Assembly (NCBI GenBank): GCA_903928965.1
Contig: CAIYSZ010000017.1
Span: forward strand, 1 to 64,000
Length of the DNA: 64,000 nt
Direction: 5' to 3'
From: an uncultured Pseudomonadota bacterium
Lineage (GTDB): Bacteria; Pseudomonadota; Gammaproteobacteria; Methylococcales; Methylomonadaceae
Below, one piece after another: positions 1 through 64,000 of this stretch. Positions within the stretch are counted from its first letter, which is position 1. Each line of letters starts with the position of its first letter. Position numbers and translations under genes: made by a program. The notes below the pieces were generated by a model. That model ran no database searches. It was not told the DNA's origin and saw only the letters and a program-made list of their open reading frames with translations.

Positions 1-2
1 CG

Positions 3-1739
3 GCATTCATAGCCGCCGCATGCATCCAAGCCACGCAGGCGCAAGCCGCGACCGATACCACCAACGATACGATACTGATCTGGGCCGGAGATAAACAGCA
101 TAATGCGCCGGATTTTGTAGCGGCGGTTGATTTTGATCCTAACTCCGCCACTTACGGCAAAATCGTCCATATCACGCCGCTGCCGTCCGGCAAACTGCCC
201 ACCTCGGCCTCGGCTCCGTGGGCATCGGCCACCGATGCCAACGGCATTCAGTACGGCGGGGCCATCGGCAACGAACCGCATCACGCTAGCGTTTCGCAAG
301 ATCAAAAAACCTTTGTCGGCGGCGGTTTGCTTAGCGTATTAAACGGCCAAAACCAAACCTTTTTCTTCGACGTCAGTAACCCGCGGCAACCCAATTTCAT
401 TCTCGCCGAGGGAACCGGCAGCGCCGGCAGCTTAAATTGGGCCTCCATCGCCGACGATTTCAAGCCCTTGAACAACGGCAATTTTCTAGGCACCTACATG
501 GGCAGCAACACCGGCAACGCGCCGGGCCGGGTGCTGGAATTCGACGCCCAGCATAAACTGATCGGCGTCTGGCCGGACAAAAACGACGCCAACCTGCCCG
601 CAGCTTTTAACCCGCACGGCATAGACGTGGACGAAGGCAGAAACCTACTGGTAACCAGCGACTTCATCTGCCCCATCCACACCATTTACGGCCATTCCAA
701 CGACGGCGGCAACAGCGCCGTGTTTCGCGGCAGCGTACGCTACTGGAATTTGAGCACCCGCCAAGTCACGCAAAGCATTAGCGTGGGCAACGGCCAATCC
801 GGCACCATCTCGGTCCAATTAATTCCCGGCGACATAAACAAACGCTCATTCGTCAGCGGCGTCACCGACGGCAATCTGTATCTGGTGGACCCAACCGCCA
901 ACGGCGGTCAAGGCGCGGCCACCTCGGTATTTAACTTTAACACAGAACCGACCGTGGCCGAAAACGACGGCACCCCGCCCTGGCCGCATCTCATCGCCAT
1001 TAACAAGGCGGGCACCCGCCTGTTCATCACGCTTAACTTCGAGGCGGTGCATGGCAAAGTCGCGCAATTCGACATTACCACGCCCACTAGCCCTAAGTTG
1101 TTGAGCGTGGTGGACTTAGGCGCGGGCTCAGGCCCGCACTATATCGGCCTGAACAAAGACGAAACCCGGCTAGTGGTCACCGATTATTTCGTCGACGAAA
1201 ACCTGGGCGCCAACGCCAGCCCCATCGGTATAGTGCAGGTTGAAGGCGACCATAAAGTGCATGTATTCAACGTAACGGATACCAGCATCGCGCTAGACCC
1301 TAATTTCAATCTGGATTTGACGACCGCCGTCACCAATATCCCAGGTTACGCCGGCGCTTACCCGGTTATCGGCCGGCCGCACGGTTTCGCCATTATCGAG
1401 CCGCAAGCCGTGCTTAAGCCTAGCATCAGCTTAGGCGGCTATGTTTATAACCGCAAATTGAACGCCTTAACCCAACAAGTCGTCATCACCAACAAAAACG
1501 CCGCGCCGCTCGCCGGGCCTATTTATTTGTCGCTTGACGCCTTGTCCAACAATACCAGCCTGGAAAACGGCTCCGGCGTCACCGCCAACTATGCGCCGTT
1601 GAACAGCCCTTACATCACGGTTAGCAACAACGCATTGGCCGGCAACGCCTCGCTCAACGTGACCCTAGAATTCCAAAAACCCGCCAGCGGCAGCGTCAGT
1701 TACAGCCCGCGCGTGATCAACAATGTCGCCGCGCCTTGA
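3..1739 (+). CDS. Selenium-binding protein 56 (SBP56)/methanethiol-oxidase-like protein with C-terminal extension; 5' end lies before the window
   Basis: Frame 3 is open from the window start (AFIAACIQATQAQA...DTILIWAGDKQHNAPDFVAAVDFDPNSATYGKIV...EPHHASVSQDQKTFVGGGLLSVLNG), longer than the listed ORF 327..1739; SBP56-like motifs DFVAxVDxDPxSxTYGK, EPHH and GRPHG. Confidence 0.75.
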   Translation, partial: AFIAAACIQATQAQAATDTTNDTILIWAGDKQHNAPDFVAAVDFDPNSATYGKIVHITPLPSGKLPTSASAPWASATDANGIQYGGAIGNEPHHASVSQDQKTFVGGGLLSVLNGQNQTFFFDVSNPRQPNFILAEGTGSAGSLNWASIADDFKPLNNGNFLGTYMGSNTGNAPGRVLEFDAQHKLIGVWPDKNDANLPAAFNPHGIDVDEGRNLLVTSDFICPIHTIYGHSNDGGNSAVFRGSVRYWNLSTRQVTQSISVGNGQSGTISVQLIPGDINKRSFVSGVTDGNLYLVDPTANGGQGAATSVFNFNTEPTVAENDGTPPWPHLIAINKAGTRLFITLNFEAVHGKVAQFDITTPTSPKLLSVVDLGAGSGPHYIGLNKDETRLVVTDYFVDENLGANASPIGIVQVEGDHKVHVFNVTDTSIALDPNFNLDLTTAVTNIPGYAGAYPVIGRPHGFAIIEPQAVLKPSISLGGYVYNRKLNALTQQVVITNKNAAPLAGPIYLSLDALSNNTSLENGSGVTANYAPLNSPYITVSNNALAGNASLNVTLEFQKPASGSVSYSPRVINNVAAP

Positions 1740-1767
1740 TTTTAACTTGTATCGATTTGAGGAAAAG

Positions 1768-2424
1768 ATGATGAAAAACCCCCTATTAATTAGTTTGGCC
1801 GCGCTATGGGCATTTAGCGCCACGGCTAGCCGCGCGGACCAATTCCAAGCCACCATCAACATAGACCCGGCGTTTTATTCCTTGGGCGGCGTTACGCTTC
1901 CGTTGCAATTGGATTTTCAATTGAACAGCGGCGGCAGCGCCCCAATCAGCAACACCGTCACCTTAAGCGACTTTAGCTTCGTCACCGACAACGCCCAGGC
2001 GGTTAGCTTCGGCGTCGCCAACCCAAGCGGCAATGTCAGCGGCGACCTGACCGGCAGCGTCAGCCTGACCGATGACTCAAATAACAACTTTAATGAGTTC
2101 TTTCAAAGCTTATCGAGCAACGTGACGCAAATTAGCTTTGACATCAACGCCACCGACAACGTCAATCCAGCGGCGAACGATACGTTCGCGGTCGCCCTGC
2201 TGGACAGCTCATCCGGTTTCCCGCAAATTCCCGCCACCGACCCTCTGGGCGTATCGCTGATCACCTTGGACTTGTCCGACCAAATCAACGCCAACGCCTA
2301 CGCTTCCGTAAGCCCGCTACCCGGCGTCACCGCCGCCGTGGCAGCCGTGCCCATCCCCGCCAGCGTCTGGTTGTTCGCCAGCGCCGTGGCAGCCGGCGCT
2401 AGCCGGTTGCGACGCGCTAGCTAA
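1768..2424 (+). CDS. Exported protein with VPLPA/PEP-CTERM-like sorting tail
   Basis: N-terminal signal peptide (MMKNPLLISLAALWAFSATASRA); C-terminus VPIPASVWLFASAVAAGASRLRRAS has the motif + TM + Arg pattern. Start set at the inner ATG. Confidence 0.65.
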   Translation: MMKNPLLISLAALWAFSATASRADQFQATINIDPAFYSLGGVTLPLQLDFQLNSGGSAPISNTVTLSDFSFVTDNAQAVSFGVANPSGNVSGDLTGSVSLTDDSNNNFNEFFQSLSSNVTQISFDINATDNVNPAANDTFAVALLDSSSGFPQIPATDPLGVSLITLDLSDQINANAYASVSPLPGVTAAVAAVPIPASVWLFASAVAAGASRLRRAS

Positions 2425-2446
2425 GCAGCGCCCAGCTCCCACCAAA

Positions 2447-2472
2447 GCCGGCGGCGGGAATCCGCCGCCGGC
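2447..2472. terminator. GC-rich hairpin between convergent genes
   Basis: GCCGGCGGCGG-GAAT-CCGCCGCCGGC, perfect 11-bp stem with 4-nt loop. Confidence 0.55.
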
Positions 2473-2507
2473 CCGCCTATATACTTCTCCGCTTTAACGA
2501 CCGCGCC

Positions 2508-3152
2508 CTAAACCAACCACTCCGCGACTAGCCCCAAATCCGCCGCAACACGCACGCCATCGGCCGCCAATCCAGTTTCAACCGCCGCGCCCACCCATAC
2601 GCATTGCGCGCCGGCCGCCAAACCCGCCCGCACTCCTAGCCAACTATCCTCCAACAACCAGCATTCCGCCTCTGGGGTTTTTAACGCCCGCGCCGCCGCC
2701 AACACCAAATCCGGAGCCGGTTTGGGCAAACGAGCGGACTCTCGGCAAATCATCGTCTCAAACACACCTTTAAGACCGGCGCAACGTAAACAAAACTCCG
2801 CCGCCGCGCGTTCGCTATTGGTAGCCAAGCAAAACGGCAACCCTAAGCGGCGCATCTCGGCTAACAGTCGCTCGAAACCCGGCATCACCGCAATGCCCTC
2901 CCGCGTCACCCGCTCCAGCCACATTTCGCCGCTCAAGCGTTGCAAAGCCGGCAAATCAAAACCTTCGCCCGCCGCGGCAGCCATCGCCGCCCACACCTGT
3001 TCCGCCGCCATGCCGGACAATGCCGGCCAAAATTCGTCGGCTAATGGCCAATCCAAAGCTTCGGCCGCGGCGCGCCACGCCCAGCGGTAACCCGGCTCGG
3101 TATCCAGGATCAACCCGTCCAAATCCAGAATCAACGCCCGCGCCGGTCTCAC
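2508..3152 (-). CDS. HAD-superfamily hydrolase (phosphoglycolate phosphatase/beta-PGM-like)
   Basis: LILDLDGLILDTEP motif I; CLATNSERAAAEFCL; KPAPDLVLAAARAL; LLEDSWLGVRAGLAAG. Confidence 0.8.
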   Translation of the reverse strand: MRPARALILDLDGLILDTEPGYRWAWRAAAEALDWPLADEFWPALSGMAAEQVWAAMAAAAGEGFDLPALQRLSGEMWLERVTREGIAVMPGFERLLAEMRRLGLPFCLATNSERAAAEFCLRCAGLKGVFETMICRESARLPKPAPDLVLAAARALKTPEAECWLLEDSWLGVRAGLAAGAQCVWVGAAVETGLAADGVRVAADLGLVAEWLV

Positions 3153-4075
3153 CGCAAAACTCTAATATACTCGCCCAAGGCCTCGCGGTCAGACCCGACG
3201 ACAATCCGTTGCACGCCGAATTGATCTTGCTCCAGCAAACCGGAAACCTTAACCCGCTCACCGGTTTGCGCCTGCCCGATGTAAGTCGCGGTAAAACTGA
3301 CCGCCTCTTCTATCTCCGCGTGCTGCAGCCGGTATGCCGCCGGGTAGTCAAAGGCGTAACCGTCATCCAGCACCTCCGCCTCCAACACGATCTTCCCCAA
3401 TTTGGTATACGTGCGGCCGGTTTGATCGCGCGGCGGCGTCACTAGGGACAAATCGAATTTGCGCTGATTTACCATTGCCTTATTGAACTTGCGCTGCTCA
3501 TGCCAAATATATTCATCCAGGCTCAAATCGCAAGCGCGGCGTTGAAACGCCTCCAGCCAATCAGCGTCTTGCAGCGCCTGAAATTTATTCCGCGCAATCA
3601 AGGCCTGCACCCGGCTGCGTAACTGCTGAAAGGCCGCGCGCTCGTAACACACCAAATCGATATCCGAGTCTCGCCGCTGCAAACCCAGCAAAATTGACCC
3701 GGTGACCCCCAAATACCGTAAATCCGCGCCGTCCTCAAGCAACAAGCGGCACAGCAGTTGTAAATCCGCCACCACCGCGTCTTCCGGCTCCTCGTCCAAT
3801 AATTGCAATAAACGGGGTTGCGGTAAATGATGCCGAACAATCGCCTCCACCGGCGTCGCGTGTAAATAGGCGGCCAAGGCAGGCGAGAAATACAAAAATT
3901 CCGGATAATTCTCCGCTAAAAACCGGTTCGCCTCTTCGGTGCCCAGTTTGCGCCAACGCCCGTCCCGCGCGACATAACGCAAAAAGCAACGCACCCTGCC
4001 GGCCTCCAAACCGTCGGCCACCACGGCGAACATCAATCCCTGCTCGGTTTCCACAAAATCTTTCGCTCGATACAC
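3149..4075 (-). CDS. Predicted nucleotidyltransferase-domain protein
   Basis: GVTGSILLGLQRRDSDIDLVCY (GS...DxD) motif; 4-bp ATGA overlap with the HAD gene. Confidence 0.6.
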   Translation of the reverse strand: MYRAKDFVETEQGLMFAVVADGLEAGRVRCFLRYVARDGRWRKLGTEEANRFLAENYPEFLYFSPALAAYLHATPVEAIVRHHLPQPRLLQLLDEEPEDAVVADLQLLCRLLLEDGADLRYLGVTGSILLGLQRRDSDIDLVCYERAAFQQLRSRVQALIARNKFQALQDADWLEAFQRRACDLSLDEYIWHEQRKFNKAMVNQRKFDLSLVTPPRDQTGRTYTKLGKIVLEAEVLDDGYAFDYPAAYRLQHAEIEEAVSFTATYIGQAQTGERVKVSGLLEQDQFGVQRIVVGSDREALGEYIRVLR

Positions 4076-4371
4076 TAATAACCCACCGCGGCAAGCCCGC
4101 TTAAATGAAAAACAAAAATATATTTATGCTACATAAATACAAAAAAGCGTTGAAAAAAACACTTTAATCCCCTATGCTCAATCTTGGCGCTTTTACCTGA
4201 ACGGCAAAGCGCTAAAACCGGAGTTTTTTTTGCCGCAATTTTTTGTTTACAGCAAACCCAATATGTAGAAAACCGCGTTTACTTGCGGCGGCATCCAAAC
4301 CCGCAAGCTAAGTAAAGCGTAATAATTATAAGACATCAACCCGATGCAATTGGCTCGAAAAAGGAGAGCAT

Positions 4372-5922
4372 ATGAAAATTGGCATTCCCAAGGAATTATA
4401 TGGCGGCGAAAAACGCGTCGCCACCACCCCCGAAGCCGCGGAAAAAATCAGTAAACTCGGTTTCGAACTCTACATAGAATCCGGAGCGGGAGCGCTCGCC
4501 AACATTTCCGATGCCGAATACAGCGCCGCCGGCGTCACCGTGTTGGAAAGCCGCGAGGAAATCTGGTCTACCGCGGACATCATACTTAAAATACGCGCCC
4601 CGCAAAACTACCCTGATCAAAATATAGATGAAATCGGCCTAGTCCGTCCCGGCCAATGCCTAATCAGTTTTATCTGGCCGGCGCAAAACCCTGAATTAGT
4701 GGAGCGCCTGGCGGCGCAAATGGCCACCGTGGTGGCGATGGACAAGGTGCCGCGCATCTCGCGCGCGCAAAAAATGGACGCCTTGAGCTCCATGGCCAAT
4801 ATTGCCGGCTACCGGGCCGTCATTGAAGCCGCGCAACATTTCGGCCGTTTTTTCACCGGTCAAATCACCGCCGCCGGCAAAATTCCGCCGGCCAAGGTCT
4901 TGATTATCGGCGCGGGCGTCGCCGGTTTGGCCGCCATAGGCGCGGCTAGAAGCATGGGCGCCATTGTCCGCGCCTTCGACACCCGGCCGGAAGTAAAAGA
5001 ACAAATAGAAAGCATGGACGCCGAGTTTCTGATGCTCAACTTCGAGGAAGACGGCTCCGGCAGCGGCGGTTACGCCAAAACCATGTCACCTGAATTCATA
5101 GCCGCCGAAATGGCATTGTTCGCCCAACAAGCCAAGGAAGTGGACATCATCATCACCACCGCCTTGATTCCTGGCAAACCGGCCCCGGTATTAATCACCG
5201 CCGACATGGTCACCAGCATGAAACCCGGCAGCGTGATCGTGGACCTAGCCGCCGAACAAGGCGGCAACTGTGAACTGACCGAACGCGACCAAGTCGTGGT
5301 CAAGCACGGCGTCACCCTGATCGGCTACACCAACCTGCCCAGCCGCCTGGCCAACCAATCCAGCCAACTCTATGCCACCAATCTGCGGCATCTACTCACC
5401 GACCTGACCCCGGCCAAAGACGGCGTCATCGATATCAATCTGCAAGATGAAGTCATTCGCGGCGCCACCGTGGTCAAGGACGGAGCCATTCTGCCGCCGC
5501 CGCCGCCGCCAACCTTGTCGGTCGCGCCCAAACCAGCCCAGGCGGCCAAAATCGCGGAAAAACCGCAACCCAAACCTCAATCCGCCCTGTCGCAATGGCT
5601 GCCCTACCTACTGGGCGGTCTAGCGCTGTTCGGCATAGGCCTGCACGCGCCGGAAGCCTTCCTCGGCCATTTCACCGTTTTCGTGCTGGCCTGCTTCGTC
5701 GGTTATCAAGTGATATGGAACGTCACCCCTTCCCTGCATACCCCGTTGATGAGCGTCACCAACGCCATTAGCGGCATCATCGTCATCGGCGCGCTGGTGC
5801 AAGTATCATCCACCAACCAGATCATCCAGCTACTCTCCGGTATCGCCATTCTTATCGCCTCCATCAATGTCTTTGGCGGCTTTCTGGTAACCCGGCGCAT
5901 GCTGGAAATGTTTCGCAAATAG
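4372..5922 (+). CDS. pntA: NAD(P) transhydrogenase alpha subunit, single-chain with proline-rich linker
   Basis: [45 protein letters not shown]-terminal TM domain after PPPPPP linker. Confidence 0.95.
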
Positions 5923-5931
5923 GGGAAGAAA

Positions 5932-7341
5932 ATGTCACACGGCTTACAAACCATGTCTTACATCGCCGCCTCCATACTGTTTATTCTCAGTTTGAGCGGC
6001 CTCAGCCAACAAGAAAGCTCGCGGCGCGGCAATTATTTCGGCATGATCGGCATGACCATCGCCATTCTCGCCACCGTGCTCAGCGGCAGCGCGACCGATC
6101 TCGGCAACGGTCTCAACAGCTACCACATATTGGCCATCGCTCTATTGATCGGCGGCGCGATTGGCGCCGCCGCCGCGTTAAAAGTTGAAATGACGCAAAT
6201 GCCGGAACTGGTCGCCATCATGCACAGCTTGGTCGGCATGGCGGCGGTATTGGTCGGCTACGCCAATTTTTTCCATCACGACGCCAATCTGATTGGAGCG
6301 GAACAAACCATCCATATCGTAGAGATTTATCTCGGCGTGTTCATCGGCGCGGTGACCTTCTCAGGCTCGGTGATCGCCTGGGGCAAATTGTGCGGCAAAT
6401 TTACCGGCAAACCCTTATTGCTGCCGGGACGGCATGTGTTTAACTTACTATTGTTGATCGCCACAATCGGCCTCGGTTATTGGTTTGTTCAAACAGCCGA
6501 ACTTGGCGATGCCACCCCGCTATACATCATGACCGGCATCGCCCTGGTTTTCGGCGTGCACATGGTCATGGCCATCGGCGGCGCCGACATGCCGGTCGTG
6601 GTATCCATGCTGAACAGCTATTCCGGCTGGGCGGCGGCGGCCACCGGCTTCATGCTGAACAACGACCTGTTAATCGTCACCGGCGCATTGGTCGGCAGTA
6701 GCGGCGCCATCCTCAGCTACATCATGTGCCACGCCATGAACCGCCACTTCCTCAGCGTCATCGCCGGCGGCTTCGGCTCCGCCGGCGGCGGCCCCGTCGC
6801 CGAAATCACCGGCGAGGTCAACCCCATAGAGGCCGAGGAAGCCGCGCAACTATTAAAGGAATCCAAAAACATCGTCATCATTCCCGGTTACGGCATGGCC
6901 GTGGCGCAAGCGCAGCACACGGTGTATGAAATCACCAAACTGCTGACCAGCATGGGCAAGAAAGTGCGCTTCGCCATCCACCCGGTGGCCGGCCGCATGC
7001 CGGGACACATGAACGTGTTGCTGGCCGAGGCCAAGGTGCCGTACGACATCGTGTTTGAAATGGAGGAAATCAACCACGAATTTCCAGACGTGGACGTCTC
7101 CATCGTCATCGGCGCCAACGACATCGTCAACCCGTCCGCCCTAGAAGACCCGAACAGCCCGATAGCCGGCATGCCGGTCATCGAATGCTGGAAAGGGGGA
7201 ACCACCATAGCCATGAAGCGCAGCATGGCTTCGGGCTACGCCGGCATCGGCAACCCGCTGTTCGTGCACGAAAACACCCGCATGCTGTTCGGCGATGCGA
7301 ATGACCGCTTGCAAGCCGTCCTGAAAGCCCTGCAAGGCTAA
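5932..7341 (+). CDS. pntB: NAD(P) transhydrogenase beta subunit
   Basis: Multi-TM N-terminus; [46 protein letters not shown]; directly follows pntA. Confidence 0.95.
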
Positions 7342-7367
7342 ATCCCATAAAACGCCTAACATAAAAA

Positions 7368-7399
7368 AACCCTGTCCAGCGCTTCAACTGGACAGGGTT
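7368..7399 (-). terminator. Rho-independent terminator (strong T-run on minus strand)
   Basis: AACCCTGTCCAG-N8-CTGGACAGGGTT perfect 12-bp stem followed on minus strand by TTTTTAT. Confidence 0.75.
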
Positions 7400-7447
7400 C
7401 AAAATTAAGCAACGCGTATTATTATTCCGAGCGGAAGTTTATAGTTA

Positions 7448-7651
7448 TTATTTTGCCAGGCTCAGCATATCGTTGTTCAAGTCTTTTTTATGCTTGGACA
7501 GAACTTGCGCCTCTTGGGAGGCGCTGCTCGGCGCGCTATAAGCATTCAAATGCTTGGTTTCGTCTTTTTTCAGCATCAAAACTCCCGCGATGGCAATTAC
7601 GGTAATGCCGATAACTACGGTCCAGGTGTGATCTTTTTCTTGTGCAGCCAT
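7448..7651 (-). CDS. Small single-pass membrane protein (67 aa), paralogue of 8397..8612
   Basis: MAAQEKDHTWTVVIGITVIAIAGVLMLKKDE...KKDLNNDMLSLAK; one TM segment; own promoter and terminator. Confidence 0.75.
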   Translation of the reverse strand: MAAQEKDHTWTVVIGITVIAIAGVLMLKKDETKHLNAYSAPSSASQEAQVLSKHKKDLNNDMLSLAK

Positions 7652-7750
7652 TTATAAATCCTCATGTTAGATTGTTGTAATATCCCGCGCCCGCGGGGAG
7701 CAACTTTAGTTGCCTGTCGGTATGAGTATTATTTTTACGCGACGGTGCAT

Positions 7751-7779
7751 TTTTTACACTTATTTCAGTTTTGTGTCAA
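7751..7779 (-). promoter_or_regulatory. Putative sigma70 promoter for 7448..7651
   Basis: Minus strand TTGACA-N17-TAAAAA; -35 embedded in palindrome GTTTTG-ACA-CAAAAC; same arrangement at 8718..8746. Confidence 0.65.
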
Positions 7780-8324
7780 AACTTTTGTGAAAAAATTTTT
7801 TCCAACCCAGACAAAGAAAAAAAATTTATTTAATTTCAATAAGTAATAACAACAACCCGCGGCATTTCATTTTTGGACGCCACGGCGCTTGTCATAATTT
7901 ACTAACATAAAACTTCATACGCCTCCGGCGTTGCCCGCCTCGAAACACCCACCAAGAAGCGTCAGCGGTTGAGAGCCGGCCGAAGCGCGGCGCAAGCGAG
8001 TGAACGCCGTTCACTGAACAAAGGAAAGTTCTTGAAGATCGTAGCGTGCAGCCGGGCTTCATTACATTCAGCGCCGTAACAGCGCAAACGCTAGCAAAAG
8101 ATCGCGCCACCAAAAAAAGTGCAAGGGTTCCGCCTGACCGGGCGTTAAAAACGCCACATTCAGACTGTTACAGCCGTACATGATGCACGGCTCAAATAAG
8201 ATTGCGCACAATCTAGCATAAAAAAAGAGTTGACTAGGGGCGCTAAAGACAAATACGCCCATATCAGGAGATGCCGTATGGCGCATTCCGGCAACACAAA
8301 AAACGGATTGATTGAAATAAAAAA

Positions 8325-8354
8325 AGCCGTCGCGGGGAAAGCCCTGCGACGGCT
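8325..8354 (-). terminator. Rho-independent terminator after 8397..8612
   Basis: AGCCGTCGCGGGG-AAAG-CCCTGCGACGGCT (13-bp stem, one G-T) then minus-strand T-run. Confidence 0.75.
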
Positions 8355-8396
8355 ATAAACAAATAACGTTTATTAGAAGTAAACCAAATGTAATTA

Positions 8397-8612
8397 TTAT
8401 TTAGCTTGGTTCAAAACGTCGTTATTCAGATCTTTCCGATTGTGGAACGCTTGAGCTTCTTTAGCCGGAGTAGTATCGGCGGTAAAACCTTTACCGGCGA
8501 CATGCTCGTTTCTTACGTCCAAGTTTTTGAACGCAATAACGCCCAAGATCATAGCAACGGTAACACCACCAACCATTACCCAATAGTAATCTTTTTGTTG
8601 TTCTTCAGCCAT
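8397..8612 (-). CDS. Small single-pass membrane protein (71 aa), paralogue of 7448..7651
   Basis: MAEEQQKDYYWVMVGGVTVAMILGVIAFKN...RKDLNNDVLNQAK; C-terminal KDLNND-L--AK motif shared with paralogue. Confidence 0.75.
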   Translation of the reverse strand: MAEEQQKDYYWVMVGGVTVAMILGVIAFKNLDVRNEHVAGKGFTADTTPAKEAQAFHNRKDLNNDVLNQAK

Positions 8613-8717
8613 TTTTAAATCCTCATATGTTTGGATATTGTAATAAATATGTCATTTTTTTATTTTCAACTCTACTACATGTCGTTCTGTTGTAATTATT
8701 CTTTAACCGACGGTAAA

Positions 8718-8746
8718 TTTTTACACCGAAATCTGTTTTGCGTCAA
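8718..8746 (-). promoter_or_regulatory. Putative sigma70 promoter for 8397..8612
   Basis: Minus strand TTGACG-N17-TAAAAA within GTTTTG-ACG-CAAAAC palindrome; aligned with the promoter at 7751..7779. Confidence 0.65.
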
Positions 8747-9031
8747 AACATAATTTATTACAGTTTTGTTATAAGTATTACAAAAATAAACATTATTAAG
8801 ATTCAATGGGTTGCAATATTTTTTATTGCAAGTTTTTTTCATTTTAATTTAAAAGTAACTTTTTATGGCCACCTGCTTCAGCCCGAAAACTATTCGCTGG
8901 ACGGTGCTAGCCTAAGGTTCGTCCGCAAGCAAGCCAACCCGGTCAAACCCACAAGAATTGTGCATGAGCGTCTGGATTGTAATAAAATGCTGATATGATT
9001 CATTCCCTTTGCTCCGCCTTCAAATAAAAGC

Positions 9032-9490
9032 ATGCGCTGCCCGTTCTGTTCCGCCCAAGACACCCGCGTCATAGACAGCCGGGTCACTGACGATGGGGAG
9101 CAAGTCAAGCGCCGCCGTGAATGCTTGGCTTGCAAGGAACGCTTCACCACTTTTGAAATCACCGAACTCGCTCTGCCGCGCGTGATCAAGCGCAACGGCG
9201 AACGGCAAAGCTTCGACGAGAACAAACTGCGCGCCGGCATGCAGCGGGCGCTGGAAAAACGGCCGGTGCAGGCCGACGCCGTGGAAGCCGCCATCAGCCG
9301 CATCAAAAAACATTTGCAAGTATGCGGCGAACGCGAAGTCCCGGCGCTAACCATAGGCGAACTGGTCATGCAAGAACTACGCGCCCTGGATCACGTCGCC
9401 TATGTGCGCTTCGCTTCCGTGTACCGCAGTTTTCAAGACCTCAACGAATTCACCGCCATGATTCAAAACCTGCAAACCCATGTCGAGTGA
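9032..9490 (+). CDS. nrdR: Transcriptional repressor NrdR
   Basis: [17 protein letters not shown]...[16 protein letters not shown] zinc ribbon and ATP-cone. Confidence 0.97.
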
Positions 9491-10577
9491 AACGGACGCC
9501 GCCTACATGGCGCGGGCCTTGCAAGTGGCGCGCAACGCCTTGTACACCGCCGACCCCAACCCGGCCGTCGGCTGCGTGCTGGTAAAACATGGCCGCATCA
9601 TCGCCGAAGGCTGGACCCAACCGCCAGGCCAAGCGCATGCTGAAATCCACGCCTTGCGCCAAACCGAACTTGCCGCCGGGGCCACCGCCTACGTCACCCT
9701 TGAGCCCTGTAGCCACCACGGCCGTACTGGCCCCTGCTGTGACGCGCTAATCGCCGCCGGCGTGACGCGGGTGGTCGCCGCCATCGAAGACCCCAATCCC
9801 TTGGTTTCCGGCCAGGGCTTGAGAAAACTGAAAGCCGCCGGCGTGGACATTGACACCGGCGTCATGGCGGCGGAAGCGGCGGCGCTCAACCGCGGCTTTC
9901 TAAAACGCATGACCCAAGGCCTGCCGTGGATCACCGGCAAACTGGCCGCCAGCCTAGACGGACGCACCGCGCTCGCCTCCGGCGAAAGCCGCTGGATCAC
10001 TTCCGAGGCCGCCCGCGCCGACGTACACCGCCACCGCGCCGCCAGCAGCGCCGTGCTGACCGGCGTCGGCACCGTATTGCAAGACGATCCGCGGCTGGAC
10101 GCCCGCGTTGATTTTCCGGCGGCGCAACCGATCAAAGTGGTACTGGACTCACAACTGCGCACCCCGCCCAACGCCAAACTCCTGGAAAACGGCGGCCAGG
10201 TTTGGCTGCTCACCTGTAGCGCGGATTTTGAAAAAATTCGCGAACTTAAGGCTTACGGATTTAAAATACACACTATCGAATCCATCGACGGCAAGCCGGA
10301 TTTAAACGCAGCCTGCCGTTTTTTGGCCGGCCTCGGCGTCAACAACCTCTGGGTGGAAGCCGGCGCGGAATTAAACGGCGCGTTTTTACGCAGCGGATTG
10401 GTAGACGAATGGCTAATCTATATGGCCCCCTGCATCCTCGGCGACCGGGGGCGCGGCATGTTCCAACTACCCGAACTCAATACCATGCACGATAAAATTG
10501 TCTTAAGCTTAATCGATTGCCAACCGCTAGGCCCTGATTTAAAACTCATTTATACCCAACAGCCAAACAACCGATAA
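9480..10577 (+). CDS. ribD: Bifunctional riboflavin deaminase/reductase RibD
   Basis: [32 protein letters not shown] deaminase motifs plus C-terminal reductase domain. Confidence 0.96.
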
Positions 10578-10591
10578 CAAGAGCGCACAAA

Positions 10592-11263
10592 ATGTTTACA
10601 GGCATCATAGCGGCCGTCGGCCGCATTCAAGCCGTCAATGAACGCGGCGGCGACCGCCGCTTAGTGATCCGCGCCGGCAAACTGCCGCTGGCTGGCACAG
10701 CGCTCGGCGACAGCATCGCCGTCAACGGCGTCTGTTTAACCGCGGTCGAACTCAGCGCCGACAGCTTCAGCGCCGACGTTTCCAATGAAACCCTATCCCG
10801 CAGCACGCTCATCCAGGCCAAGGTCGGCGACCCGGTCAACCTGGAACTGGCGCTGACCCCGGCCAGCCGGTTGGGCGGACACATCGTCAGCGGCCATGTC
10901 GACGGCATAGGCCGCATACTCGACAAAAAAGCCGACGGCCGCTCGATTCGCTTTAACTTCCAAGCGCCAGACGCCTTGGCCAAATACATCGCCGAAAAAG
11001 GCTCCATCTGCATCGACGGCATCAGTCTCACCGTCAACACGGTGGACGGCGCCCGCTTCTCGGTCAACATCGTGCCGCATACCTTGGCCGAAACCACCCT
11101 CGGCAACGCCGAAACCGGCCAGGCCGTCAACCTGGAAGTAGATTTATTGTCCCGCTATTTGGAGCGCCTGCTGCAAGGCGACGCGGCGGCGCAACCCTCA
11201 AGCGGCATCAGCGAAGCGCTCTTAAAAAGCAGTGGATTCATCCCCGACGGATATATTTCATGA
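10592..11263 (+). CDS. ribE: Riboflavin synthase alpha chain
   Basis: MFTGIIAAVGRI; duplicated lumazine-binding domains; GHIVSGHVDG. Confidence 0.95.
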   Translation: MFTGIIAAVGRIQAVNERGGDRRLVIRAGKLPLAGTALGDSIAVNGVCLTAVELSADSFSADVSNETLSRSTLIQAKVGDPVNLELALTPASRLGGHIVSGHVDGIGRILDKKADGRSIRFNFQAPDALAKYIAEKGSICIDGISLTVNTVDGARFSVNIVPHTLAETTLGNAETGQAVNLEVDLLSRYLERLLQGDAAAQPSSGISEALLKSSGFIPDGYIS

Positions 11264-12384
11264 ACAGCATAGAAGAAATCATCGACGACCTACGGCAAGG
11301 CAAAATGGTCATCATGGTCGACAACGAAGACCGGGAAAACGAAGGCGATCTGGTCATGGCCGCCGCCTTCGTGCGCCCGGAAGACGTCAACTTCATGGCC
11401 AAATACGGACGCGGACTCATTTGCCTGACCCTGACCCGCGAACGCTGCCAACAACTGCGCCTGCCGCTGATGGTCAGCGATAACCAGACCCCGTACACCA
11501 CCAATTTCACCGTCTCCATCGAGGCCGCCTCCGGCGTCACCACCGGCATCTCCGCCGCCGACCGCGCCCTGACCATACAACGCGCCGTAGCCCGCGACGC
11601 CCAGCCCAGCGACCTGATGCAGCCCGGACACATTTTTCCTTTAATGGCGCAGCCCGGCGGCGTGCTGAACCGGGCCGGCCATACCGAAGCCGGCTGCGAT
11701 CTGGCGCGGCTGGCCGGGGTGGAACCGGCGGCGGTGATCGTGGAAATTCTCAACGACGACGGCAGCATGGCGCGCCGCCCGGACCTAGAGATATTCGCCG
11801 CCCGGCACCAATTGAAAATTGGGGCCATCTCCGACCTGATCAATTACCGGATTCGCCACGAAAACACGCTGGAACGCATTAGCCGTTGCGCTTATCCCAC
11901 TGAATTTGGCGAATTCACGCTTTACGCCTACCAAGACCGCAACGACGACAACGTGCATCTGGCCCTGGTCATGGGCAACGTCGCCGACGGCGAACCGGTG
12001 CTGACGCGGGTGCATGCGCGCAATTTAATCGACGATACGCTATTCTCCAAGCGCAGCGATTGCAACATGCCGGTGCGCGAAGCGCTGAAAAGAATCGCTG
12101 AGGCCGGCCGCGGCGTGCTGGTCCTGATCCGCGGCAACGAAAACAACAAAAACCTGGTGGAACTGATCCACGGCTATGAAATGCAAGACCACGGCCTGAA
12201 AACCGGATTGACCAGCGACATTCCGGACTGGCGCACCACCGGGGCCGGCTCGCGCATCCTATCCGACCTAGGCGTGCACCGCCTCAAGGTGCTGGGCGCG
12301 CAAAAAAAATACTTCGGCCTGTCCGGATTCGACCTGGAAATCGTCGAACACGTCGGCCCGGAATCCGCCGCCGGCGGATCATGA
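11260..12384 (+). CDS. ribBA: 3,4-dihydroxy-2-butanone-4-phosphate synthase fused to a degenerate GTP cyclohydrolase II-like domain (RibBX-like)
   Basis: DNEDRENEGDL, GHTEAGCDLARLAG in RibB domain; RibA-like domain has RVHARNLIDDTLFSKRSDCNM where canonical RibA has the Zn-binding Cys motif. Confidence 0.9.
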   Translation: MNSIEEIIDDLRQGKMVIMVDNEDRENEGDLVMAAAFVRPEDVNFMAKYGRGLICLTLTRERCQQLRLPLMVSDNQTPYTTNFTVSIEAASGVTTGISAADRALTIQRAVARDAQPSDLMQPGHIFPLMAQPGGVLNRAGHTEAGCDLARLAGVEPAAVIVEILNDDGSMARRPDLEIFAARHQLKIGAISDLINYRIRHENTLERISRCAYPTEFGEFTLYAYQDRNDDNVHLALVMGNVADGEPVLTRVHARNLIDDTLFSKRSDCNMPVREALKRIAEAGRGVLVLIRGNENNKNLVELIHGYEMQDHGLKTGLTSDIPDWRTTGAGSRILSDLGVHRLKVLGAQKKYFGLSGFDLEIVEHVGPESAAGGS

Positions 12385-12418
12385 ACCCACTGAAATTTAT
12401 TTGCATTAGGTAAACCTT

Positions 12419-12907
12419 ATGAGCACTCACCCGAACACCATCCGCACCTTAGAAGGCCAATTAAGCGCGCAGCACGGCAAATTTTGCCTGATCTCCTCCC
12501 GCTTCAACAGCTTCATCGTCGCCCAGCTTGAGGCCGGCGCCATTGACGCCCTGATCCGGCACGGCGCGGCGGCGGAAGACATTACCCTGGTCAAGGCCCC
12601 CGGCGCGTTTGAACTGCCCATAGTGGCGCAACGCGTGGCCGCCGGCAAGCAATACGACGCCATCATTGCGCTGGGCGCGGTGATCCGCGGCGGCACCCCG
12701 CATTTTGAATACGTCGCCGGGGAATGCGTCAAAGGCTTGGCGCATATCTCTCTACAATACGACACCCCAATCAGCTTCGGCGTGCTCACCGTGGACAGCA
12801 TAGAACAAGCCATCGAACGCGCCGGCACCAAGGCCGGCAACAAAGGAGCCGAAGCCGCGCTATCGGCGATTGAAATGGTCAGCCTGTTTCGCAATTTGCA
12901 AGCCTAA
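12419..12907 (+). CDS. ribH: 6,7-dimethyl-8-ribityllumazine synthase
   Basis: [30 protein letters not shown]; within rib operon. Confidence 0.97.
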
Positions 12908-12917
12908 ACACCCCAGC

Positions 12918-13358
12918 ATGAGCCAAGCTAAAACCAACGCCAGACGCTGCGCCGTGCAGGCCCTTTACCGGTGGCAAATGAGCGGCTGCGGCATCGGCCG
13001 GATCGAGATTGACTTTAACGAAGAAGATCATCTTAAAGGCGCGCAAAAATCCTATTTCAGCGAAATACTGCACGGCGTGCCGAGCCAGCTAGACGTCATA
13101 GACAGCGCGCTGACTGAATTCGTGGACCGACCGGTGGAAAAAATCGATCCGGTGGAACGCGCCATCTTGCGCCTAGGGGTGTATGAACTCATCAACCGGC
13201 TGGAAACGCCGTATAAAGTCATCATTAACGAATCCGTCAATCTAGCCAAGTATTTCGGGGCCGAAGGCAGCCATAAATACGTCAACGGCATCCTGGACAA
13301 AATCGCGCAAAAACTGCGCGCCGGCGAGATTACCAGCAAAAGCGGCAAATCGGAATGA
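12918..13358 (+). CDS. nusB: Transcription antitermination factor NusB
   Basis: ARRCAVQALYRWQMSG; ILRLGVYELI; VIINESVNLAKYFGAEGSHKYVNGILDKIA. Start set at MSQAKTNARR. Confidence 0.95.
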   Translation: MSQAKTNARRCAVQALYRWQMSGCGIGRIEIDFNEEDHLKGAQKSYFSEILHGVPSQLDVIDSALTEFVDRPVEKIDPVERAILRLGVYELINRLETPYKVIINESVNLAKYFGAEGSHKYVNGILDKIAQKLRAGEITSKSGKSE

Positions 13359-14287
13359 GACTAGGCGAATTTGAACTCATTCGCCGTTATTTCGACGTCG
13401 AACCGCCGCAGAATGCCGCCACGGCGCTGGGCATAGGCGACGACTGCGCCCTGCTGGACATCCCGCCCGGCCAGCAACTGGCCGTCACCACCGACGCCAT
13501 GGTGGAAACCGTACACTTTTATCCCCATACCGACCCGGCCCTACTGGGACACAAATTATTGGCCGTCAATCTCAGCGACTTGGCCGCCATGGGCGCGCAA
13601 CCGTGCGCCGTCACCCTGAGCCTGACGCTGCCGCACGCCGACCCAGACTGGCTAGCGGCCTTCGCCGGCGGTTTTTTGCAACTTGCCCGCCGACACCAAG
13701 TCGACCTGATCGGCGGCGACACCACCCGCGGCCCGCTGTGCTTGAGCGCGCAAGCGCTGGGGCTGATTCCCGCCGGCCAAGCCCTGCGCCGCGGCGGCGC
13801 GCGGCCGGGAGACATGATTTACCTCAGCGGCGACATCGGCGACGCCGGGCTGGGCCTAAAAATCCTGCAAGGCCGGGCCTTCAACGACCCCGAAGCGCTG
13901 GAGCGCCTGCACCGCCCCACCCCGCGCGTGGAACTAGGCCTACAATTGCGCGGCATAGCCAGCAGTTGCATAGACATATCCGACGGCTTGGCCGCCGACC
14001 TCGGCCACATCCTAAGCATGAGCAATGTCGGCGCGCGCCTGGAATGGGACAAACTGCCCTTATCCGCCGCCGTATCCGCTTACATTCTGGAAACCGGCGA
14101 CTGGACGCTGCCGCTGACCGCCGGCGACGACTACGAACTCTGCTTCACCGCGCCGCCGGAAAAACAAAGGCAAATCCCGCCCGGCTGCGCCTGCATAGGT
14201 GAAATCCAAAGCCAACCCGGCCTGCGCCTGCGGCGATTCGGCCGCGAACATCCATACAGCGGCAACAGTGGATATGCGCATTTTTAA
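13355..14287 (+). CDS. thiL: Thiamine-monophosphate kinase
   Basis: GDDCALLDIPPG; TTDAMVETVHF; NLSDLAAMGA; follows nusB. Confidence 0.95.
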   Translation: MRLGEFELIRRYFDVEPPQNAATALGIGDDCALLDIPPGQQLAVTTDAMVETVHFYPHTDPALLGHKLLAVNLSDLAAMGAQPCAVTLSLTLPHADPDWLAAFAGGFLQLARRHQVDLIGGDTTRGPLCLSAQALGLIPAGQALRRGGARPGDMIYLSGDIGDAGLGLKILQGRAFNDPEALERLHRPTPRVELGLQLRGIASSCIDISDGLAADLGHILSMSNVGARLEWDKLPLSAAVSAYILETGDWTLPLTAGDDYELCFTAPPEKQRQIPPGCACIGEIQSQPGLRLRRFGREHPYSGNSGYAHF

Positions 14288-14768
14288 CCCGCATTACGGC
14301 GCGGCCAAACTCACGCCTAGGCAAATCCTGCGCGACCCAGTGCTATTCTGCGCCTTCGGATTCGGCAGCGGACTCATAAAATTCATGCCCGGCACCTGGG
14401 GCGCCCTAGCCGGCGTTCCGCTCTACCTACTGCTGGCCAACCTGCCCGCTTACGCCTATCTAATCCTCACCCTAGTCGCTTTTTATTTAGGCGTTTACCT
14501 ATGCGGCCAGGCCGCCGCCAAACTGCAATCCGCCGACCACGGCGGCATCGTCTGGGACGAAATCGTCGGCCTACTGATCACAATGTATGGCCTGCCACTA
14601 GAATCGGAAACCCTCCTCGCCGGCTTCGCCGCCTTCCGCCTATTCGACATCCTCAAACCCTGGCCGATCAACTGGCTAGACCGCAACATCAAAGGCGGCC
14701 TCGGCGTCATGCTGGATGATGCATTGGCCGGCGTATTCGCCGCCTTGTTGTTGCGGTTGTGGTTCTAG
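14274..14768 (+). CDS. pgpA: Phosphatidylglycerophosphatase A
   Basis: FGFGSGLIKFMPGTWGALAGVPLY; WDEIVGLLI; AFRLFDILKPWPINWLD. Start set at MRIFNPHYG. Confidence 0.93.
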   Translation: MRIFNPHYGAAKLTPRQILRDPVLFCAFGFGSGLIKFMPGTWGALAGVPLYLLLANLPAYAYLILTLVAFYLGVYLCGQAAAKLQSADHGGIVWDEIVGLLITMYGLPLESETLLAGFAAFRLFDILKPWPINWLDRNIKGGLGVMLDDALAGVFAALLLRLWF

Positions 14769-14973
14769 CATCTGTTCAACTACCAAATCCGAGTAACGGC
14801 ATACAAATCAGCCACAACATCATTGCTAACAACAGGAATATTTTCCACTTTTGAAACATATGAAAGGAAGTCAATCATGCAGACCAAAAACGAAAAAATC
14901 ATGGTTAAAGTTTCTTGTGGACTAATTTGGCAAAATTTGCCATCATCACCTGTACTCTTTTTTAGGTAACACC

Positions 14974-15225
14974 ATGACAACCATGAATATATCGCTTCCC
15001 GAAATCCTTAAGGATTTTGTAGACTCTCAGGTGCTAGAGAATGGCTACAGCACTTCAAGCGAGTACATCCGCACCCTGATCCGTAACGATCAAATCAAGC
15101 AGGCGGAGCAGCGCTTAGCGGCGCTCATGTTGGAAGGTCTGGAATCAGGTTCCGCCATTCCCATCAATGAAACTTATTGGGACAATAAGCGCGCGGCCCA
15201 GAGACAAAGGCATTCCGCGGAATGA
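14974..15225 (+). CDS. parD: ParD-like type II antitoxin
   Basis: MTTMNISLPEILKDFVDSQVLENGYSTSSEYIRTLIRNDQ; ribbon-helix-helix pattern. Confidence 0.85.
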   Translation: MTTMNISLPEILKDFVDSQVLENGYSTSSEYIRTLIRNDQIKQAEQRLAALMLEGLESGSAIPINETYWDNKRAAQRQRHSAE

Positions 15226-15391
15226 AACCCATCCGCATCCGCCCGCATGCCGACATGGAAATTGAAGCTTTTGCGGACTATATCGCACACGACAATCCTC
15301 ATGCGGCATTGCGCTTTACATTGACATTCTGCGCGTCCTACACAGCGCGCGGGATATTCCCAACATTCTCATGGAAGGTTCGGAATTTTGA
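15222..15391 (+). pseudogene. parE: ParE-like toxin with internal deletion and frameshift
   Basis: ParE N-terminus (MKPIRIRPHADMEIEAFADYIAHDNPHAALRF) in one frame; ParE C-terminus IDILRVLHSARDIPNILMEGSEF* at ~15320-15391 in another frame; middle missing. Confidence 0.8.
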
Positions 15392-15488
15392 TCCTGCCGC
15401 CTCCCCCGCTCTTGCACTAGCAGCCCTAGCATAATAAACGCTCGGCGCGTTATACTATTCAAAGAACCGTCGTCCAGGCCATCACCCC

Positions 15489-17426
15489 ATGTCAGAACAT
15501 AAAACCTACCCAGTCCCGCCGGAATTAGCCGCCAGCGCGCACATCAACCGCGAACGCTATTTAGAAATGTACCGGCAATCCGTCGCCGACCCTGAAGGCT
15601 TTTGGGCCAAGCAAGCCAAGGAATTTCTGGACTGGGAGCAAGACTGGGAAAGCGTGCTAGACCACGACTACCGGCAAGGCCGCGTCAGCTGGTTCGCCGG
15701 CGGCCGCCTGAACGCCAGCGTCAACTGCCTGGACCGCCATCTGGCCGAACGCGGCGAGCAAACCGCCATTATTTGGGAAGGCGACGATCCAAACCAACAT
15801 CAACGCATCACCTACCGGCAGCTATACCAAAAAGTCTGCAAATTCGCCAACGTACTCAAAGCCCACGGCGTCAAAAAAGGCGACCGCGTCTGCATCTACC
15901 TCCCGATGATCATCGAAGCGGCGGTGGCGACCCTGGCCTGCGCCCGCATTGGCGCGGTGCATTCCATCGTCTTCGGCGGCTTTTCCGCCGACGCCTTGCG
16001 CGACCGCATCCAAGACGCGGACTGCCAAGTGCTGATATGCGCCGACGCCAGCTTCCGCGGCGGCAAAATCGTCCCCTCCAAGCAAAACGCCGACAAAGCC
16101 GCCGCCCAATGCCCCGGCCTGCAAACCGTTATCGTGGTCAAACACGCCGGCATTGACATCACTTGGCATGCAGGCCGCGACGTCGATTACCGCGCCGCGA
16201 TCGAACAAGCCTCCGCCGACTGCCCGCCGGAAATCGTGGACGCCGAAGACCCCTTGTTCATACTCTACACCTCCGGTTCCACTGGCAAACCCAAGGGCCT
16301 GCTGCACACCACCGGCGGCTATCTGCTGTACGCCGCCATGACCCACAAATACATTTTCGATTACCAACCGGGCGACGTCTATTGGTGCACCGCCGACATC
16401 GGCTGGGTCACCGGCCACTCCTACGTAGTTTACGGCCCGTTGTGCAACGGTGCCACCAGCCTGATGTTTGAAGGCGTGCCCACCTATCCGGAAGCGGACC
16501 GCTTCTGGCGCATCATCGACAAATACCAAGTCAACATCTTCTACACCGCGCCCACCGCCATCCGCTCCCTGATGGCGCACGGAGAACAAACCCTGGCCGG
16601 AACCAGCCGCGGCAGCTTGCGCGTGCTCGGCAGCGTCGGCGAACCGATCAACCCCGAGGCCTGGGAATGGTATTACCATCAAATCGGCCGCGGCCGCAGC
16701 CCGATAGTCGACACCTGGTGGCAAACCGAAACCGGCGGCATACTTATTACGCCGCTGCCGGGGGCCACCGATTTAAAACCCGGCTCCGCCACCCTGCCGT
16801 TCTTCGGCGTGCGGCCGGCGATACTAGACCCGGACGGCTACGAATTAGAAGGAGCAGCCGAAGGCGCGCTGGCGCTCAGCTATCCGTGGCCGGGCCAAGC
16901 CCGCAGCATCTACGGAGACCATGCGCGCTTCGTGGAAACCTATTTTCAAAAATTCCCGGGCTATTATCTGGCCGGCGACGGCGCGCGGCGCGACGCCGAC
17001 GGCTATTACTGGATCACCGGCCGCATCGACGACGTACTCAACGTCTCCGGCCACCGCCTCGGCACCGCCGAAATCGAAAGCGCGCTGGTGCTGCATCCCT
17101 TGGTCGCCGAGGCGGCGGTAGTCGGCGTGCCGCATCCGATCAAGGGCCAAGGCGTATACGCCTACGTCACCTTGAACCACGGCGTGCAAGGCGGCCCTGA
17201 ACTGAAACAACAACTTCTGAATCTGGTGCGCGAGGAAATCAGCGCCATCGCCTTGCCGGAGCAAATCCAATGGGCCCCCGGCCTGCCGAAAACCCGCTCC
17301 GGCAAAATCATGCGCCGCATCCTGCGGAAAATCGCCGCCCATGAATTTGAACATCTAGGCGATATCTCAACGCTGGCCGACCCGAGCGTGGTTGAAGATT
17401 TAATCGCCGGACGCCAAAAAGCCTAG
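15489..17426 (+). CDS. acs: Acetyl-CoA synthetase (acetate/propionate-CoA ligase)
   Basis: [72 protein letters not shown]. Confidence 0.93.
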
Positions 17427-17451
17427 CCCGCGGGTCAAATACATCATTCCC

Positions 17452-18009
17452 TCACCCGCGGATATTCTTAAGCCAAGCATCCACGCTAAAGCGCCCGCTG
17501 CCGCTGAACAGCAATGAACTTAACATAAACATATACATTAGCGGCAGTTTAAAGTTGCCATGGCCTTGATCGGTGATAACGTAACCTTGCCGCAAATCTT
17601 CAAGGTCTTGCCACTGGCTGGGCCAGTGCACGGCGGCAATGGCAACCACGGTCAACACCATTAAGGCGGCGCTGAAAAATCGGGTCATCAATCCGGCGAT
17701 TAACGCTATGGGCGCTATCAGTTCCAAACCGGTCGCCAAATTCCAGGCGATATCGGCCGGCAGCAAATTCACGGGATACGGAAAGGCGATATCGGCAAAC
17801 CAGTTTTCGCCGTGCAGTTTTTCCCACCCTGCTTCGCCGAATTCATAAGCCAGCAGCAAACGCAGGAATATCGGCGACAATTCGGCGGCATGATTATTCA
17901 GCTTAAGTTTAAGCCGTTTGGCCGCGCCGATGAAGGTTTGGATTGTAAAATTCATGTTGTTGGAGGTCATGTTATTCAGATCATTGGTTCGTGGCGCTGG
18001 ATTTTGCAT
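17452..18009 (-). CDS. DoxX-family membrane protein (HvfX-like)
   Basis: LSPIFLRLLLAYEFGEAGWEKLHGENWF...; four TM; AGGAG-type RBS ahead of 18009; follows EGKCGA precursor. Confidence 0.75.
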   Translation of the reverse strand: MQNPAPRTNDLNNMTSNNMNFTIQTFIGAAKRLKLKLNNHAAELSPIFLRLLLAYEFGEAGWEKLHGENWFADIAFPYPVNLLPADIAWNLATGLELIAPIALIAGLMTRFFSAALMVLTVVAIAAVHWPSQWQDLEDLRQGYVITDQGHGNFKLPLMYMFMLSSLLFSGSGRFSVDAWLKNIRG

Positions 18010-18051
18010 GAGACGGACTCCTCCCTTGGGGTTTAATTTGAAGCATAAAAA

Positions 18052-18078
18052 CCGCCGGCGCCGAACGAGCGCCGGCGG
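18052..18078 (-). terminator. Intra-operon terminator/attenuator between EGKCGA precursor and DoxX gene
   Basis: CCGCCGGCGC-N7-GCGCCGGCGG perfect stem; minus-strand TTTTTAT tail. Confidence 0.7.
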
Positions 18079-18087
18079 GATTAGCCT

Positions 18088-18462
18088 TTATTTGGCGCCG
18101 GTTTTTGCGCCGCAATTGCCTTCAGGCATTTTGTCGCCGGTTTTGGCGCCGCATGACCCTTCCTTGGCTTTGGATTCCATCGCTTTAGCCGCCTCGGCCT
18201 TGCCGGCCCCGCATTTGCCTTCACTTGCCTTGGATTCCATGGCCTTGGCGGCCTCGGCCTTGCCTGCGCCGCATTTACCTTCACTCATTTTGGCGTCCGG
18301 CGCGGTTTCCGCCGCCTGACTATCCGCCACGATTACAGTAGGGTTGGCGGAAATGTTGGTAAATCCGAACGGATTTTCTCCAGCCTGAATAGACGGCGCG
18401 GCGCTGAATAAAGTTGAGGCCAAGGCTCCGCCCAAAGTCAAAGAAAGGTGTTTTTTATGCAT
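18088..18462 (-). CDS. HvfA/bufferin-like exported precursor with EGxCGA motifs
   Basis: Signal peptide, NPFG segment, then SEGKCGAGKAEAAKAMESKA x2, EGSCGAK, EGNCGAK (four EGxCGA motifs). Confidence 0.8.
   Translation of the reverse strand: MHKKHLSLTLGGALASTLFSAAPSIQAGENPFGFTNISANPTVIVADSQAAETAPDAKMSEGKCGAGKAEAAKAMESKASEGKCGAGKAEAAKAMESKAKEGSCGAKTGDKMPEGNCGAKTGAK
18166..18285 (-). repeat. Two tandem 60-bp units coding SEGKCGAGKAEAAKAMESKA/K
   Basis: Near-identical 20-aa units read from the ORF. Confidence 0.85.
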
Positions 18463-18528
18463 GGTGAATACTCCAAAATGATTGCTGAATTAAAATCAGG
18501 ACAGACAACATTGTCTTCCTGCCTCATC

Positions 18529-18555
18529 AGTCGGAGTTGAAGGCAAAACCTTACA
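18529..18555 (-). promoter_or_regulatory. Candidate ECF-sigma promoter for the EGKCGA gene
   Basis: Minus strand TGTAAGG-N14-CCGACT about 65-95 nt upstream of the ATG at 18462. Confidence 0.3.
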
Positions 18556-18898
18556 CCGATTTTTAAATTTTTTTCAGCGACGGGAATGGTTCGGAGCGTC
18601 CTTAGACATAGACTCTCGGTTTCCAAGGCCGTATGCTACCCAGGACTATACGCATAGCGACTTATTGTTAACGGCTTAACTATTCAGCATATATTAAATC
18701 AATTAAAATCAACGAGTTGCAGAATGGATAGTTATAGTTTATTTCCACGGCGGCAAGTACTTATGCATACATTTTCCAGCATCCGTGTCATTGAAAATCA
18801 ATAAGTTATCATAAAGCAATGCCCGATTTGTCAGGCACAAGCGCTTAATATGCTTCTAAAGTTAATAGGGAGTATTAATAGTGCGTAATGAGCGAAAA

Positions 18899-19099
18899 TT
18901 AATCTTTTTTTCTGCTTTGCGCTTGCAAATGAGCCAGATAACCCTGCCCCGCTTGACGCATGAACTGAGTTTGCCGGCGAAACTTGCGGCAATTGGAACA
19001 AATCATAAGATGCAGCCTAACCGCCAGCCTTTGCTTGAAGCCGAGCTGTTTATCCATGCCCATGGACACTAATGCGGTAATTTCGCGGCAACTAGGCAT
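18899..19099 (-). CDS. Small zinc-finger anti-sigma factor-like protein
   Basis: MPSCREITALVSMGMDKQ...HLMICSNCRKFRRQ (C...HxxxCxxC); overlaps the ECF sigma stop. Confidence 0.65.
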   Translation of the reverse strand: MPSCREITALVSMGMDKQLGFKQRLAVRLHLMICSNCRKFRRQTQFMRQAGQGYLAHLQAQSRKKD

Positions 19100-19748
19100 T
19101 CATCCCGCCCGCGGCTTGTGTTGAACGGTTAAACCAGCGTATTTCCAGGCATTCGCGCAGCCTCAGGCGGGCGCGGTGCATGATGACCCAATAATTGGCC
19201 TCGCTGACGCCGGTTTCCAGGCAAATTTCCTCCACTTCCATGCCGACCAATTCGCGCAGCATGAACACTTGGGACTGCTTTGGAGGCAGGTTGTTTTGAC
19301 AGAATTCGTAGACAGCCCAAAACTCCTGTTGTTGAAACGCCGCTTCCGGGTCGCTCCAGGCGCTCAAGGGGCTTTGCCAATGACCGTCTTCTAGAAAAAA
19401 TTCATCTAAATCAATCTCGCTGGTTTCGCCGGCGGTTGAATCAAACGCCAAAGTCGACGTTTCGCGGGCGTTGCGCCGCCAATGATCGGCTATCTTGTGT
19501 TTCAAGATGCCGATTAGCCAAGTGCGCGGATTGGCATTCGCTGCAAAATTCGCCAATCCCTGCAGCGCGGCCAATAGCGTCTCCTGCGCCAAATCGTCGG
19601 CCAAATTGCCGTCACGCAGTTGCATGAGCGCATAGCGGAACAATACCGGGCGATGTTCCGCCAGTTGCGAGGCGGTTAATTGAGACAAATTCATTTGAGA
19701 CAGATTAATATGGGTTGCTAACGCTAAAAAAAACGAGCGTATGTTCAC
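19092..19748 (-). CDS. ECF-family RNA polymerase sigma factor
   Basis: LRDGNLADDLAQETLLAALQGL; NPRTWLIGILKHKIADHWRR; LPPKQSQVFMLRELVGMEVEEIC (sigma regions 2 and 4). Confidence 0.88.
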   Translation of the reverse strand: MNIRSFFLALATHINLSQMNLSQLTASQLAEHRPVLFRYALMQLRDGNLADDLAQETLLAALQGLANFAANANPRTWLIGILKHKIADHWRRNARETSTLAFDSTAGETSEIDLDEFFLEDGHWQSPLSAWSDPEAAFQQQEFWAVYEFCQNNLPPKQSQVFMLRELVGMEVEEICLETGVSEANYWVIMHRARLRLRECLEIRWFNRSTQAAGGMNA

Positions 19749-19845
19749 GTTGGCTTATTTTAGCGGTTTTTTGCAATGCGAGTATAGCCCGCCCTCTTGT
19801 AGTAATATTCCGCATGGCTCTGTATCAAACCCTAAGCGGAAATCC

Positions 19846-20157
19846 ATGGCGATGACGACTACCCTAGACCTGACGCCGCGGCAGCATGCCGCCATCATGG
19901 ACTTGCCGCGGGAATATCTGCCCGGCGTCACCGTGCGGACCTACGGCTCCCGCGCCAAGGGACTGGCCCGCCCGCAATCCGATCTCGACTTGGCGGCATT
20001 CGCCTCGCCGCAACAAAAACGGCAAGTATCCGCGCTGCGGGAAGCCTTTGAGCAAAGCAATTTACCGTTTCGAGTGGAGTTATTCGTCTGGGACGAGTTG
20101 CCGCAAGAATTCCGGCAAACCATCGCCGCCGAACACCAGATACTGAACCGCGATTAA
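19846..20157 (+). CDS. MNT-type minimal nucleotidyltransferase
   Basis: VRTYGSRAKGLARPQSDLDLAAF (GSRAKG..SDLDL). Start set at MAMTTTLDL. Confidence 0.75.
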   Translation: MAMTTTLDLTPRQHAAIMDLPREYLPGVTVRTYGSRAKGLARPQSDLDLAAFASPQQKRQVSALREAFEQSNLPFRVELFVWDELPQEFRQTIAAEHQILNRD

Positions 20158-20262
20158 ACCCGGCCAAACCCGATTTTCCGCCCGGCTATAATTCCATTTC
20201 AGTTAAGTTCCGGGTAAAATTTAACAATTATCCACCGAAAACCAAAAAAGAGGCCTAGCCGC

Positions 20263-20979
20263 ATGGGAAGAGCGTACCAGAATCGCAAACTGTCGATGGC
20301 GAAAACCGCCGCCACTAAAACCAAGGTGTACAGCAAATACGGACGTGAAATCTACGTTTGCGCTAAATCCGGCGGTCACGACCCGGCGGGCAACTTGACC
20401 TTGCGCGGCCTGATTGAGCGGGCGAAAAAAGACCAAGTGCCCAGCCACGTCATCGACAAAGCCCTGGAAAAAGCCAAGGGCGGCATGGGCGAGGATTTCG
20501 CCCCGGCGCGTTATGAAGGTTTCGGCCCCGGCAACTGCATGGTCATTGTCGATTGCCTGACCGACAACCCGACCCGCACCTTTAACGACGTCAGATTGTG
20601 CTTCACCAAAACCAAGGCCAAAATCGGCGCGCCGGGCGCGGTCAGCCACATGTTCGACCACTCCGCGATTCTCGCCTTCAACCACGGCAATGAGGATGAA
20701 GTCCTAGAGGCCCTGCTCGGAGCTGACGTGGACGTTACCGACATTGAAAACGAAGACGGCAAACTCACCGTATTCACTCCGCAAGCCGATTACGGCAAAG
20801 CCAAGCAAGCCATCACCGACTTGCTGGGGCAAATCGAATTTGAAGTCGACGAAATTCAATTCGTCCCCAAGGGCAGCACCCCAGTCGAAGGCGACGATCT
20901 CGTCCAATTCGAGCGTTTCATGGACATGCTGAACGAACTGGACGACGTACAAAACGTTTTCCACGACGCCGCCTATTAA
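20263..20979 (+). CDS. YebC/PmpR-family regulator (TACO1-like)
   Basis: [57 protein letters not shown]. Confidence 0.93.
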
Positions 20980-20993
20980 TTTAAGGAATTTAC

Positions 20994-21404
20994 ATGCAAT
21001 TTCAACCATCCGCCTCCGACTACGCCGCCGTGCCGCACATGAGCGATGAAGAACTTTTGGAATATTTTCTATTCCGAATTTTTGAAAACGATGAAGTTTG
21101 GCTGTTAAAACAAGACCGGCGCTATTTCAGCCGCGCGCTGGACGAACACGAAACCCTGCCGGTTTGGCCGTATAAACGCTACGCCGACGACGCCGCGCTG
21201 GACATCTGGCAAGACTGCCGGCCGGTAGGCGAATCGCTGGAATATTTCATGCGCGACCTGCTGGAACAAGCCAAGGGCCTAAACCAACTGATCGAAATCA
21301 TGCCGCGCCAAACCGCCGCCGGCTGCCTGATAAGCCCGCAACGCCTATTCAACTTTTTAGACAGGCTGAAAGACTCGCGCGAGTTTGTGTTGGATGATTA
21401 TTGA
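20994..21404 (+). CDS. DUF2750-like protein
   Basis: LPVWPYKRYADDAALDIWQDCRPVGESLEYFMRDLL resembles DUF2750. Confidence 0.5.
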   Translation: MQFQPSASDYAAVPHMSDEELLEYFLFRIFENDEVWLLKQDRRYFSRALDEHETLPVWPYKRYADDAALDIWQDCRPVGESLEYFMRDLLEQAKGLNQLIEIMPRQTAAGCLISPQRLFNFLDRLKDSREFVLDDY

Positions 21405-21463
21405 AGACTAGGCTAATGAAATAGCAGGTCTTGTGTACCGAGCTGGACTATACACAGTGACTT

Positions 21464-23695
21464 ATGGTTAAGCGCCTAGCCGCCAGACAAGCCCACCCAA
21501 TCACCTTAGACGTGCCAAACGATCTATTAAAAACCGCGCTAGCACACCACCAAGCCGGGCGGTTGCCCGAAGCCGAGGCGGTTTACCGGCAAATTCTAGA
21601 CGCCCATCCGGATTCGGCCGACGCCTGGCATTGGCTGGGAGTCATCGGCCAACAAACCGGCCAGCCGGAACAGGCCGTAAAGCTGATCAGCCGGGCGCTC
21701 AGCCTGCGCCCCAATTACGCCGAAGCCCATTACAACCTGGGTTTCGCCTACCAAACCGGCCGGCAATGGGACAAAGCCCTGCACTGCTTTCAACAGGCCA
21801 TTTTGCTCAAACCGGATTTCGCCGAGGCCTATTGCAGCCTGGCCAACACCCTCAAGGCGCTTGGCCGGCTGGAAGAAGCGGCGCTGCGCTATCGCCAGGC
21901 GATCAGTTTTAAACTTTCCTACACCGACGCCCACAATAACCTAGGCAATACCCTGCGCCTATTGGGCCAATACGACGAAGCCCTAGCCTGTTTCCGCAAC
22001 GCACTGCATTTCAAGCCAGACGCCGTGGATAGCTTAAACAACATGGGCGTGACGCTACAAGAACAAAAACACTATCAGGCCGCCGGCGAATATTTTATCC
22101 GCGTACTGCAAATCAAACCCGACCATACCCAAGCGCACAATAATCTTGGCGGGGTTTTGCAAGCGCTGGGACGCATAGACGAAGCCATCGCCAGCTTTGA
22201 ACGCGCGCTCGCCATCGACCCAGGGCTTGCCGGAGCGCACAACAATCTTGGCCTGCTGTACCGTAAGCGCGGCAAGCAAGCCGAAGCGCTCAAGCATTTT
22301 CAACAGGCGCTGGCAATAAACCCCGAATTCGCCGAGGCATCCTACAATTACCATGACGTGCAATTAAACTGCTGTTATTGGGAAAATTACGACCGGCACG
22401 TACAACACATCAATCAAGCCGTGCATACCGGACTGGGGCGTTATTTGCCTTTCGCCTTTCTGGCGGTCGCCAAATCGCCGGCGCACGCCTTGACCTGCGC
22501 CAGGCTTTACGCCGCCGAATTCTATCCGCCCGCCAAAATACCCTTGTGGAACGGAACCATTTATCAACACCCGCGCATCCGGGTTGCTTATTTATCCGCG
22601 GATTATCACAATCACGCCACGGCCTATTTAATGGCGGGCTTGTTTGAAAAACACGACCGCTCCCGTTTTGAAATAACCGCGGTTTCCTTCGGCCCGCCAA
22701 GCGAGGGCGACATGCGTCAACGCTTGCTGCAAGCCTTTGAACGGTTTGCGGACGTGCGCGATTTCAGCGACCATCAAGTCGCCATGCTGCTCCGGGAATG
22801 GGAAATCGATATCGCCGTTGATCTAAAGGGTTACACCACCGAAGGCCGGCCCGGTATTTTGGCTTACCGGCCAGCGCCGATTCAAATCAATTACTTGGGC
22901 TATCCCGGCAGCATGGGCTGCGATTACCTGGACTACATCATTGCCGACCGCTACGTGCTGCCGGATAGTGATCGCCCGTTTTACACGGAAAAAGTGATCC
23001 TAATGCCCGATACCTATCAGGTCAACGACGATCAACGGCGCATCGCCGAGCATACGCCAAGCCGCGGCGAAATGAATTTGCCGGAAACCGGCTTTATATT
23101 TTCTTGTTTTAACAATAACTATAAAATCAACCCGCCGCTATTCGATGTCTGGATGCGCTTGCTGCGCCAAACCGACGGCAGCGTGCTGTGGTTGTTCCAA
23201 AACAATCCCCTGGTAGCCGCCAATCTGCGCCAGGAAGCGCAAAACCGCGGCGTCGATCCGCGGCGTTTGATATTTGCGCCGGCGGTAGTATTGGACCGGC
23301 ACTTAGCGCGGATTCAACTAGCGGACCTGTTTCTCGACACCTTGCCTTACAACGCCCACACCACCGCCAGCGACGCCCTATGGGCCGGGTTGCCGGTCCT
23401 GACCTGCGTGGGCGAATCCTTCCCCGGACGCGTGGCCGCCAGCTTGTTGCGGGCCATTGATCTGCCGGAATTGATCACCGAAAATCTAGCCGATTATGAA
23501 GCGCTGGCGCTGCAATTGGCGACACAACCGGAAAGGTATCGGCAAATCCGCGAAAAACTGGCGCAAAACCGGCTGCAAACTCCGCTATTCGATACAGACC
23601 GCTTCCGCCGCCATCTTGAATCCGCATACCAAAGCATTTACCAACGCCAACAACAAGGCCTGCCGCCCGAGGATTTTGCCGTGCCGGCGGTTTAA
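21464..23695 (+). CDS. TPR-repeat O-GlcNAc-transferase-like (SPINDLY-family) glycosyltransferase
   Basis: Multiple TPRs; C-terminal RIRVAYLSADYHNHATAYLM, INYLGYPGSMGCDYLDYIIADR, FLDTLPYNAHTTASDALWAGLPVLT. Confidence 0.88.
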   Translation: MVKRLAARQAHPITLDVPNDLLKTALAHHQAGRLPEAEAVYRQILDAHPDSADAWHWLGVIGQQTGQPEQAVKLISRALSLRPNYAEAHYNLGFAYQTGRQWDKALHCFQQAILLKPDFAEAYCSLANTLKALGRLEEAALRYRQAISFKLSYTDAHNNLGNTLRLLGQYDEALACFRNALHFKPDAVDSLNNMGVTLQEQKHYQAAGEYFIRVLQIKPDHTQAHNNLGGVLQALGRIDEAIASFERALAIDPGLAGAHNNLGLLYRKRGKQAEALKHFQQALAINPEFAEASYNYHDVQLNCCYWENYDRHVQHINQAVHTGLGRYLPFAFLAVAKSPAHALTCARLYAAEFYPPAKIPLWNGTIYQHPRIRVAYLSADYHNHATAYLMAGLFEKHDRSRFEITAVSFGPPSEGDMRQRLLQAFERFADVRDFSDHQVAMLLREWEIDIAVDLKGYTTEGRPGILAYRPAPIQINYLGYPGSMGCDYLDYIIADRYVLPDSDRPFYTEKVILMPDTYQVNDDQRRIAEHTPSRGEMNLPETGFIFSCFNNNYKINPPLFDVWMRLLRQTDGSVLWLFQNNPLVAANLRQEAQNRGVDPRRLIFAPAVVLDRHLARIQLADLFLDTLPYNAHTTASDALWAGLPVLTCVGESFPGRVAASLLRAIDLPELITENLADYEALALQLATQPERYRQIREKLAQNRLQTPLFDTDRFRRHLESAYQSIYQRQQQGLPPEDFAVPAV

Positions 23696-23767
23696 AGGGG
23701 GCAACCCGCCAGCCGGGACTCTTTGTCTTTTTGATTGATTCACAGCCTAGCTTGTGGGTTACCAATA

Positions 23768-23885
23768 CGGTCTTGATGAACAGGAAAGGCTATCCGCGAG
23801 ACGCCGTGAACCCGTCCCTGGGGGGCTTAATGCCCGCATCCATACGGGTGCAATACCCGCTTCCTAGCCCGCCGCCGCCAAGACC
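23768..23885. repeat. Degenerate copy of dispersed intergenic element
   Basis: CGGTCTTG...CAAGACC ends; core ACGCCGTGAACCCGTCCCTGGGGGGCTT resembles elements at 41996 and 56044. Confidence 0.45.
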
Positions 23886-23929
23886 TCAAGTAATTTAGCT
23901 TTAGAATTTTCAAGGCATAGCTTGGTAGC

Positions 23930-26668
23930 CTAAAAAGGCAGCTTAACCGAGTTGCGTTGTATCAATGCAAGCACCTTGGGACGCGCGGCGGCGGTTAACT
24001 GAAACCCCAAACCGGTGCGGTAACTTTCAGGCAAGTAAAATCGTTTATCATCCTTAATATCCTTGTCCTCGAAAATTACGCCCAGGTTTTGTAAAAGCAC
24101 TGACATATCAGGCTCCAATTTGACCGACACCGCGCTAAAAGGGACGAATTTCACCTCGTCAAGAACATCCTTAAGACTATTAATCCATTGATCAAGAACT
24201 TTTATCTCCTCTCGAGCTTCTTTCACTTTCTCATTACTACAATCCTCAACTGCTCTGCGTATCGAACTAGGCGTTAAAACCCTATCGACCCATTTAAGCT
24301 GTTTATCGGATTGACTTCTTTTAGCGGCATGATGTAAAAATCGAACCAAATCCCTTGCTTGTAACCGGCCATTCAAATCGCAAATTGCCGCGAATATCCA
24401 GCGAGCAGCATACGCCTCCTTTGAATTAGGCGAACCTAGTTTTTTGCCCCACAATTTATGCAATTGCTCCAACAATTCATCAGTCGATAATTTATCGGAA
24501 TCATCCTTACTAGCCAAATCCAAACCGGATTCAGCGCAAATCCAATACGCAAGCCGTAAAAATGACTCTGCGTTCCACTGCAATGCAAAAGGCTTATACC
24601 GAGCCTCAAATTGACTACTATTTTGCCGAATAACCGAACGCACATAATCAGAACGCACAAACGCGATAATACCCAAATTACCCGCGCGAAGTTCTGAGAA
24701 TCGATCAGGAATTTTTAACAAAGCTTCCAACGCTTTTTGTTGTTGTTGATTTGAGTCAACATCGGGGAATTGGTCTTCCAAACCATCAATCAGAATAATT
24801 AGTCGCCTATTTTTGGATGACAAAAACCCACTAAACTCTTTTAAATCATTCCATTGAATAGAAAATACTTTCAACAACTCAGCCAACCAAAAGTCCGTCC
24901 AAGATAAACCATCATTCAATAAACCATTATCAATGCGATCTCTTAGAGAGATTTCAGAATAGTTTTTTTCCAGACCAAGATTATCAAAGCAATTAGCGCG
25001 GCATGCTTCTACTATGTTTTTTGCTGTTGGATTAAGATTATTTGATGACAAAAACGGAAAAACCAATGTTTCCTGGAATGTTTCATTTGTGGTTACAGGA
25101 TCAACGCCAAGCTTCCTCAGAAAACTATCCCAATATTGCTCCCGGCAAAGCTGCAAAAAATTAAACGTCTTTCCGGCGCCTTTAGCGCCTATGGACACCG
25201 CTAAGGGTATGGATTTTTCGTAATGCCGGGCCAAGTTTCTTAGTGGCTCCGTAACTAATAAATTTTCACACTCTCCTTTTTCGGCATAAATATATTTATC
25301 ACATAATTCAGCTAGTTTGCCTGCGTCATTTTTGACATGAGATATTAATACGGAAGAGGAGGTATAAGAAGTTATTTCGTTTTCATAATGAAAGGTTTCG
25401 GCCCACCGCCTTGCTTGTACAAACAAGCTACTGTTTTTCGTAATCTCAATTGCTTGTTTTAGATCATTTATACACATTAAATTTTCATTGAAACCCGCTT
25501 CATTAAACTCAATACCGCTACTGAGATTATCCTTGTCTTCAAACCCAGGATATGCCGCATTCAATTTAAGTATAGCCTCTTCATAATCAACGGATTCTCT
25601 CAAGTTAGACGTCAACAAACTTAATATGACGGTTGGCACCGAGGCGGGATTTTCCGAATCACACATTAATCCGCGTAACAACGTCATTTTTTCAAGAACC
25701 AACGCCGCGCCATTCACGGATTGATTAGCCACAGTGGAAACAATAAACTTTTCAATCCTAGGATCAAATAAAATAGGACTTGCCAGCTCACTTATTCCCG
25801 CTCTTAAATCCATTAACACTAACTCCGCCCCCAAAACCTCGGCCAATTTAGAAATAACGTCGCCAATTCTCCACGGATTCTTAGTATTTCGCGTTAAATG
25901 TTCGGGCAAAATAGGAGTGTCGAGTAGTTCAATAGGATTAGCAGGATTTACGCAAGCAGGCAAAACAAATATTTCGTGCACGCCGTTAATCGTCAATGAA
26001 CATTTTCGCAACTCATCCGCAAAAAAATTTATAGAAGATTCTTCGGATATTGCCGGATTATGAACAGACTCAAGAAACCTAACAAACGAAACATTGGGCT
26101 GATTGACAGAATCCAACCAATAAGTAATACCTGGCGCCTCTAAATCCGCGTCAATTATTAAAACCTTGGTTTTTTGCTTCCCAGCCTGTTCAATATAAGC
26201 GGATAAATGAGTGATTAAAGCCGTGGTGCGCCCCACTCCTCCCTTGAAGGAGTGAAAAGCCGCCATACGCATTGCAGCCAAACTTTTTGGAGGCGACATT
26301 TCCAAAGAAATGTCATTATTTAAATAAGTCAAGTCATGCCACAAAGGATATTGATATAATGGTAATTTGTAGCTATCCGGTTCCAAGATAATATCCAAAG
26401 GATACTCCGCCCCGTTAATACTCATATCTAGCTTATATTCTTTTTCACTCAGATACCTTCCAAAAATCTCTGACAACCATGCTCGCAAATCACATTCACA
26501 AGCACTATTAGGAACGTATATTTCAGCACCATCGATATAACAAGCTATTCGTTTTATGTACTCAGGAAGAAACGTAAACCCATGGGTTACTTCCCTAAAA
26601 GCTCGCTCAACGTCAAGCCAGGTTATCAATAGCATTGGTTTTTCAAAATCGATATCTATTTGCTTCAT
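23930..26668 (-). CDS. Large protein with KGGVGR-variant ParA/MinD-like ATPase domain plus second P-loop NTPase domain
   Basis: AAFHSFKGGVGRTTALITHLSAY...VLIIDADLEAPG; second domain VSIGAKGAGKTFNFLQLC with Walker B RLIILIDGLEDQ. Preferred start 26668 gives ATGA overlap with upstream gene; ORF opens at 26689. Confidence 0.75.
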   Translation of the reverse strand: MKQIDIDFEKPMLLITWLDVERAFREVTHGFTFLPEYIKRIACYIDGAEIYVPNSACECDLRAWLSEIFGRYLSEKEYKLDMSINGAEYPLDIILEPDSYKLPLYQYPLWHDLTYLNNDISLEMSPPKSLAAMRMAAFHSFKGGVGRTTALITHLSAYIEQAGKQKTKVLIIDADLEAPGITYWLDSVNQPNVSFVRFLESVHNPAISEESSINFFADELRKCSLTINGVHEIFVLPACVNPANPIELLDTPILPEHLTRNTKNPWRIGDVISKLAEVLGAELVLMDLRAGISELASPILFDPRIEKFIVSTVANQSVNGAALVLEKMTLLRGLMCDSENPASVPTVILSLLTSNLRESVDYEEAILKLNAAYPGFEDKDNLSSGIEFNEAGFNENLMCINDLKQAIEITKNSSLFVQARRWAETFHYENEITSYTSSSVLISHVKNDAGKLAELCDKYIYAEKGECENLLVTEPLRNLARHYEKSIPLAVSIGAKGAGKTFNFLQLCREQYWDSFLRKLGVDPVTTNETFQETLVFPFLSSNNLNPTAKNIVEACRANCFDNLGLEKNYSEISLRDRIDNGLLNDGLSWTDFWLAELLKVFSIQWNDLKEFSGFLSSKNRRLIILIDGLEDQFPDVDSNQQQQKALEALLKIPDRFSELRAGNLGIIAFVRSDYVRSVIRQNSSQFEARYKPFALQWNAESFLRLAYWICAESGLDLASKDDSDKLSTDELLEQLHKLWGKKLGSPNSKEAYAARWIFAAICDLNGRLQARDLVRFLHHAAKRSQSDKQLKWVDRVLTPSSIRRAVEDCSNEKVKEAREEIKVLDQWINSLKDVLDEVKFVPFSAVSVKLEPDMSVLLQNLGVIFEDKDIKDDKRFYLPESYRTGLGFQLTAAARPKVLALIQRNSVKLPF

Positions 26669-27084
26669 TTTAATTCGCCAGAAATCCATTCATTAATAGC
26701 GGATAATTTTGCTTCAAGCTGTGAGTCTGTTGGATTTACTGCCTTAGCGCCATATCGCCAAACTTGATTCAAGTCGCCAATCCTGATATTTCTTTTTGGA
26801 TTCGGATGATCTTTCAAATCCATCAATAAAATTGAATTTGGCAAATAAAGATTACGGCCTACGCGTAAATCTCTCAAAATCTTGTTTAAGTCATGCTTAA
26901 TTTCAAAAAATCTATCCTGAGTATGTGAAAGAGCCTCCTGTTTCAATACCACGGCTTTTAGGCCTGTTTCCACGGCATAAAACAACAGCAATCTATGCGC
27001 ATTGGTTTTATTTTGACAATTTAAAAATGCAGTATAGGAATTATGCCATGCATTTTTAAGCTCACGAAAGGAAAAATCGATCAT
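26665..27084 (-). CDS. HEPN-like small helical protein
   Basis: 139 aa; AHRLLLFYAVETGLKAVVLKQ and DRFFEIKHDLNKIL (R-x5-H); stop TGA overlaps the ATPase ATG. Confidence 0.55.
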   Translation of the reverse strand: MIDFSFRELKNAWHNSYTAFLNCQNKTNAHRLLLFYAVETGLKAVVLKQEALSHTQDRFFEIKHDLNKILRDLRVGRNLYLPNSILLMDLKDHPNPKRNIRIGDLNQVWRYGAKAVNPTDSQLEAKLSAINEWISGELK

Positions 27085-27211
27085 CCTATATCCGATAGAT
27101 TAAGAAGCAGTCGTTGGTTGATAACGTCAATAACAATGTACAGCATGTTTCGCACAGCAACCGAACGCGTTCGCTAACCGCCGCGGCATCGCCAAGTTAC
27201 AAGGTCTTTTA

Positions 27212-27243
27212 CGATGTTAACGAAATATGTTCCGTTAACATCG
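27212..27243. repeat. Perfect 11-bp inverted repeat upstream of the HEPN-ATPase cassette
   Basis: CGATGTTAACG-N10-CGTTAACATCG. Confidence 0.7.
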
Positions 27244-27403
27244 CGTGGTTTTAGCAATTCATCAAACAAATTCAATCGTTTGCCTTTCAGAATATCATAA
27301 CCTTTCTGACGCGGTTCTTCACTATTTTTCAATGTAGTTCTCTTTACTTAACGCTATTGTATTCATAGGTGGCAGCCTAAACCAGACGGGCTTTCTAAAA
27401 TTA

Positions 27404-28780
27404 TCACCGCTCGCTCAACTCCCCCAACACCCCCAGCGCCTCCTGAATATTCCCCACCGCAAACACCTGCAAATTCTTGACCGGCTCCTTCGGTTTATTG
27501 CTTTTCGGAATCACCGCCCGCTTGAAACCGTGCTTGGCCGCCTCGTTTAACCGGGCGTGGCCGTTGGCCACCGGCCTAATCTCCCCGTTCAAGCCTACCT
27601 CGCCGAAAAACACCGTGTCGTACGGAATAATCCGGTCGCGCAAGCTTGAAGTCACGCTGACCATAATCGCCAGATCGCTGCTCGTCTCGCTAACCTTAAT
27701 CCCGCCCACCACGTTGGCGTAAATCTCGTCGTTACCGGTAAAAATGCCGCCGTGGCGCGACAACACCGCCAACAGCATCGCCAAGCGGTTCTGATCCAAG
27801 CCCACCGCCAAACGGCGCGGGTTGCCGTACTGGCTTTCAGTGACCAAGGCTTGAATCTCCACCAACAGCGGCCGCGTACCCTCCCACAACACCGTCACCA
27901 CGCTGCCCGGCGACGGCTTTTCCGCCCGCGACAAAAACATCGCCGACGGGTTTTTCACCTCTCTCAGGCCATTGCTCTCCATTGAGAAAAACCCCAACTC
28001 GCCGACGCTGCCGAAGCGGTTCTTATCCGCCCGCAACACCCTGAAGCGCGCGTCGTCGGTAGACGACAGCACCACTTGGGCGTCCACGATATGGCTCAAG
28101 GTCATCGGCCCGGCCAAGCTTTGATCCTTGGTCACGTGCCCCACCATCACCATGGCCGTGCCGCTGCGCTTGGCGTATTGGGTCAAATAACTGGCGCATT
28201 CGCGCACCTGCGACACCGAACCCGGCGCGGATTCGCAGCCCGGGTCGAACATCACCTGTATCGAATCGATCACCGCCACCCGCGGCTGCTCCACCGCCAG
28301 CACCTCGCAAATCTCGCGCACCGAGGTTTCGGTCAACATCTTGATCGGCGCCTGGCCCAAACCCAGGCGTTGCGCCCGCTCCGCCACCTGCTGCAACGAC
28401 TCCTCGCCGGAAATGTACAACACCGGAAAGCGGGCGGCGATATGGGCCAGCGCCTGCAACAACAAGGTACTCTTGCCCGCGCCGGGCGCGCCGCCGATCA
28501 AGGCCACGCTGCCGACCACCACGCCGCCGCCCAGCACCCGGTCGAACTCGTGCAAGCCGGTTGAAATGCGCTCGGTGTGCGTCAAATTCACTTCCGAAAG
28601 CAGATGCACCTCACTGCGCGCGCCGCTATAACCCACGCCGCGCGCCGCCGGCGGCGAAGCGCTTTCCCTAAACTCCTTGATGCTGTTCCACGCGCCGCAA
28701 TGCTTGCACTGCCCGCTCCAGCTCGGATAATCCGCGCCGCACTCCTGGCATACAAACTGAGTCTTATCTTTTTTCGCCAT
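27404..28780 (-). CDS. radA: DNA repair protein RadA
   Basis: FVCQECGADYPSWSGQCKHCGAWN zinc finger; IGGAPGAGKSTLLLQ; LRADKNRFGS; Lon-like C-terminal domain. Confidence 0.96.
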   Translation of the reverse strand: MAKKDKTQFVCQECGADYPSWSGQCKHCGAWNSIKEFRESASPPAARGVGYSGARSEVHLLSEVNLTHTERISTGLHEFDRVLGGGVVVGSVALIGGAPGAGKSTLLLQALAHIAARFPVLYISGEESLQQVAERAQRLGLGQAPIKMLTETSVREICEVLAVEQPRVAVIDSIQVMFDPGCESAPGSVSQVRECASYLTQYAKRSGTAMVMVGHVTKDQSLAGPMTLSHIVDAQVVLSSTDDARFRVLRADKNRFGSVGELGFFSMESNGLREVKNPSAMFLSRAEKPSPGSVVTVLWEGTRPLLVEIQALVTESQYGNPRRLAVGLDQNRLAMLLAVLSRHGGIFTGNDEIYANVVGGIKVSETSSDLAIMVSVTSSLRDRIIPYDTVFFGEVGLNGEIRPVANGHARLNEAAKHGFKRAVIPKSNKPKEPVKNLQVFAVGNIQEALGVLGELSER

Positions 28781-30192
28781 TACTCCGCATCCGTTTTCCC
28801 CGGCTTCACTAACGTAGTTCCGGCCGGCTTATACGCATGCATATCCGTCTCCTCCGTCGCCGCCGGCCTCAGGTCAGCGCAGCCCCAACTCAAATTCTGG
28901 TCCTGAATATAGCGCTTGCCCAAGCGCCAGGCGATTTCAGCGCGCGCCAATTCAACGCCCAGATAAAACGCATGCCCGCCGTCGTGCGCCACGTCCAATT
29001 TCGGATATAACGCGAACGGGTCTTGCGCCGTATGCAAACCGTCGCGGTTGAACACATGCAAGCCTTGCTCGCTGGTCTGCACCCGGTAACTAGGGTCCCT
29101 AATCTCCGCCGCCAGCGCCGCGATTTCTTCAAAACTATTCGGAAACGGCGCCAGCTCGTGCAAGGTCAGCAAATCGGCGCCGATATGCTTGGGCAAGCTG
29201 TTTTGCAGCTTGGCCGCGTGCATGATGCGCCGCGCGCGGTCCGCCTCGCGCACCGCCCGGCAGGCGTGGCGGCTGACTTCGGTGGTCAGAATATGATTAA
29301 TATCCAGCTCCGAGCAAATCCCCAACAGCAAGGCATTCATGCCGCAAGTATCGGCGTGCGTCAGCTCGGTTAAATTACCCACCCCCAGCATCATCTCCAC
29401 TTCCGGATAGCGCCGGCGGAATTGAAAATTGCGTGCGATGGATTCAGTAAACCCGAAATGGATAGGGTCCAGAATCGGGTCCACGATAAACGCCCGATTA
29501 CGGCGGCTGAAATAGTCGATAGCCGCTTCCAGCGAGCTCAAATCGCCATGCCGCGATGGAATGACAATCGGCGTCGCCGCCGTCTCCTCCGCCAGCCACA
29601 AACTATTCTCGGTCAAACTCAGCAAATAATCCGCCCCGGCCCGACCGCCGGCCAGCAAATCGGCGTCCTCCAGGGAATCCACGCTCACCGTGTAACCGGC
29701 CTGCTTCAAGGCGGTAATGCAGTCGGCCAAATGCGGAAACGGCTGCCCCGGCAAACAGCCTATGTCTATCACATCCGCGCCGCTGTCCCGCAAATAAGCG
29801 GCGCGTTGCAGCGCGGCCTCCACGCTCAGATTCGGCGCGTCCACGATTTCCGCGAATATCTTGGTTCGGTACTGACTCAAATCATAGGTTTGCGCCTGCT
29901 TGCCGAAATAGTGCGGCAAATCCTTCAACTCCTCCGGCCCGCGCTCTACCGGCACTCCCAATTGCGCCGACAACACAACCAAATCGCCCTTACAGCGGCC
30001 GGGGATGATAATGCGATCCGCGCCCTGCGTATCCTGCAAACGGCGGCCTATCATCTCCGCCGTCATCAAGGCGGCCACCTTCACCCCCATGACCTGCACC
30101 TTGTAAAAAAAATCCGGCTCCATCGCCGCCAGCACTTGCCGCAACTGCTTCTCGGCCAACCGGCCGGTCAAAAACAAGATTTTTTCGCTCAT
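28780..30192 (-). CDS. DUF6513-containing dihydropteroate-synthase-like protein (H4MPT cluster type)
   Basis: ILFLTGRLAEKQLRQVL; SGADVIDIGCLPGQPFPHL pterin-binding fold; adjacent to AfpA-like flavoprotein. Confidence 0.8.
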   Translation of the reverse strand: MSEKILFLTGRLAEKQLRQVLAAMEPDFFYKVQVMGVKVAALMTAEMIGRRLQDTQGADRIIIPGRCKGDLVVLSAQLGVPVERGPEELKDLPHYFGKQAQTYDLSQYRTKIFAEIVDAPNLSVEAALQRAAYLRDSGADVIDIGCLPGQPFPHLADCITALKQAGYTVSVDSLEDADLLAGGRAGADYLLSLTENSLWLAEETAATPIVIPSRHGDLSSLEAAIDYFSRRNRAFIVDPILDPIHFGFTESIARNFQFRRRYPEVEMMLGVGNLTELTHADTCGMNALLLGICSELDINHILTTEVSRHACRAVREADRARRIMHAAKLQNSLPKHIGADLLTLHELAPFPNSFEEIAALAAEIRDPSYRVQTSEQGLHVFNRDGLHTAQDPFALYPKLDVAHDGGHAFYLGVELARAEIAWRLGKRYIQDQNLSWGCADLRPAATEETDMHAYKPAGTTLVKPGKTDAE

Positions 30193-30728
30193 GCCAACGC
30201 CGCCAAGCGTTGTCGCAAAGCCTCGGCCAAGGCTTCCACGTCATCCACCACCCGCGTATACGGAAAAGCGCGCAAGGCCTCGGTGGCGGCCAAATCCACC
30301 GGTCTGGGATACACCATCACCTGCTTGCCGCCCGGCGCGGTGGTCAAAATCTCCGCCGCGGTATCGCATGGATAAACAATGCTGCTCACCCGGCATTTGC
30401 CTGCTTGCGCGTACAAATTAGTGACCAAGCTATCGGCAATGCCCAACACGCACTTGGCCATGGTGTTCGAGGTGGTCGGCGCCATCACGAACGTGTGGTA
30501 AACGTGTTTATAAAACAAACCCACCGGCGGCGCGGAGGCGGCCTTGTCCCGGTACACCGGCAACCGCGCCTTCAAATCCGCCAGCGGAATATCGTACATT
30601 TTCAACACTTCCTCGCCGGCTTGGCTCACATACAAATCCACATTAGGCAAACTCAACATTAATTCGACGCATTCGACGATGTAATGCCCGGAACCGGTGA
30701 TGGCCCAAGCGAAACGCGGCACGGACAT
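30189..30728 (-). CDS. AfpA/DmrB-like flavoprotein (candidate dihydromethanopterin reductase)
   Basis: FAWAITGSGHYIVECVELM; APTTSNTMAKCVLGIADSLVTNLYAQAGK; CxxC-less flavoprotein pattern; next to DUF6513 gene. Start set at MSVPRFAW. Confidence 0.7.
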   Translation of the reverse strand: MSVPRFAWAITGSGHYIVECVELMLSLPNVDLYVSQAGEEVLKMYDIPLADLKARLPVYRDKAASAPPVGLFYKHVYHTFVMAPTTSNTMAKCVLGIADSLVTNLYAQAGKCRVSSIVYPCDTAAEILTTAPGGKQVMVYPRPVDLAATEALRAFPYTRVVDDVEALAEALRQRLAALA

Positions 30729-30821
30729 AAGAGGCGGGGGGAATCCAGTCATAAAGCGCCGATTATACTGTAACGGCGGTGAAATCCGGCGCGAATTCAG
30801 GCGGCCGACTTCGGCCAAGGT

Positions 30822-31658
30822 TTATCGAATACTTTCGCGAAAATAGGTCAGCTCCACTCCTTGTTCGCGTAACAGGGCGGCAAACTCAGGCCCGCGCAAC
30901 AATTCAAACTCCCGCGCCCAGGCATGATACGCCGCGATGCGCGGCGGAACCTCCGCCTCCGCGGCCAATCCCGGATGACACATCAACTCGTAAACCCGGC
31001 CCGGCCGCAAGCGCGGCAACAATCGCCGCAGATAAGCCGCATCCAGGCGTCCGCTTTGATTCAAGCCCAACAACGGCGATTGCCCGCCCAACGCTTCGCG
31101 GCCATTCAGCCACGCCAAAGCTTGTAGCGCGCCGCCGCGCAGGCAGCCGGCCAAATTCGCGGGCAACAGCGGCCCCGCTTGGCTGACGCGCACGTGCGGC
31201 GCCTTGAATTCCCTCGCCAATTCCAAGCTCAGTCCGAACAGCGGCGGCCACATGTGAATATGCTGATGCGAATTCAAAAACCGTATCTCGCCGCCGGCGC
31301 GGACTGTCTCGATTTGCGCCCGCCACTCCTGCCTGATTAAAGCCAGGGACAAGCCCCCGCGCAACACCAAGCCAGCCAGCCCGGCAATACCAGGAAATTC
31401 GCCGCCCCGCGCGGCCAGGCGCGCCGCCAACGCCGCCGTCAACGGCCGGCCGCTCGTCAAATTCAAATGCACGCCCACGTCGGCCTGGGTTTCGCGGCGC
31501 AAGCGCGCCAGCCAAAACGGCAAATCCACACCGTTGGCCAACACTCCGGCGGCGGTCACTGTCCCGGCGCTCGCCAACTGCAATATGCCTTCGTTTACCC
31601 ACGGGTAATAGCCGAAATCATCGGCGTTGACGATCAAACCGGCTTTAGGCTCGTGCAT
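30822..31658 (-). CDS. ChbG/HpnK-family (YdjC-like) deacetylase
   Basis: LIVNADDFGYYPWVNEGILQL; DVGVHLNLTSGRPL; NSHQHIHMWP. Confidence 0.85.
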   Translation of the reverse strand: MHEPKAGLIVNADDFGYYPWVNEGILQLASAGTVTAAGVLANGVDLPFWLARLRRETQADVGVHLNLTSGRPLTAALAARLAARGGEFPGIAGLAGLVLRGGLSLALIRQEWRAQIETVRAGGEIRFLNSHQHIHMWPPLFGLSLELAREFKAPHVRVSQAGPLLPANLAGCLRGGALQALAWLNGREALGGQSPLLGLNQSGRLDAAYLRRLLPRLRPGRVYELMCHPGLAAEAEVPPRIAAYHAWAREFELLRGPEFAALLREQGVELTYFRESIR

Positions 31659-33127
31659 TAAAACGGCCTATTAAACAATGGACTTGCGTGAAACAAAGTA
31701 TATTGAGCATAATGAGCCGCAGGCTGCAAACGGTTTTGCATTTCCAGCGGCAATTGCCGGGCAATAACGTCGCGAATCACGTAATAATCATGGTTAGCCG
31801 GCGTCAACCGCTCCCGCAAGGCCTGAATGCCGTCCAGTTCAATCACGCCGCCTTGCAGGTAAAATTGCGCCGAAAACGCTTTTTCCTTTAAATACACCAA
31901 GCGCTCGTCAGCGGCGGCCTCTTGCTGAAACGCCTGCACCAACGGCTTTTGCGATTTAAAAAAATCCACGCCCGAGAACTGATAAAAAAACACCAAACCG
32001 GCAAACGCCAGCGGGGTCGGCAACACCAGCCATGGAGACGGCATGTTTTCGCGTCCGCGCCAACTAGCCGACAACAAAGCCATGCCCGGCAAACCGGGCA
32101 ATACATAAGTCCAAATCAAATTGGCGGAAAAAGTGAAAAAGACCAAAGGCGACAACATCCACAACAAGCAATACAAGGGCCAGCCGTCCCCCGCCCTAAA
32201 CTTGAAGCCAAGCCCGGATAGCCTCGCCGCCAAAACCAAGCGCCGCAACAACACCAAACTCCACGGAAAAGCCCCGCCCAGCCAATACAGCCAAATCATG
32301 CCTAAGGGCTGAGAACGGCCCACCCCGTATAAATCGCCTTTCCAGCCGGGCTCGGTAAACCGCTTCCAATGCTCGCCGATAAAAAAATATTCCAAAAAAC
32401 CCGGCGTGCGCCGCTCCGCCAAATAAAACCAAGGCGCGCACAATACCAAAAATAATACAACACCGGTAATCCACGGCATCCGCCGCCAACACGCCCGCCA
32501 TTCCCCGGTCAATACTACCCATAGACCAACGCAAAATCCGGACAGCACCAGCGCAATCGGCCCCTTGGCCATCACCCCTATGCTCAAAGCCACGAAAAAC
32601 CAATAACCGTCGGCCTTGCAACCCAAGCGCACGGCGCGCCAAAATGCCGTCAAGGCCCAGGTCACCCCAAAACTCAAGCCCAAATCCATGGCCACGGCCC
32701 CGGCCATGACAAAAAACAGCACACTACTAGCCAGAATCAATACCGCCGACCAAGCCGCGGTTTTACCGTCCCGTTGCCAGCCAAGACGAAACACCAGCGC
32801 CGCCATGCCAAAGCTCAACAAAAAGGAAGGCAAGCGGGCGCTAAAATCGTTGACGCCGCCCACACCCAAACTCAACGCGGTCAACCAAATCGTCAACGGC
32901 GGCTTTCCCCAAAACGGCACGCCGTAATCGAACATGGGCGTCACCCAATTACCGCTTTCCAGCATTTTTCTCGCCATTTCAGCATAGCGAGACTCGGAAG
33001 GATCGTATAAAGGGTAAAGCCCCAAGGTCATAAGCCGCGCCAACAACAAAACGCACGCTAAGCCGAGGCCAGCTGAACGGTTAAAAGCAAATGGCCGCGG
33101 CGTGGCGGCTTGATCGGAATGTTCCAT
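31658..33127 (-). CDS. ArnT-like glycosyltransferase family 39 membrane protein
   Basis: YPLYDPSESRYAEMARKMLESGNWVTPMFDYGVPFWGKPPLTIWLTALS; multi-TM. Start set at MEHSDQAAT. Confidence 0.88.
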   Translation of the reverse strand: MEHSDQAATPRPFAFNRSAGLGLACVLLLARLMTLGLYPLYDPSESRYAEMARKMLESGNWVTPMFDYGVPFWGKPPLTIWLTALSLGVGGVNDFSARLPSFLLSFGMAALVFRLGWQRDGKTAAWSAVLILASSVLFFVMAGAVAMDLGLSFGVTWALTAFWRAVRLGCKADGYWFFVALSIGVMAKGPIALVLSGFCVGLWVVLTGEWRACWRRMPWITGVVLFLVLCAPWFYLAERRTPGFLEYFFIGEHWKRFTEPGWKGDLYGVGRSQPLGMIWLYWLGGAFPWSLVLLRRLVLAARLSGLGFKFRAGDGWPLYCLLWMLSPLVFFTFSANLIWTYVLPGLPGMALLSASWRGRENMPSPWLVLPTPLAFAGLVFFYQFSGVDFFKSQKPLVQAFQQEAAADERLVYLKEKAFSAQFYLQGGVIELDGIQALRERLTPANHDYYVIRDVIARQLPLEMQNRLQPAAHYAQYTLFHASPLFNRPF

Positions 33128-33342
33128 GCGAAAAGTCCAGAACCGATAGGCGAATAATCGCAAAATAATACCAGAACGCTGCCAAGGAATTGGGCGCAAA
33201 CGCAATAAAGTTCCGTAATCCGCTACAACATTAGACCGCGTTTAAACAGCATGCCGGCGCTGGCCATGCCTACGCATCCCCTGAAGCTTTGCAGCCAAGA
33301 ACTAATTCAATAAGTTTTTTAATGAAACTATTATTTGCAATT

Positions 33343-33361
33343 GACAATGATTCTTATTATC
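33343..33361. promoter_or_regulatory. Fur-box-like operator upstream of multicopper oxidase
   Basis: GACAATGATTCTTATTATC matches 15/19 of GATAATGATAATCATTATC (hand alignment). Confidence 0.55.
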
Positions 33362-33551
33362 ATACGATTGTACGTGTACAACCACCTAGTTCAAAAAGAC
33401 TGGGGACGCGCCAACTCGTTTTTTGCTTAGACTAGCGCGATTGTCCCGGCTAACACTAACAGCCGTTTGGATATTTCATAACCGAAGTAAGGAAACTCAG
33501 AACTTTTGTAACTCATTATTGAAATTAACGCTCATAATTTAGGAACAATCC

Positions 33552-35645
33552 ATGAACGCCGTAACCCTACGAAAGAATCTGTTCGCCCTAGCGGCGACGC
33601 TGGCCACGCCGGCGGCTTACACTCAGGAACTGCTCGAACCTATAGTATTGAGCAGCAAGCCTTCAAACAAAACCCTTGATATCTTAATGATAGCCAAGCC
33701 CTCCACCTCCAACCCGTTTAAATATCTGACCACCACGACGAATCCCAAACCGGTGGAAACCTGGGTTTACGATATTTGTGAGAGAAAATCCCTTAAGCAA
33801 ACCGCCTGCCCGGCGTTAAAAGGCAACGCCACCCTATACGGCGACTTCCGGCTGCAACTCAATCCAGGCGACACCTTAAAAATTCACCTGGTCAACCAAT
33901 TGCCCCTGATCCCGGACCCGGACGCGGAAGGTCAACCCGGCCCAGCGGACAACCCCAACGACATCTACGACCCCACGGAAGCTTATACAACCCAAAATCC
34001 GACCAATCTGCACACCCACGGCATGCTGGTTTCCCCTTACATCCCGCAGAGCACGGATAAAACCTCTCTTTGGGGCGATAGTATTTATGTGCTAACCTTC
34101 AACTCGCAAAACTGCGTCATGTCCTCTCCCACGCAAACCGCCGCCGCTTGTATTCAAAACGCAGTCACGGGCTCCCACGTTCACGGCGCAATTGACTTGG
34201 ATGCCACCGATTACCAAATTCAAATTCCAAAGCATCACCCGTCCGGTCTGTTCTGGTTTCATCCGCATGCGCACGGCATATCCATGAATCAAATCGCCGC
34301 CGGCCTTTCAGGTATCATCACCGTCGGAAAAATCACCGACTACCTGCCCGGCCTGCCCTCCGACGTCAACACCCGGCATCTGATTCTTAAGGACATACAA
34401 ATCAACGGCGATAACACGCTTAAAACCCAATTAGACCCTGGGTTGTGCGATAACGCCGCCCCCACCGCCAACGCATGCACCGGCAGCGACGACGTTACCA
34501 CTAACGGCAGCTGGAATTTCACCGTCAACGGCCAAATTCAACCGACCATCACCGTCAAACCCCAAGGAGAAATTTGGCGTTTGACCGATGCCTCCGCCAC
34601 AGCTACCTATGACCTGCAATTGACCGACACCGCAACCCAATCGCCCATCGTGATGCAATTATTGTCCATAGACGGGGTGACCGCCATGCCGGCGCAAACC
34701 CTGTCCACCGGCACTTTAAATCAAATGGGGGCCAGCAAATACACCGCCGTGCCTTGCCCTAATGTCAATACTGATCTGCCGGACTCCATTTGCATCAGCA
34801 AGCTGCATTTAATGCCCGGCGCCCGCGCCGAAGTTTGGGTAGCGAACCGCAACGCCAACCAACAAACCGAAAAGCCCGCCGCCGCCGCGGTGTTTGAAAC
34901 CACCGGCTACAATACCGGCCCGAACGGCGATACCTGGCCGCCGATGAAATTGGCCAACGTCAATTTTCTAGGCTCTCAATTGACGCCCAGCCATTTGAAC
35001 ATCAACGCCTCCGCCATAGGCGACACCGCCGTCGCCTATAACAAGATCGCCAGTGAACTAAGCAAAGCCAGCAGCGCCTTCCCGGCCTCGAAGGTCACCG
35101 ACGCCTATCAAGGCGCGTGCCAACCCTTGCCCGCCGGTTATAAACGGCGCATCTTCTTTGGTTACCCCACCGGGCCCACCTTCGGTCTCGGCATGGAATT
35201 GATAGACCAAAACGGACTCCCTGTAGCCGGCAGCTTCCAGGATATCACGCAATTCCCGCAGCCGACGTCCATCTGCCTGCCGCTAGGCCCAGGCAACACC
35301 CCGGTCACCGAACAATGGGAATTGGTCAACACCACGGCGGAAGACCACAACTTTCACATCCATCAAACCAAATTCCGGGTTTTATCCGATGGGGAACTGA
35401 CCGAGGGCCTGTCCAATCTATCGGATCTCAGCATCCTGCAAGACAGCGTGCCGGTTTTGACCGGCGGCGCCAACTGCGACGGCACCGTGGCCACCTGGCG
35501 TAGTGGCGGTTGCCCCACACCGTCCATCACCGTGGAAATTCCGTTCGCCATCGCCGGCGACTTTGTTTACCACTGCCACATCCTGGAACATGAAGACGGC
35601 GGCATGATGTCCAACATCCACGTGGTCGCCAACCCTAACCAATAA
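33552..35645 (+). CDS. Exported multicopper oxidase
   Basis: NLHTHGMLV, GLFWFHPHAHG, DHNFHIHQTKF, FVYHCHILEHEDGGMM copper-ligand motifs. Confidence 0.92.
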   Translation: MNAVTLRKNLFALAATLATPAAYTQELLEPIVLSSKPSNKTLDILMIAKPSTSNPFKYLTTTTNPKPVETWVYDICERKSLKQTACPALKGNATLYGDFRLQLNPGDTLKIHLVNQLPLIPDPDAEGQPGPADNPNDIYDPTEAYTTQNPTNLHTHGMLVSPYIPQSTDKTSLWGDSIYVLTFNSQNCVMSSPTQTAAACIQNAVTGSHVHGAIDLDATDYQIQIPKHHPSGLFWFHPHAHGISMNQIAAGLSGIITVGKITDYLPGLPSDVNTRHLILKDIQINGDNTLKTQLDPGLCDNAAPTANACTGSDDVTTNGSWNFTVNGQIQPTITVKPQGEIWRLTDASATATYDLQLTDTATQSPIVMQLLSIDGVTAMPAQTLSTGTLNQMGASKYTAVPCPNVNTDLPDSICISKLHLMPGARAEVWVANRNANQQTEKPAAAAVFETTGYNTGPNGDTWPPMKLANVNFLGSQLTPSHLNINASAIGDTAVAYNKIASELSKASSAFPASKVTDAYQGACQPLPAGYKRRIFFGYPTGPTFGLGMELIDQNGLPVAGSFQDITQFPQPTSICLPLGPGNTPVTEQWELVNTTAEDHNFHIHQTKFRVLSDGELTEGLSNLSDLSILQDSVPVLTGGANCDGTVATWRSGGCPTPSITVEIPFAIAGDFVYHCHILEHEDGGMMSNIHVVANPNQ

Positions 35646-35718
35646 CCCGCCGGATTCTTGGCGCGGCGGCGGCCGCGCCAAGTTCTGCTCCCGCACAGGC
35701 CGACGCTCAAATCGACGT

Positions 35719-36093
35719 TTAAAATATGCGCGCGGCGCAACGAGCCAAACGGTAAGCCCGCTCCGGACAGCCTTCCACCCCCGCGGCGCGAGTCAAGCCT
35801 TGTAAATACAATTGATAACCGGCTCCGGAAAGCATCGCCATCTCCACGCCGGGTATATGAGCGAACACTTTGAATAAACTGAAAGCCAGGGGATTGGCCA
35901 GATCAATACAAATTTTCGGCTTTTCGCAACGCTCACTGATGAAACGCGCCAACGCCTCAAGCTCCGCGGGATGGGTTTGAAAAGGTCTAGAAATAAGGGT
36001 TTTGCCCTGGTCGGCGATCACTGCAATCAATTGCTGTTCTTGGTTGTGATGTTGATTGATAGCATCGATGCCGACGTAACTTCGCTCGCTCAT
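35719..36093 (-). CDS. Small protein resembling an IS110-type transposase N-terminal domain (fragment or solo domain)
   Basis: SYVGIDAIN...VIADQGKTLISRPFQTHPAELEALARFIS...KICIDLANPLAFSLFKVFAHIPGVEMAML; weak resemblance, no catalytic C-terminal domain. Confidence 0.35.
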   Translation of the reverse strand: MSERSYVGIDAINQHHNQEQQLIAVIADQGKTLISRPFQTHPAELEALARFISERCEKPKICIDLANPLAFSLFKVFAHIPGVEMAMLSGAGYQLYLQGLTRAAGVEGCPERAYRLARCAARIF

Positions 36094-36240
36094 GGTAAGC
36101 TCACAGGTTGTTGATGACAAGCAAAGTATAATGGCAAGGGCCTAAAAACCCTGTATATATTCGGGTAAAAGTATAAAAATCCGGTAAAAAGCCAAAACGC
36201 CCGCCGCTTTCGACCAAACCAAAGCCTTGAAACAAAACAA

Positions 36241-36272
36241 AGCCGGCGGCGGAAAGCGCTCCGCCGCCGGCT
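36241..36272 (-). terminator. Terminator hairpin downstream of kdp operon
   Basis: AGCCGGCGGCGGA-N6-TCCGCCGCCGGCT, T-rich on minus strand. Confidence 0.65.
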
Positions 36273-36310
36273 TCAGGTTCCGCGCGGCCGGGCCAAGCCC
36301 GACCGGCGCG

Positions 36311-36886
36311 CTATTTCAACACATCCAAGGCCAAATTCAATTTCAACACATTGACCCTAGGCTCGCCGAAAATTTGCCATTGCCGCTGCTCGGTAAAAGC
36401 CGCCACCAGATCGCGCACTTGTTCCACGCTGAGCCCGCGCTCGCGCGCCACCCTGGGGGCCTGATACTCCGCGGCCGCCGGACTGATATGCGGGTCCAAG
36501 CCGCTGGCGGAGGCGGTAACTAAATCCACCGGCACAGGCTGAGTATTGCCCGGATCAGCCGCGCGCAACGCGGCCACCCTGGCGCTCACCGCGTCAGCCA
36601 ATGCCGGATTTGTCGGCCCCAAGTTAGAGCCGCTGGACGCCCCCGCGTTATAGGCATAAGGCGAAGTCGCGGAAGGCCGGCTCCAAAAATATTTGGGTTC
36701 GCTAAAGGCTTGCCCAATCAACTCCGAGCCCGCCGCCGTCCCGTCCGGGTTTTTGAGCAAACTGCCGTTGGCTTGCTCAGGGAACAATACTTGCGCCAGA
36801 CCGGTCACCAGCAAGGGATAAACCACCCCCGTCAGAACGGTAAGCAACAACAACATCAAAGCCGCCGGTTTTAAAGTATTCAGCAT
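36311..36886 (-). CDS. kdpC: K+-transporting ATPase KdpC
   Basis: [55 protein letters not shown]. Confidence 0.95.
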
Positions 36887-36899
36887 GCTAATCTCCGCT

Positions 36900-38969
36900 T
36901 TAAATTAAGTTAAAGGCAACCAACATATAATCTATCAGCTTAATACCGGCGAACGGCGCTAAAACCCCGCCGACACCATAAACCAATAAATTGTTCTGCA
37001 GCAATTTTTCCGCGCCCACCGGCCGGTAGCGAATACCGGTCAACGCCAGCGGAATCAAGGCAATAATCACCAAGGCGTTAAAAATCACCGCCGACAATAT
37101 CGCGCTGGCCGGGGTGGCCAAATGCATCACGTTCAACACATTCAAAGCCGGATAAGTAGTGGCGAACGCCGCCGGAATAATGGCGAAATACTTGGCCACG
37201 TCATTGGCGATACTAAAAGTAGTCAACGCGCCGCGCGTCATCAACATTTGCTTGCCGGTCTCCACAATTTCGATCAACTTGGTCGGATTTGAATCCAAGT
37301 CCACCATATTGCCGGCTTCCTTCGCCGCCTGGGTGCCGGAATTCATCGCCACCGCCACGTCCGCCTGCGCCAGCGCCGGCGCGTCGTTAGTGCCGTCGCC
37401 GGTCATCGCCACCAGCCTGCCGTCGGCTTGATGATGGCGAATCAGCGTCAGCTTGGCTTCCGGCGTGGCTTCGGCCAAAAAGTCGTCCACCCCGGCCTCG
37501 GCCGCAATGGCCGCCGCCGTCAACCGGTTGTCGCCGGTAATCATGATGGTCTTAATCCCCATTTTACGCAGTTCCGCGAAGCGCTCCTTGATACCGCCCT
37601 TGACGATATCCTTCAACTCGATCACGCCCAAGGCGCGCGCGCCGTCGGCCACCACCAGCGGCGTGCTGCCGCGCCGCGCCACGTCGGAAACCGCTTTTTG
37701 CAAATCCTCCGGAAACGCGCCGCCTTGCTCCAAAACAAATTTACGCATGGCATCTTCCGCGCCCTTGCGAATCAGCCGGCCGGACAAATTGACCCCGCTC
37801 ATCCGGGTCTGCGCGCTGAACGGCACAAAGGTCGCGCCCAAGGAATGAATATTCCGGTCGCGGATGCCGAATTTTTGCTTGGCCAACACCACGATGCTCC
37901 GCCCTTCCGGCGTTTCGTCGGCCAACGACGCCAACTGGGCGGCGTCGGCCAAATCTTGCGCCGACACCCCATAGGCCGGGATAAACGCAGACGCTTGGCG
38001 ATTGCCCAAGGTGATGGTGCCGGTTTTATCCAGCAACAAGACGTCCACGTCGCCGGCCGCCTCCACCGCGCGGCCGGAGGTGGCAATCACGTTCTTCTGC
38101 ATCATGCGGCCGATACCGGCCACCCCAATGGCGGACAACAAACCGCCGATGGTGGTCGGAATCAAACACACCAGCAAGGCCACCAACACGGTAATGCTAA
38201 TCGGCTGCCCCGCGCCGCTGGTTTGCACGCTATACAAGGAATACGGCAACAACGTGACAGTGGCCAGCAAAAACACCAAGGTCAAGGCCACCAGCAGAAT
38301 CGTCAAGGCGATTTCATTCGGCGTTTTTTGCCGCTTGGCGCTTTCCACCATTGAAATCATCCGATCCAAAAACGCCTCGCCCGGATTCACCGAAATCCGC
38401 ACCACCAGCCAGTCCGACAATACCCGCGTGCCGCCGGTCACCGAGCTGAAATCTCCGCCGGACTCACGGATTACCGGCGCGCTCTCGCCGGTAATGGCGC
38501 TTTCGTCCACCGACGCCACCCCGATAATTACCTCGCCGTCGCCGGGAATAAAATCGCCGGCCTCGATCAATACCACGTCGCCCTTGCGCAACGACGAGCC
38601 GGGTACACTAGACCATTTAGCGTCCTGCCGCGGCTCATCCAACTTCTTGGCCGCGATGTCGCGCTTGGCGCCGCGCAAAAACGCCGCTTGCGCCTTGCTG
38701 CGGCCCTCGGCCACCGCCTCGGCGAAATTGGCGAACAGCACCGTAAACCACAACCACACAGTCACTTGCAATATAAATCCGGCCGGGGCTTCCCCCTTGC
38801 CGCCCAAGGCTTGCACCCATAACACGGTGGTCAGAATGCTGCCCAGATACACCACGAACATCACCGGGTTTTTAATTTGCTGCGCCGGCGTCAGCTTTAA
38901 AAAAGAGTCCCACACCGCGCGCTGTATTATCGCCCGGTCGAACAAGGAAGAAGAAGGTTTAGTCGTCAT
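36900..38969 (-). CDS. kdpB: K+-transporting ATPase KdpB
   Basis: [15 protein letters not shown]-type motif; [67 protein letters not shown]. Confidence 0.97.
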
Positions 38970-38986
38970 GTGCTTACCTCAAAAAA

Positions 38987-40795
38987 TTAACGCGGGGCGA
39001 TCATTTGCAAATGCTCCGCCACCGGCCCCAAAGCCAAGGCCGGCACAAAGGTCAACGCCCCGACCAACAGCACCGTACCCACCAGCAAAGCCACGAACAA
39101 CGGCGTATGCGTGGCCAGGGTGCCGGGTCCGAACGGGGTGGTTTTCTTCGCCGCGAACGAGCCGGCGATGGCTAATACCGGAATCATCAACCAGAATCGC
39201 GAAAACCACATCGCCAAGCCCAAGGCTATATTGTAGAAAGGCGTATTCGCCGACAAACCGCCGAACGCGCTGCCGTTATTGTTACCGGCCGAGGAAAACG
39301 CGTATAACACCTCGCTAAAGCCGTGCGCGCCGGGATTGAAAATCGACGCCTTGCCAACGTCCACCATCAAGGCCGCGGCAGTACCCGCCAACACCATCAT
39401 CGGCGGCACCAAAATGACGATGGCCGACATTTTCACCTCGAATGACTCCACCTTCTTACCCAAATATTCCGGCGTGCGGCCTATCATCAAACCGGCCAGG
39501 AACACCGCGATCAAGGCGTAAATAATCATGCCGTACAAGCCGGAACCGACCCCGCCGTAAATCACCTCGCCCAATTGCATCAACCACATCGGAATCATGC
39601 CGCCGATAGGGGTGAACGAATCATGCATGGCATTGACCGAACCATTGGAAGCCGCCGTGGTCGCCACCGACCACAATACCGAACTAATCACCCCGAAACG
39701 CACTTCCTTGCCTTCCATATTGCCGCCGGCCTGCGCCGCCGACGCGGCTTGATCCACGCCCAACGGCGTCAGCAACGGATTACCCGCTTGCTCGGCCGGG
39801 GCCGCGCAAAACACCAGCGCCACAAACACCAGGGTCATCGCGGCCAGCATGACCCAACCCTGCCGCACGTCCCCTATCATGACGCCGAAGGTATAACACA
39901 ACGCCGCCGGAATCAGCAAAATCGCCAACATTTCCAAAAAATTGGCCAACGGGGTCGGATTTTCATACGGATGCGCCGAATTGGCGTTAAAAAAGCCGCC
40001 GCCATTGGTGCCGAGCTGCTTAATGGCGATTTGCGAAGCCGCGGGGCCCAGGGCCAGGGTTTGCTGTTGCAACGGCGTCGCCTCGGTTACGGGCTTGCCG
40101 TCGGCCGCCAATACCGGCTTGCCGTCGGCATCCAACTTGGGCGCATCATAACTTGCCGCTTGCAGCAGATTGACGGTTTGATAGGGTTTGAAATTCTGCA
40201 CTACCCCCTGCCCGACCAAGACCAGAGCCAACAGCAAGGACAAAGGCAACAATATATACAAAGCGCTGCGTAGCGTATCCACCCAAAAATTGCCGATAGT
40301 AGCGGTATTGCGTCTATTGAAACCGCGAATCAAGGCTACCAAAACCGCCATGCCGCTGGCTGCCGACAAAAAGTTCTGCACCGACAGACCCAGCATCTGC
40401 GTCAAATAACTCATGGTCGATTCGCCGCCGTAGCCCTGCCAGTTGGTATTGGTGACAAAACTCACCGCGGTGTTGAACGAAGAGTCCGCGCTCACCGCCG
40501 CCAAACCTTGCGGATTCAGCGGCAATACGTCCTGCCAGCGCTGCAAGGCGTACACCGCCAGAAAACCGAGGAAATTTAACCACATCGCCGCCATGGCGTA
40601 TTCCGTCCAATGCATCTCGTGATCAGGCTTGACTCCGCACAGACGGTAACACCCGTGTTCTAGCGCCGCCCCCCAACGGTTGAGGACTACATCCTCGTTT
40701 TGATAAACCCGCGCCATATAAGCGCCCAGCGGCTTGACCAGCAACAGCAGCACCGATAAATATAAAATAATTTGCAAAAAACCTGGCATCGTCAT
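38987..40795 (-). CDS. kdpA: K+-transporting ATPase KdpA
   Basis: TNTNWQGYGGESTMSYLTQMLGL; QLGTNGGGFFNANSAHPYENPTPL; kdpACB order. Confidence 0.97.
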   Translation of the reverse strand: MTMPGFLQIILYLSVLLLLVKPLGAYMARVYQNEDVVLNRWGAALEHGCYRLCGVKPDHEMHWTEYAMAAMWLNFLGFLAVYALQRWQDVLPLNPQGLAAVSADSSFNTAVSFVTNTNWQGYGGESTMSYLTQMLGLSVQNFLSAASGMAVLVALIRGFNRRNTATIGNFWVDTLRSALYILLPLSLLLALVLVGQGVVQNFKPYQTVNLLQAASYDAPKLDADGKPVLAADGKPVTEATPLQQQTLALGPAASQIAIKQLGTNGGGFFNANSAHPYENPTPLANFLEMLAILLIPAALCYTFGVMIGDVRQGWVMLAAMTLVFVALVFCAAPAEQAGNPLLTPLGVDQAASAAQAGGNMEGKEVRFGVISSVLWSVATTAASNGSVNAMHDSFTPIGGMIPMWLMQLGEVIYGGVGSGLYGMIIYALIAVFLAGLMIGRTPEYLGKKVESFEVKMSAIVILVPPMMVLAGTAAALMVDVGKASIFNPGAHGFSEVLYAFSSAGNNNGSAFGGLSANTPFYNIALGLAMWFSRFWLMIPVLAIAGSFAAKKTTPFGPGTLATHTPLFVALLVGTVLLVGALTFVPALALGPVAEHLQMIAPR

Positions 40796-40884
40796 CAGAA
40801 CTTCTCCGGGTAGAACAAGGCGTACACCAAGTACACAAACAGCGCCGCCGCCAATAATCCGCTAAGCAAATACATACCGTCCAT
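40795..40884 (-). CDS. kdpF: KdpF small subunit (29 aa)
   Basis: Manual translation MDGMYLLSGLLAAALFVYLVYALFYPEKF*; TGATG overlap with kdpA. Below ORF-track length cutoff. Confidence 0.85.
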   Translation of the reverse strand: MDGMYLLSGLLAAALFVYLVYALFYPEKF

Positions 40885-40973
40885 TATTTCCCCCTCAGCG
40901 ATTCGCAACCGCTAATCAACCACCAAGTGACGGCGAACAAGGCCGCCGCCAATAATAAATACACGAAGTCCAT
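40884..40973 (-). CDS. Second 29-aa single-TM microprotein at the head of the kdp operon
   Basis: Manual translation MDFVYLLLAAALFAVTWWLISGCESLRGK*; TAATG overlap with kdpF. Confidence 0.65.
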   Translation of the reverse strand: MDFVYLLLAAALFAVTWWLISGCESLRGK

Positions 40974-41399
40974 AGTTAATCCTCGCCAAAAAATATAACA
41001 GCCCGCAAACCCGCCGGCAAAAACCGGTCTATCTTTAAACATAGCTCTAATGTTTTAAAAAGCCCGGCCAACGGGGATTGCACATTAAAAACTTTACCGT
41101 AACCCGAATAAAAATAATGTAAAAACCCAGACGACAAGAGGCTGGGCCCATTACGGCCCAAGTGAACAGCTGAAAGCCCGCTTGCGTTGACGACCTGACC
41201 AAGCCATTGATTTAAAATACATGGATTACAAACAAACCGACTGCGTAGCATTTAACCGAAGGCCGCTAAACCCCGCCAGAGGCGGAAAAAATTTGCACAA
41301 TCTTTATAACTTGACTATGCTAGTGGCCCGGTTCCCCGCCTGAACCTCGACTAAAGGTTGGCATGATTCGATAATAACAACAATTTTAGGGAAAACGCC

Positions 41400-41930
41400 A
41401 TGAACATCACCGCCATTCTTAGCCTAACCGCGCTCATCGTTGCCGCCCCCGTAGCCGCCGCCGTCTACAAATTTGAACCCGGCGAGGAAGTGCTGACCAA
41501 CTGCCGCGAAATCTACACCCGCGGCGTCATCAAGGCGCAAGTCGACGACGGTTACACCGTGCACTTCCCCAAAAACAGCGGCCCGATCAACTGCCCGCCG
41601 TTCCGCTGGCACAAGGAATTCGTGCTGCCGTTCCGTTCCGTGCCGGAATACCGCCTGCAATTCTTCGGCGGCCTGAAACGCGACATAGTGTTCCGAGTCG
41701 GCGAATCCGTCACCCTCCGCTTCGACCCCGACAAACGCATCGTCAAACGCCAAACCCCCATCGCCATCCAAGCGCAAATCACCGACATCAGCGAAAACGG
41801 AGCCGTCGCGCTAAAACTGCTCAGCACCGAACCCGATGCCGCCGCCACCTTCTGGCAAATGGTTGGCGGAAACTACGTAGACCTCAGACACAAAGCCCTA
41901 GCCGAAGAAATCAAAACCCGCTCGCGCTAA
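41400..41930 (+). CDS. Exported hypothetical protein
   Basis: 176 aa with signal peptide MNITAILSLTALIVAAPVAAA; intact ORF with normal codon usage. Confidence 0.6.
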   Translation: MNITAILSLTALIVAAPVAAAVYKFEPGEEVLTNCREIYTRGVIKAQVDDGYTVHFPKNSGPINCPPFRWHKEFVLPFRSVPEYRLQFFGGLKRDIVFRVGESVTLRFDPDKRIVKRQTPIAIQAQITDISENGAVALKLLSTEPDAAATFWQMVGGNYVDLRHKALAEEIKTRSR

Positions 41931-41995
41931 TGCAAGTAAAAAGGGGTAAGCCGGGCGCATCTCGCTAACCAAATCAAAACCGCCGGCTCCGGTCC

Positions 41996-42110
41996 GGCCT
42001 TGGCCAGCGGGAAAGCTTGCCGGGAGCCGCTGTAAATACATCCATGTACGCTTGGAGTCGGCATCCTAAGCCTCCTACACTCCCGTCAAGCTTTCCCGCT
42101 GGCCAAGGCC
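41996..42110. repeat. Palindromic intergenic element with 31-bp inverted arms
   Basis: GGCCTTGGCCAGCGGGAAAGCTTGCCGGGAG (41996-42026) and reverse complement with one mismatch at 42080-42110; 53-nt loop. Confidence 0.85.
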
Positions 42111-42268
42111 TAAGTATTGGCGAACCCCGGCCAAAATCTTGTATAATTCTATTCATTAAGCCCCGCAAGCCACTTAGTGGCAAAGCCGCTAGCGCCCAAT
42201 TATCCAGACGCGCCGCCGACTATCGTCACGGCAACCCACCGAACCAGACCTATAAAAACTCAAGCTCC

Positions 42269-43945
42269 ATGCCCGCGAAACGCCTGACCCTGCTCCTGAT
42301 TCTAACCCTGTGCGCCTTACTCTCCCTTGGCTACTGGCGGGGGCTGACCCAACCGGTCGACATCATCGACGCCCCCAGCGACCGCCTAAGCTGCGTCTCC
42401 TACGCACCATTCCACAAAGCCGGGCAAACCCCGCTGGACAAAAAGGTGCCGATCACCGCCGCGCAAATCGAGGCCGACATGACGGCCCTAGCCGACCGCT
42501 TCGACTGCGTGCGCACCTACACCGTCACCCAAGGCCTGCAAATCGTGCCCGAACTGGCCGAGAAATTGGGCATCAAAGTATTGCTAGGCATTTGGATCGG
42601 CCGTGAGTCCGCCGAAAACGAGCAAGAACTGGCCGCCGGCATCGAACTGGCGCAAAAACATCCGCAAGTGATCCGCGCGGTCATCGTCGGCAACGAAGTG
42701 CTGCTGCGGCAAGAGCAAACCCCGGCCGGCATGCGTAAATACCTGCAACGCGTCGCCGCCGCCTTGCCCGGCGTGGCCGTCACTTACGCCGACGTGTGGG
42801 AATTCTGGCTGCGTTACAAACAAGACTTGCTGCACATGGTCGCTTTTCCGACCGTGCACATCCTCCCGTATTGGGAAGACACGCCCATCGCGGTGTCCGA
42901 CGCGGTGCTCCACGTGCATGAAACCTACCGCCGCGTCAAAGAACAACTTGGCGGCAAGGACGTGCTGATCGGCGAAACCGGTTGGCCCAGCTACGGCCGC
43001 AGCCGGCTGGAAGCGGAACCCTCACTGGTCAATCAAGCCCGCTTCATCCGCGAATTCGCCGCCCGCGCCGCCTCGGACAACATCCCTTACAACGTCATAG
43101 AAGCCTTCGACCAACCCTGGAAGCGCAACTCCGAAGGCGCGGTGGGCGGCTATTGGGGATTGTACGACACCGACGGCAAGGTCAAATTTCCGTTCCACGG
43201 CCCGGTGGCGGAAGCCGGCGACTGGAGCCCCGGCGTGCTGGCCGCCGCCGCCGGCTTTAGCGCCTTGCTGGCATACGCGCAATGGCGGCGGCGTCTATGG
43301 TCGCTGGCCGTGTTGTGGCCGACGCTGGCGATAGGCGCGGCCGCCGGCGGCGCATGGCTGGCTTATTACCGCGATTTCCTGCTCACCAGCCGCACCTGGC
43401 TGGAATGGGCTTATTCCGGCCTGTTCGCCGCGCTGCTCCTCGCCGCCGTGATTGGCCTAGGCAAACAACTTGCCGCCTGGAGCGCGCATGGCGCGGAATT
43501 GCCGCAACTGCATTCCGGCGCGCGGCTGCTGGCCCTGTGGCGCGCCGACCGATCAATATGGCGGGACCCGGTGTGGCGCTTGAGCCTGCTGCGCTTCGTG
43601 TTTTTGTTCAGCGCGGCATTGGTCGGGCTCATCCTGGTATTCGACCTGCGCTCCCGCGCCTTTCCGGTGGCGCTGTTCGCGCCGCCGATCATAGGATTTA
43701 CATTACTGGCCTGGCTAGGCGGCAAGGCCGAAGCCGACCTGGAAGAAAAACTGCTGGCGGGCTGGGTGGCGCTGGCCGGGGTACTGACCGCCCTCAACGA
43801 ACACCTATTAATCAGCGAAAACCAAGCCTGGCGCTGGGCGGACGTACTGAATCCGCCGGCCTGCGCCTGGCTGGCGCTCAGCCTGCTGTTCGCGGCGGCG
43901 GTATTAGGCCCGGCCAGCCGCCCATTGCAATCGCGCCAAGGTTAA
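42269..43945 (+). CDS. GH17-like beta-1,3-glucanase/glucan-modifying membrane protein
   Basis: LSCVSYAPFHKAGQTP; FDCVRTYTVTQGLQIVPELAEKLGIKVLLGIWIG; VIVGNEVLLR; VLIGETGWPSYGR. Start set at MPAKRLTLLL. Confidence 0.85.
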   Translation: MPAKRLTLLLILTLCALLSLGYWRGLTQPVDIIDAPSDRLSCVSYAPFHKAGQTPLDKKVPITAAQIEADMTALADRFDCVRTYTVTQGLQIVPELAEKLGIKVLLGIWIGRESAENEQELAAGIELAQKHPQVIRAVIVGNEVLLRQEQTPAGMRKYLQRVAAALPGVAVTYADVWEFWLRYKQDLLHMVAFPTVHILPYWEDTPIAVSDAVLHVHETYRRVKEQLGGKDVLIGETGWPSYGRSRLEAEPSLVNQARFIREFAARAASDNIPYNVIEAFDQPWKRNSEGAVGGYWGLYDTDGKVKFPFHGPVAEAGDWSPGVLAAAAGFSALLAYAQWRRRLWSLAVLWPTLAIGAAAGGAWLAYYRDFLLTSRTWLEWAYSGLFAALLLAAVIGLGKQLAAWSAHGAELPQLHSGARLLALWRADRSIWRDPVWRLSLLRFVFLFSAALVGLILVFDLRSRAFPVALFAPPIIGFTLLAWLGGKAEADLEEKLLAGWVALAGVLTALNEHLLISENQAWRWADVLNPPACAWLALSLLFAAAVLGPASRPLQSRQG

Positions 43946-44281
43946 GGCCGCGAACAAAAAGCCTAAAGCAGGAAATTCCGTCGCCTGGTGCGAACCGCTG
44001 TCGTGCAACACCAGCGCCGCCACCCCGAACACCCCGGTCGCCGCCGCAAGAGTGACGGAACGCAACGCCAAGGCCAACAGCCCCGCGCCCAGAATCGCCA
44101 CGCCGATTAGATTGTTATAAAACACCTGCTCGAACAGCGAACGCGCATCGCAGGCGAGAGACCGCCCGCCGTCGTGGCAGAAAATAGACAACTCCCGCGA
44201 TTCAACCAACTGGTATTTAGCCCAAGCGGCAATACAAAAAGTGACGAGGAACAGCGACCAGGGAAGAAGTTTTGGATTCAT
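43904..44281 (-). CDS. Small membrane hypothetical protein
   Basis: MNPKLLPWSLFLVTFCIAAWAKY..., several TM segments; convergent 3' overlap with GH17 gene. Confidence 0.5.
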   Translation of the reverse strand: MNPKLLPWSLFLVTFCIAAWAKYQLVESRELSIFCHDGGRSLACDARSLFEQVFYNNLIGVAILGAGLLALALRSVTLAAATGVFGVAALVLHDSGSHQATEFPALGFLFAALTLARLQWAAGRA

Positions 44282-44527
44282 GGGAACAGGCGCAAAGTTA
44301 ATTGTAAATTTTAACACCTACCCGCTAGCCCGGCTAGCCGCCATACGTCTCAAGCTATATATTTTACCCTGCTGTTATAATTGGCAATCAAGAATGTCTG
44401 CCCGCCAAAACCTCAAGTGATGGGTGGATTTAGGCTTGTCCCTATTAAATTTTACGTTTTCTTGATACTGACATGCGGAGCCCGAAAAGTCTATAATCCC
44501 CCCACCTTAGACGCAGGACCGCCCGGC

Positions 44528-46015
44528 ATGCCGCATATATTCATCTCACACACCACACTGGACGACGCTTTCGTGCGCGCACTGCAACAGCATCTAAACC
44601 AACGTCAAATCAACGCCTGGATAGACTCGCGCGAACTGCGCGGCGGCGATGCGCTAGAGCCCGAAATACTGCAAGCCATAGACCAAGCGGCGGCCTTGAT
44701 TGCCGTTGTCAGCGTAAACAGCCTGCAATCGGCATGGCTAGGCAAGGAAACCGAATACGCTATACAACAAGACAAAAAAGTCATCCCCCTACTCCTGGAC
44801 GGCTGCAAACTCGGCGTGCTGCGCTATCTATTCCCGCGGGAACCGGTCACCATTTCGGTCTCCAGCCAACCCGGCGGCCTCGACGAAACCCTGCCGCGCA
44901 TACTAAGCGCCCTGGGCCACGCCCTGCCCGCCGACCCCAAACCCGCTCCGCAACCTGAATTACCAGCGCTGGCCGAACTAACCCTGGAACTCAGCCCGCT
45001 TGGCCTGGAAACACTGGAAAACCACAAAATCCGCGCCCGCGCCAAGGCCAAGCTATACTACGACCCCGCCGATCCCCGCCAAGAGCGGGTCAACTGCCGT
45101 GAAAGCTGGCTCTTCACCGCCCCGCTCGGCCCCATCGAAACCGAGGCCCTGCGCTGGTATCTGGAAACCTACGCCGTCTGGCCCGGCGATGTTGACCGCC
45201 GGCGCGCCGACCGCATCGCCGCCGATTTAAAAACCTGGGGCGCGCAACTCTACGCCGCCGCCATGCCAGCCAATAAAATTGGCGACGCGCTATCCGCCTG
45301 GCGCATGGCCGGCGGCGCTGAACGCCGCTTTTCTGTCTATTTAGACCTCGGCGATTTAGCCCTACCAAGCCCGGAAGAAGCCCGCCAAGAGGCGCAAACC
45401 GCCGCCACCCAACTGCTAGGCCTGCCGTGGGAACTGCTGCACGACGGCCAACATTATCTGTTTCAAGGCGCAAGCCCGGTCCGCGTCCGCCGCCGCCTGC
45501 CCAACACCCATAACCTGCCCGCCCCGCCCAGCGCGCTGCCTATCCGCGTGCTGCTGGTCACCGCCCGCCCGGAAGACAAAACCTGCGCCTATATAGACCA
45601 CCGCGCCAGCGCCCTGCCCTTGCAACAAGCGCTAGCCGCCCTGGGCGAGCGCGCCGAACTGCATAGCCTGCAACCGCCTACCCTGCAAGCCCTGACCCAG
45701 GAACTGGCGCGCGCGGAAGCCGTTAAGCAACCTTATCACATAGTGCATTTTGACGGCCACGGCGTCTACAACCCCCATCTCGGCCTCGGCGGCTTATGCT
45801 TTGAACTGGAAGCGGACGCTGAACAACTGGGCAAACGCCGCCCGCGCACCGTATACAGCGATGAACTGGGCGAATTATTGCATCAACACCGCATCCCGCT
45901 GGTGTTTCTGGAAGCTTGCCAAACCGCGCAAGCCGACCAAGCCAACGAATCGCTAGCCGTGGGCCTGCTGCGGCAAGGCGTGGCCTTACGCCCGCAACCC
46001 GCTTTCGCTGCATAG
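44528..46015 (+). CDS. TIR-CHAT protein, truncated C-terminally; 5' part of a disrupted TIR-CHAT-STAND-TPR gene
   Basis: TIR: MPHIFISHTTLDDAFVRALQQHL...SAWLGKETEYAI; CHAT dyad IVHFDGHGVY and VFLEACQTAQA; ends abruptly after ESLAVGLLRQGVA. Confidence 0.75.
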   Translation: MPHIFISHTTLDDAFVRALQQHLNQRQINAWIDSRELRGGDALEPEILQAIDQAAALIAVVSVNSLQSAWLGKETEYAIQQDKKVIPLLLDGCKLGVLRYLFPREPVTISVSSQPGGLDETLPRILSALGHALPADPKPAPQPELPALAELTLELSPLGLETLENHKIRARAKAKLYYDPADPRQERVNCRESWLFTAPLGPIETEALRWYLETYAVWPGDVDRRRADRIAADLKTWGAQLYAAAMPANKIGDALSAWRMAGGAERRFSVYLDLGDLALPSPEEARQEAQTAATQLLGLPWELLHDGQHYLFQGASPVRVRRRLPNTHNLPAPPSALPIRVLLVTARPEDKTCAYIDHRASALPLQQALAALGERAELHSLQPPTLQALTQELARAEAVKQPYHIVHFDGHGVYNPHLGLGGLCFELEADAEQLGKRRPRTVYSDELGELLHQHRIPLVFLEACQTAQADQANESLAVGLLRQGVALRPQPAFAA

Positions 46016-46103
46016 CCTCACGCCAAACGACGCGGTCAAACTGCTGGAGCGCAGCCTGGCGCAAACTGAATCCGCGCCAGCCCGCCAAGCGCAAAGACCG
46101 GCC

Positions 46104-48056
46104 ATGGAAGCCATCTGCCGCACCGTCAACTACCACGCCCGCAGCCTGGCCCTGCTCGGCCCGCTGCTGCAAACCGCCAGCGCGGAATTAACCCAAACCG
46201 AACTGGCGCGCATGATGGCGCAATTGGAACGTCAATACCCAGGCGAGCGTGAACTGTCGCTCTACGCCAGCCTGGAGCTGTCCTTAAACCGCCTGTCGCC
46301 GCAAATCCGCAAACAAATCAACATCCTGGGCCTGTTTCACGGCGGCGTGAATTTGAATGTATTACGCCATATGACCGGCTGGAGCGAGGAATACATCGCA
46401 GAACTGGCCCGACAACTAATCGCCACCGGCTTGGCTACCCAGGAAGCCTATAATCACCTCAGCCTCAACCCAGCTCTCTGCCCCTATCTGCGCGGCAAAA
46501 TAACCGCCGCCGAATATGCCGAGCTGCAAGCCCGCTGGCTCTCTTGCATGCTGGATTATGTCTGGTATTTGCACGAACAACAACATCAAAATACCGGAAT
46601 GGCGGCAAGCTTGACCCTATTGGAGCAAGCCAATCTATTCGCCTTGCTGGACTGCGCCCAAGCCCAATACCAGCCGGAAATGGTGATGGAATTGCTGAAT
46701 AGTTTATATAGTCTGTTCAAACCTCTAGGCAAACCGCGATTACTGCAAAAAATCACAACCGCTCAACAAACCTTGGCCCCGCGGCTCAAGCAATGGAGCC
46801 ACGCCGCCTTTAGCTTGCAGTTCGATCAAATTCAGCAACAATGTGACGCCGGGCAATTGCTCCTAGCCTATAAAAATGCCGCCGCCTTACTGCAACAATG
46901 TGAAACGGCAGGCATAGCCGCATATGTAAATGCCGATTATGATTATGCGTCGATACTATGGCTAATAAGCCGGATTCTAAATTGGGCGGGACAAGCGTTA
47001 AGTTCGCTGGCCTTGCTGCACCAAGCGCAACTTGGTTTTCAGGCATTAGCGGAAAATAACAAAGCGGCGCAACGCATGCTCACGGTTTGCCTAACCGAAC
47101 AAGCTGATTGTTTGACAAATTTAGGGCAACTCGAGCCAGCCAGCAAACTTTACCAACAGGCTATTGCATTATCCGAACAAAGAGACTCGCTACGCGATGT
47201 TGTGGCGGGTAAATTTCAACTTTGCACTGTGCTAATGCTTCAAAACAAATATTCATTGGCGCTGGAAGCCTATAACCAAGCCAAGGATATTTTCAGCGGA
47301 TTGCAAGAACCAAAGATGGTCGCTGCCGCCTGGCATCAAATCGGCATGCTTTACCAAGTAACCGGCCAAGCCGACCTTGCCGAAGACGCCTACCGTCAAT
47401 CGCTGGAAATTACAGTACAACAAAATGATTTAAGCGGCCAAGCCTCATCTCTTAATCAACTGGGTTTATTATACAAAGATAATCGCCAAAACCCGGAACC
47501 AGCCGCCGTTTATCTGCAACGAGCAGCCGATATTTATCAACAACAGGAAGATATAGCCGGAGAAGGCCGCGCACGAAGCAATTTAGCACTGCCGTTAATC
47601 CAACTGGAACGCTACCCGGAAGCGCGCGCGGAACTTAGTCGCGCCATAAGCTGCAAAGCCCAATTCGGCCACGCCAGCGAATCCTGGAAGACTTGGGATA
47701 TTCTTGCCGACCTGGAAACCGCCGCCGGTAATGCAGCCGCCGCCGCGCAAGCCCGCGCCCAAGCCCGCGCCAGCTATCTGGCCTACCGCCGCGACGGCGG
47801 CGAAAATCATGAAATCTCCGGTCAAATTATCCAAAAGCTTCAACCAATTATAAAAGAACCAGGCCCCTCCGCCGCGCTCGGCCAATTACCAGAATGGCTA
47901 GATGAGCCTAAATTTGCCGAATTGAAAACCTATCTGCAAGCCCTGCGCGCCATCCTCCAAGGCAGCCGCGACCCCGCCTTGGCCGACCATCAGGATTTAG
48001 ATTATGACGAAGCCGTGGAAATCCAACTGCTGCTGGAATCCCTGACCGCGGACTAA
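46104..48056 (+). CDS. TPR-rich 3' part of the disrupted TIR-CHAT-STAND-TPR gene
   Basis: AICRTVNYHARSLALLGPLL...LYASLELSLNRLSPQIRKQINILGLFHGGVNLNVLRHMTGW then TPRs; the frame extends upstream without stop to about 45981 (WPYARNPLSLHSLTPNDAVKLLERSL). Confidence 0.7.
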   Translation: MEAICRTVNYHARSLALLGPLLQTASAELTQTELARMMAQLERQYPGERELSLYASLELSLNRLSPQIRKQINILGLFHGGVNLNVLRHMTGWSEEYIAELARQLIATGLATQEAYNHLSLNPALCPYLRGKITAAEYAELQARWLSCMLDYVWYLHEQQHQNTGMAASLTLLEQANLFALLDCAQAQYQPEMVMELLNSLYSLFKPLGKPRLLQKITTAQQTLAPRLKQWSHAAFSLQFDQIQQQCDAGQLLLAYKNAAALLQQCETAGIAAYVNADYDYASILWLISRILNWAGQALSSLALLHQAQLGFQALAENNKAAQRMLTVCLTEQADCLTNLGQLEPASKLYQQAIALSEQRDSLRDVVAGKFQLCTVLMLQNKYSLALEAYNQAKDIFSGLQEPKMVAAAWHQIGMLYQVTGQADLAEDAYRQSLEITVQQNDLSGQASSLNQLGLLYKDNRQNPEPAAVYLQRAADIYQQQEDIAGEGRARSNLALPLIQLERYPEARAELSRAISCKAQFGHASESWKTWDILADLETAAGNAAAAAQARAQARASYLAYRRDGGENHEISGQIIQKLQPIIKEPGPSAALGQLPEWLDEPKFAELKTYLQALRAILQGSRDPALADHQDLDYDEAVEIQLLLESLTAD

Positions 48057-48419
48057 GCCCTTGCCGCTCAAAGTCTGTGCCTTATTGTGTCTTAAATCTG
48101 AAAATAGGCCCGGCAACGAGCCCCCAACGCAGTCAATGGAACAAATATAAACCGGTAACGATTAAATTTTACCTTCATCCAGATAAGAGAACGGACGAAA
48201 ATTTATTCACATACCTATGACAGCACAAGCTATTGATTTTCAATATACTGATTCCGAACGTACTTTCCGCGATTCGATTAGCAAGCCGGGCTAGCTTTGT
48301 TTTCGAATACTTTTTATTTCGACCGCAATAATGCGGATGCTAGAGCTTCGCCGGGATCAGTTGCCAAGGCCATGGATGCGATCACAGTATCTAGGCCATG
48401 AATGACGGTTTGTGGAACG

Positions 48420-49427
48420 TTAATTCCGAAAAATCTCATTCAAGCTATGCGCCGATAAAACCGCCTGCAACCATTCCTCAATCTCTGGCGCGGTAGCCGA
48501 ACCAATCTGGGCTTCCACATGCAAAGGTAGCGGGCCAAAGCGTTTGTTCAAGAGCACCCGCAAGGCCTTGGCCTCTCCTTGCTCAATACCTTGCTCAATA
48601 CCTTTGATGATTCCTTGTTCGAGCCCTTTCTGAATGCCAGTCTCAATCCCTTTCTCCATCCCTTTTTGGATGAATTCCCGTTCCCAAACTTCAATTCTCT
48701 CAGCCCAACCCATTTTCAACTCCCGCAAAGTTCGAATTTTTTCAAAGGCCCACTGGAATTTGTTTTGCCGCAACAGCACCGTCCTGATCCAGACCGCGAA
48801 CAGCCTTTTAAGCTCCGACTTGCCATCTAGCAGCTCCATCAGCAAGTCTATCACGTCTAAAATGACACGTGGATGCGCCGGACGTTCCACGCGCAGCAAC
48901 ACAGCCACCAAGTTTTTCAACTCCGCCAGTTCCTCATCTGGATAATCATTGCTATCGATGAGTAGATATTCCATTTGCGGAATATAACCCGAAACCAGTC
49001 CCGGTGTTTTGGGAATAAGCTGGGCAATGTCCCTGGCCGCCGTCCATTGCGCATCCCCATGGTAAAACACGATAGGCAACACCGGCGGCAATTGCTTGTT
49101 TGCCATTACATCCCCGCGTTTGATCAAATCCTGGTACAGCAAGCCGACGTATACCATCATTCGAACCGCCATGTAGAGGTCGACGCTGCCTTGAAATTCG
49201 ATCAGTAGATAGAGGTAAACATACTCGCCGCCCACCTTGACCCGCCAGACCACATCGTCCTCGCGGTAACGATAATCGTCGGTGACGTAACTACCGGATA
49301 TTTTTTCCAAGGTGTTGTAATCCAGCGAATGCAGCCACTCATCCGGGATAAAGCCGAGGATTAAATCCCTAACCAGTTCCGGGCAGGAGAACAGGTTTTT
49401 GTAGCCGGCGTCGTGTTCGTTTGTCAT
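48420..49427 (-). CDS. Rpn-family recombination-promoting nuclease/putative transposase
   Basis: HDAGYKNLFSCPELVRDLILGFIP; YVYLYLLIEFQGSVDLYMAVRMMVYVGLLYQDL; Gly-periodic C-terminus. Confidence 0.85.
   Translation of the reverse strand: MTNEHDAGYKNLFSCPELVRDLILGFIPDEWLHSLDYNTLEKISGSYVTDDYRYREDDVVWRVKVGGEYVYLYLLIEFQGSVDLYMAVRMMVYVGLLYQDLIKRGDVMANKQLPPVLPIVFYHGDAQWTAARDIAQLIPKTPGLVSGYIPQMEYLLIDSNDYPDEELAELKNLVAVLLRVERPAHPRVILDVIDLLMELLDGKSELKRLFAVWIRTVLLRQNKFQWAFEKIRTLRELKMGWAERIEVWEREFIQKGMEKGIETGIQKGLEQGIIKGIEQGIEQGEAKALRVLLNKRFGPLPLHVEAQIGSATAPEIEEWLQAVLSAHSLNEIFRN
48573..48668 (-). repeat. Eight degenerate 12-bp units coding xxGx
   Basis: QKGM EKGI ETGI QKGL EQGI IKGI EQGI EQGE in the Rpn protein. 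Confidence 0.8.
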
Positions 49428-49505
49428 GGCGTAATGCTAACATAGCCGGTCAAATAGCGCTTATGTTTTTTCTGGTTTTTTTGCCTAAAAAACTAAGTTA
49501 GGCCG

Positions 49506-50810
49506 CTAGCATCGATCCAAACCGACACCAGGATCACACAACACCACCCCCTCCCCGACCTCCCGCAACACCGCCTCGCTTATCGTATTCTCCAAATCCA
49601 CCCCCGCCGCTACATCACAAGCGGCGCGCAAATAATTCGGCGTATAACCGAAATAACGCCTTCCGCCGCCGGGCAAATCCTGATATTGCCCCTCCCATAA
49701 CACGTTGGCGCCCCGGCCGAGATTTTGGCGCATGAAATCCTGCTTCATCCGCTCCGCCAAGTCGTGCAACTCGCGGCTGCGGCTTTTTTTTACCTCAACA
49801 GACACCGGATTAGGGAAGCTGGCGGCGGCGGTGCCGGCGCGCGGCGAATAACTGAATATATGCATATGCCCGAAACCCACCCGCTCAATAAACTCAAACC
49901 CGGCGCGCCACTCCGCCTCGGTTTCACCGGGAAAGCCGACGATAATATCGGTGGTAATATTAAAATCGGGCGTACAGGCGCGCAAGGAATCGGCAATGGC
50001 GGCGAATTCCTCGGTTTTACAGCGGCGCGCCATGCGCTTCAACACGCTATCGCAGCCGCTTTGCAGCGGCAAGTGTAAATGCGGCAGCAAGCGCGAATCT
50101 TGAAACAGCTCGATAAACCCATCGCTAAACTCCCACGGTTCCAAGGACCCCAAACGCAAGCGCGGAATATCCGTGTCGCGTAAAATCGCAGTCACCAGCT
50201 TAGTCAAATTACTGTCAATATCCGCGCCGTAACCGCCCAAATGCACCCCGGTAATCACCGCCTCGCGGATGCCTTGTTCCTGCAAGCGGTTAATCTCGTC
50301 CACAATCTCCGCCAGCCCCCGGCTGCGCTCCTCGCCGCGCGCCACCGTGACGATGCAAAAAGTGCAGCGGTAACGGCAACCGTCCTGCACCTTGACAAAC
50401 GCCCGCTGCCGGCCGCGGTGAAACAAAGCCACCGCCCCCGGCTCGGCCGCCATGCTCGGCATGCTGTCCATATTCAACTCGGCCAGGGTTTTCTGCACCA
50501 AACGCGCCTTGTCCCCATTCCCGACGATCAAATCCACCCCCAGCAAACCGGCCGCCTCGGTTTCATTCAAGGTAGCGTAACAACCGCTCAACACCAGCTT
50601 GGCCGCCGGATTATCCCGATGCGTGCGCCGCACCAGCTGCCGCGACTTACGCACCGCATCCTCTGTCACCGCGCAAGAATTCAACACCACCAGCCCGGCC
50701 TCGCGCACATCCTGCGTAATCCCATGCCCAGCCGCCTGAAACCCCTGCGCCCAAGTCTCCAACTCAGCCTCATTCAACCGGCAACCCAGGGTTTTTAAAT
50801 GAATTAACAT
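49506..50810 (-). CDS. mtaB: MtaB-type tRNA methylthiotransferase (radical SAM)
   Basis: LKTLGCRLNEAELE; KVQDGCRYRCTFCIVTVARG; ITGVHLGGYG; LHLPLQSGCDSVLKRMAR. Confidence 0.92.
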   Translation of the reverse strand: MLIHLKTLGCRLNEAELETWAQGFQAAGHGITQDVREAGLVVLNSCAVTEDAVRKSRQLVRRTHRDNPAAKLVLSGCYATLNETEAAGLLGVDLIVGNGDKARLVQKTLAELNMDSMPSMAAEPGAVALFHRGRQRAFVKVQDGCRYRCTFCIVTVARGEERSRGLAEIVDEINRLQEQGIREAVITGVHLGGYGADIDSNLTKLVTAILRDTDIPRLRLGSLEPWEFSDGFIELFQDSRLLPHLHLPLQSGCDSVLKRMARRCKTEEFAAIADSLRACTPDFNITTDIIVGFPGETEAEWRAGFEFIERVGFGHMHIFSYSPRAGTAAASFPNPVSVEVKKSRSRELHDLAERMKQDFMRQNLGRGANVLWEGQYQDLPGGGRRYFGYTPNYLRAACDVAAGVDLENTISEAVLREVGEGVVLCDPGVGLDRC

Positions 50811-50835
50811 ATTAAAATTAAATACAAAAAGCTCA

Positions 50836-52332
<1,497 letters not shown>

Positions 52333-52732
52333 TTATATATTAACACACGCCATCCCAAGAACATACCATGACGATAGCATTCCGGCGCGGCAAACCCCGA
52401 CCAAACCGACGGCCATCATGACGGCGGAGACGCCTGCCAAAAAACCGTTTCCGCCCAGCCGTTAGCGTCGAACATCGACTCAACCGCCGCCTTCAAGGAC
52501 AGCTTCACGCTCCAGTCGCCTTCTCCACACCGGGTTGGCATTGCCAAACCCAAAATACTCGGCCAGTGCAGGTGAAAAAAATGTCACGGATTATCAGTTT
52601 AAACCGCGGTAAAAAAAATCTAACGGTTTAGGGCAGTCAATAAAACGTCGCGCCCCGGCAACCTAGCTTGTTAAGCCGCAACCACCTATGTTACACTCAA
52701 TGTCGTTTAATTTTAATGCGCTAGAGGCGTTA

Positions 52733-53020
52733 ATGGCTGAAAATGTTGAAGAATTGACCATCCGCTATGAAGACGGCGGCGTGGAGACCATCAAAGAGCT
52801 GGACAAAAAGGTGCTCAGCAAGGGCGCATGGGCCACGGTGATTTACCGTTATCAAGACTGGGAGGCTGCGAAAGAGCGCTATAGCGCCGACAAATTCAGC
52901 ATCCGCCGTTACCAAAAACGCAACGGCGAATACCAGCAAAAATCCAAATTCAACATCTCCAGCGAAAAACAAGCGCAAGAAATCATAGACGCCCTGCAAG
53001 GCTGGCTGGCCGACAAATAA
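52733..53020 (+). CDS. Hypothetical protein
   Basis: 95-aa ORF from MAENVEELTIRYEDGG; no recognised family. Confidence 0.55.
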   Translation: MAENVEELTIRYEDGGVETIKELDKKVLSKGAWATVIYRYQDWEAAKERYSADKFSIRRYQKRNGEYQQKSKFNISSEKQAQEIIDALQGWLADK

Positions 53021-53028
53021 CCCGGCCC

Positions 53029-53250
53029 TTAATCCAGCCACTCGTAAATTTCGGTCAGGCCGGGGTCGCACTTGCAGCAATGGCTGCCGCAGCCCGGCCC
53101 CGGCTCAATCTTGCGCACCTTGCCCTTGCTTATCCATTTACCCAGCATGCCGCGCAAGGCGTCCGCCTCGACCCGAAAATGCAGCGTCAACTCATTCAAG
53201 GTGGCGCGCCGTTGTTGCTGCAAATAGCCGCGCAAATCCGAAAATATCAT
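53029..53250 (-). CDS. feoC: FeoC-like winged-helix protein with Cys cluster
   Basis: LRGYLQQQRRATLNELTLHFRVEADALRGMLGKWISKGKVRKIEPGPGCGSHCCKCDP; follows feoB with 4-bp overlap. Confidence 0.85.
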   Translation of the reverse strand: MIFSDLRGYLQQQRRATLNELTLHFRVEADALRGMLGKWISKGKVRKIEPGPGCGSHCCKCDPGLTEIYEWLD

Positions 53251-55550
53251 AGCCTAAGCTCCTGTCTCTGACCCAAAACCCGCAGGCCAATCACCACGGC
53301 GGCGAACAGCGCGGTCAAGCCTAGGCACCAGCCCAAGGTCGCGGCCGGATGCCGGCTGAAAGTCAGCGCCTGATAAAACAAGGTGGCGGCGGAATAAGCG
53401 ATAAAACTGGTCCAAACACTGACGAACGCCGCCCAGCCCGGGCTGGTCTCGCGCATGATCGCAGCCGTGGCGGCGACGCAAGGCGCATACAGCAAAATAA
53501 ACACCAAATAGGCGAACGCCCCCGCCTGGCCGTCGAAATGACTTTGCATGACCCGGTAAGTCTCCTGACGCGCGGAATCGGTCGCGGCGGCGGCGTTATA
53601 ATGGCTTAAATCCAGGCCTAACGGGTCCAGCCACTTGTCGGCCATGGCCTGTAAATTATCCGGAATCGTGCGGCTAGCCGCCAGCAAGGCATCCGGCAAA
53701 TCGAACTCCCGCTCCGCCTTCGCCGACGGCTCCGGCCGCGCCAATTGCGCATACAAGGAACCCAAGGTTCCCACCACCGCTTCTTTAGCCAACACCCCGG
53801 TGAACACCCCCACCGTCGCCGGCCAATTGTCCGGCCGCACGCCCATCGGCTCGAACGCCGGCGTCAAACGGCGGCCAATTTCGCTCAACACCGAATGCCC
53901 GCTGTTCTCTTGCCCGAACTCGCCGTTCACGCCCCAGGAATTCAGCGTGTTCAACACCATCACCATCGGCACGATCAGCCGCCCGGCGTTAAAGATGAAG
54001 CCGCGCAAGCGCTCCCAGGTTTTGATGCACACCCCGCGCAGAGTCGGAAAATGATAAGCCGGCAATTCCATCACAAACGGCGTCGGTTCGCCCTTTAACA
54101 AGGTATGCCGCATCACTAGGCCGGTTATCACCGCCGCGAAAATGCCGAACAAATACAAACCGAACACCAAATTTTGCCCGCCCACCGGAAAAAACGCCGC
54201 CGCGAACAAAGCGTAAACCGGCAGGCGCGCGCCGCAAGACATAAACGGATTCATCATATTGGTCAAAATCCGATCCCGCGGGTTATCCAGGGTGCGGGTA
54301 GCGATAATGGCCGGCACGTTACACCCGAAACCGATAATCATCGGCACGAACGACTTGCCCGGCAAACCCAGCATGCACATGCAGCGGTCCATCACGAACG
54401 CCGCCCGCGCCATATAACCGGAATCCTCCAGCAACGACAAAAACACGAACAAAAAGCCGACGATAGGGATAAACATCGCCACCACCTGCAAGCCGCCGCC
54501 GGCCCCGCCGCACAACAGCACGCTCAGCCATTCCGGCGCGCCTTGCGCCCGCAGCCAAACCCCAGGCGCCTCCACCAACAAAGCGGCGGCGGCCTGGTCG
54601 AAAAAATCCACGAATACATTGCCAAAATTAATGGTGCACATGAACATGGCATACATCACCATAAAAAACACCGGAATGCCCAGATAACGGTTCAGCACCA
54701 CACGGTCTATGCGCTCGGTTGAGGTCTGGGACGCTTCGTTCAGCCGGCACACCGCCGCCTGCGCCCATTCGCGCACCAAACCGTAACGCGCGTCGGCGGC
54801 CAAAATGTCGATCTCGTCTCCGGCCTCGCTTTCCGCCGTCCGCCGCAATTCGACCGCCAACGCCGTCAGCGCCGGCCCCGCCAATTGCTTGGCCAGGGTA
54901 TCGTTCTCCAATAAACGCAAGGCCAGCCAGCGCCGGTCGCACACGTCCGCGCAATCGGCGCGCTCAATTTCAGCCAACATACGCGCCGCCGCCCGCTCCA
55001 CCGCCGGATGATAAGGTACATTCAACATCGGTCGCGGCCGCGAGGCGCAAGCCTGATTGATGGCGTCCTTCAATTCGCCCAAGCCTAACTTGCCGGACGC
55101 GCTGATCGGCAACACCGGACATTGCAAACGGGCGGACAAGGCGTCTACATCGATGCGCACCCCGCGTTTGCGCACCATGTCCATCATATTCAACACCACC
55201 AGCATCGGCGCGCGCATCTCAATCAACTGCGTGGTCAAATACAGATTGCGCTCTATATTGGAGGCATCCAAAATATTCACCACCAGATCGGCTTCGCGCG
55301 CCGCCACATAATCGCGCGCCAGCTTCTCATCCAGCGACACGCTATCGTCGTCGGCTTCCAACGAATAAGTGCCGGGCAAATCCACCAGATTAATCAACCG
55401 GCCGCGATGCCGGTAGGCGCCGGTTTTTTTCTCCACCGTCACCCCCGGCCAATTGCCGACTTGTTGCCGGCTGCCGGTCAACGCATTGAACAGCGTAGTC
55501 TTACCGCAATTGGGATTGCCGACCACGCAAACGGTAAACGCAGTGGTCAT
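53247..55550 (-). CDS. feoB: Ferrous iron transporter FeoB
   Basis: VGNPNCGKTTLFNALTGSRQQVGNWPGVTVEKKTG; DLPGTYSL; multi-TM C-terminus. Confidence 0.97.
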   Translation of the reverse strand: MTTAFTVCVVGNPNCGKTTLFNALTGSRQQVGNWPGVTVEKKTGAYRHRGRLINLVDLPGTYSLEADDDSVSLDEKLARDYVAAREADLVVNILDASNIERNLYLTTQLIEMRAPMLVVLNMMDMVRKRGVRIDVDALSARLQCPVLPISASGKLGLGELKDAINQACASRPRPMLNVPYHPAVERAAARMLAEIERADCADVCDRRWLALRLLENDTLAKQLAGPALTALAVELRRTAESEAGDEIDILAADARYGLVREWAQAAVCRLNEASQTSTERIDRVVLNRYLGIPVFFMVMYAMFMCTINFGNVFVDFFDQAAAALLVEAPGVWLRAQGAPEWLSVLLCGGAGGGLQVVAMFIPIVGFLFVFLSLLEDSGYMARAAFVMDRCMCMLGLPGKSFVPMIIGFGCNVPAIIATRTLDNPRDRILTNMMNPFMSCGARLPVYALFAAAFFPVGGQNLVFGLYLFGIFAAVITGLVMRHTLLKGEPTPFVMELPAYHFPTLRGVCIKTWERLRGFIFNAGRLIVPMVMVLNTLNSWGVNGEFGQENSGHSVLSEIGRRLTPAFEPMGVRPDNWPATVGVFTGVLAKEAVVGTLGSLYAQLARPEPSAKAEREFDLPDALLAASRTIPDNLQAMADKWLDPLGLDLSHYNAAAATDSARQETYRVMQSHFDGQAGAFAYLVFILLYAPCVAATAAIMRETSPGWAAFVSVWTSFIAYSAATLFYQALTFSRHPAATLGWCLGLTALFAAVVIGLRVLGQRQELRL

Positions 55551-55786
55551 ATCTTTTCTATCAACAACACCGAGGCTTCATTTTTACGCAAGGTTAACGA
55601 AAAACCGCGAATTCTAATCTCCACCGGGTCGCCCATCGGCGCAAAACGGGTAATGCTGAATTCCGCGCCCGGCGTCAGCCCCATGGCCAATAATTTTTTG
55701 CGGTAAACACCGCCAGCCTGATCAAAGCCGACGATGCGTCCACGGTCCCCCACCGCCAGCGCTTTGAGAAAGGTAGACATATGCAA
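55547..55786 (-). CDS. feoA: FeoA
   Basis: LLAMGLTPGAEFSITRFAPMGDPVEIRIRGFSLTLRKNEASVL; overlaps feoB. Confidence 0.92.
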   Translation of the reverse strand: MHMSTFLKALAVGDRGRIVGFDQAGGVYRKKLLAMGLTPGAEFSITRFAPMGDPVEIRIRGFSLTLRKNEASVLLIEKI

Positions 55787-55799
55787 CCCTTTACTAATT

Positions 55800-55818
55800 A
55801 ATAATGATTCTCATTAAA
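55800..55818. promoter_or_regulatory. Fur-box-like operator upstream of feoABC
   Basis: TAATGA-TTC-TCATTA palindrome immediately upstream of feoA. Confidence 0.7.
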
Positions 55819-56043
55819 CCACAAATTTTGGGAAACGGGAGGGATTTTTCATATTTTTTAACCATGTCACGGTTTTCCGCTGGCAGGCCAGCCGCCCACG
55901 GGTATCAAGGCCGGGACAAGTCCGAGAAGATCAGCCGTATATTCAGAGTGTTGCCGCCACCGTCAACCGATAAAAGACTTCATCCACGCCTTAAGATATG
56001 ATTTTATAAAACCATAAGCATAAAAAACCCATTGGCGCAAAGC

Positions 56044-56122
56044 CGGCCTTGGCGGCTGGAGGCGGTTGACGGGGGACGCCGTGAATTTGTCCCTATAGGC
56101 TTGGAGCCGTCCGCCAAGACCG
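56044..56122. repeat. Degenerate copy of dispersed intergenic element
   Basis: CGGCCTTGGCGG ... CCGCCAAGACCG arms (one mismatch); core GACGCCGTGAATTTGTCCCTATAGGCTTGGAG. Confidence 0.6.
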
Positions 56123-56140
56123 CTTTAAAACCAACAACCT

Positions 56141-56737
56141 TTAGCGTTTAATATCCACGCGCACTTCAGAGTGACCCGCGCCGGCTTTCTTCGCCAGATT
56201 CAGCAAACCCTTGGTCAACACCTCGTTCACGGCTTTATCCGCCGCTTCTTCGTTTAACTCAGCCGGCGGGTTGTTGTTCACGTAAGCGCGGTAATAAGTC
56301 GCCACCCATTCCACTTCGGCCTTGCCGCCTTTATCAGTGACTTGGATTTCAGCCGCGTAGTTACCCACCGGGAACACCGGCAACGGCTCATCTTGGCCGG
56401 CATGCTTGATCGTGCCGTTGTGGCTGATATCGGTGATTTTATATTTATAGGCATATTTGGCCTCGTCATAAGCCTTCAATTCCTCGGTAATCGTGCCGCC
56501 ATTGGCCAGACTCAACACCCGCACCGAGCCCTTGACGTTGCCGCCGTCGCCCTTCACGCTGGCCACCGCCGGCAACCAAGACAAATCGTCATAGTTTTTA
56601 ATCACATCCCACACTTTGGCCGCCGGCGCGTCGATTTGAATCGTGGCGGTCAATTTACCGCGTACCGGGCCATGCGCGAAAACGCCGGCGCTGACCAGCG
56701 ACAGGGTAGCAGCCAACAACAACAAATATTTTTTCAT
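56141..56737 (-). CDS. MxaD-like periplasmic SRPBCC protein
   Basis: HGPVRGKLTATIQIDAPAAKVWDVIKNYDDLSWLPAVASVKGDGG...VRVLSLANGGTITEELKAYDEAKYAYKYKI; signal peptide. Confidence 0.75.
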   Translation of the reverse strand: MKKYLLLLAATLSLVSAGVFAHGPVRGKLTATIQIDAPAAKVWDVIKNYDDLSWLPAVASVKGDGGNVKGSVRVLSLANGGTITEELKAYDEAKYAYKYKITDISHNGTIKHAGQDEPLPVFPVGNYAAEIQVTDKGGKAEVEWVATYYRAYVNNNPPAELNEEAADKAVNEVLTKGLLNLAKKAGAGHSEVRVDIKR

Positions 56738-56848
56738 AACTAAAATCCCATGGTGAAAAAAACAATAAACCAAAAATTATAAAATAAAATACATTCAGCC
56801 GCGCGCGCGGCCGGAAATAAATGAAAAACGCCCACCCCCAAGGACCCC

Positions 56849-58294
56849 ATGACCACCAGCTTCTATTGGCACGATTACGAAACCTTCGGCGCCGACCCGC
56901 AACGCGACCAAGCCTGCCAATTCGCCGGCCAGCGCACAGATCTTGACTTAAATCCGGTCGGCGAGCCATTGGTCATCTATTGCCAACCGCACCCAGACCG
57001 GCTGCCGCATCCGGAAGCCTGCTTGATTACCGGCATCACCCCGCAACACGCGCGCGAACATGGCGTCAATGAAGCCGAATTCATCCGCCGCATACACGCC
57101 GAACTGTCCGCGCCGGAAACCTGCGGCCTCGGCTACAACAGCCTGCGCTTCGACGACGAAGTCACCCGCAACCTGCTATACCGCAATTTTTTCGACCCCT
57201 ACGCCCGCGAATGGCAAAACCAAAACTCGCGCTGGGACTTAATCGACCTGACGCGCGCCGCGCATGCCTTGCGCCCGGACGGCATGATCTGGCCCCAAGA
57301 CGCCGACGGCGCGCCGTGCTTTCGCTTGAGCGAACTCACCGCCGCCAACGGCTTAGCGCATGCCGCCGCCCACGACGCCCTGTCCGACGTACACGCCAGC
57401 ATCGCCCTAGCCAGGCTGCTAAAACAACGCCAACCCAAGCTATTCGATTACCTATTCCAAAATCGCGGCAAACACGCGGCCCAGCAACTGCTGAATCTGG
57501 GCGGCTTCACCCCGCTGGTGCACGTCTCCGGTCGCTACCCGGCCAAAAAGCATTGCCTAGCCATCGTGGTCGCCTTGGCCGCGCACCCCGTCAACGCCAA
57601 CGAAACCATAGTCTATGATCTCAGCCAAGACCCGACCCCGCTGCTAACCCTAGAAGCAGAGGAAATCCGCGTCCGCCTATTCACCGCCAGCGCCGAGCTG
57701 CCGCCGGACGCGCCGCGCATACCACTAAAAACCGTGCATCACAACAAATGCCCGGTGCTAGCCCCCCTGAGCGTGATCAGAAAGGCGGACGCCGAACGCC
57801 TAAGTCTGGACCTAAAGCAATGCGACGCCCATTTACAGGCGCTAAAATCAGCCGCGGACTTGCCGGCCAAGCTCAGCCTAGTCTTCACCCGCGACTATCA
57901 AGACGCGCCCGCCGATCCTGATCTCATGATCTACAGCGGCGGCTTTTTCAACCAGCACGACAAAGCCATTTTAAACCGCATCCGCGACGCCAGCCCGGAA
58001 CAACTGGCGCGCCTAAAACCGGCCGCCGACGACCCGCGCCTGCCGGACATGCTATTCCGCTACCGCGCCCGCAACTACCCGCACAGCCTTTCCCAAGACG
58101 AACAACAAGAATGGCGGGACTTTTGCCGCCAGCGCCTGCAAAACCCGGAAGACCCGCGCCGGCTCAGTCTTGCGCAATACCACGCCCTGCTAGACCAATT
58201 GGAGCGACAAGCCGAAACCGACAAAACCGTGCTGGAATCACTCCGCGCCTATGCCGGTGAACTCCGCGGCCAGCTTGAAATTAATCCAATATAA
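56849..58294 (+). CDS. sbcB: Exonuclease I
   Basis: FYWHDYETFGADPQRDQACQFAGQRTDLDLNPVGEPLVIYCQPHPDRLPHPEACLITGITPQ; AHDALSDVHASIALARLL. Confidence 0.96.
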   Translation: MTTSFYWHDYETFGADPQRDQACQFAGQRTDLDLNPVGEPLVIYCQPHPDRLPHPEACLITGITPQHAREHGVNEAEFIRRIHAELSAPETCGLGYNSLRFDDEVTRNLLYRNFFDPYAREWQNQNSRWDLIDLTRAAHALRPDGMIWPQDADGAPCFRLSELTAANGLAHAAAHDALSDVHASIALARLLKQRQPKLFDYLFQNRGKHAAQQLLNLGGFTPLVHVSGRYPAKKHCLAIVVALAAHPVNANETIVYDLSQDPTPLLTLEAEEIRVRLFTASAELPPDAPRIPLKTVHHNKCPVLAPLSVIRKADAERLSLDLKQCDAHLQALKSAADLPAKLSLVFTRDYQDAPADPDLMIYSGGFFNQHDKAILNRIRDASPEQLARLKPAADDPRLPDMLFRYRARNYPHSLSQDEQQEWRDFCRQRLQNPEDPRRLSLAQYHALLDQLERQAETDKTVLESLRAYAGELRGQLEINPI

Positions 58295-58401
58295 ATTTAC
58301 GCAAACAACATTGATGAAACCAGCTTTGTTGACGATAATTTACTAGATTACAACGACAGCCTAACTCTACTCCCAAGGGAAACAGAACCGGGCCTACCAA
58401 T

Positions 58402-61281
58402 TTAACCCCCATCCTCCAAATACCCCTCCCAAATCCCCGCCACAGCCTTTCTTTCCTCCGCAAACGCCCCGGCCTCCGCCGTGGCATCCAAGCCCTGCAA
58501 CACCTGATGATGCCCATAATCCCGATAACGGCAAAACGCCTGCCGCAAAACCTCCGCCTCCTCGGCTTGCAACAAACCGCGCGCGGCCAAGTCGCCCAGC
58601 AAGCGCACGTTATCACTATGCGTGCATAATTCCGGAAAGCGCGCCGCGTGCGCCAGCACTAAAAATTGGGTCAAAAATTCGATATCGGCAATCCCGCCCG
58701 GACTATGCTTGACGTTAAAGCGGGCGTAGCCCGGCTTCAATTTGGCCGCCCGCATTTTATAGCGCATCTCCCTAACCTCGGTTTGCAACTGGCCGTAATC
58801 ACGCGCTTGGGTCAATACCTCGCGCCGCACCCGCGCGAACGCCGCTCCCAAGCCGGCGTCGCCGCAAATAAACCGCGCCCGCGTCAAGGCCTGCCGCTCC
58901 CAAGTCCAGGCCGGCCCCAGCAAATATTCCCGGTAATAATCAAGATTCGGCGTCAACACCCCGGAATCGCCGTTCGGCCGCAGGCGCAAATCGGCGGGGT
59001 ACAACTCGCCGCTCAACAATTTGGCGTCAAGAACATGCCGCATCTTTTGCGCCAAGCGCTGAAAAAACAAACTAGCGGCTATCGGTTGCCGGCCGCCTGT
59101 TTCGGCCTGCTCGTCGGGGTAATCGTGCAAAAACAGCAAATCCAAATCAGAACCGTAGCCCAATTCTATGCCGCCCAACTTCCCGTAACCGATAATCGCA
59201 AAATGCGCCGCCGTCTCACCGCATCCCGGCGGGTAGCCGTGCTTGGCTCCCAACCAACGCCAGGCCCAGTGCAAGCATTGCTCCAGCACCGCCTCGGCTA
59301 TCCAAGTCAAATAATCGCTGACCACCATGATCGGAATCACGCCCGTCACATCCGCCGCCGCCACCTTCAACACCTGGCCGTGCTTGAAACGGCGCAAGGC
59401 ATGCAATAGCTGCTCCTCATCGCCGTCCTCCAGCTTCGCCAATTCGCGCTCCAATTCGGCGCGCAACTGTTCCTTCAGTAGCGGCGCATATAAGCGGCGC
59501 GGGTCCAGCAATTCATCCAGCAGCATCGGATACAAACCGATATACCGGTTAATCCACAAACTGGCCCCGCTCAAACGGATCAACTGCCGCACCGCTTCCG
59601 GATTTTCCGCCAGCAAAGCCAAATACACGCCGCGGCCCGCAATGATCTCCAACAAGCTCAACACCCGGCGGCAGGTTTGCTCCGGCTCCGGCTCCGCGCT
59701 CAATTCCTTCAGCAACGGCGGCAATAAGCGCTGCAAACTTTGCAAGCCTTTTGCGCTGATATGCTTCACCGCCAAACTACTTTTAAATGCCTTTAATAAC
59801 TCGCTCAGCCACGCGCTGTCCGCATAACCCCATTCCGCCAGCAAACCGCGCGCCTGCTCGTCGGCCGCATCGCCAACCCACAACCATTGCCCCTGCTGTT
59901 GCGCGCTATCCAAACGACTCAGGGAAAACACCCCGCCAAACACCGCCTGCACCTGCTCGCGCACTAAGCGCAAATACTCCGCCAGACTCGCCCAGTCGGC
60001 GAAATTCAAGGCATAAGCCAACAACTCCCGCGCCAAGGCATCCTTGGGCAAGTCATGCGTTTGCTGGTCCCGATACGCTTGCAAGCGGTTCTCCAAACGC
60101 CGCAAAAACCGGTAATTGGCGATCAACCTATCCGCATCCTCGACGTTCAGCAACTCCAACTCCGCCAAGCGCCGCAATACCTTCTGAATCGGCCGCTGGC
60201 GCAAACCCTCATCATGCCCGCCGCGGATCAACTGAAACGCCTGACCGATGAACTCAATTTCGCGGATGCCGCCCGGCCCCAGCTTCACGTTATCCAAGCG
60301 GTCCTTGCGCTTCAATTCCTGCATGATCTGCATCTTCAAGCCGCGCAATTCGTCGAAAGCGCCATAATCCAAATAGCGCCTATACACAAACGGCTTAATC
60401 AACGCCGCCAACTGCCGGCCGCTATCCGCATCGCCGGCCACCTGGCGCGCTTTTATCATGGCATAGCGCTCCCACTCGCGCGCCTGAGTCACATAATACT
60501 TCTCCATGCCGTCGAAACTCATCAGCAAGGGCCCGCTGTCGCCGAACGGACGCAAACGCAAATCGACGCGGAACACAAAACCGTCCACGGTCATCTCGTC
60601 CAAGGCCTTCACCACGCCGCGGGTAATCCGACTAAAAAACTCCTCATAACTGATGTCCTTTTTCCCGCTCAACACCCCGTCCTCGGCATAAGCGAAAATC
60701 AAATCAATGTCCGAGGAAAAATTCAATTCCCAGGCGCCCAACTTGCCCATGCCCAACACCACCAGATTGAACGGCCGCCCGTCCGCCAAGGCCGGCGTTC
60801 CCCAGCGCCGGCAAGCCTGCCGGTAATGAAAATCCAGCGCCGCCTGAATACAGACTTCCGCCAACTGGCTCAAATCGGCCAGCGTTTCATCCAAATCCGC
60901 CCAGCCGGCCAAATCCCGCCAAGCGATGCGCAACATCTCCCGCCGCCGCAACTCGCGCAAAGCTCGCGCCAACCCGGCCTCGCCTTCCATCTCCTCCACT
61001 CGCACGGCGTCCGCATAAGCCAGCCGCCGCTCGGCGCTAAACAAATCCCGGCTTTCCAGCAAATCATACAAAATCTCGGGACGCCGCAACCAAACGTCCG
61101 CCGCGAACCGGCTGCACAAACACACCTTGAACACCGAATCGATGAACATACGCTCTCGCTCCGCCAACGGCGGCAAGCTTGGAGCGGCTTCGTGCAACCG
61201 GACTAGAAACGCCGCGGACTCAGGCTGCAAAGCCGCCGGCAGTTCTGATTGAATTTCATGCAAGGCGCTGAATAAAGTCAT
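58402..61281 (-). CDS. glnE: Bifunctional glutamine synthetase adenylyltransferase/deadenylase
   Basis: GMGKLGAWELNFSSDIDLIFAY; GYGKLGGIELGYGSDLDLLFLHDY; duplicated GlnE domains. Confidence 0.97.
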   Translation of the reverse strand: MTLFSALHEIQSELPAALQPESAAFLVRLHEAAPSLPPLAERERMFIDSVFKVCLCSRFAADVWLRRPEILYDLLESRDLFSAERRLAYADAVRVEEMEGEAGLARALRELRRREMLRIAWRDLAGWADLDETLADLSQLAEVCIQAALDFHYRQACRRWGTPALADGRPFNLVVLGMGKLGAWELNFSSDIDLIFAYAEDGVLSGKKDISYEEFFSRITRGVVKALDEMTVDGFVFRVDLRLRPFGDSGPLLMSFDGMEKYYVTQAREWERYAMIKARQVAGDADSGRQLAALIKPFVYRRYLDYGAFDELRGLKMQIMQELKRKDRLDNVKLGPGGIREIEFIGQAFQLIRGGHDEGLRQRPIQKVLRRLAELELLNVEDADRLIANYRFLRRLENRLQAYRDQQTHDLPKDALARELLAYALNFADWASLAEYLRLVREQVQAVFGGVFSLSRLDSAQQQGQWLWVGDAADEQARGLLAEWGYADSAWLSELLKAFKSSLAVKHISAKGLQSLQRLLPPLLKELSAEPEPEQTCRRVLSLLEIIAGRGVYLALLAENPEAVRQLIRLSGASLWINRYIGLYPMLLDELLDPRRLYAPLLKEQLRAELERELAKLEDGDEEQLLHALRRFKHGQVLKVAAADVTGVIPIMVVSDYLTWIAEAVLEQCLHWAWRWLGAKHGYPPGCGETAAHFAIIGYGKLGGIELGYGSDLDLLFLHDYPDEQAETGGRQPIAASLFFQRLAQKMRHVLDAKLLSGELYPADLRLRPNGDSGVLTPNLDYYREYLLGPAWTWERQALTRARFICGDAGLGAAFARVRREVLTQARDYGQLQTEVREMRYKMRAAKLKPGYARFNVKHSPGGIADIEFLTQFLVLAHAARFPELCTHSDNVRLLGDLAARGLLQAEEAEVLRQAFCRYRDYGHHQVLQGLDATAEAGAFAEERKAVAGIWEGYLEDGG

Positions 61282-63998
61282 GCGTCTGCCCGCATCTTTT
61301 TTATCAACGCACTAAACTCAGCCTTTCTGAGCTCCAGGCACATTTCTTCATAGGCGGTATAATTCTCACTCCACCAATCCTGCCGCTGCCGATGATAAGG
61401 GGCCAATTTTTCCAAGCTCAACAAATCGTAAATATTGACCCACTCCCCTTCCACCTTGAGCGCCAAATTCGGATTAAAAATATACGCACCGCGCAGCACC
61501 CGCAAAAACAATTTCCGGTTATGCTTCTCCTCGCGGCTGATTTCGTTCTTGGACAAAATACTGGACAAATATGTCCTCTGCTTGCGGCGTTCCGGCAAAA
61601 CGCTATCTGGAATATGCTGCATGGCTTCCATCAAATCCTGCGTGGTGTAACCCTCAATCCGATAGATCAATTTTTTCGGCATCACTCGGTAAAACAGAGC
61701 GATCATCAAATTCAGCAAGAAAAACTCCATGCCGCGCTTGTCTAATTTCACCAAACGGCCATCCACCAAAATACTCATACTGGCAGGCTCTAACAGCGGA
61801 TACACATCGTCGAACTTTCTTTGTGCGTATGCCTTATCCGCGGCCCCTTTCGCCAGCGCGATTTGAAACGCGCTCAAGCCATTGTTATCCGTTTTTTCAG
61901 TGTCCGCTCCCTGCTCGATCAAAGCCTTAATGATATCGACGCCGCCCATCCATGCGGCCGCCATCAACGGCGTTTGATTGAATACATTCCTAAAATCGGC
62001 TCCATATTGGCTAACCAATTTCAAAACCGCATCCGGCTTCTTAAATGCATACGCTGCAAAATGGTTTTGCCGCAATAACTGCAAACCCTTATCCGGCTGT
62101 TTCGCCGGCTTGAACTCGGCTTTAACCAAGTTATTGATGATCTTCAAATCTTGATACACCAAGGCATATTCAAACAAGCTCAGGCGAGCGCGTTTATCGT
62201 TCCCCGCCAGCGCTTTTTGCCGCAAATCCGGCAGCGTGGCCGCATCAATTACCTGCCAATCCGGTGTCTTCTGCCGCAAAATCTCGCTGCGAATGCGTTC
62301 GGCCTGCTCGCGCTTGCCTTGCAACTCCAATTTATGCGCTTCCAAACGCCAGGCGTCCAGACTGGAGTTTTGGCTCGCCAAGGCCAAACTGCCCCGCGCC
62401 TCGCTCAGGCCCAACAAATCCAATATCGGCTGCTTGGCTTGGCTCTCAATCCAATACAGATTTTTTACCGCTCTGGTCAAGGCCACATACAACGCGTTGA
62501 TGTAAAATTTATAAATCTCCAACGACTTATCAGTCTTATCCTTGCCGCGCGCATATTTCAAATCCTTGCTCAAATCCTCGACCGCCACCCCGTGGCCGAT
62601 TTCCCGGTAGCGCGCTTCTTCCTGACTCAAAAAGTTGTACAAAATAATATTTTCATACTCCAAACCTTTTGCTTCTTGAATGGTGAATATCAAGGGCGTG
62701 CCAAAACACTCCCGCGCCGCCGGTTTTTGCTCCGCCGTCATCACAATCACCGCAAAGCGAGTCGAGGCGCGGGTCTTGCCATCCAATTCCTTTTTTATGC
62801 CGGCGTTATCCTGCAACAACAATACCTCGCCCTGTTGATGACCATTACTCTCTACCAAATAATGACTTTCCTTGTCTATGGAACCAAAGCGCAAGTTTTT
62901 GATTTTCAGAATTCGGTTGGCGATTTCCGTCACCTGTGGCGAATTGCGGTAATTCGTGTTCAGGATTTTGATCAGATTATCCGCCGCGTTCAAATCCCGT
63001 TGCCTGAAAAACAAGCTTTTAACCTTGGCCCAGGAAAAAAAATTGGGATGCACAATCTGATTCGAGTCACCGCACAACAAAAAATCCCTAGTGTTATGCA
63101 AAGTCTTCAGAATCAAATACAATTGAATATTGGTCAAATCCTGCACTTCATCCACCACCACAAAATCATAGCGCGCCTCGGCCAGCGGCAAATACTGGTG
63201 ACTCAGGATATTGGCATCGTACAAATTCTCGTCGGCCAAAAATTTCACATACTTCTCGAACAAAGCGTACACCGCCTCCCGTTCCTCGGCGGCAAAAATA
63301 GACTCTTTAACCCCCAGCGCCAAATAATCCGCGCGGCTCAACCAACTTTTGTCGGTAGCCGGCCCGGTAATCACCCCGCGAAACTCCTCAAAAGTCTTGT
63401 GCGCATCGCGCAAGCCATGCGCCTGCCGATGCCGCGCAAACCAATCCTGAAACCGGGCAAAGTCCAGCGGTCTGCCGGACGGGGCGCGGATACTCTCCAA
63501 AAACTCCTGAAACGACAAAAAATCGATCTGCTGCTCCGGGTTTTCATAGTAATTGGCGTAATACAAATCCCGCGCATTATTCACTAAGTACGCTGACTGA
63601 GTGACATACAACACATCGCCAATCGCGTGTTTCATTTTTTCCAACGTCAAGGCGGTCTTGCCGCTGCCGGCCGAGCCGATCACAATTAGCGGCGGCGGCA
63701 GTTCATAAACCGCTTGCTGCGGCTCATCGAACGAAATCACTTTCTCCAACAAGTTGAAGCGGCCATGCCGCGGATTCAAATACACCAGCGTCCCGTCGCC
63801 AGCGAGCTCGCCGGGCGCGGCCAATGGAATCTTATCCTCGTCTATTGCGCTGACCTGACGCAGAAATCTGGAATCTTGATAGGCATGATTCTTGATAATC
63901 TCCAAAACCAACGCATAGCGCTGTTCTTGATGCCGGTAAACCGAAAATACGATGCGATCCTTAATGCTCAAGCGGGCGCGATACAAATTGTCCCCCAC
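61278..63998 (-). CDS. SF1 (UvrD/Rep-like) helicase with RelE-like N-terminal segment and ankyrin repeats; N-terminus probably beyond the window
   Basis: NLYRARLSIKDRIVFSVYRHQEQRYALVLEIIKNHAYQDSRFL (RelE-like); IVIGSAGSGKTALTLEKM; FVVVDEVQDLTNIQL; NQTPLMAAAWMGGVDIIKALIEQGADTEKTDNNGLSAFQIALAKG. ATGA overlap with glnE. Confidence 0.75.
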   Translation of the reverse strand: MGDNLYRARLSIKDRIVFSVYRHQEQRYALVLEIIKNHAYQDSRFLRQVSAIDEDKIPLAAPGELAGDGTLVYLNPRHGRFNLLEKVISFDEPQQAVYELPPPLIVIGSAGSGKTALTLEKMKHAIGDVLYVTQSAYLVNNARDLYYANYYENPEQQIDFLSFQEFLESIRAPSGRPLDFARFQDWFARHRQAHGLRDAHKTFEEFRGVITGPATDKSWLSRADYLALGVKESIFAAEEREAVYALFEKYVKFLADENLYDANILSHQYLPLAEARYDFVVVDEVQDLTNIQLYLILKTLHNTRDFLLCGDSNQIVHPNFFSWAKVKSLFFRQRDLNAADNLIKILNTNYRNSPQVTEIANRILKIKNLRFGSIDKESHYLVESNGHQQGEVLLLQDNAGIKKELDGKTRASTRFAVIVMTAEQKPAARECFGTPLIFTIQEAKGLEYENIILYNFLSQEEARYREIGHGVAVEDLSKDLKYARGKDKTDKSLEIYKFYINALYVALTRAVKNLYWIESQAKQPILDLLGLSEARGSLALASQNSSLDAWRLEAHKLELQGKREQAERIRSEILRQKTPDWQVIDAATLPDLRQKALAGNDKRARLSLFEYALVYQDLKIINNLVKAEFKPAKQPDKGLQLLRQNHFAAYAFKKPDAVLKLVSQYGADFRNVFNQTPLMAAAWMGGVDIIKALIEQGADTEKTDNNGLSAFQIALAKGAADKAYAQRKFDDVYPLLEPASMSILVDGRLVKLDKRGMEFFLLNLMIALFYRVMPKKLIYRIEGYTTQDLMEAMQHIPDSVLPERRKQRTYLSSILSKNEISREEKHNRKLFLRVLRGAYIFNPNLALKVEGEWVNIYDLLSLEKLAPYHRQRQDWWSENYTAYEEMCLELRKAEFSALIKKMRADA

Positions 63999-64000
63999 CT

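Follow-up and report, generated by a model that had tools for sequence, protein, structure and literature searches.

Bacterial STAND/NLR receptors such as Avs, bNACHT and TIR-NLR proteins (bNACHT25, PMC12169576; Avs5, PMC12931631) share an effector-ATPase-sensor layout. CHAT and TIR effectors both occur in bacterial conflict systems (PMC10907252, PMC7159879) and are carried together by one conflict-system protein, the DGR 2 target of Thiohalocapsa PB-PSB1, whose variable C-terminal region is the target of a diversity-generating retroelement (PMC10907252). The CHAT caspase-like fold is further found in SAVED-CHAT and in TPR-CHAT (Csx29/Craspase), which are activated by cyclic oligonucleotides or gRAMP and which, to our knowledge, possess no STAND ATPase (PMC9729208, PMC10028731). 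An architecture uniting TIR, CHAT, a STAND ATPase and TPRs has no dedicated model in PADLOC or NCBIfam, and no paper naming exactly this combination was found in the literature searched.

The 64,000-nucleotide stretch analysed here (the window), from an uncultured member of the Methylomonadaceae, contains a gene that is very probably a broken derivative of a single-protein receptor family with this architecture and not a working member of it. The layout of its proposed ancestor would be that of the STAND/NLR receptors, whereas the window copy lacks the ATPase; in PADLOC, the TIR-NLR model hits an intact homologue through the TIR domain only (E 0.0076). In contrast to SAVED-CHAT and TPR-CHAT, the window possesses a truncated CHAT domain, and, unlike the Thiohalocapsa protein, its family ends in TPRs. 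The features of the locus are collected in Table 1.

Table 1. Coordinates of the features of the probable broken receptor gene within the window.
Feature	Position	Strand	Description
Sigma-70-like promoter, candidate	44468..44497	+	CTGACA-18-TATAAT; 11/12, consensus matches only; 30 bp upstream of ORF 1 ATG
ORF 1	44528..46015	+	495 aa from ATG; TIR plus C-terminally truncated CHAT
TIR domain	44537..44809	+	PF13676 (TIR_2), E 1.6e-21, residues 4-94
CHAT domain, truncated	45407..45982	+	PF12770, E 1.5e-13, residues 294-485
Second open frame	45957..48056	+	Last part of STAND ATPase module and C-terminal TPRs
Deletion junction	45979..45989	+	..GGCGTGGCC / TTACGCCCGC..; CHAT ..GVA joined to ATPase-end (Y)ARN.., +1 frame change
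Best-scoring TPR pair	47319..47543	+	TPR_12, E 2.8e-12

Homology in ORF 1 extends over 486 residues and breaks off within CHAT, directly after ...LLRQGVA; nine out-of-frame residues (LRPQPAFAA) and a stop follow. The TIR domain is complete and retains Glu74 (44747-44749), in a column that is Glu in 51 of 51 aligned sequences, window included. The CHAT domain is not complete: its dyad is present (His411, 45758-45760; Cys464, 45917-45919), but the elements from strand 5 to strand 6 are gone, and the match covers only positions 33-223 of the 289-position Pfam profile, compared with an end at 268-271 in intact homologues. The sequence-only reading had described this frame as a TIR and a CHAT domain with His and Cys that stops early; the Pfam match bears this out, and the residue strings it quoted are correct. 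Since a near-consensus promoter lies upstream and an AGGA sits 9 nt before the ATG, these signals suggest that the 495-aa fragment of TIR and broken CHAT is probably still produced.

The second frame, shifted by +1 relative to ORF 1, is open from 45957 to 48053, with a stop at 48054-48056. An open frame of its length (699 codons) arose by chance in none of 5,000 random sequences of equal dinucleotide make-up. Although it opens at 45957, homology begins only at ~45987, where the N-terminal sequence ARNPLSLHSL..DAVKLLERSL..TVNYHARSLALLG matches, column by column, the final part of the ATPase module in intact homologues (for example, ARNRIELHQL..DAVKLVERAL..AVHCHARTLALLA). The C-terminal TPR array is present, with 41-46% identity to intact copies. 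Resumption of the gene in another frame as a STAND end followed by TPRs, as had been proposed, was thus confirmed by alignment and Pfam; the proposed opening at 45981 was not. Elsewhere in the window (21560-22309), a TPR-like stretch within a 744-codon open frame is weakly similar to the receptor's TPR tail.

The two translated halves of the window gene were set in one row and aligned to intact homologues. The window aligns cleanly up to ...ESLAVGLLRQGVA, and the residues that come next, (P)YARNPLSLHSLTPNDAVKLLERSL, correspond to ..ARNRIELHQLAQDDAVKLVERAL.. of L065, a homologue from an uncultured member of the Methylococcaceae. Between these points the closest intact copies possess 279 (L065), 286 (L062) and 302 (L066) residues, and 253 alignment columns of more than 90% occupancy are absent from the window. 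From these residue counts, the loss comprises ~280-300 aa or ~0.85-0.9 kb, a length that is not a multiple of three. The gene now lies in two frames with a +1 shift at ~45985; the P-loop is absent from both, and with it the central STAND/NB-ARC ATPase. No repeat of at least 18 nt spans the junction. Third-position G+C runs continuously over it and drops only later in the gene, a pattern shared with L065 and L063; for this reason we rejected a separate origin of the two halves (the TPR half being lower in G+C). A search of the genome's own assembly did not locate the missing ATPase segment, and the idea that it lies on another contig was dropped. No intact allele was found in congeners, where the best matches have at most 37% identity over part of the protein; a conserved neighbouring gene (49506-50870) is itself just 67-72% identical in these genomes.

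Full-length relatives were sought in 311 genomes of the order, yielding five intact homologues in another family, three copies in one genome (G267) and two in a second (G266). Their open frames of 1,492-1,652 aa align end to end with both halves (TIR-CHAT identity 42-56%) and contain Pfam matches to TIR, CHAT, a P-loop ATPase (NB-ARC and related AAA/STAND models) and TPRs. A scan of genome contigs with the window protein alone returned no relatives; an alignment-based scan of GTDB genomes returned 79 loci spanning Gammaproteobacteria, Nitrosomonas, Acidobacteria, Planctomycetes, Cyanobacteria, Chlorobi, Chloroflexi, Verrucomicrobia and others. Architectures were counted in the 60 relatives whose sequence shows where the gene ends. 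In 51 of these, one ORF runs for 1,400 aa or more beyond the start of the match, in the order TIR, CHAT, P-loop STAND and TPR (~1,410-1,600 aa counted from the TIR, P-loop at ~residue 620), and one further relative (L145) is open as far as the contig edge. The other eight are broken by frameshifts or insertions, and in all eight the ATPase is still encoded (tblastn). None of the 60 has separate TIR-CHAT and TPR ORFs in succession with no ATPase. Conservation of such a two-ORF arrangement would have spoken against a deletion; it was looked for and not found, and we rejected conserved gene fission. Full-length proteins occur in uncultured Methylococcaceae (L062/L096, L063/L084, L065/L099, L066/L143), Nitrosomonas oligotropha (L089), Rhabdochromatium marinum (L095) and others. 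The window shares with them the domain order, the catalytic and conserved residues and the TPR tail; they differ from it in being encoded by one ORF with a P-loop (GxGGEGKT), whereas the window is frame-shifted and shorter by ~280-300 aa.

Several relatives carry additional sequence. An imperfect palindromic repeat of ~94 bp (GTAGGCCGGAATAA...TTATTCCGGCCTAC) is present at L063:4717-4815, L066:5210-5308 and L062:7078-7173. Two intact homologues have it in-frame inside the ATPase or linker, and a third has it at the 3' end; it appears to represent a mobile palindromic element that is translated within an immune receptor. In and around L064:5273-5356, several copies of an in-frame repeat, LPSPxAKGAGGEG, occupy the same hotspot past the Walker B region of the ATPase. 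In a Dechloromonas locus (L123, ~9777-11327), the receptor gene is interrupted between CHAT and the ATPase by an element that carries a transposase, has inverted ends (CAGCCTGTCGG..CCGACAGGCTG) and shows an apparent duplication of a CTAG target.

The consequence of the truncation for the CHAT fold was assessed on a model of residues 1 to 600 of the intact homologue L099, folded with 51 sequences (pLDDT 84, pTM 0.85). The best PDB matches identified by Foldseek were SAVED-CHAT (E 1.8e-10), Csx29/TPR-CHAT (E ~1e-7) and separase over the CHAT region; over the TIR region they were TIR proteins. In this model the conserved His and Cys lie just past the third and fourth core strands. The window stops at the equivalent of residue 495, and hence is without the strand at 496-500, the helices at 506-521 and 526-539 and the strands at 542-546, 550-553 and 560-564; in terms of the caspase-like fold, CHAT loses its strands 5 and 6 along with two helices. 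Because C-terminal core strands and helices are removed, the first half falls short of a complete TIR-CHAT effector, and judging by the model it is doubtful that it could be a working one. The truncated window protein itself, folded with 9 sequences, gave a low-confidence model (pLDDT 64) that was left out of the conclusions.

Among 237 genomes of the family, only one other (G212; L042, contig 152) contains a recognisable TIR-CHAT-type copy. This copy has lost its TIR region and possesses two frameshifts, one before and one after the ATPase (one of them at an A6 run), yet it keeps the P-loop (GQGGEGKTALA). Its separate CHAT, ATPase and TPR ORFs were considered as a natural three-gene version and rejected, given that the gene is also 5'-truncated and its breaks resemble ordinary frameshifts. 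A transposase-like remnant lies upstream of this copy, which was broken independently of the window's. As the nearest family member retains the P-loop, the ATPase-less state of the window gene is the derived one. In a tree of the C-terminal TPRs, G212 groups with the window (support 0.97), whereas a tree of CHAT only places the window beside L084 (support 0.86). Given this conflict, nothing here rests on the exact sister; the presence of the ATPase throughout the surrounding clade suffices. The same disagreement leaves a small probability that the window gene was formed by recombination between two paralogues at the junction.

Of the residues shared by at least 95% of intact copies, the two halves retain almost all (94/97 and 72/78), within the range of intact copies, from which we infer that the break is recent. 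Root-to-tip distances rank 41st and 9th of 52, with no clear acceleration. The remaining 3.5 kb contains no second inactivating change, a pattern that selection on two products would also give. The break thus appears young relative to the divergence of the gene and, by extension from the sequences, is probably recent in time. An event of this kind had been put forward by the sequence-only reading, namely a recent, frame-shifting deletion near 45975-45990 in which CHAT lost its end and the ATPase nearly its whole length, including the P-loop; the alignment places it at ~45980-45990. The alignment of both halves with full-length homologues, the 51 single-ORF relatives, the P-loop of G212, the failure to find the segment elsewhere in the genome, the retained residues, the unraised root-to-tip distances and the continuous third-position G+C all agree with it.

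Free-standing TPR genes related to the receptor tail exist in the same family (G163, G181 and genus g22). Those of g22 show dN/dS of ~0.2 (NG86) or 0.3-0.4 (YN00) and are possibly a domesticated receptor tail. In this one genus the free-standing genes (L046:4995-6284, L047:4537-5583, L048:7314-8456 and L019) have a conserved position beside a sensor histidine kinase/response regulator pair. We asked whether the window's TPR half belongs to this TPR-only lineage and rejected the assignment, as the free genes form a separate clade (support 0.999-1.0).

We consider it very probable that the window gene is a genuine pseudogene, left by a recent deletion in a gene for a single-protein STAND immune receptor. 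The main rival, an assembly or consensus artefact, whereby the genome holds an intact or in-frame gene whose middle was dropped or mis-joined by the assembler, is unlikely. The assembly is in draft state, with 116 contigs and 92% completeness, and copies of the gene lie at contig ends in other drafts (G264), so that assembly of this gene can be difficult in genomes with several copies. Here, however, searches of the genome found a single copy and no orphan ATPase piece on another contig, and the junction is interior to an 89-kb contig, with no repeat of 18 nt or more across it. Short-read assemblers seldom delete unique sequence.

The sequence-only reading had also allowed for two half-proteins that are still expressed and functional. 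That ORF 1 (TIR and partial CHAT) and ORF 2 (TPR) are both expressed and act in trans without an ATPase is very unlikely, and we regard as slightly less probable again the proposal that both are translated and act as a two-component, ATPase-free system derived from a STAND receptor, in which a TIR fragment would be the effector and a free TPR protein the sensor. In favour of a split, both frames stay open throughout with their conserved residues retained, and related TPR tails are separate ORFs in other family members, under purifying selection in g22. The g22 genes indicate that such a tail can be kept, not that the window's tail is. Against a functional split stand the absence of such an arrangement from all 60 relatives, the distinct clade of the TPR-only genes, the cut through the CHAT core and the first usable ATG of ORF 2 (46104), which lies 88 nt past the ORF 1 stop with no clear Shine-Dalgarno sequence. 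Programmed or leaky +1 frameshifting within the 59-nt overlap of the two frames (45957-46015) could in principle produce an ATPase-less fusion of TIR, partial CHAT and TPRs. To this we assign almost no probability: inspection by eye revealed no recognised +1 slippery site in the overlap, the product would still be without the CHAT core and the ATPase, and no homologue among the 60 encodes such a fusion.

On the favoured reading of a deletion pseudogene, the ancestor would have been one protein of ~1,450-1,500 aa with N-terminal TIR and CHAT effectors, a central STAND (NB-ARC/AP-ATPase-like) P-loop switch and a TPR sensor. By analogy with STAND/NLR receptors, a trigger, presumably phage-derived, would bind the TPRs and cause ATP-dependent oligomerisation of the ATPase; this would activate the TIR (NAD+-consuming) and CHAT (protease) effectors, and the infected cell would be killed or arrested. 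A single out-of-frame deletion of ~0.85-0.9 kb would then have taken out the last CHAT strands together with the ATPase as far as the residues that precede 'ARN..DAVKL'. The promoter could still drive the 495-aa fragment, and the start of the TPR frame would be lost. Without an ATPase to link sensing with killing, the receptor cannot operate in the way proposed for its ancestor, and loss of function in the window copy is the probable outcome.

As a pseudogene, the window gene carries little weight alone; it does offer a clean snapshot of a single-protein immune receptor being lost. Recognisable copies of its type occur in 2 of the 237 family genomes, both broken and each in a different manner. 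The full-length TIR-CHAT-STAND-TPR family, meanwhile, is widespread over many phyla, with two predicted killing domains per sensor. These properties, together with the lack of a dedicated PADLOC or NCBIfam model, make the intact homologues the better experimental target.
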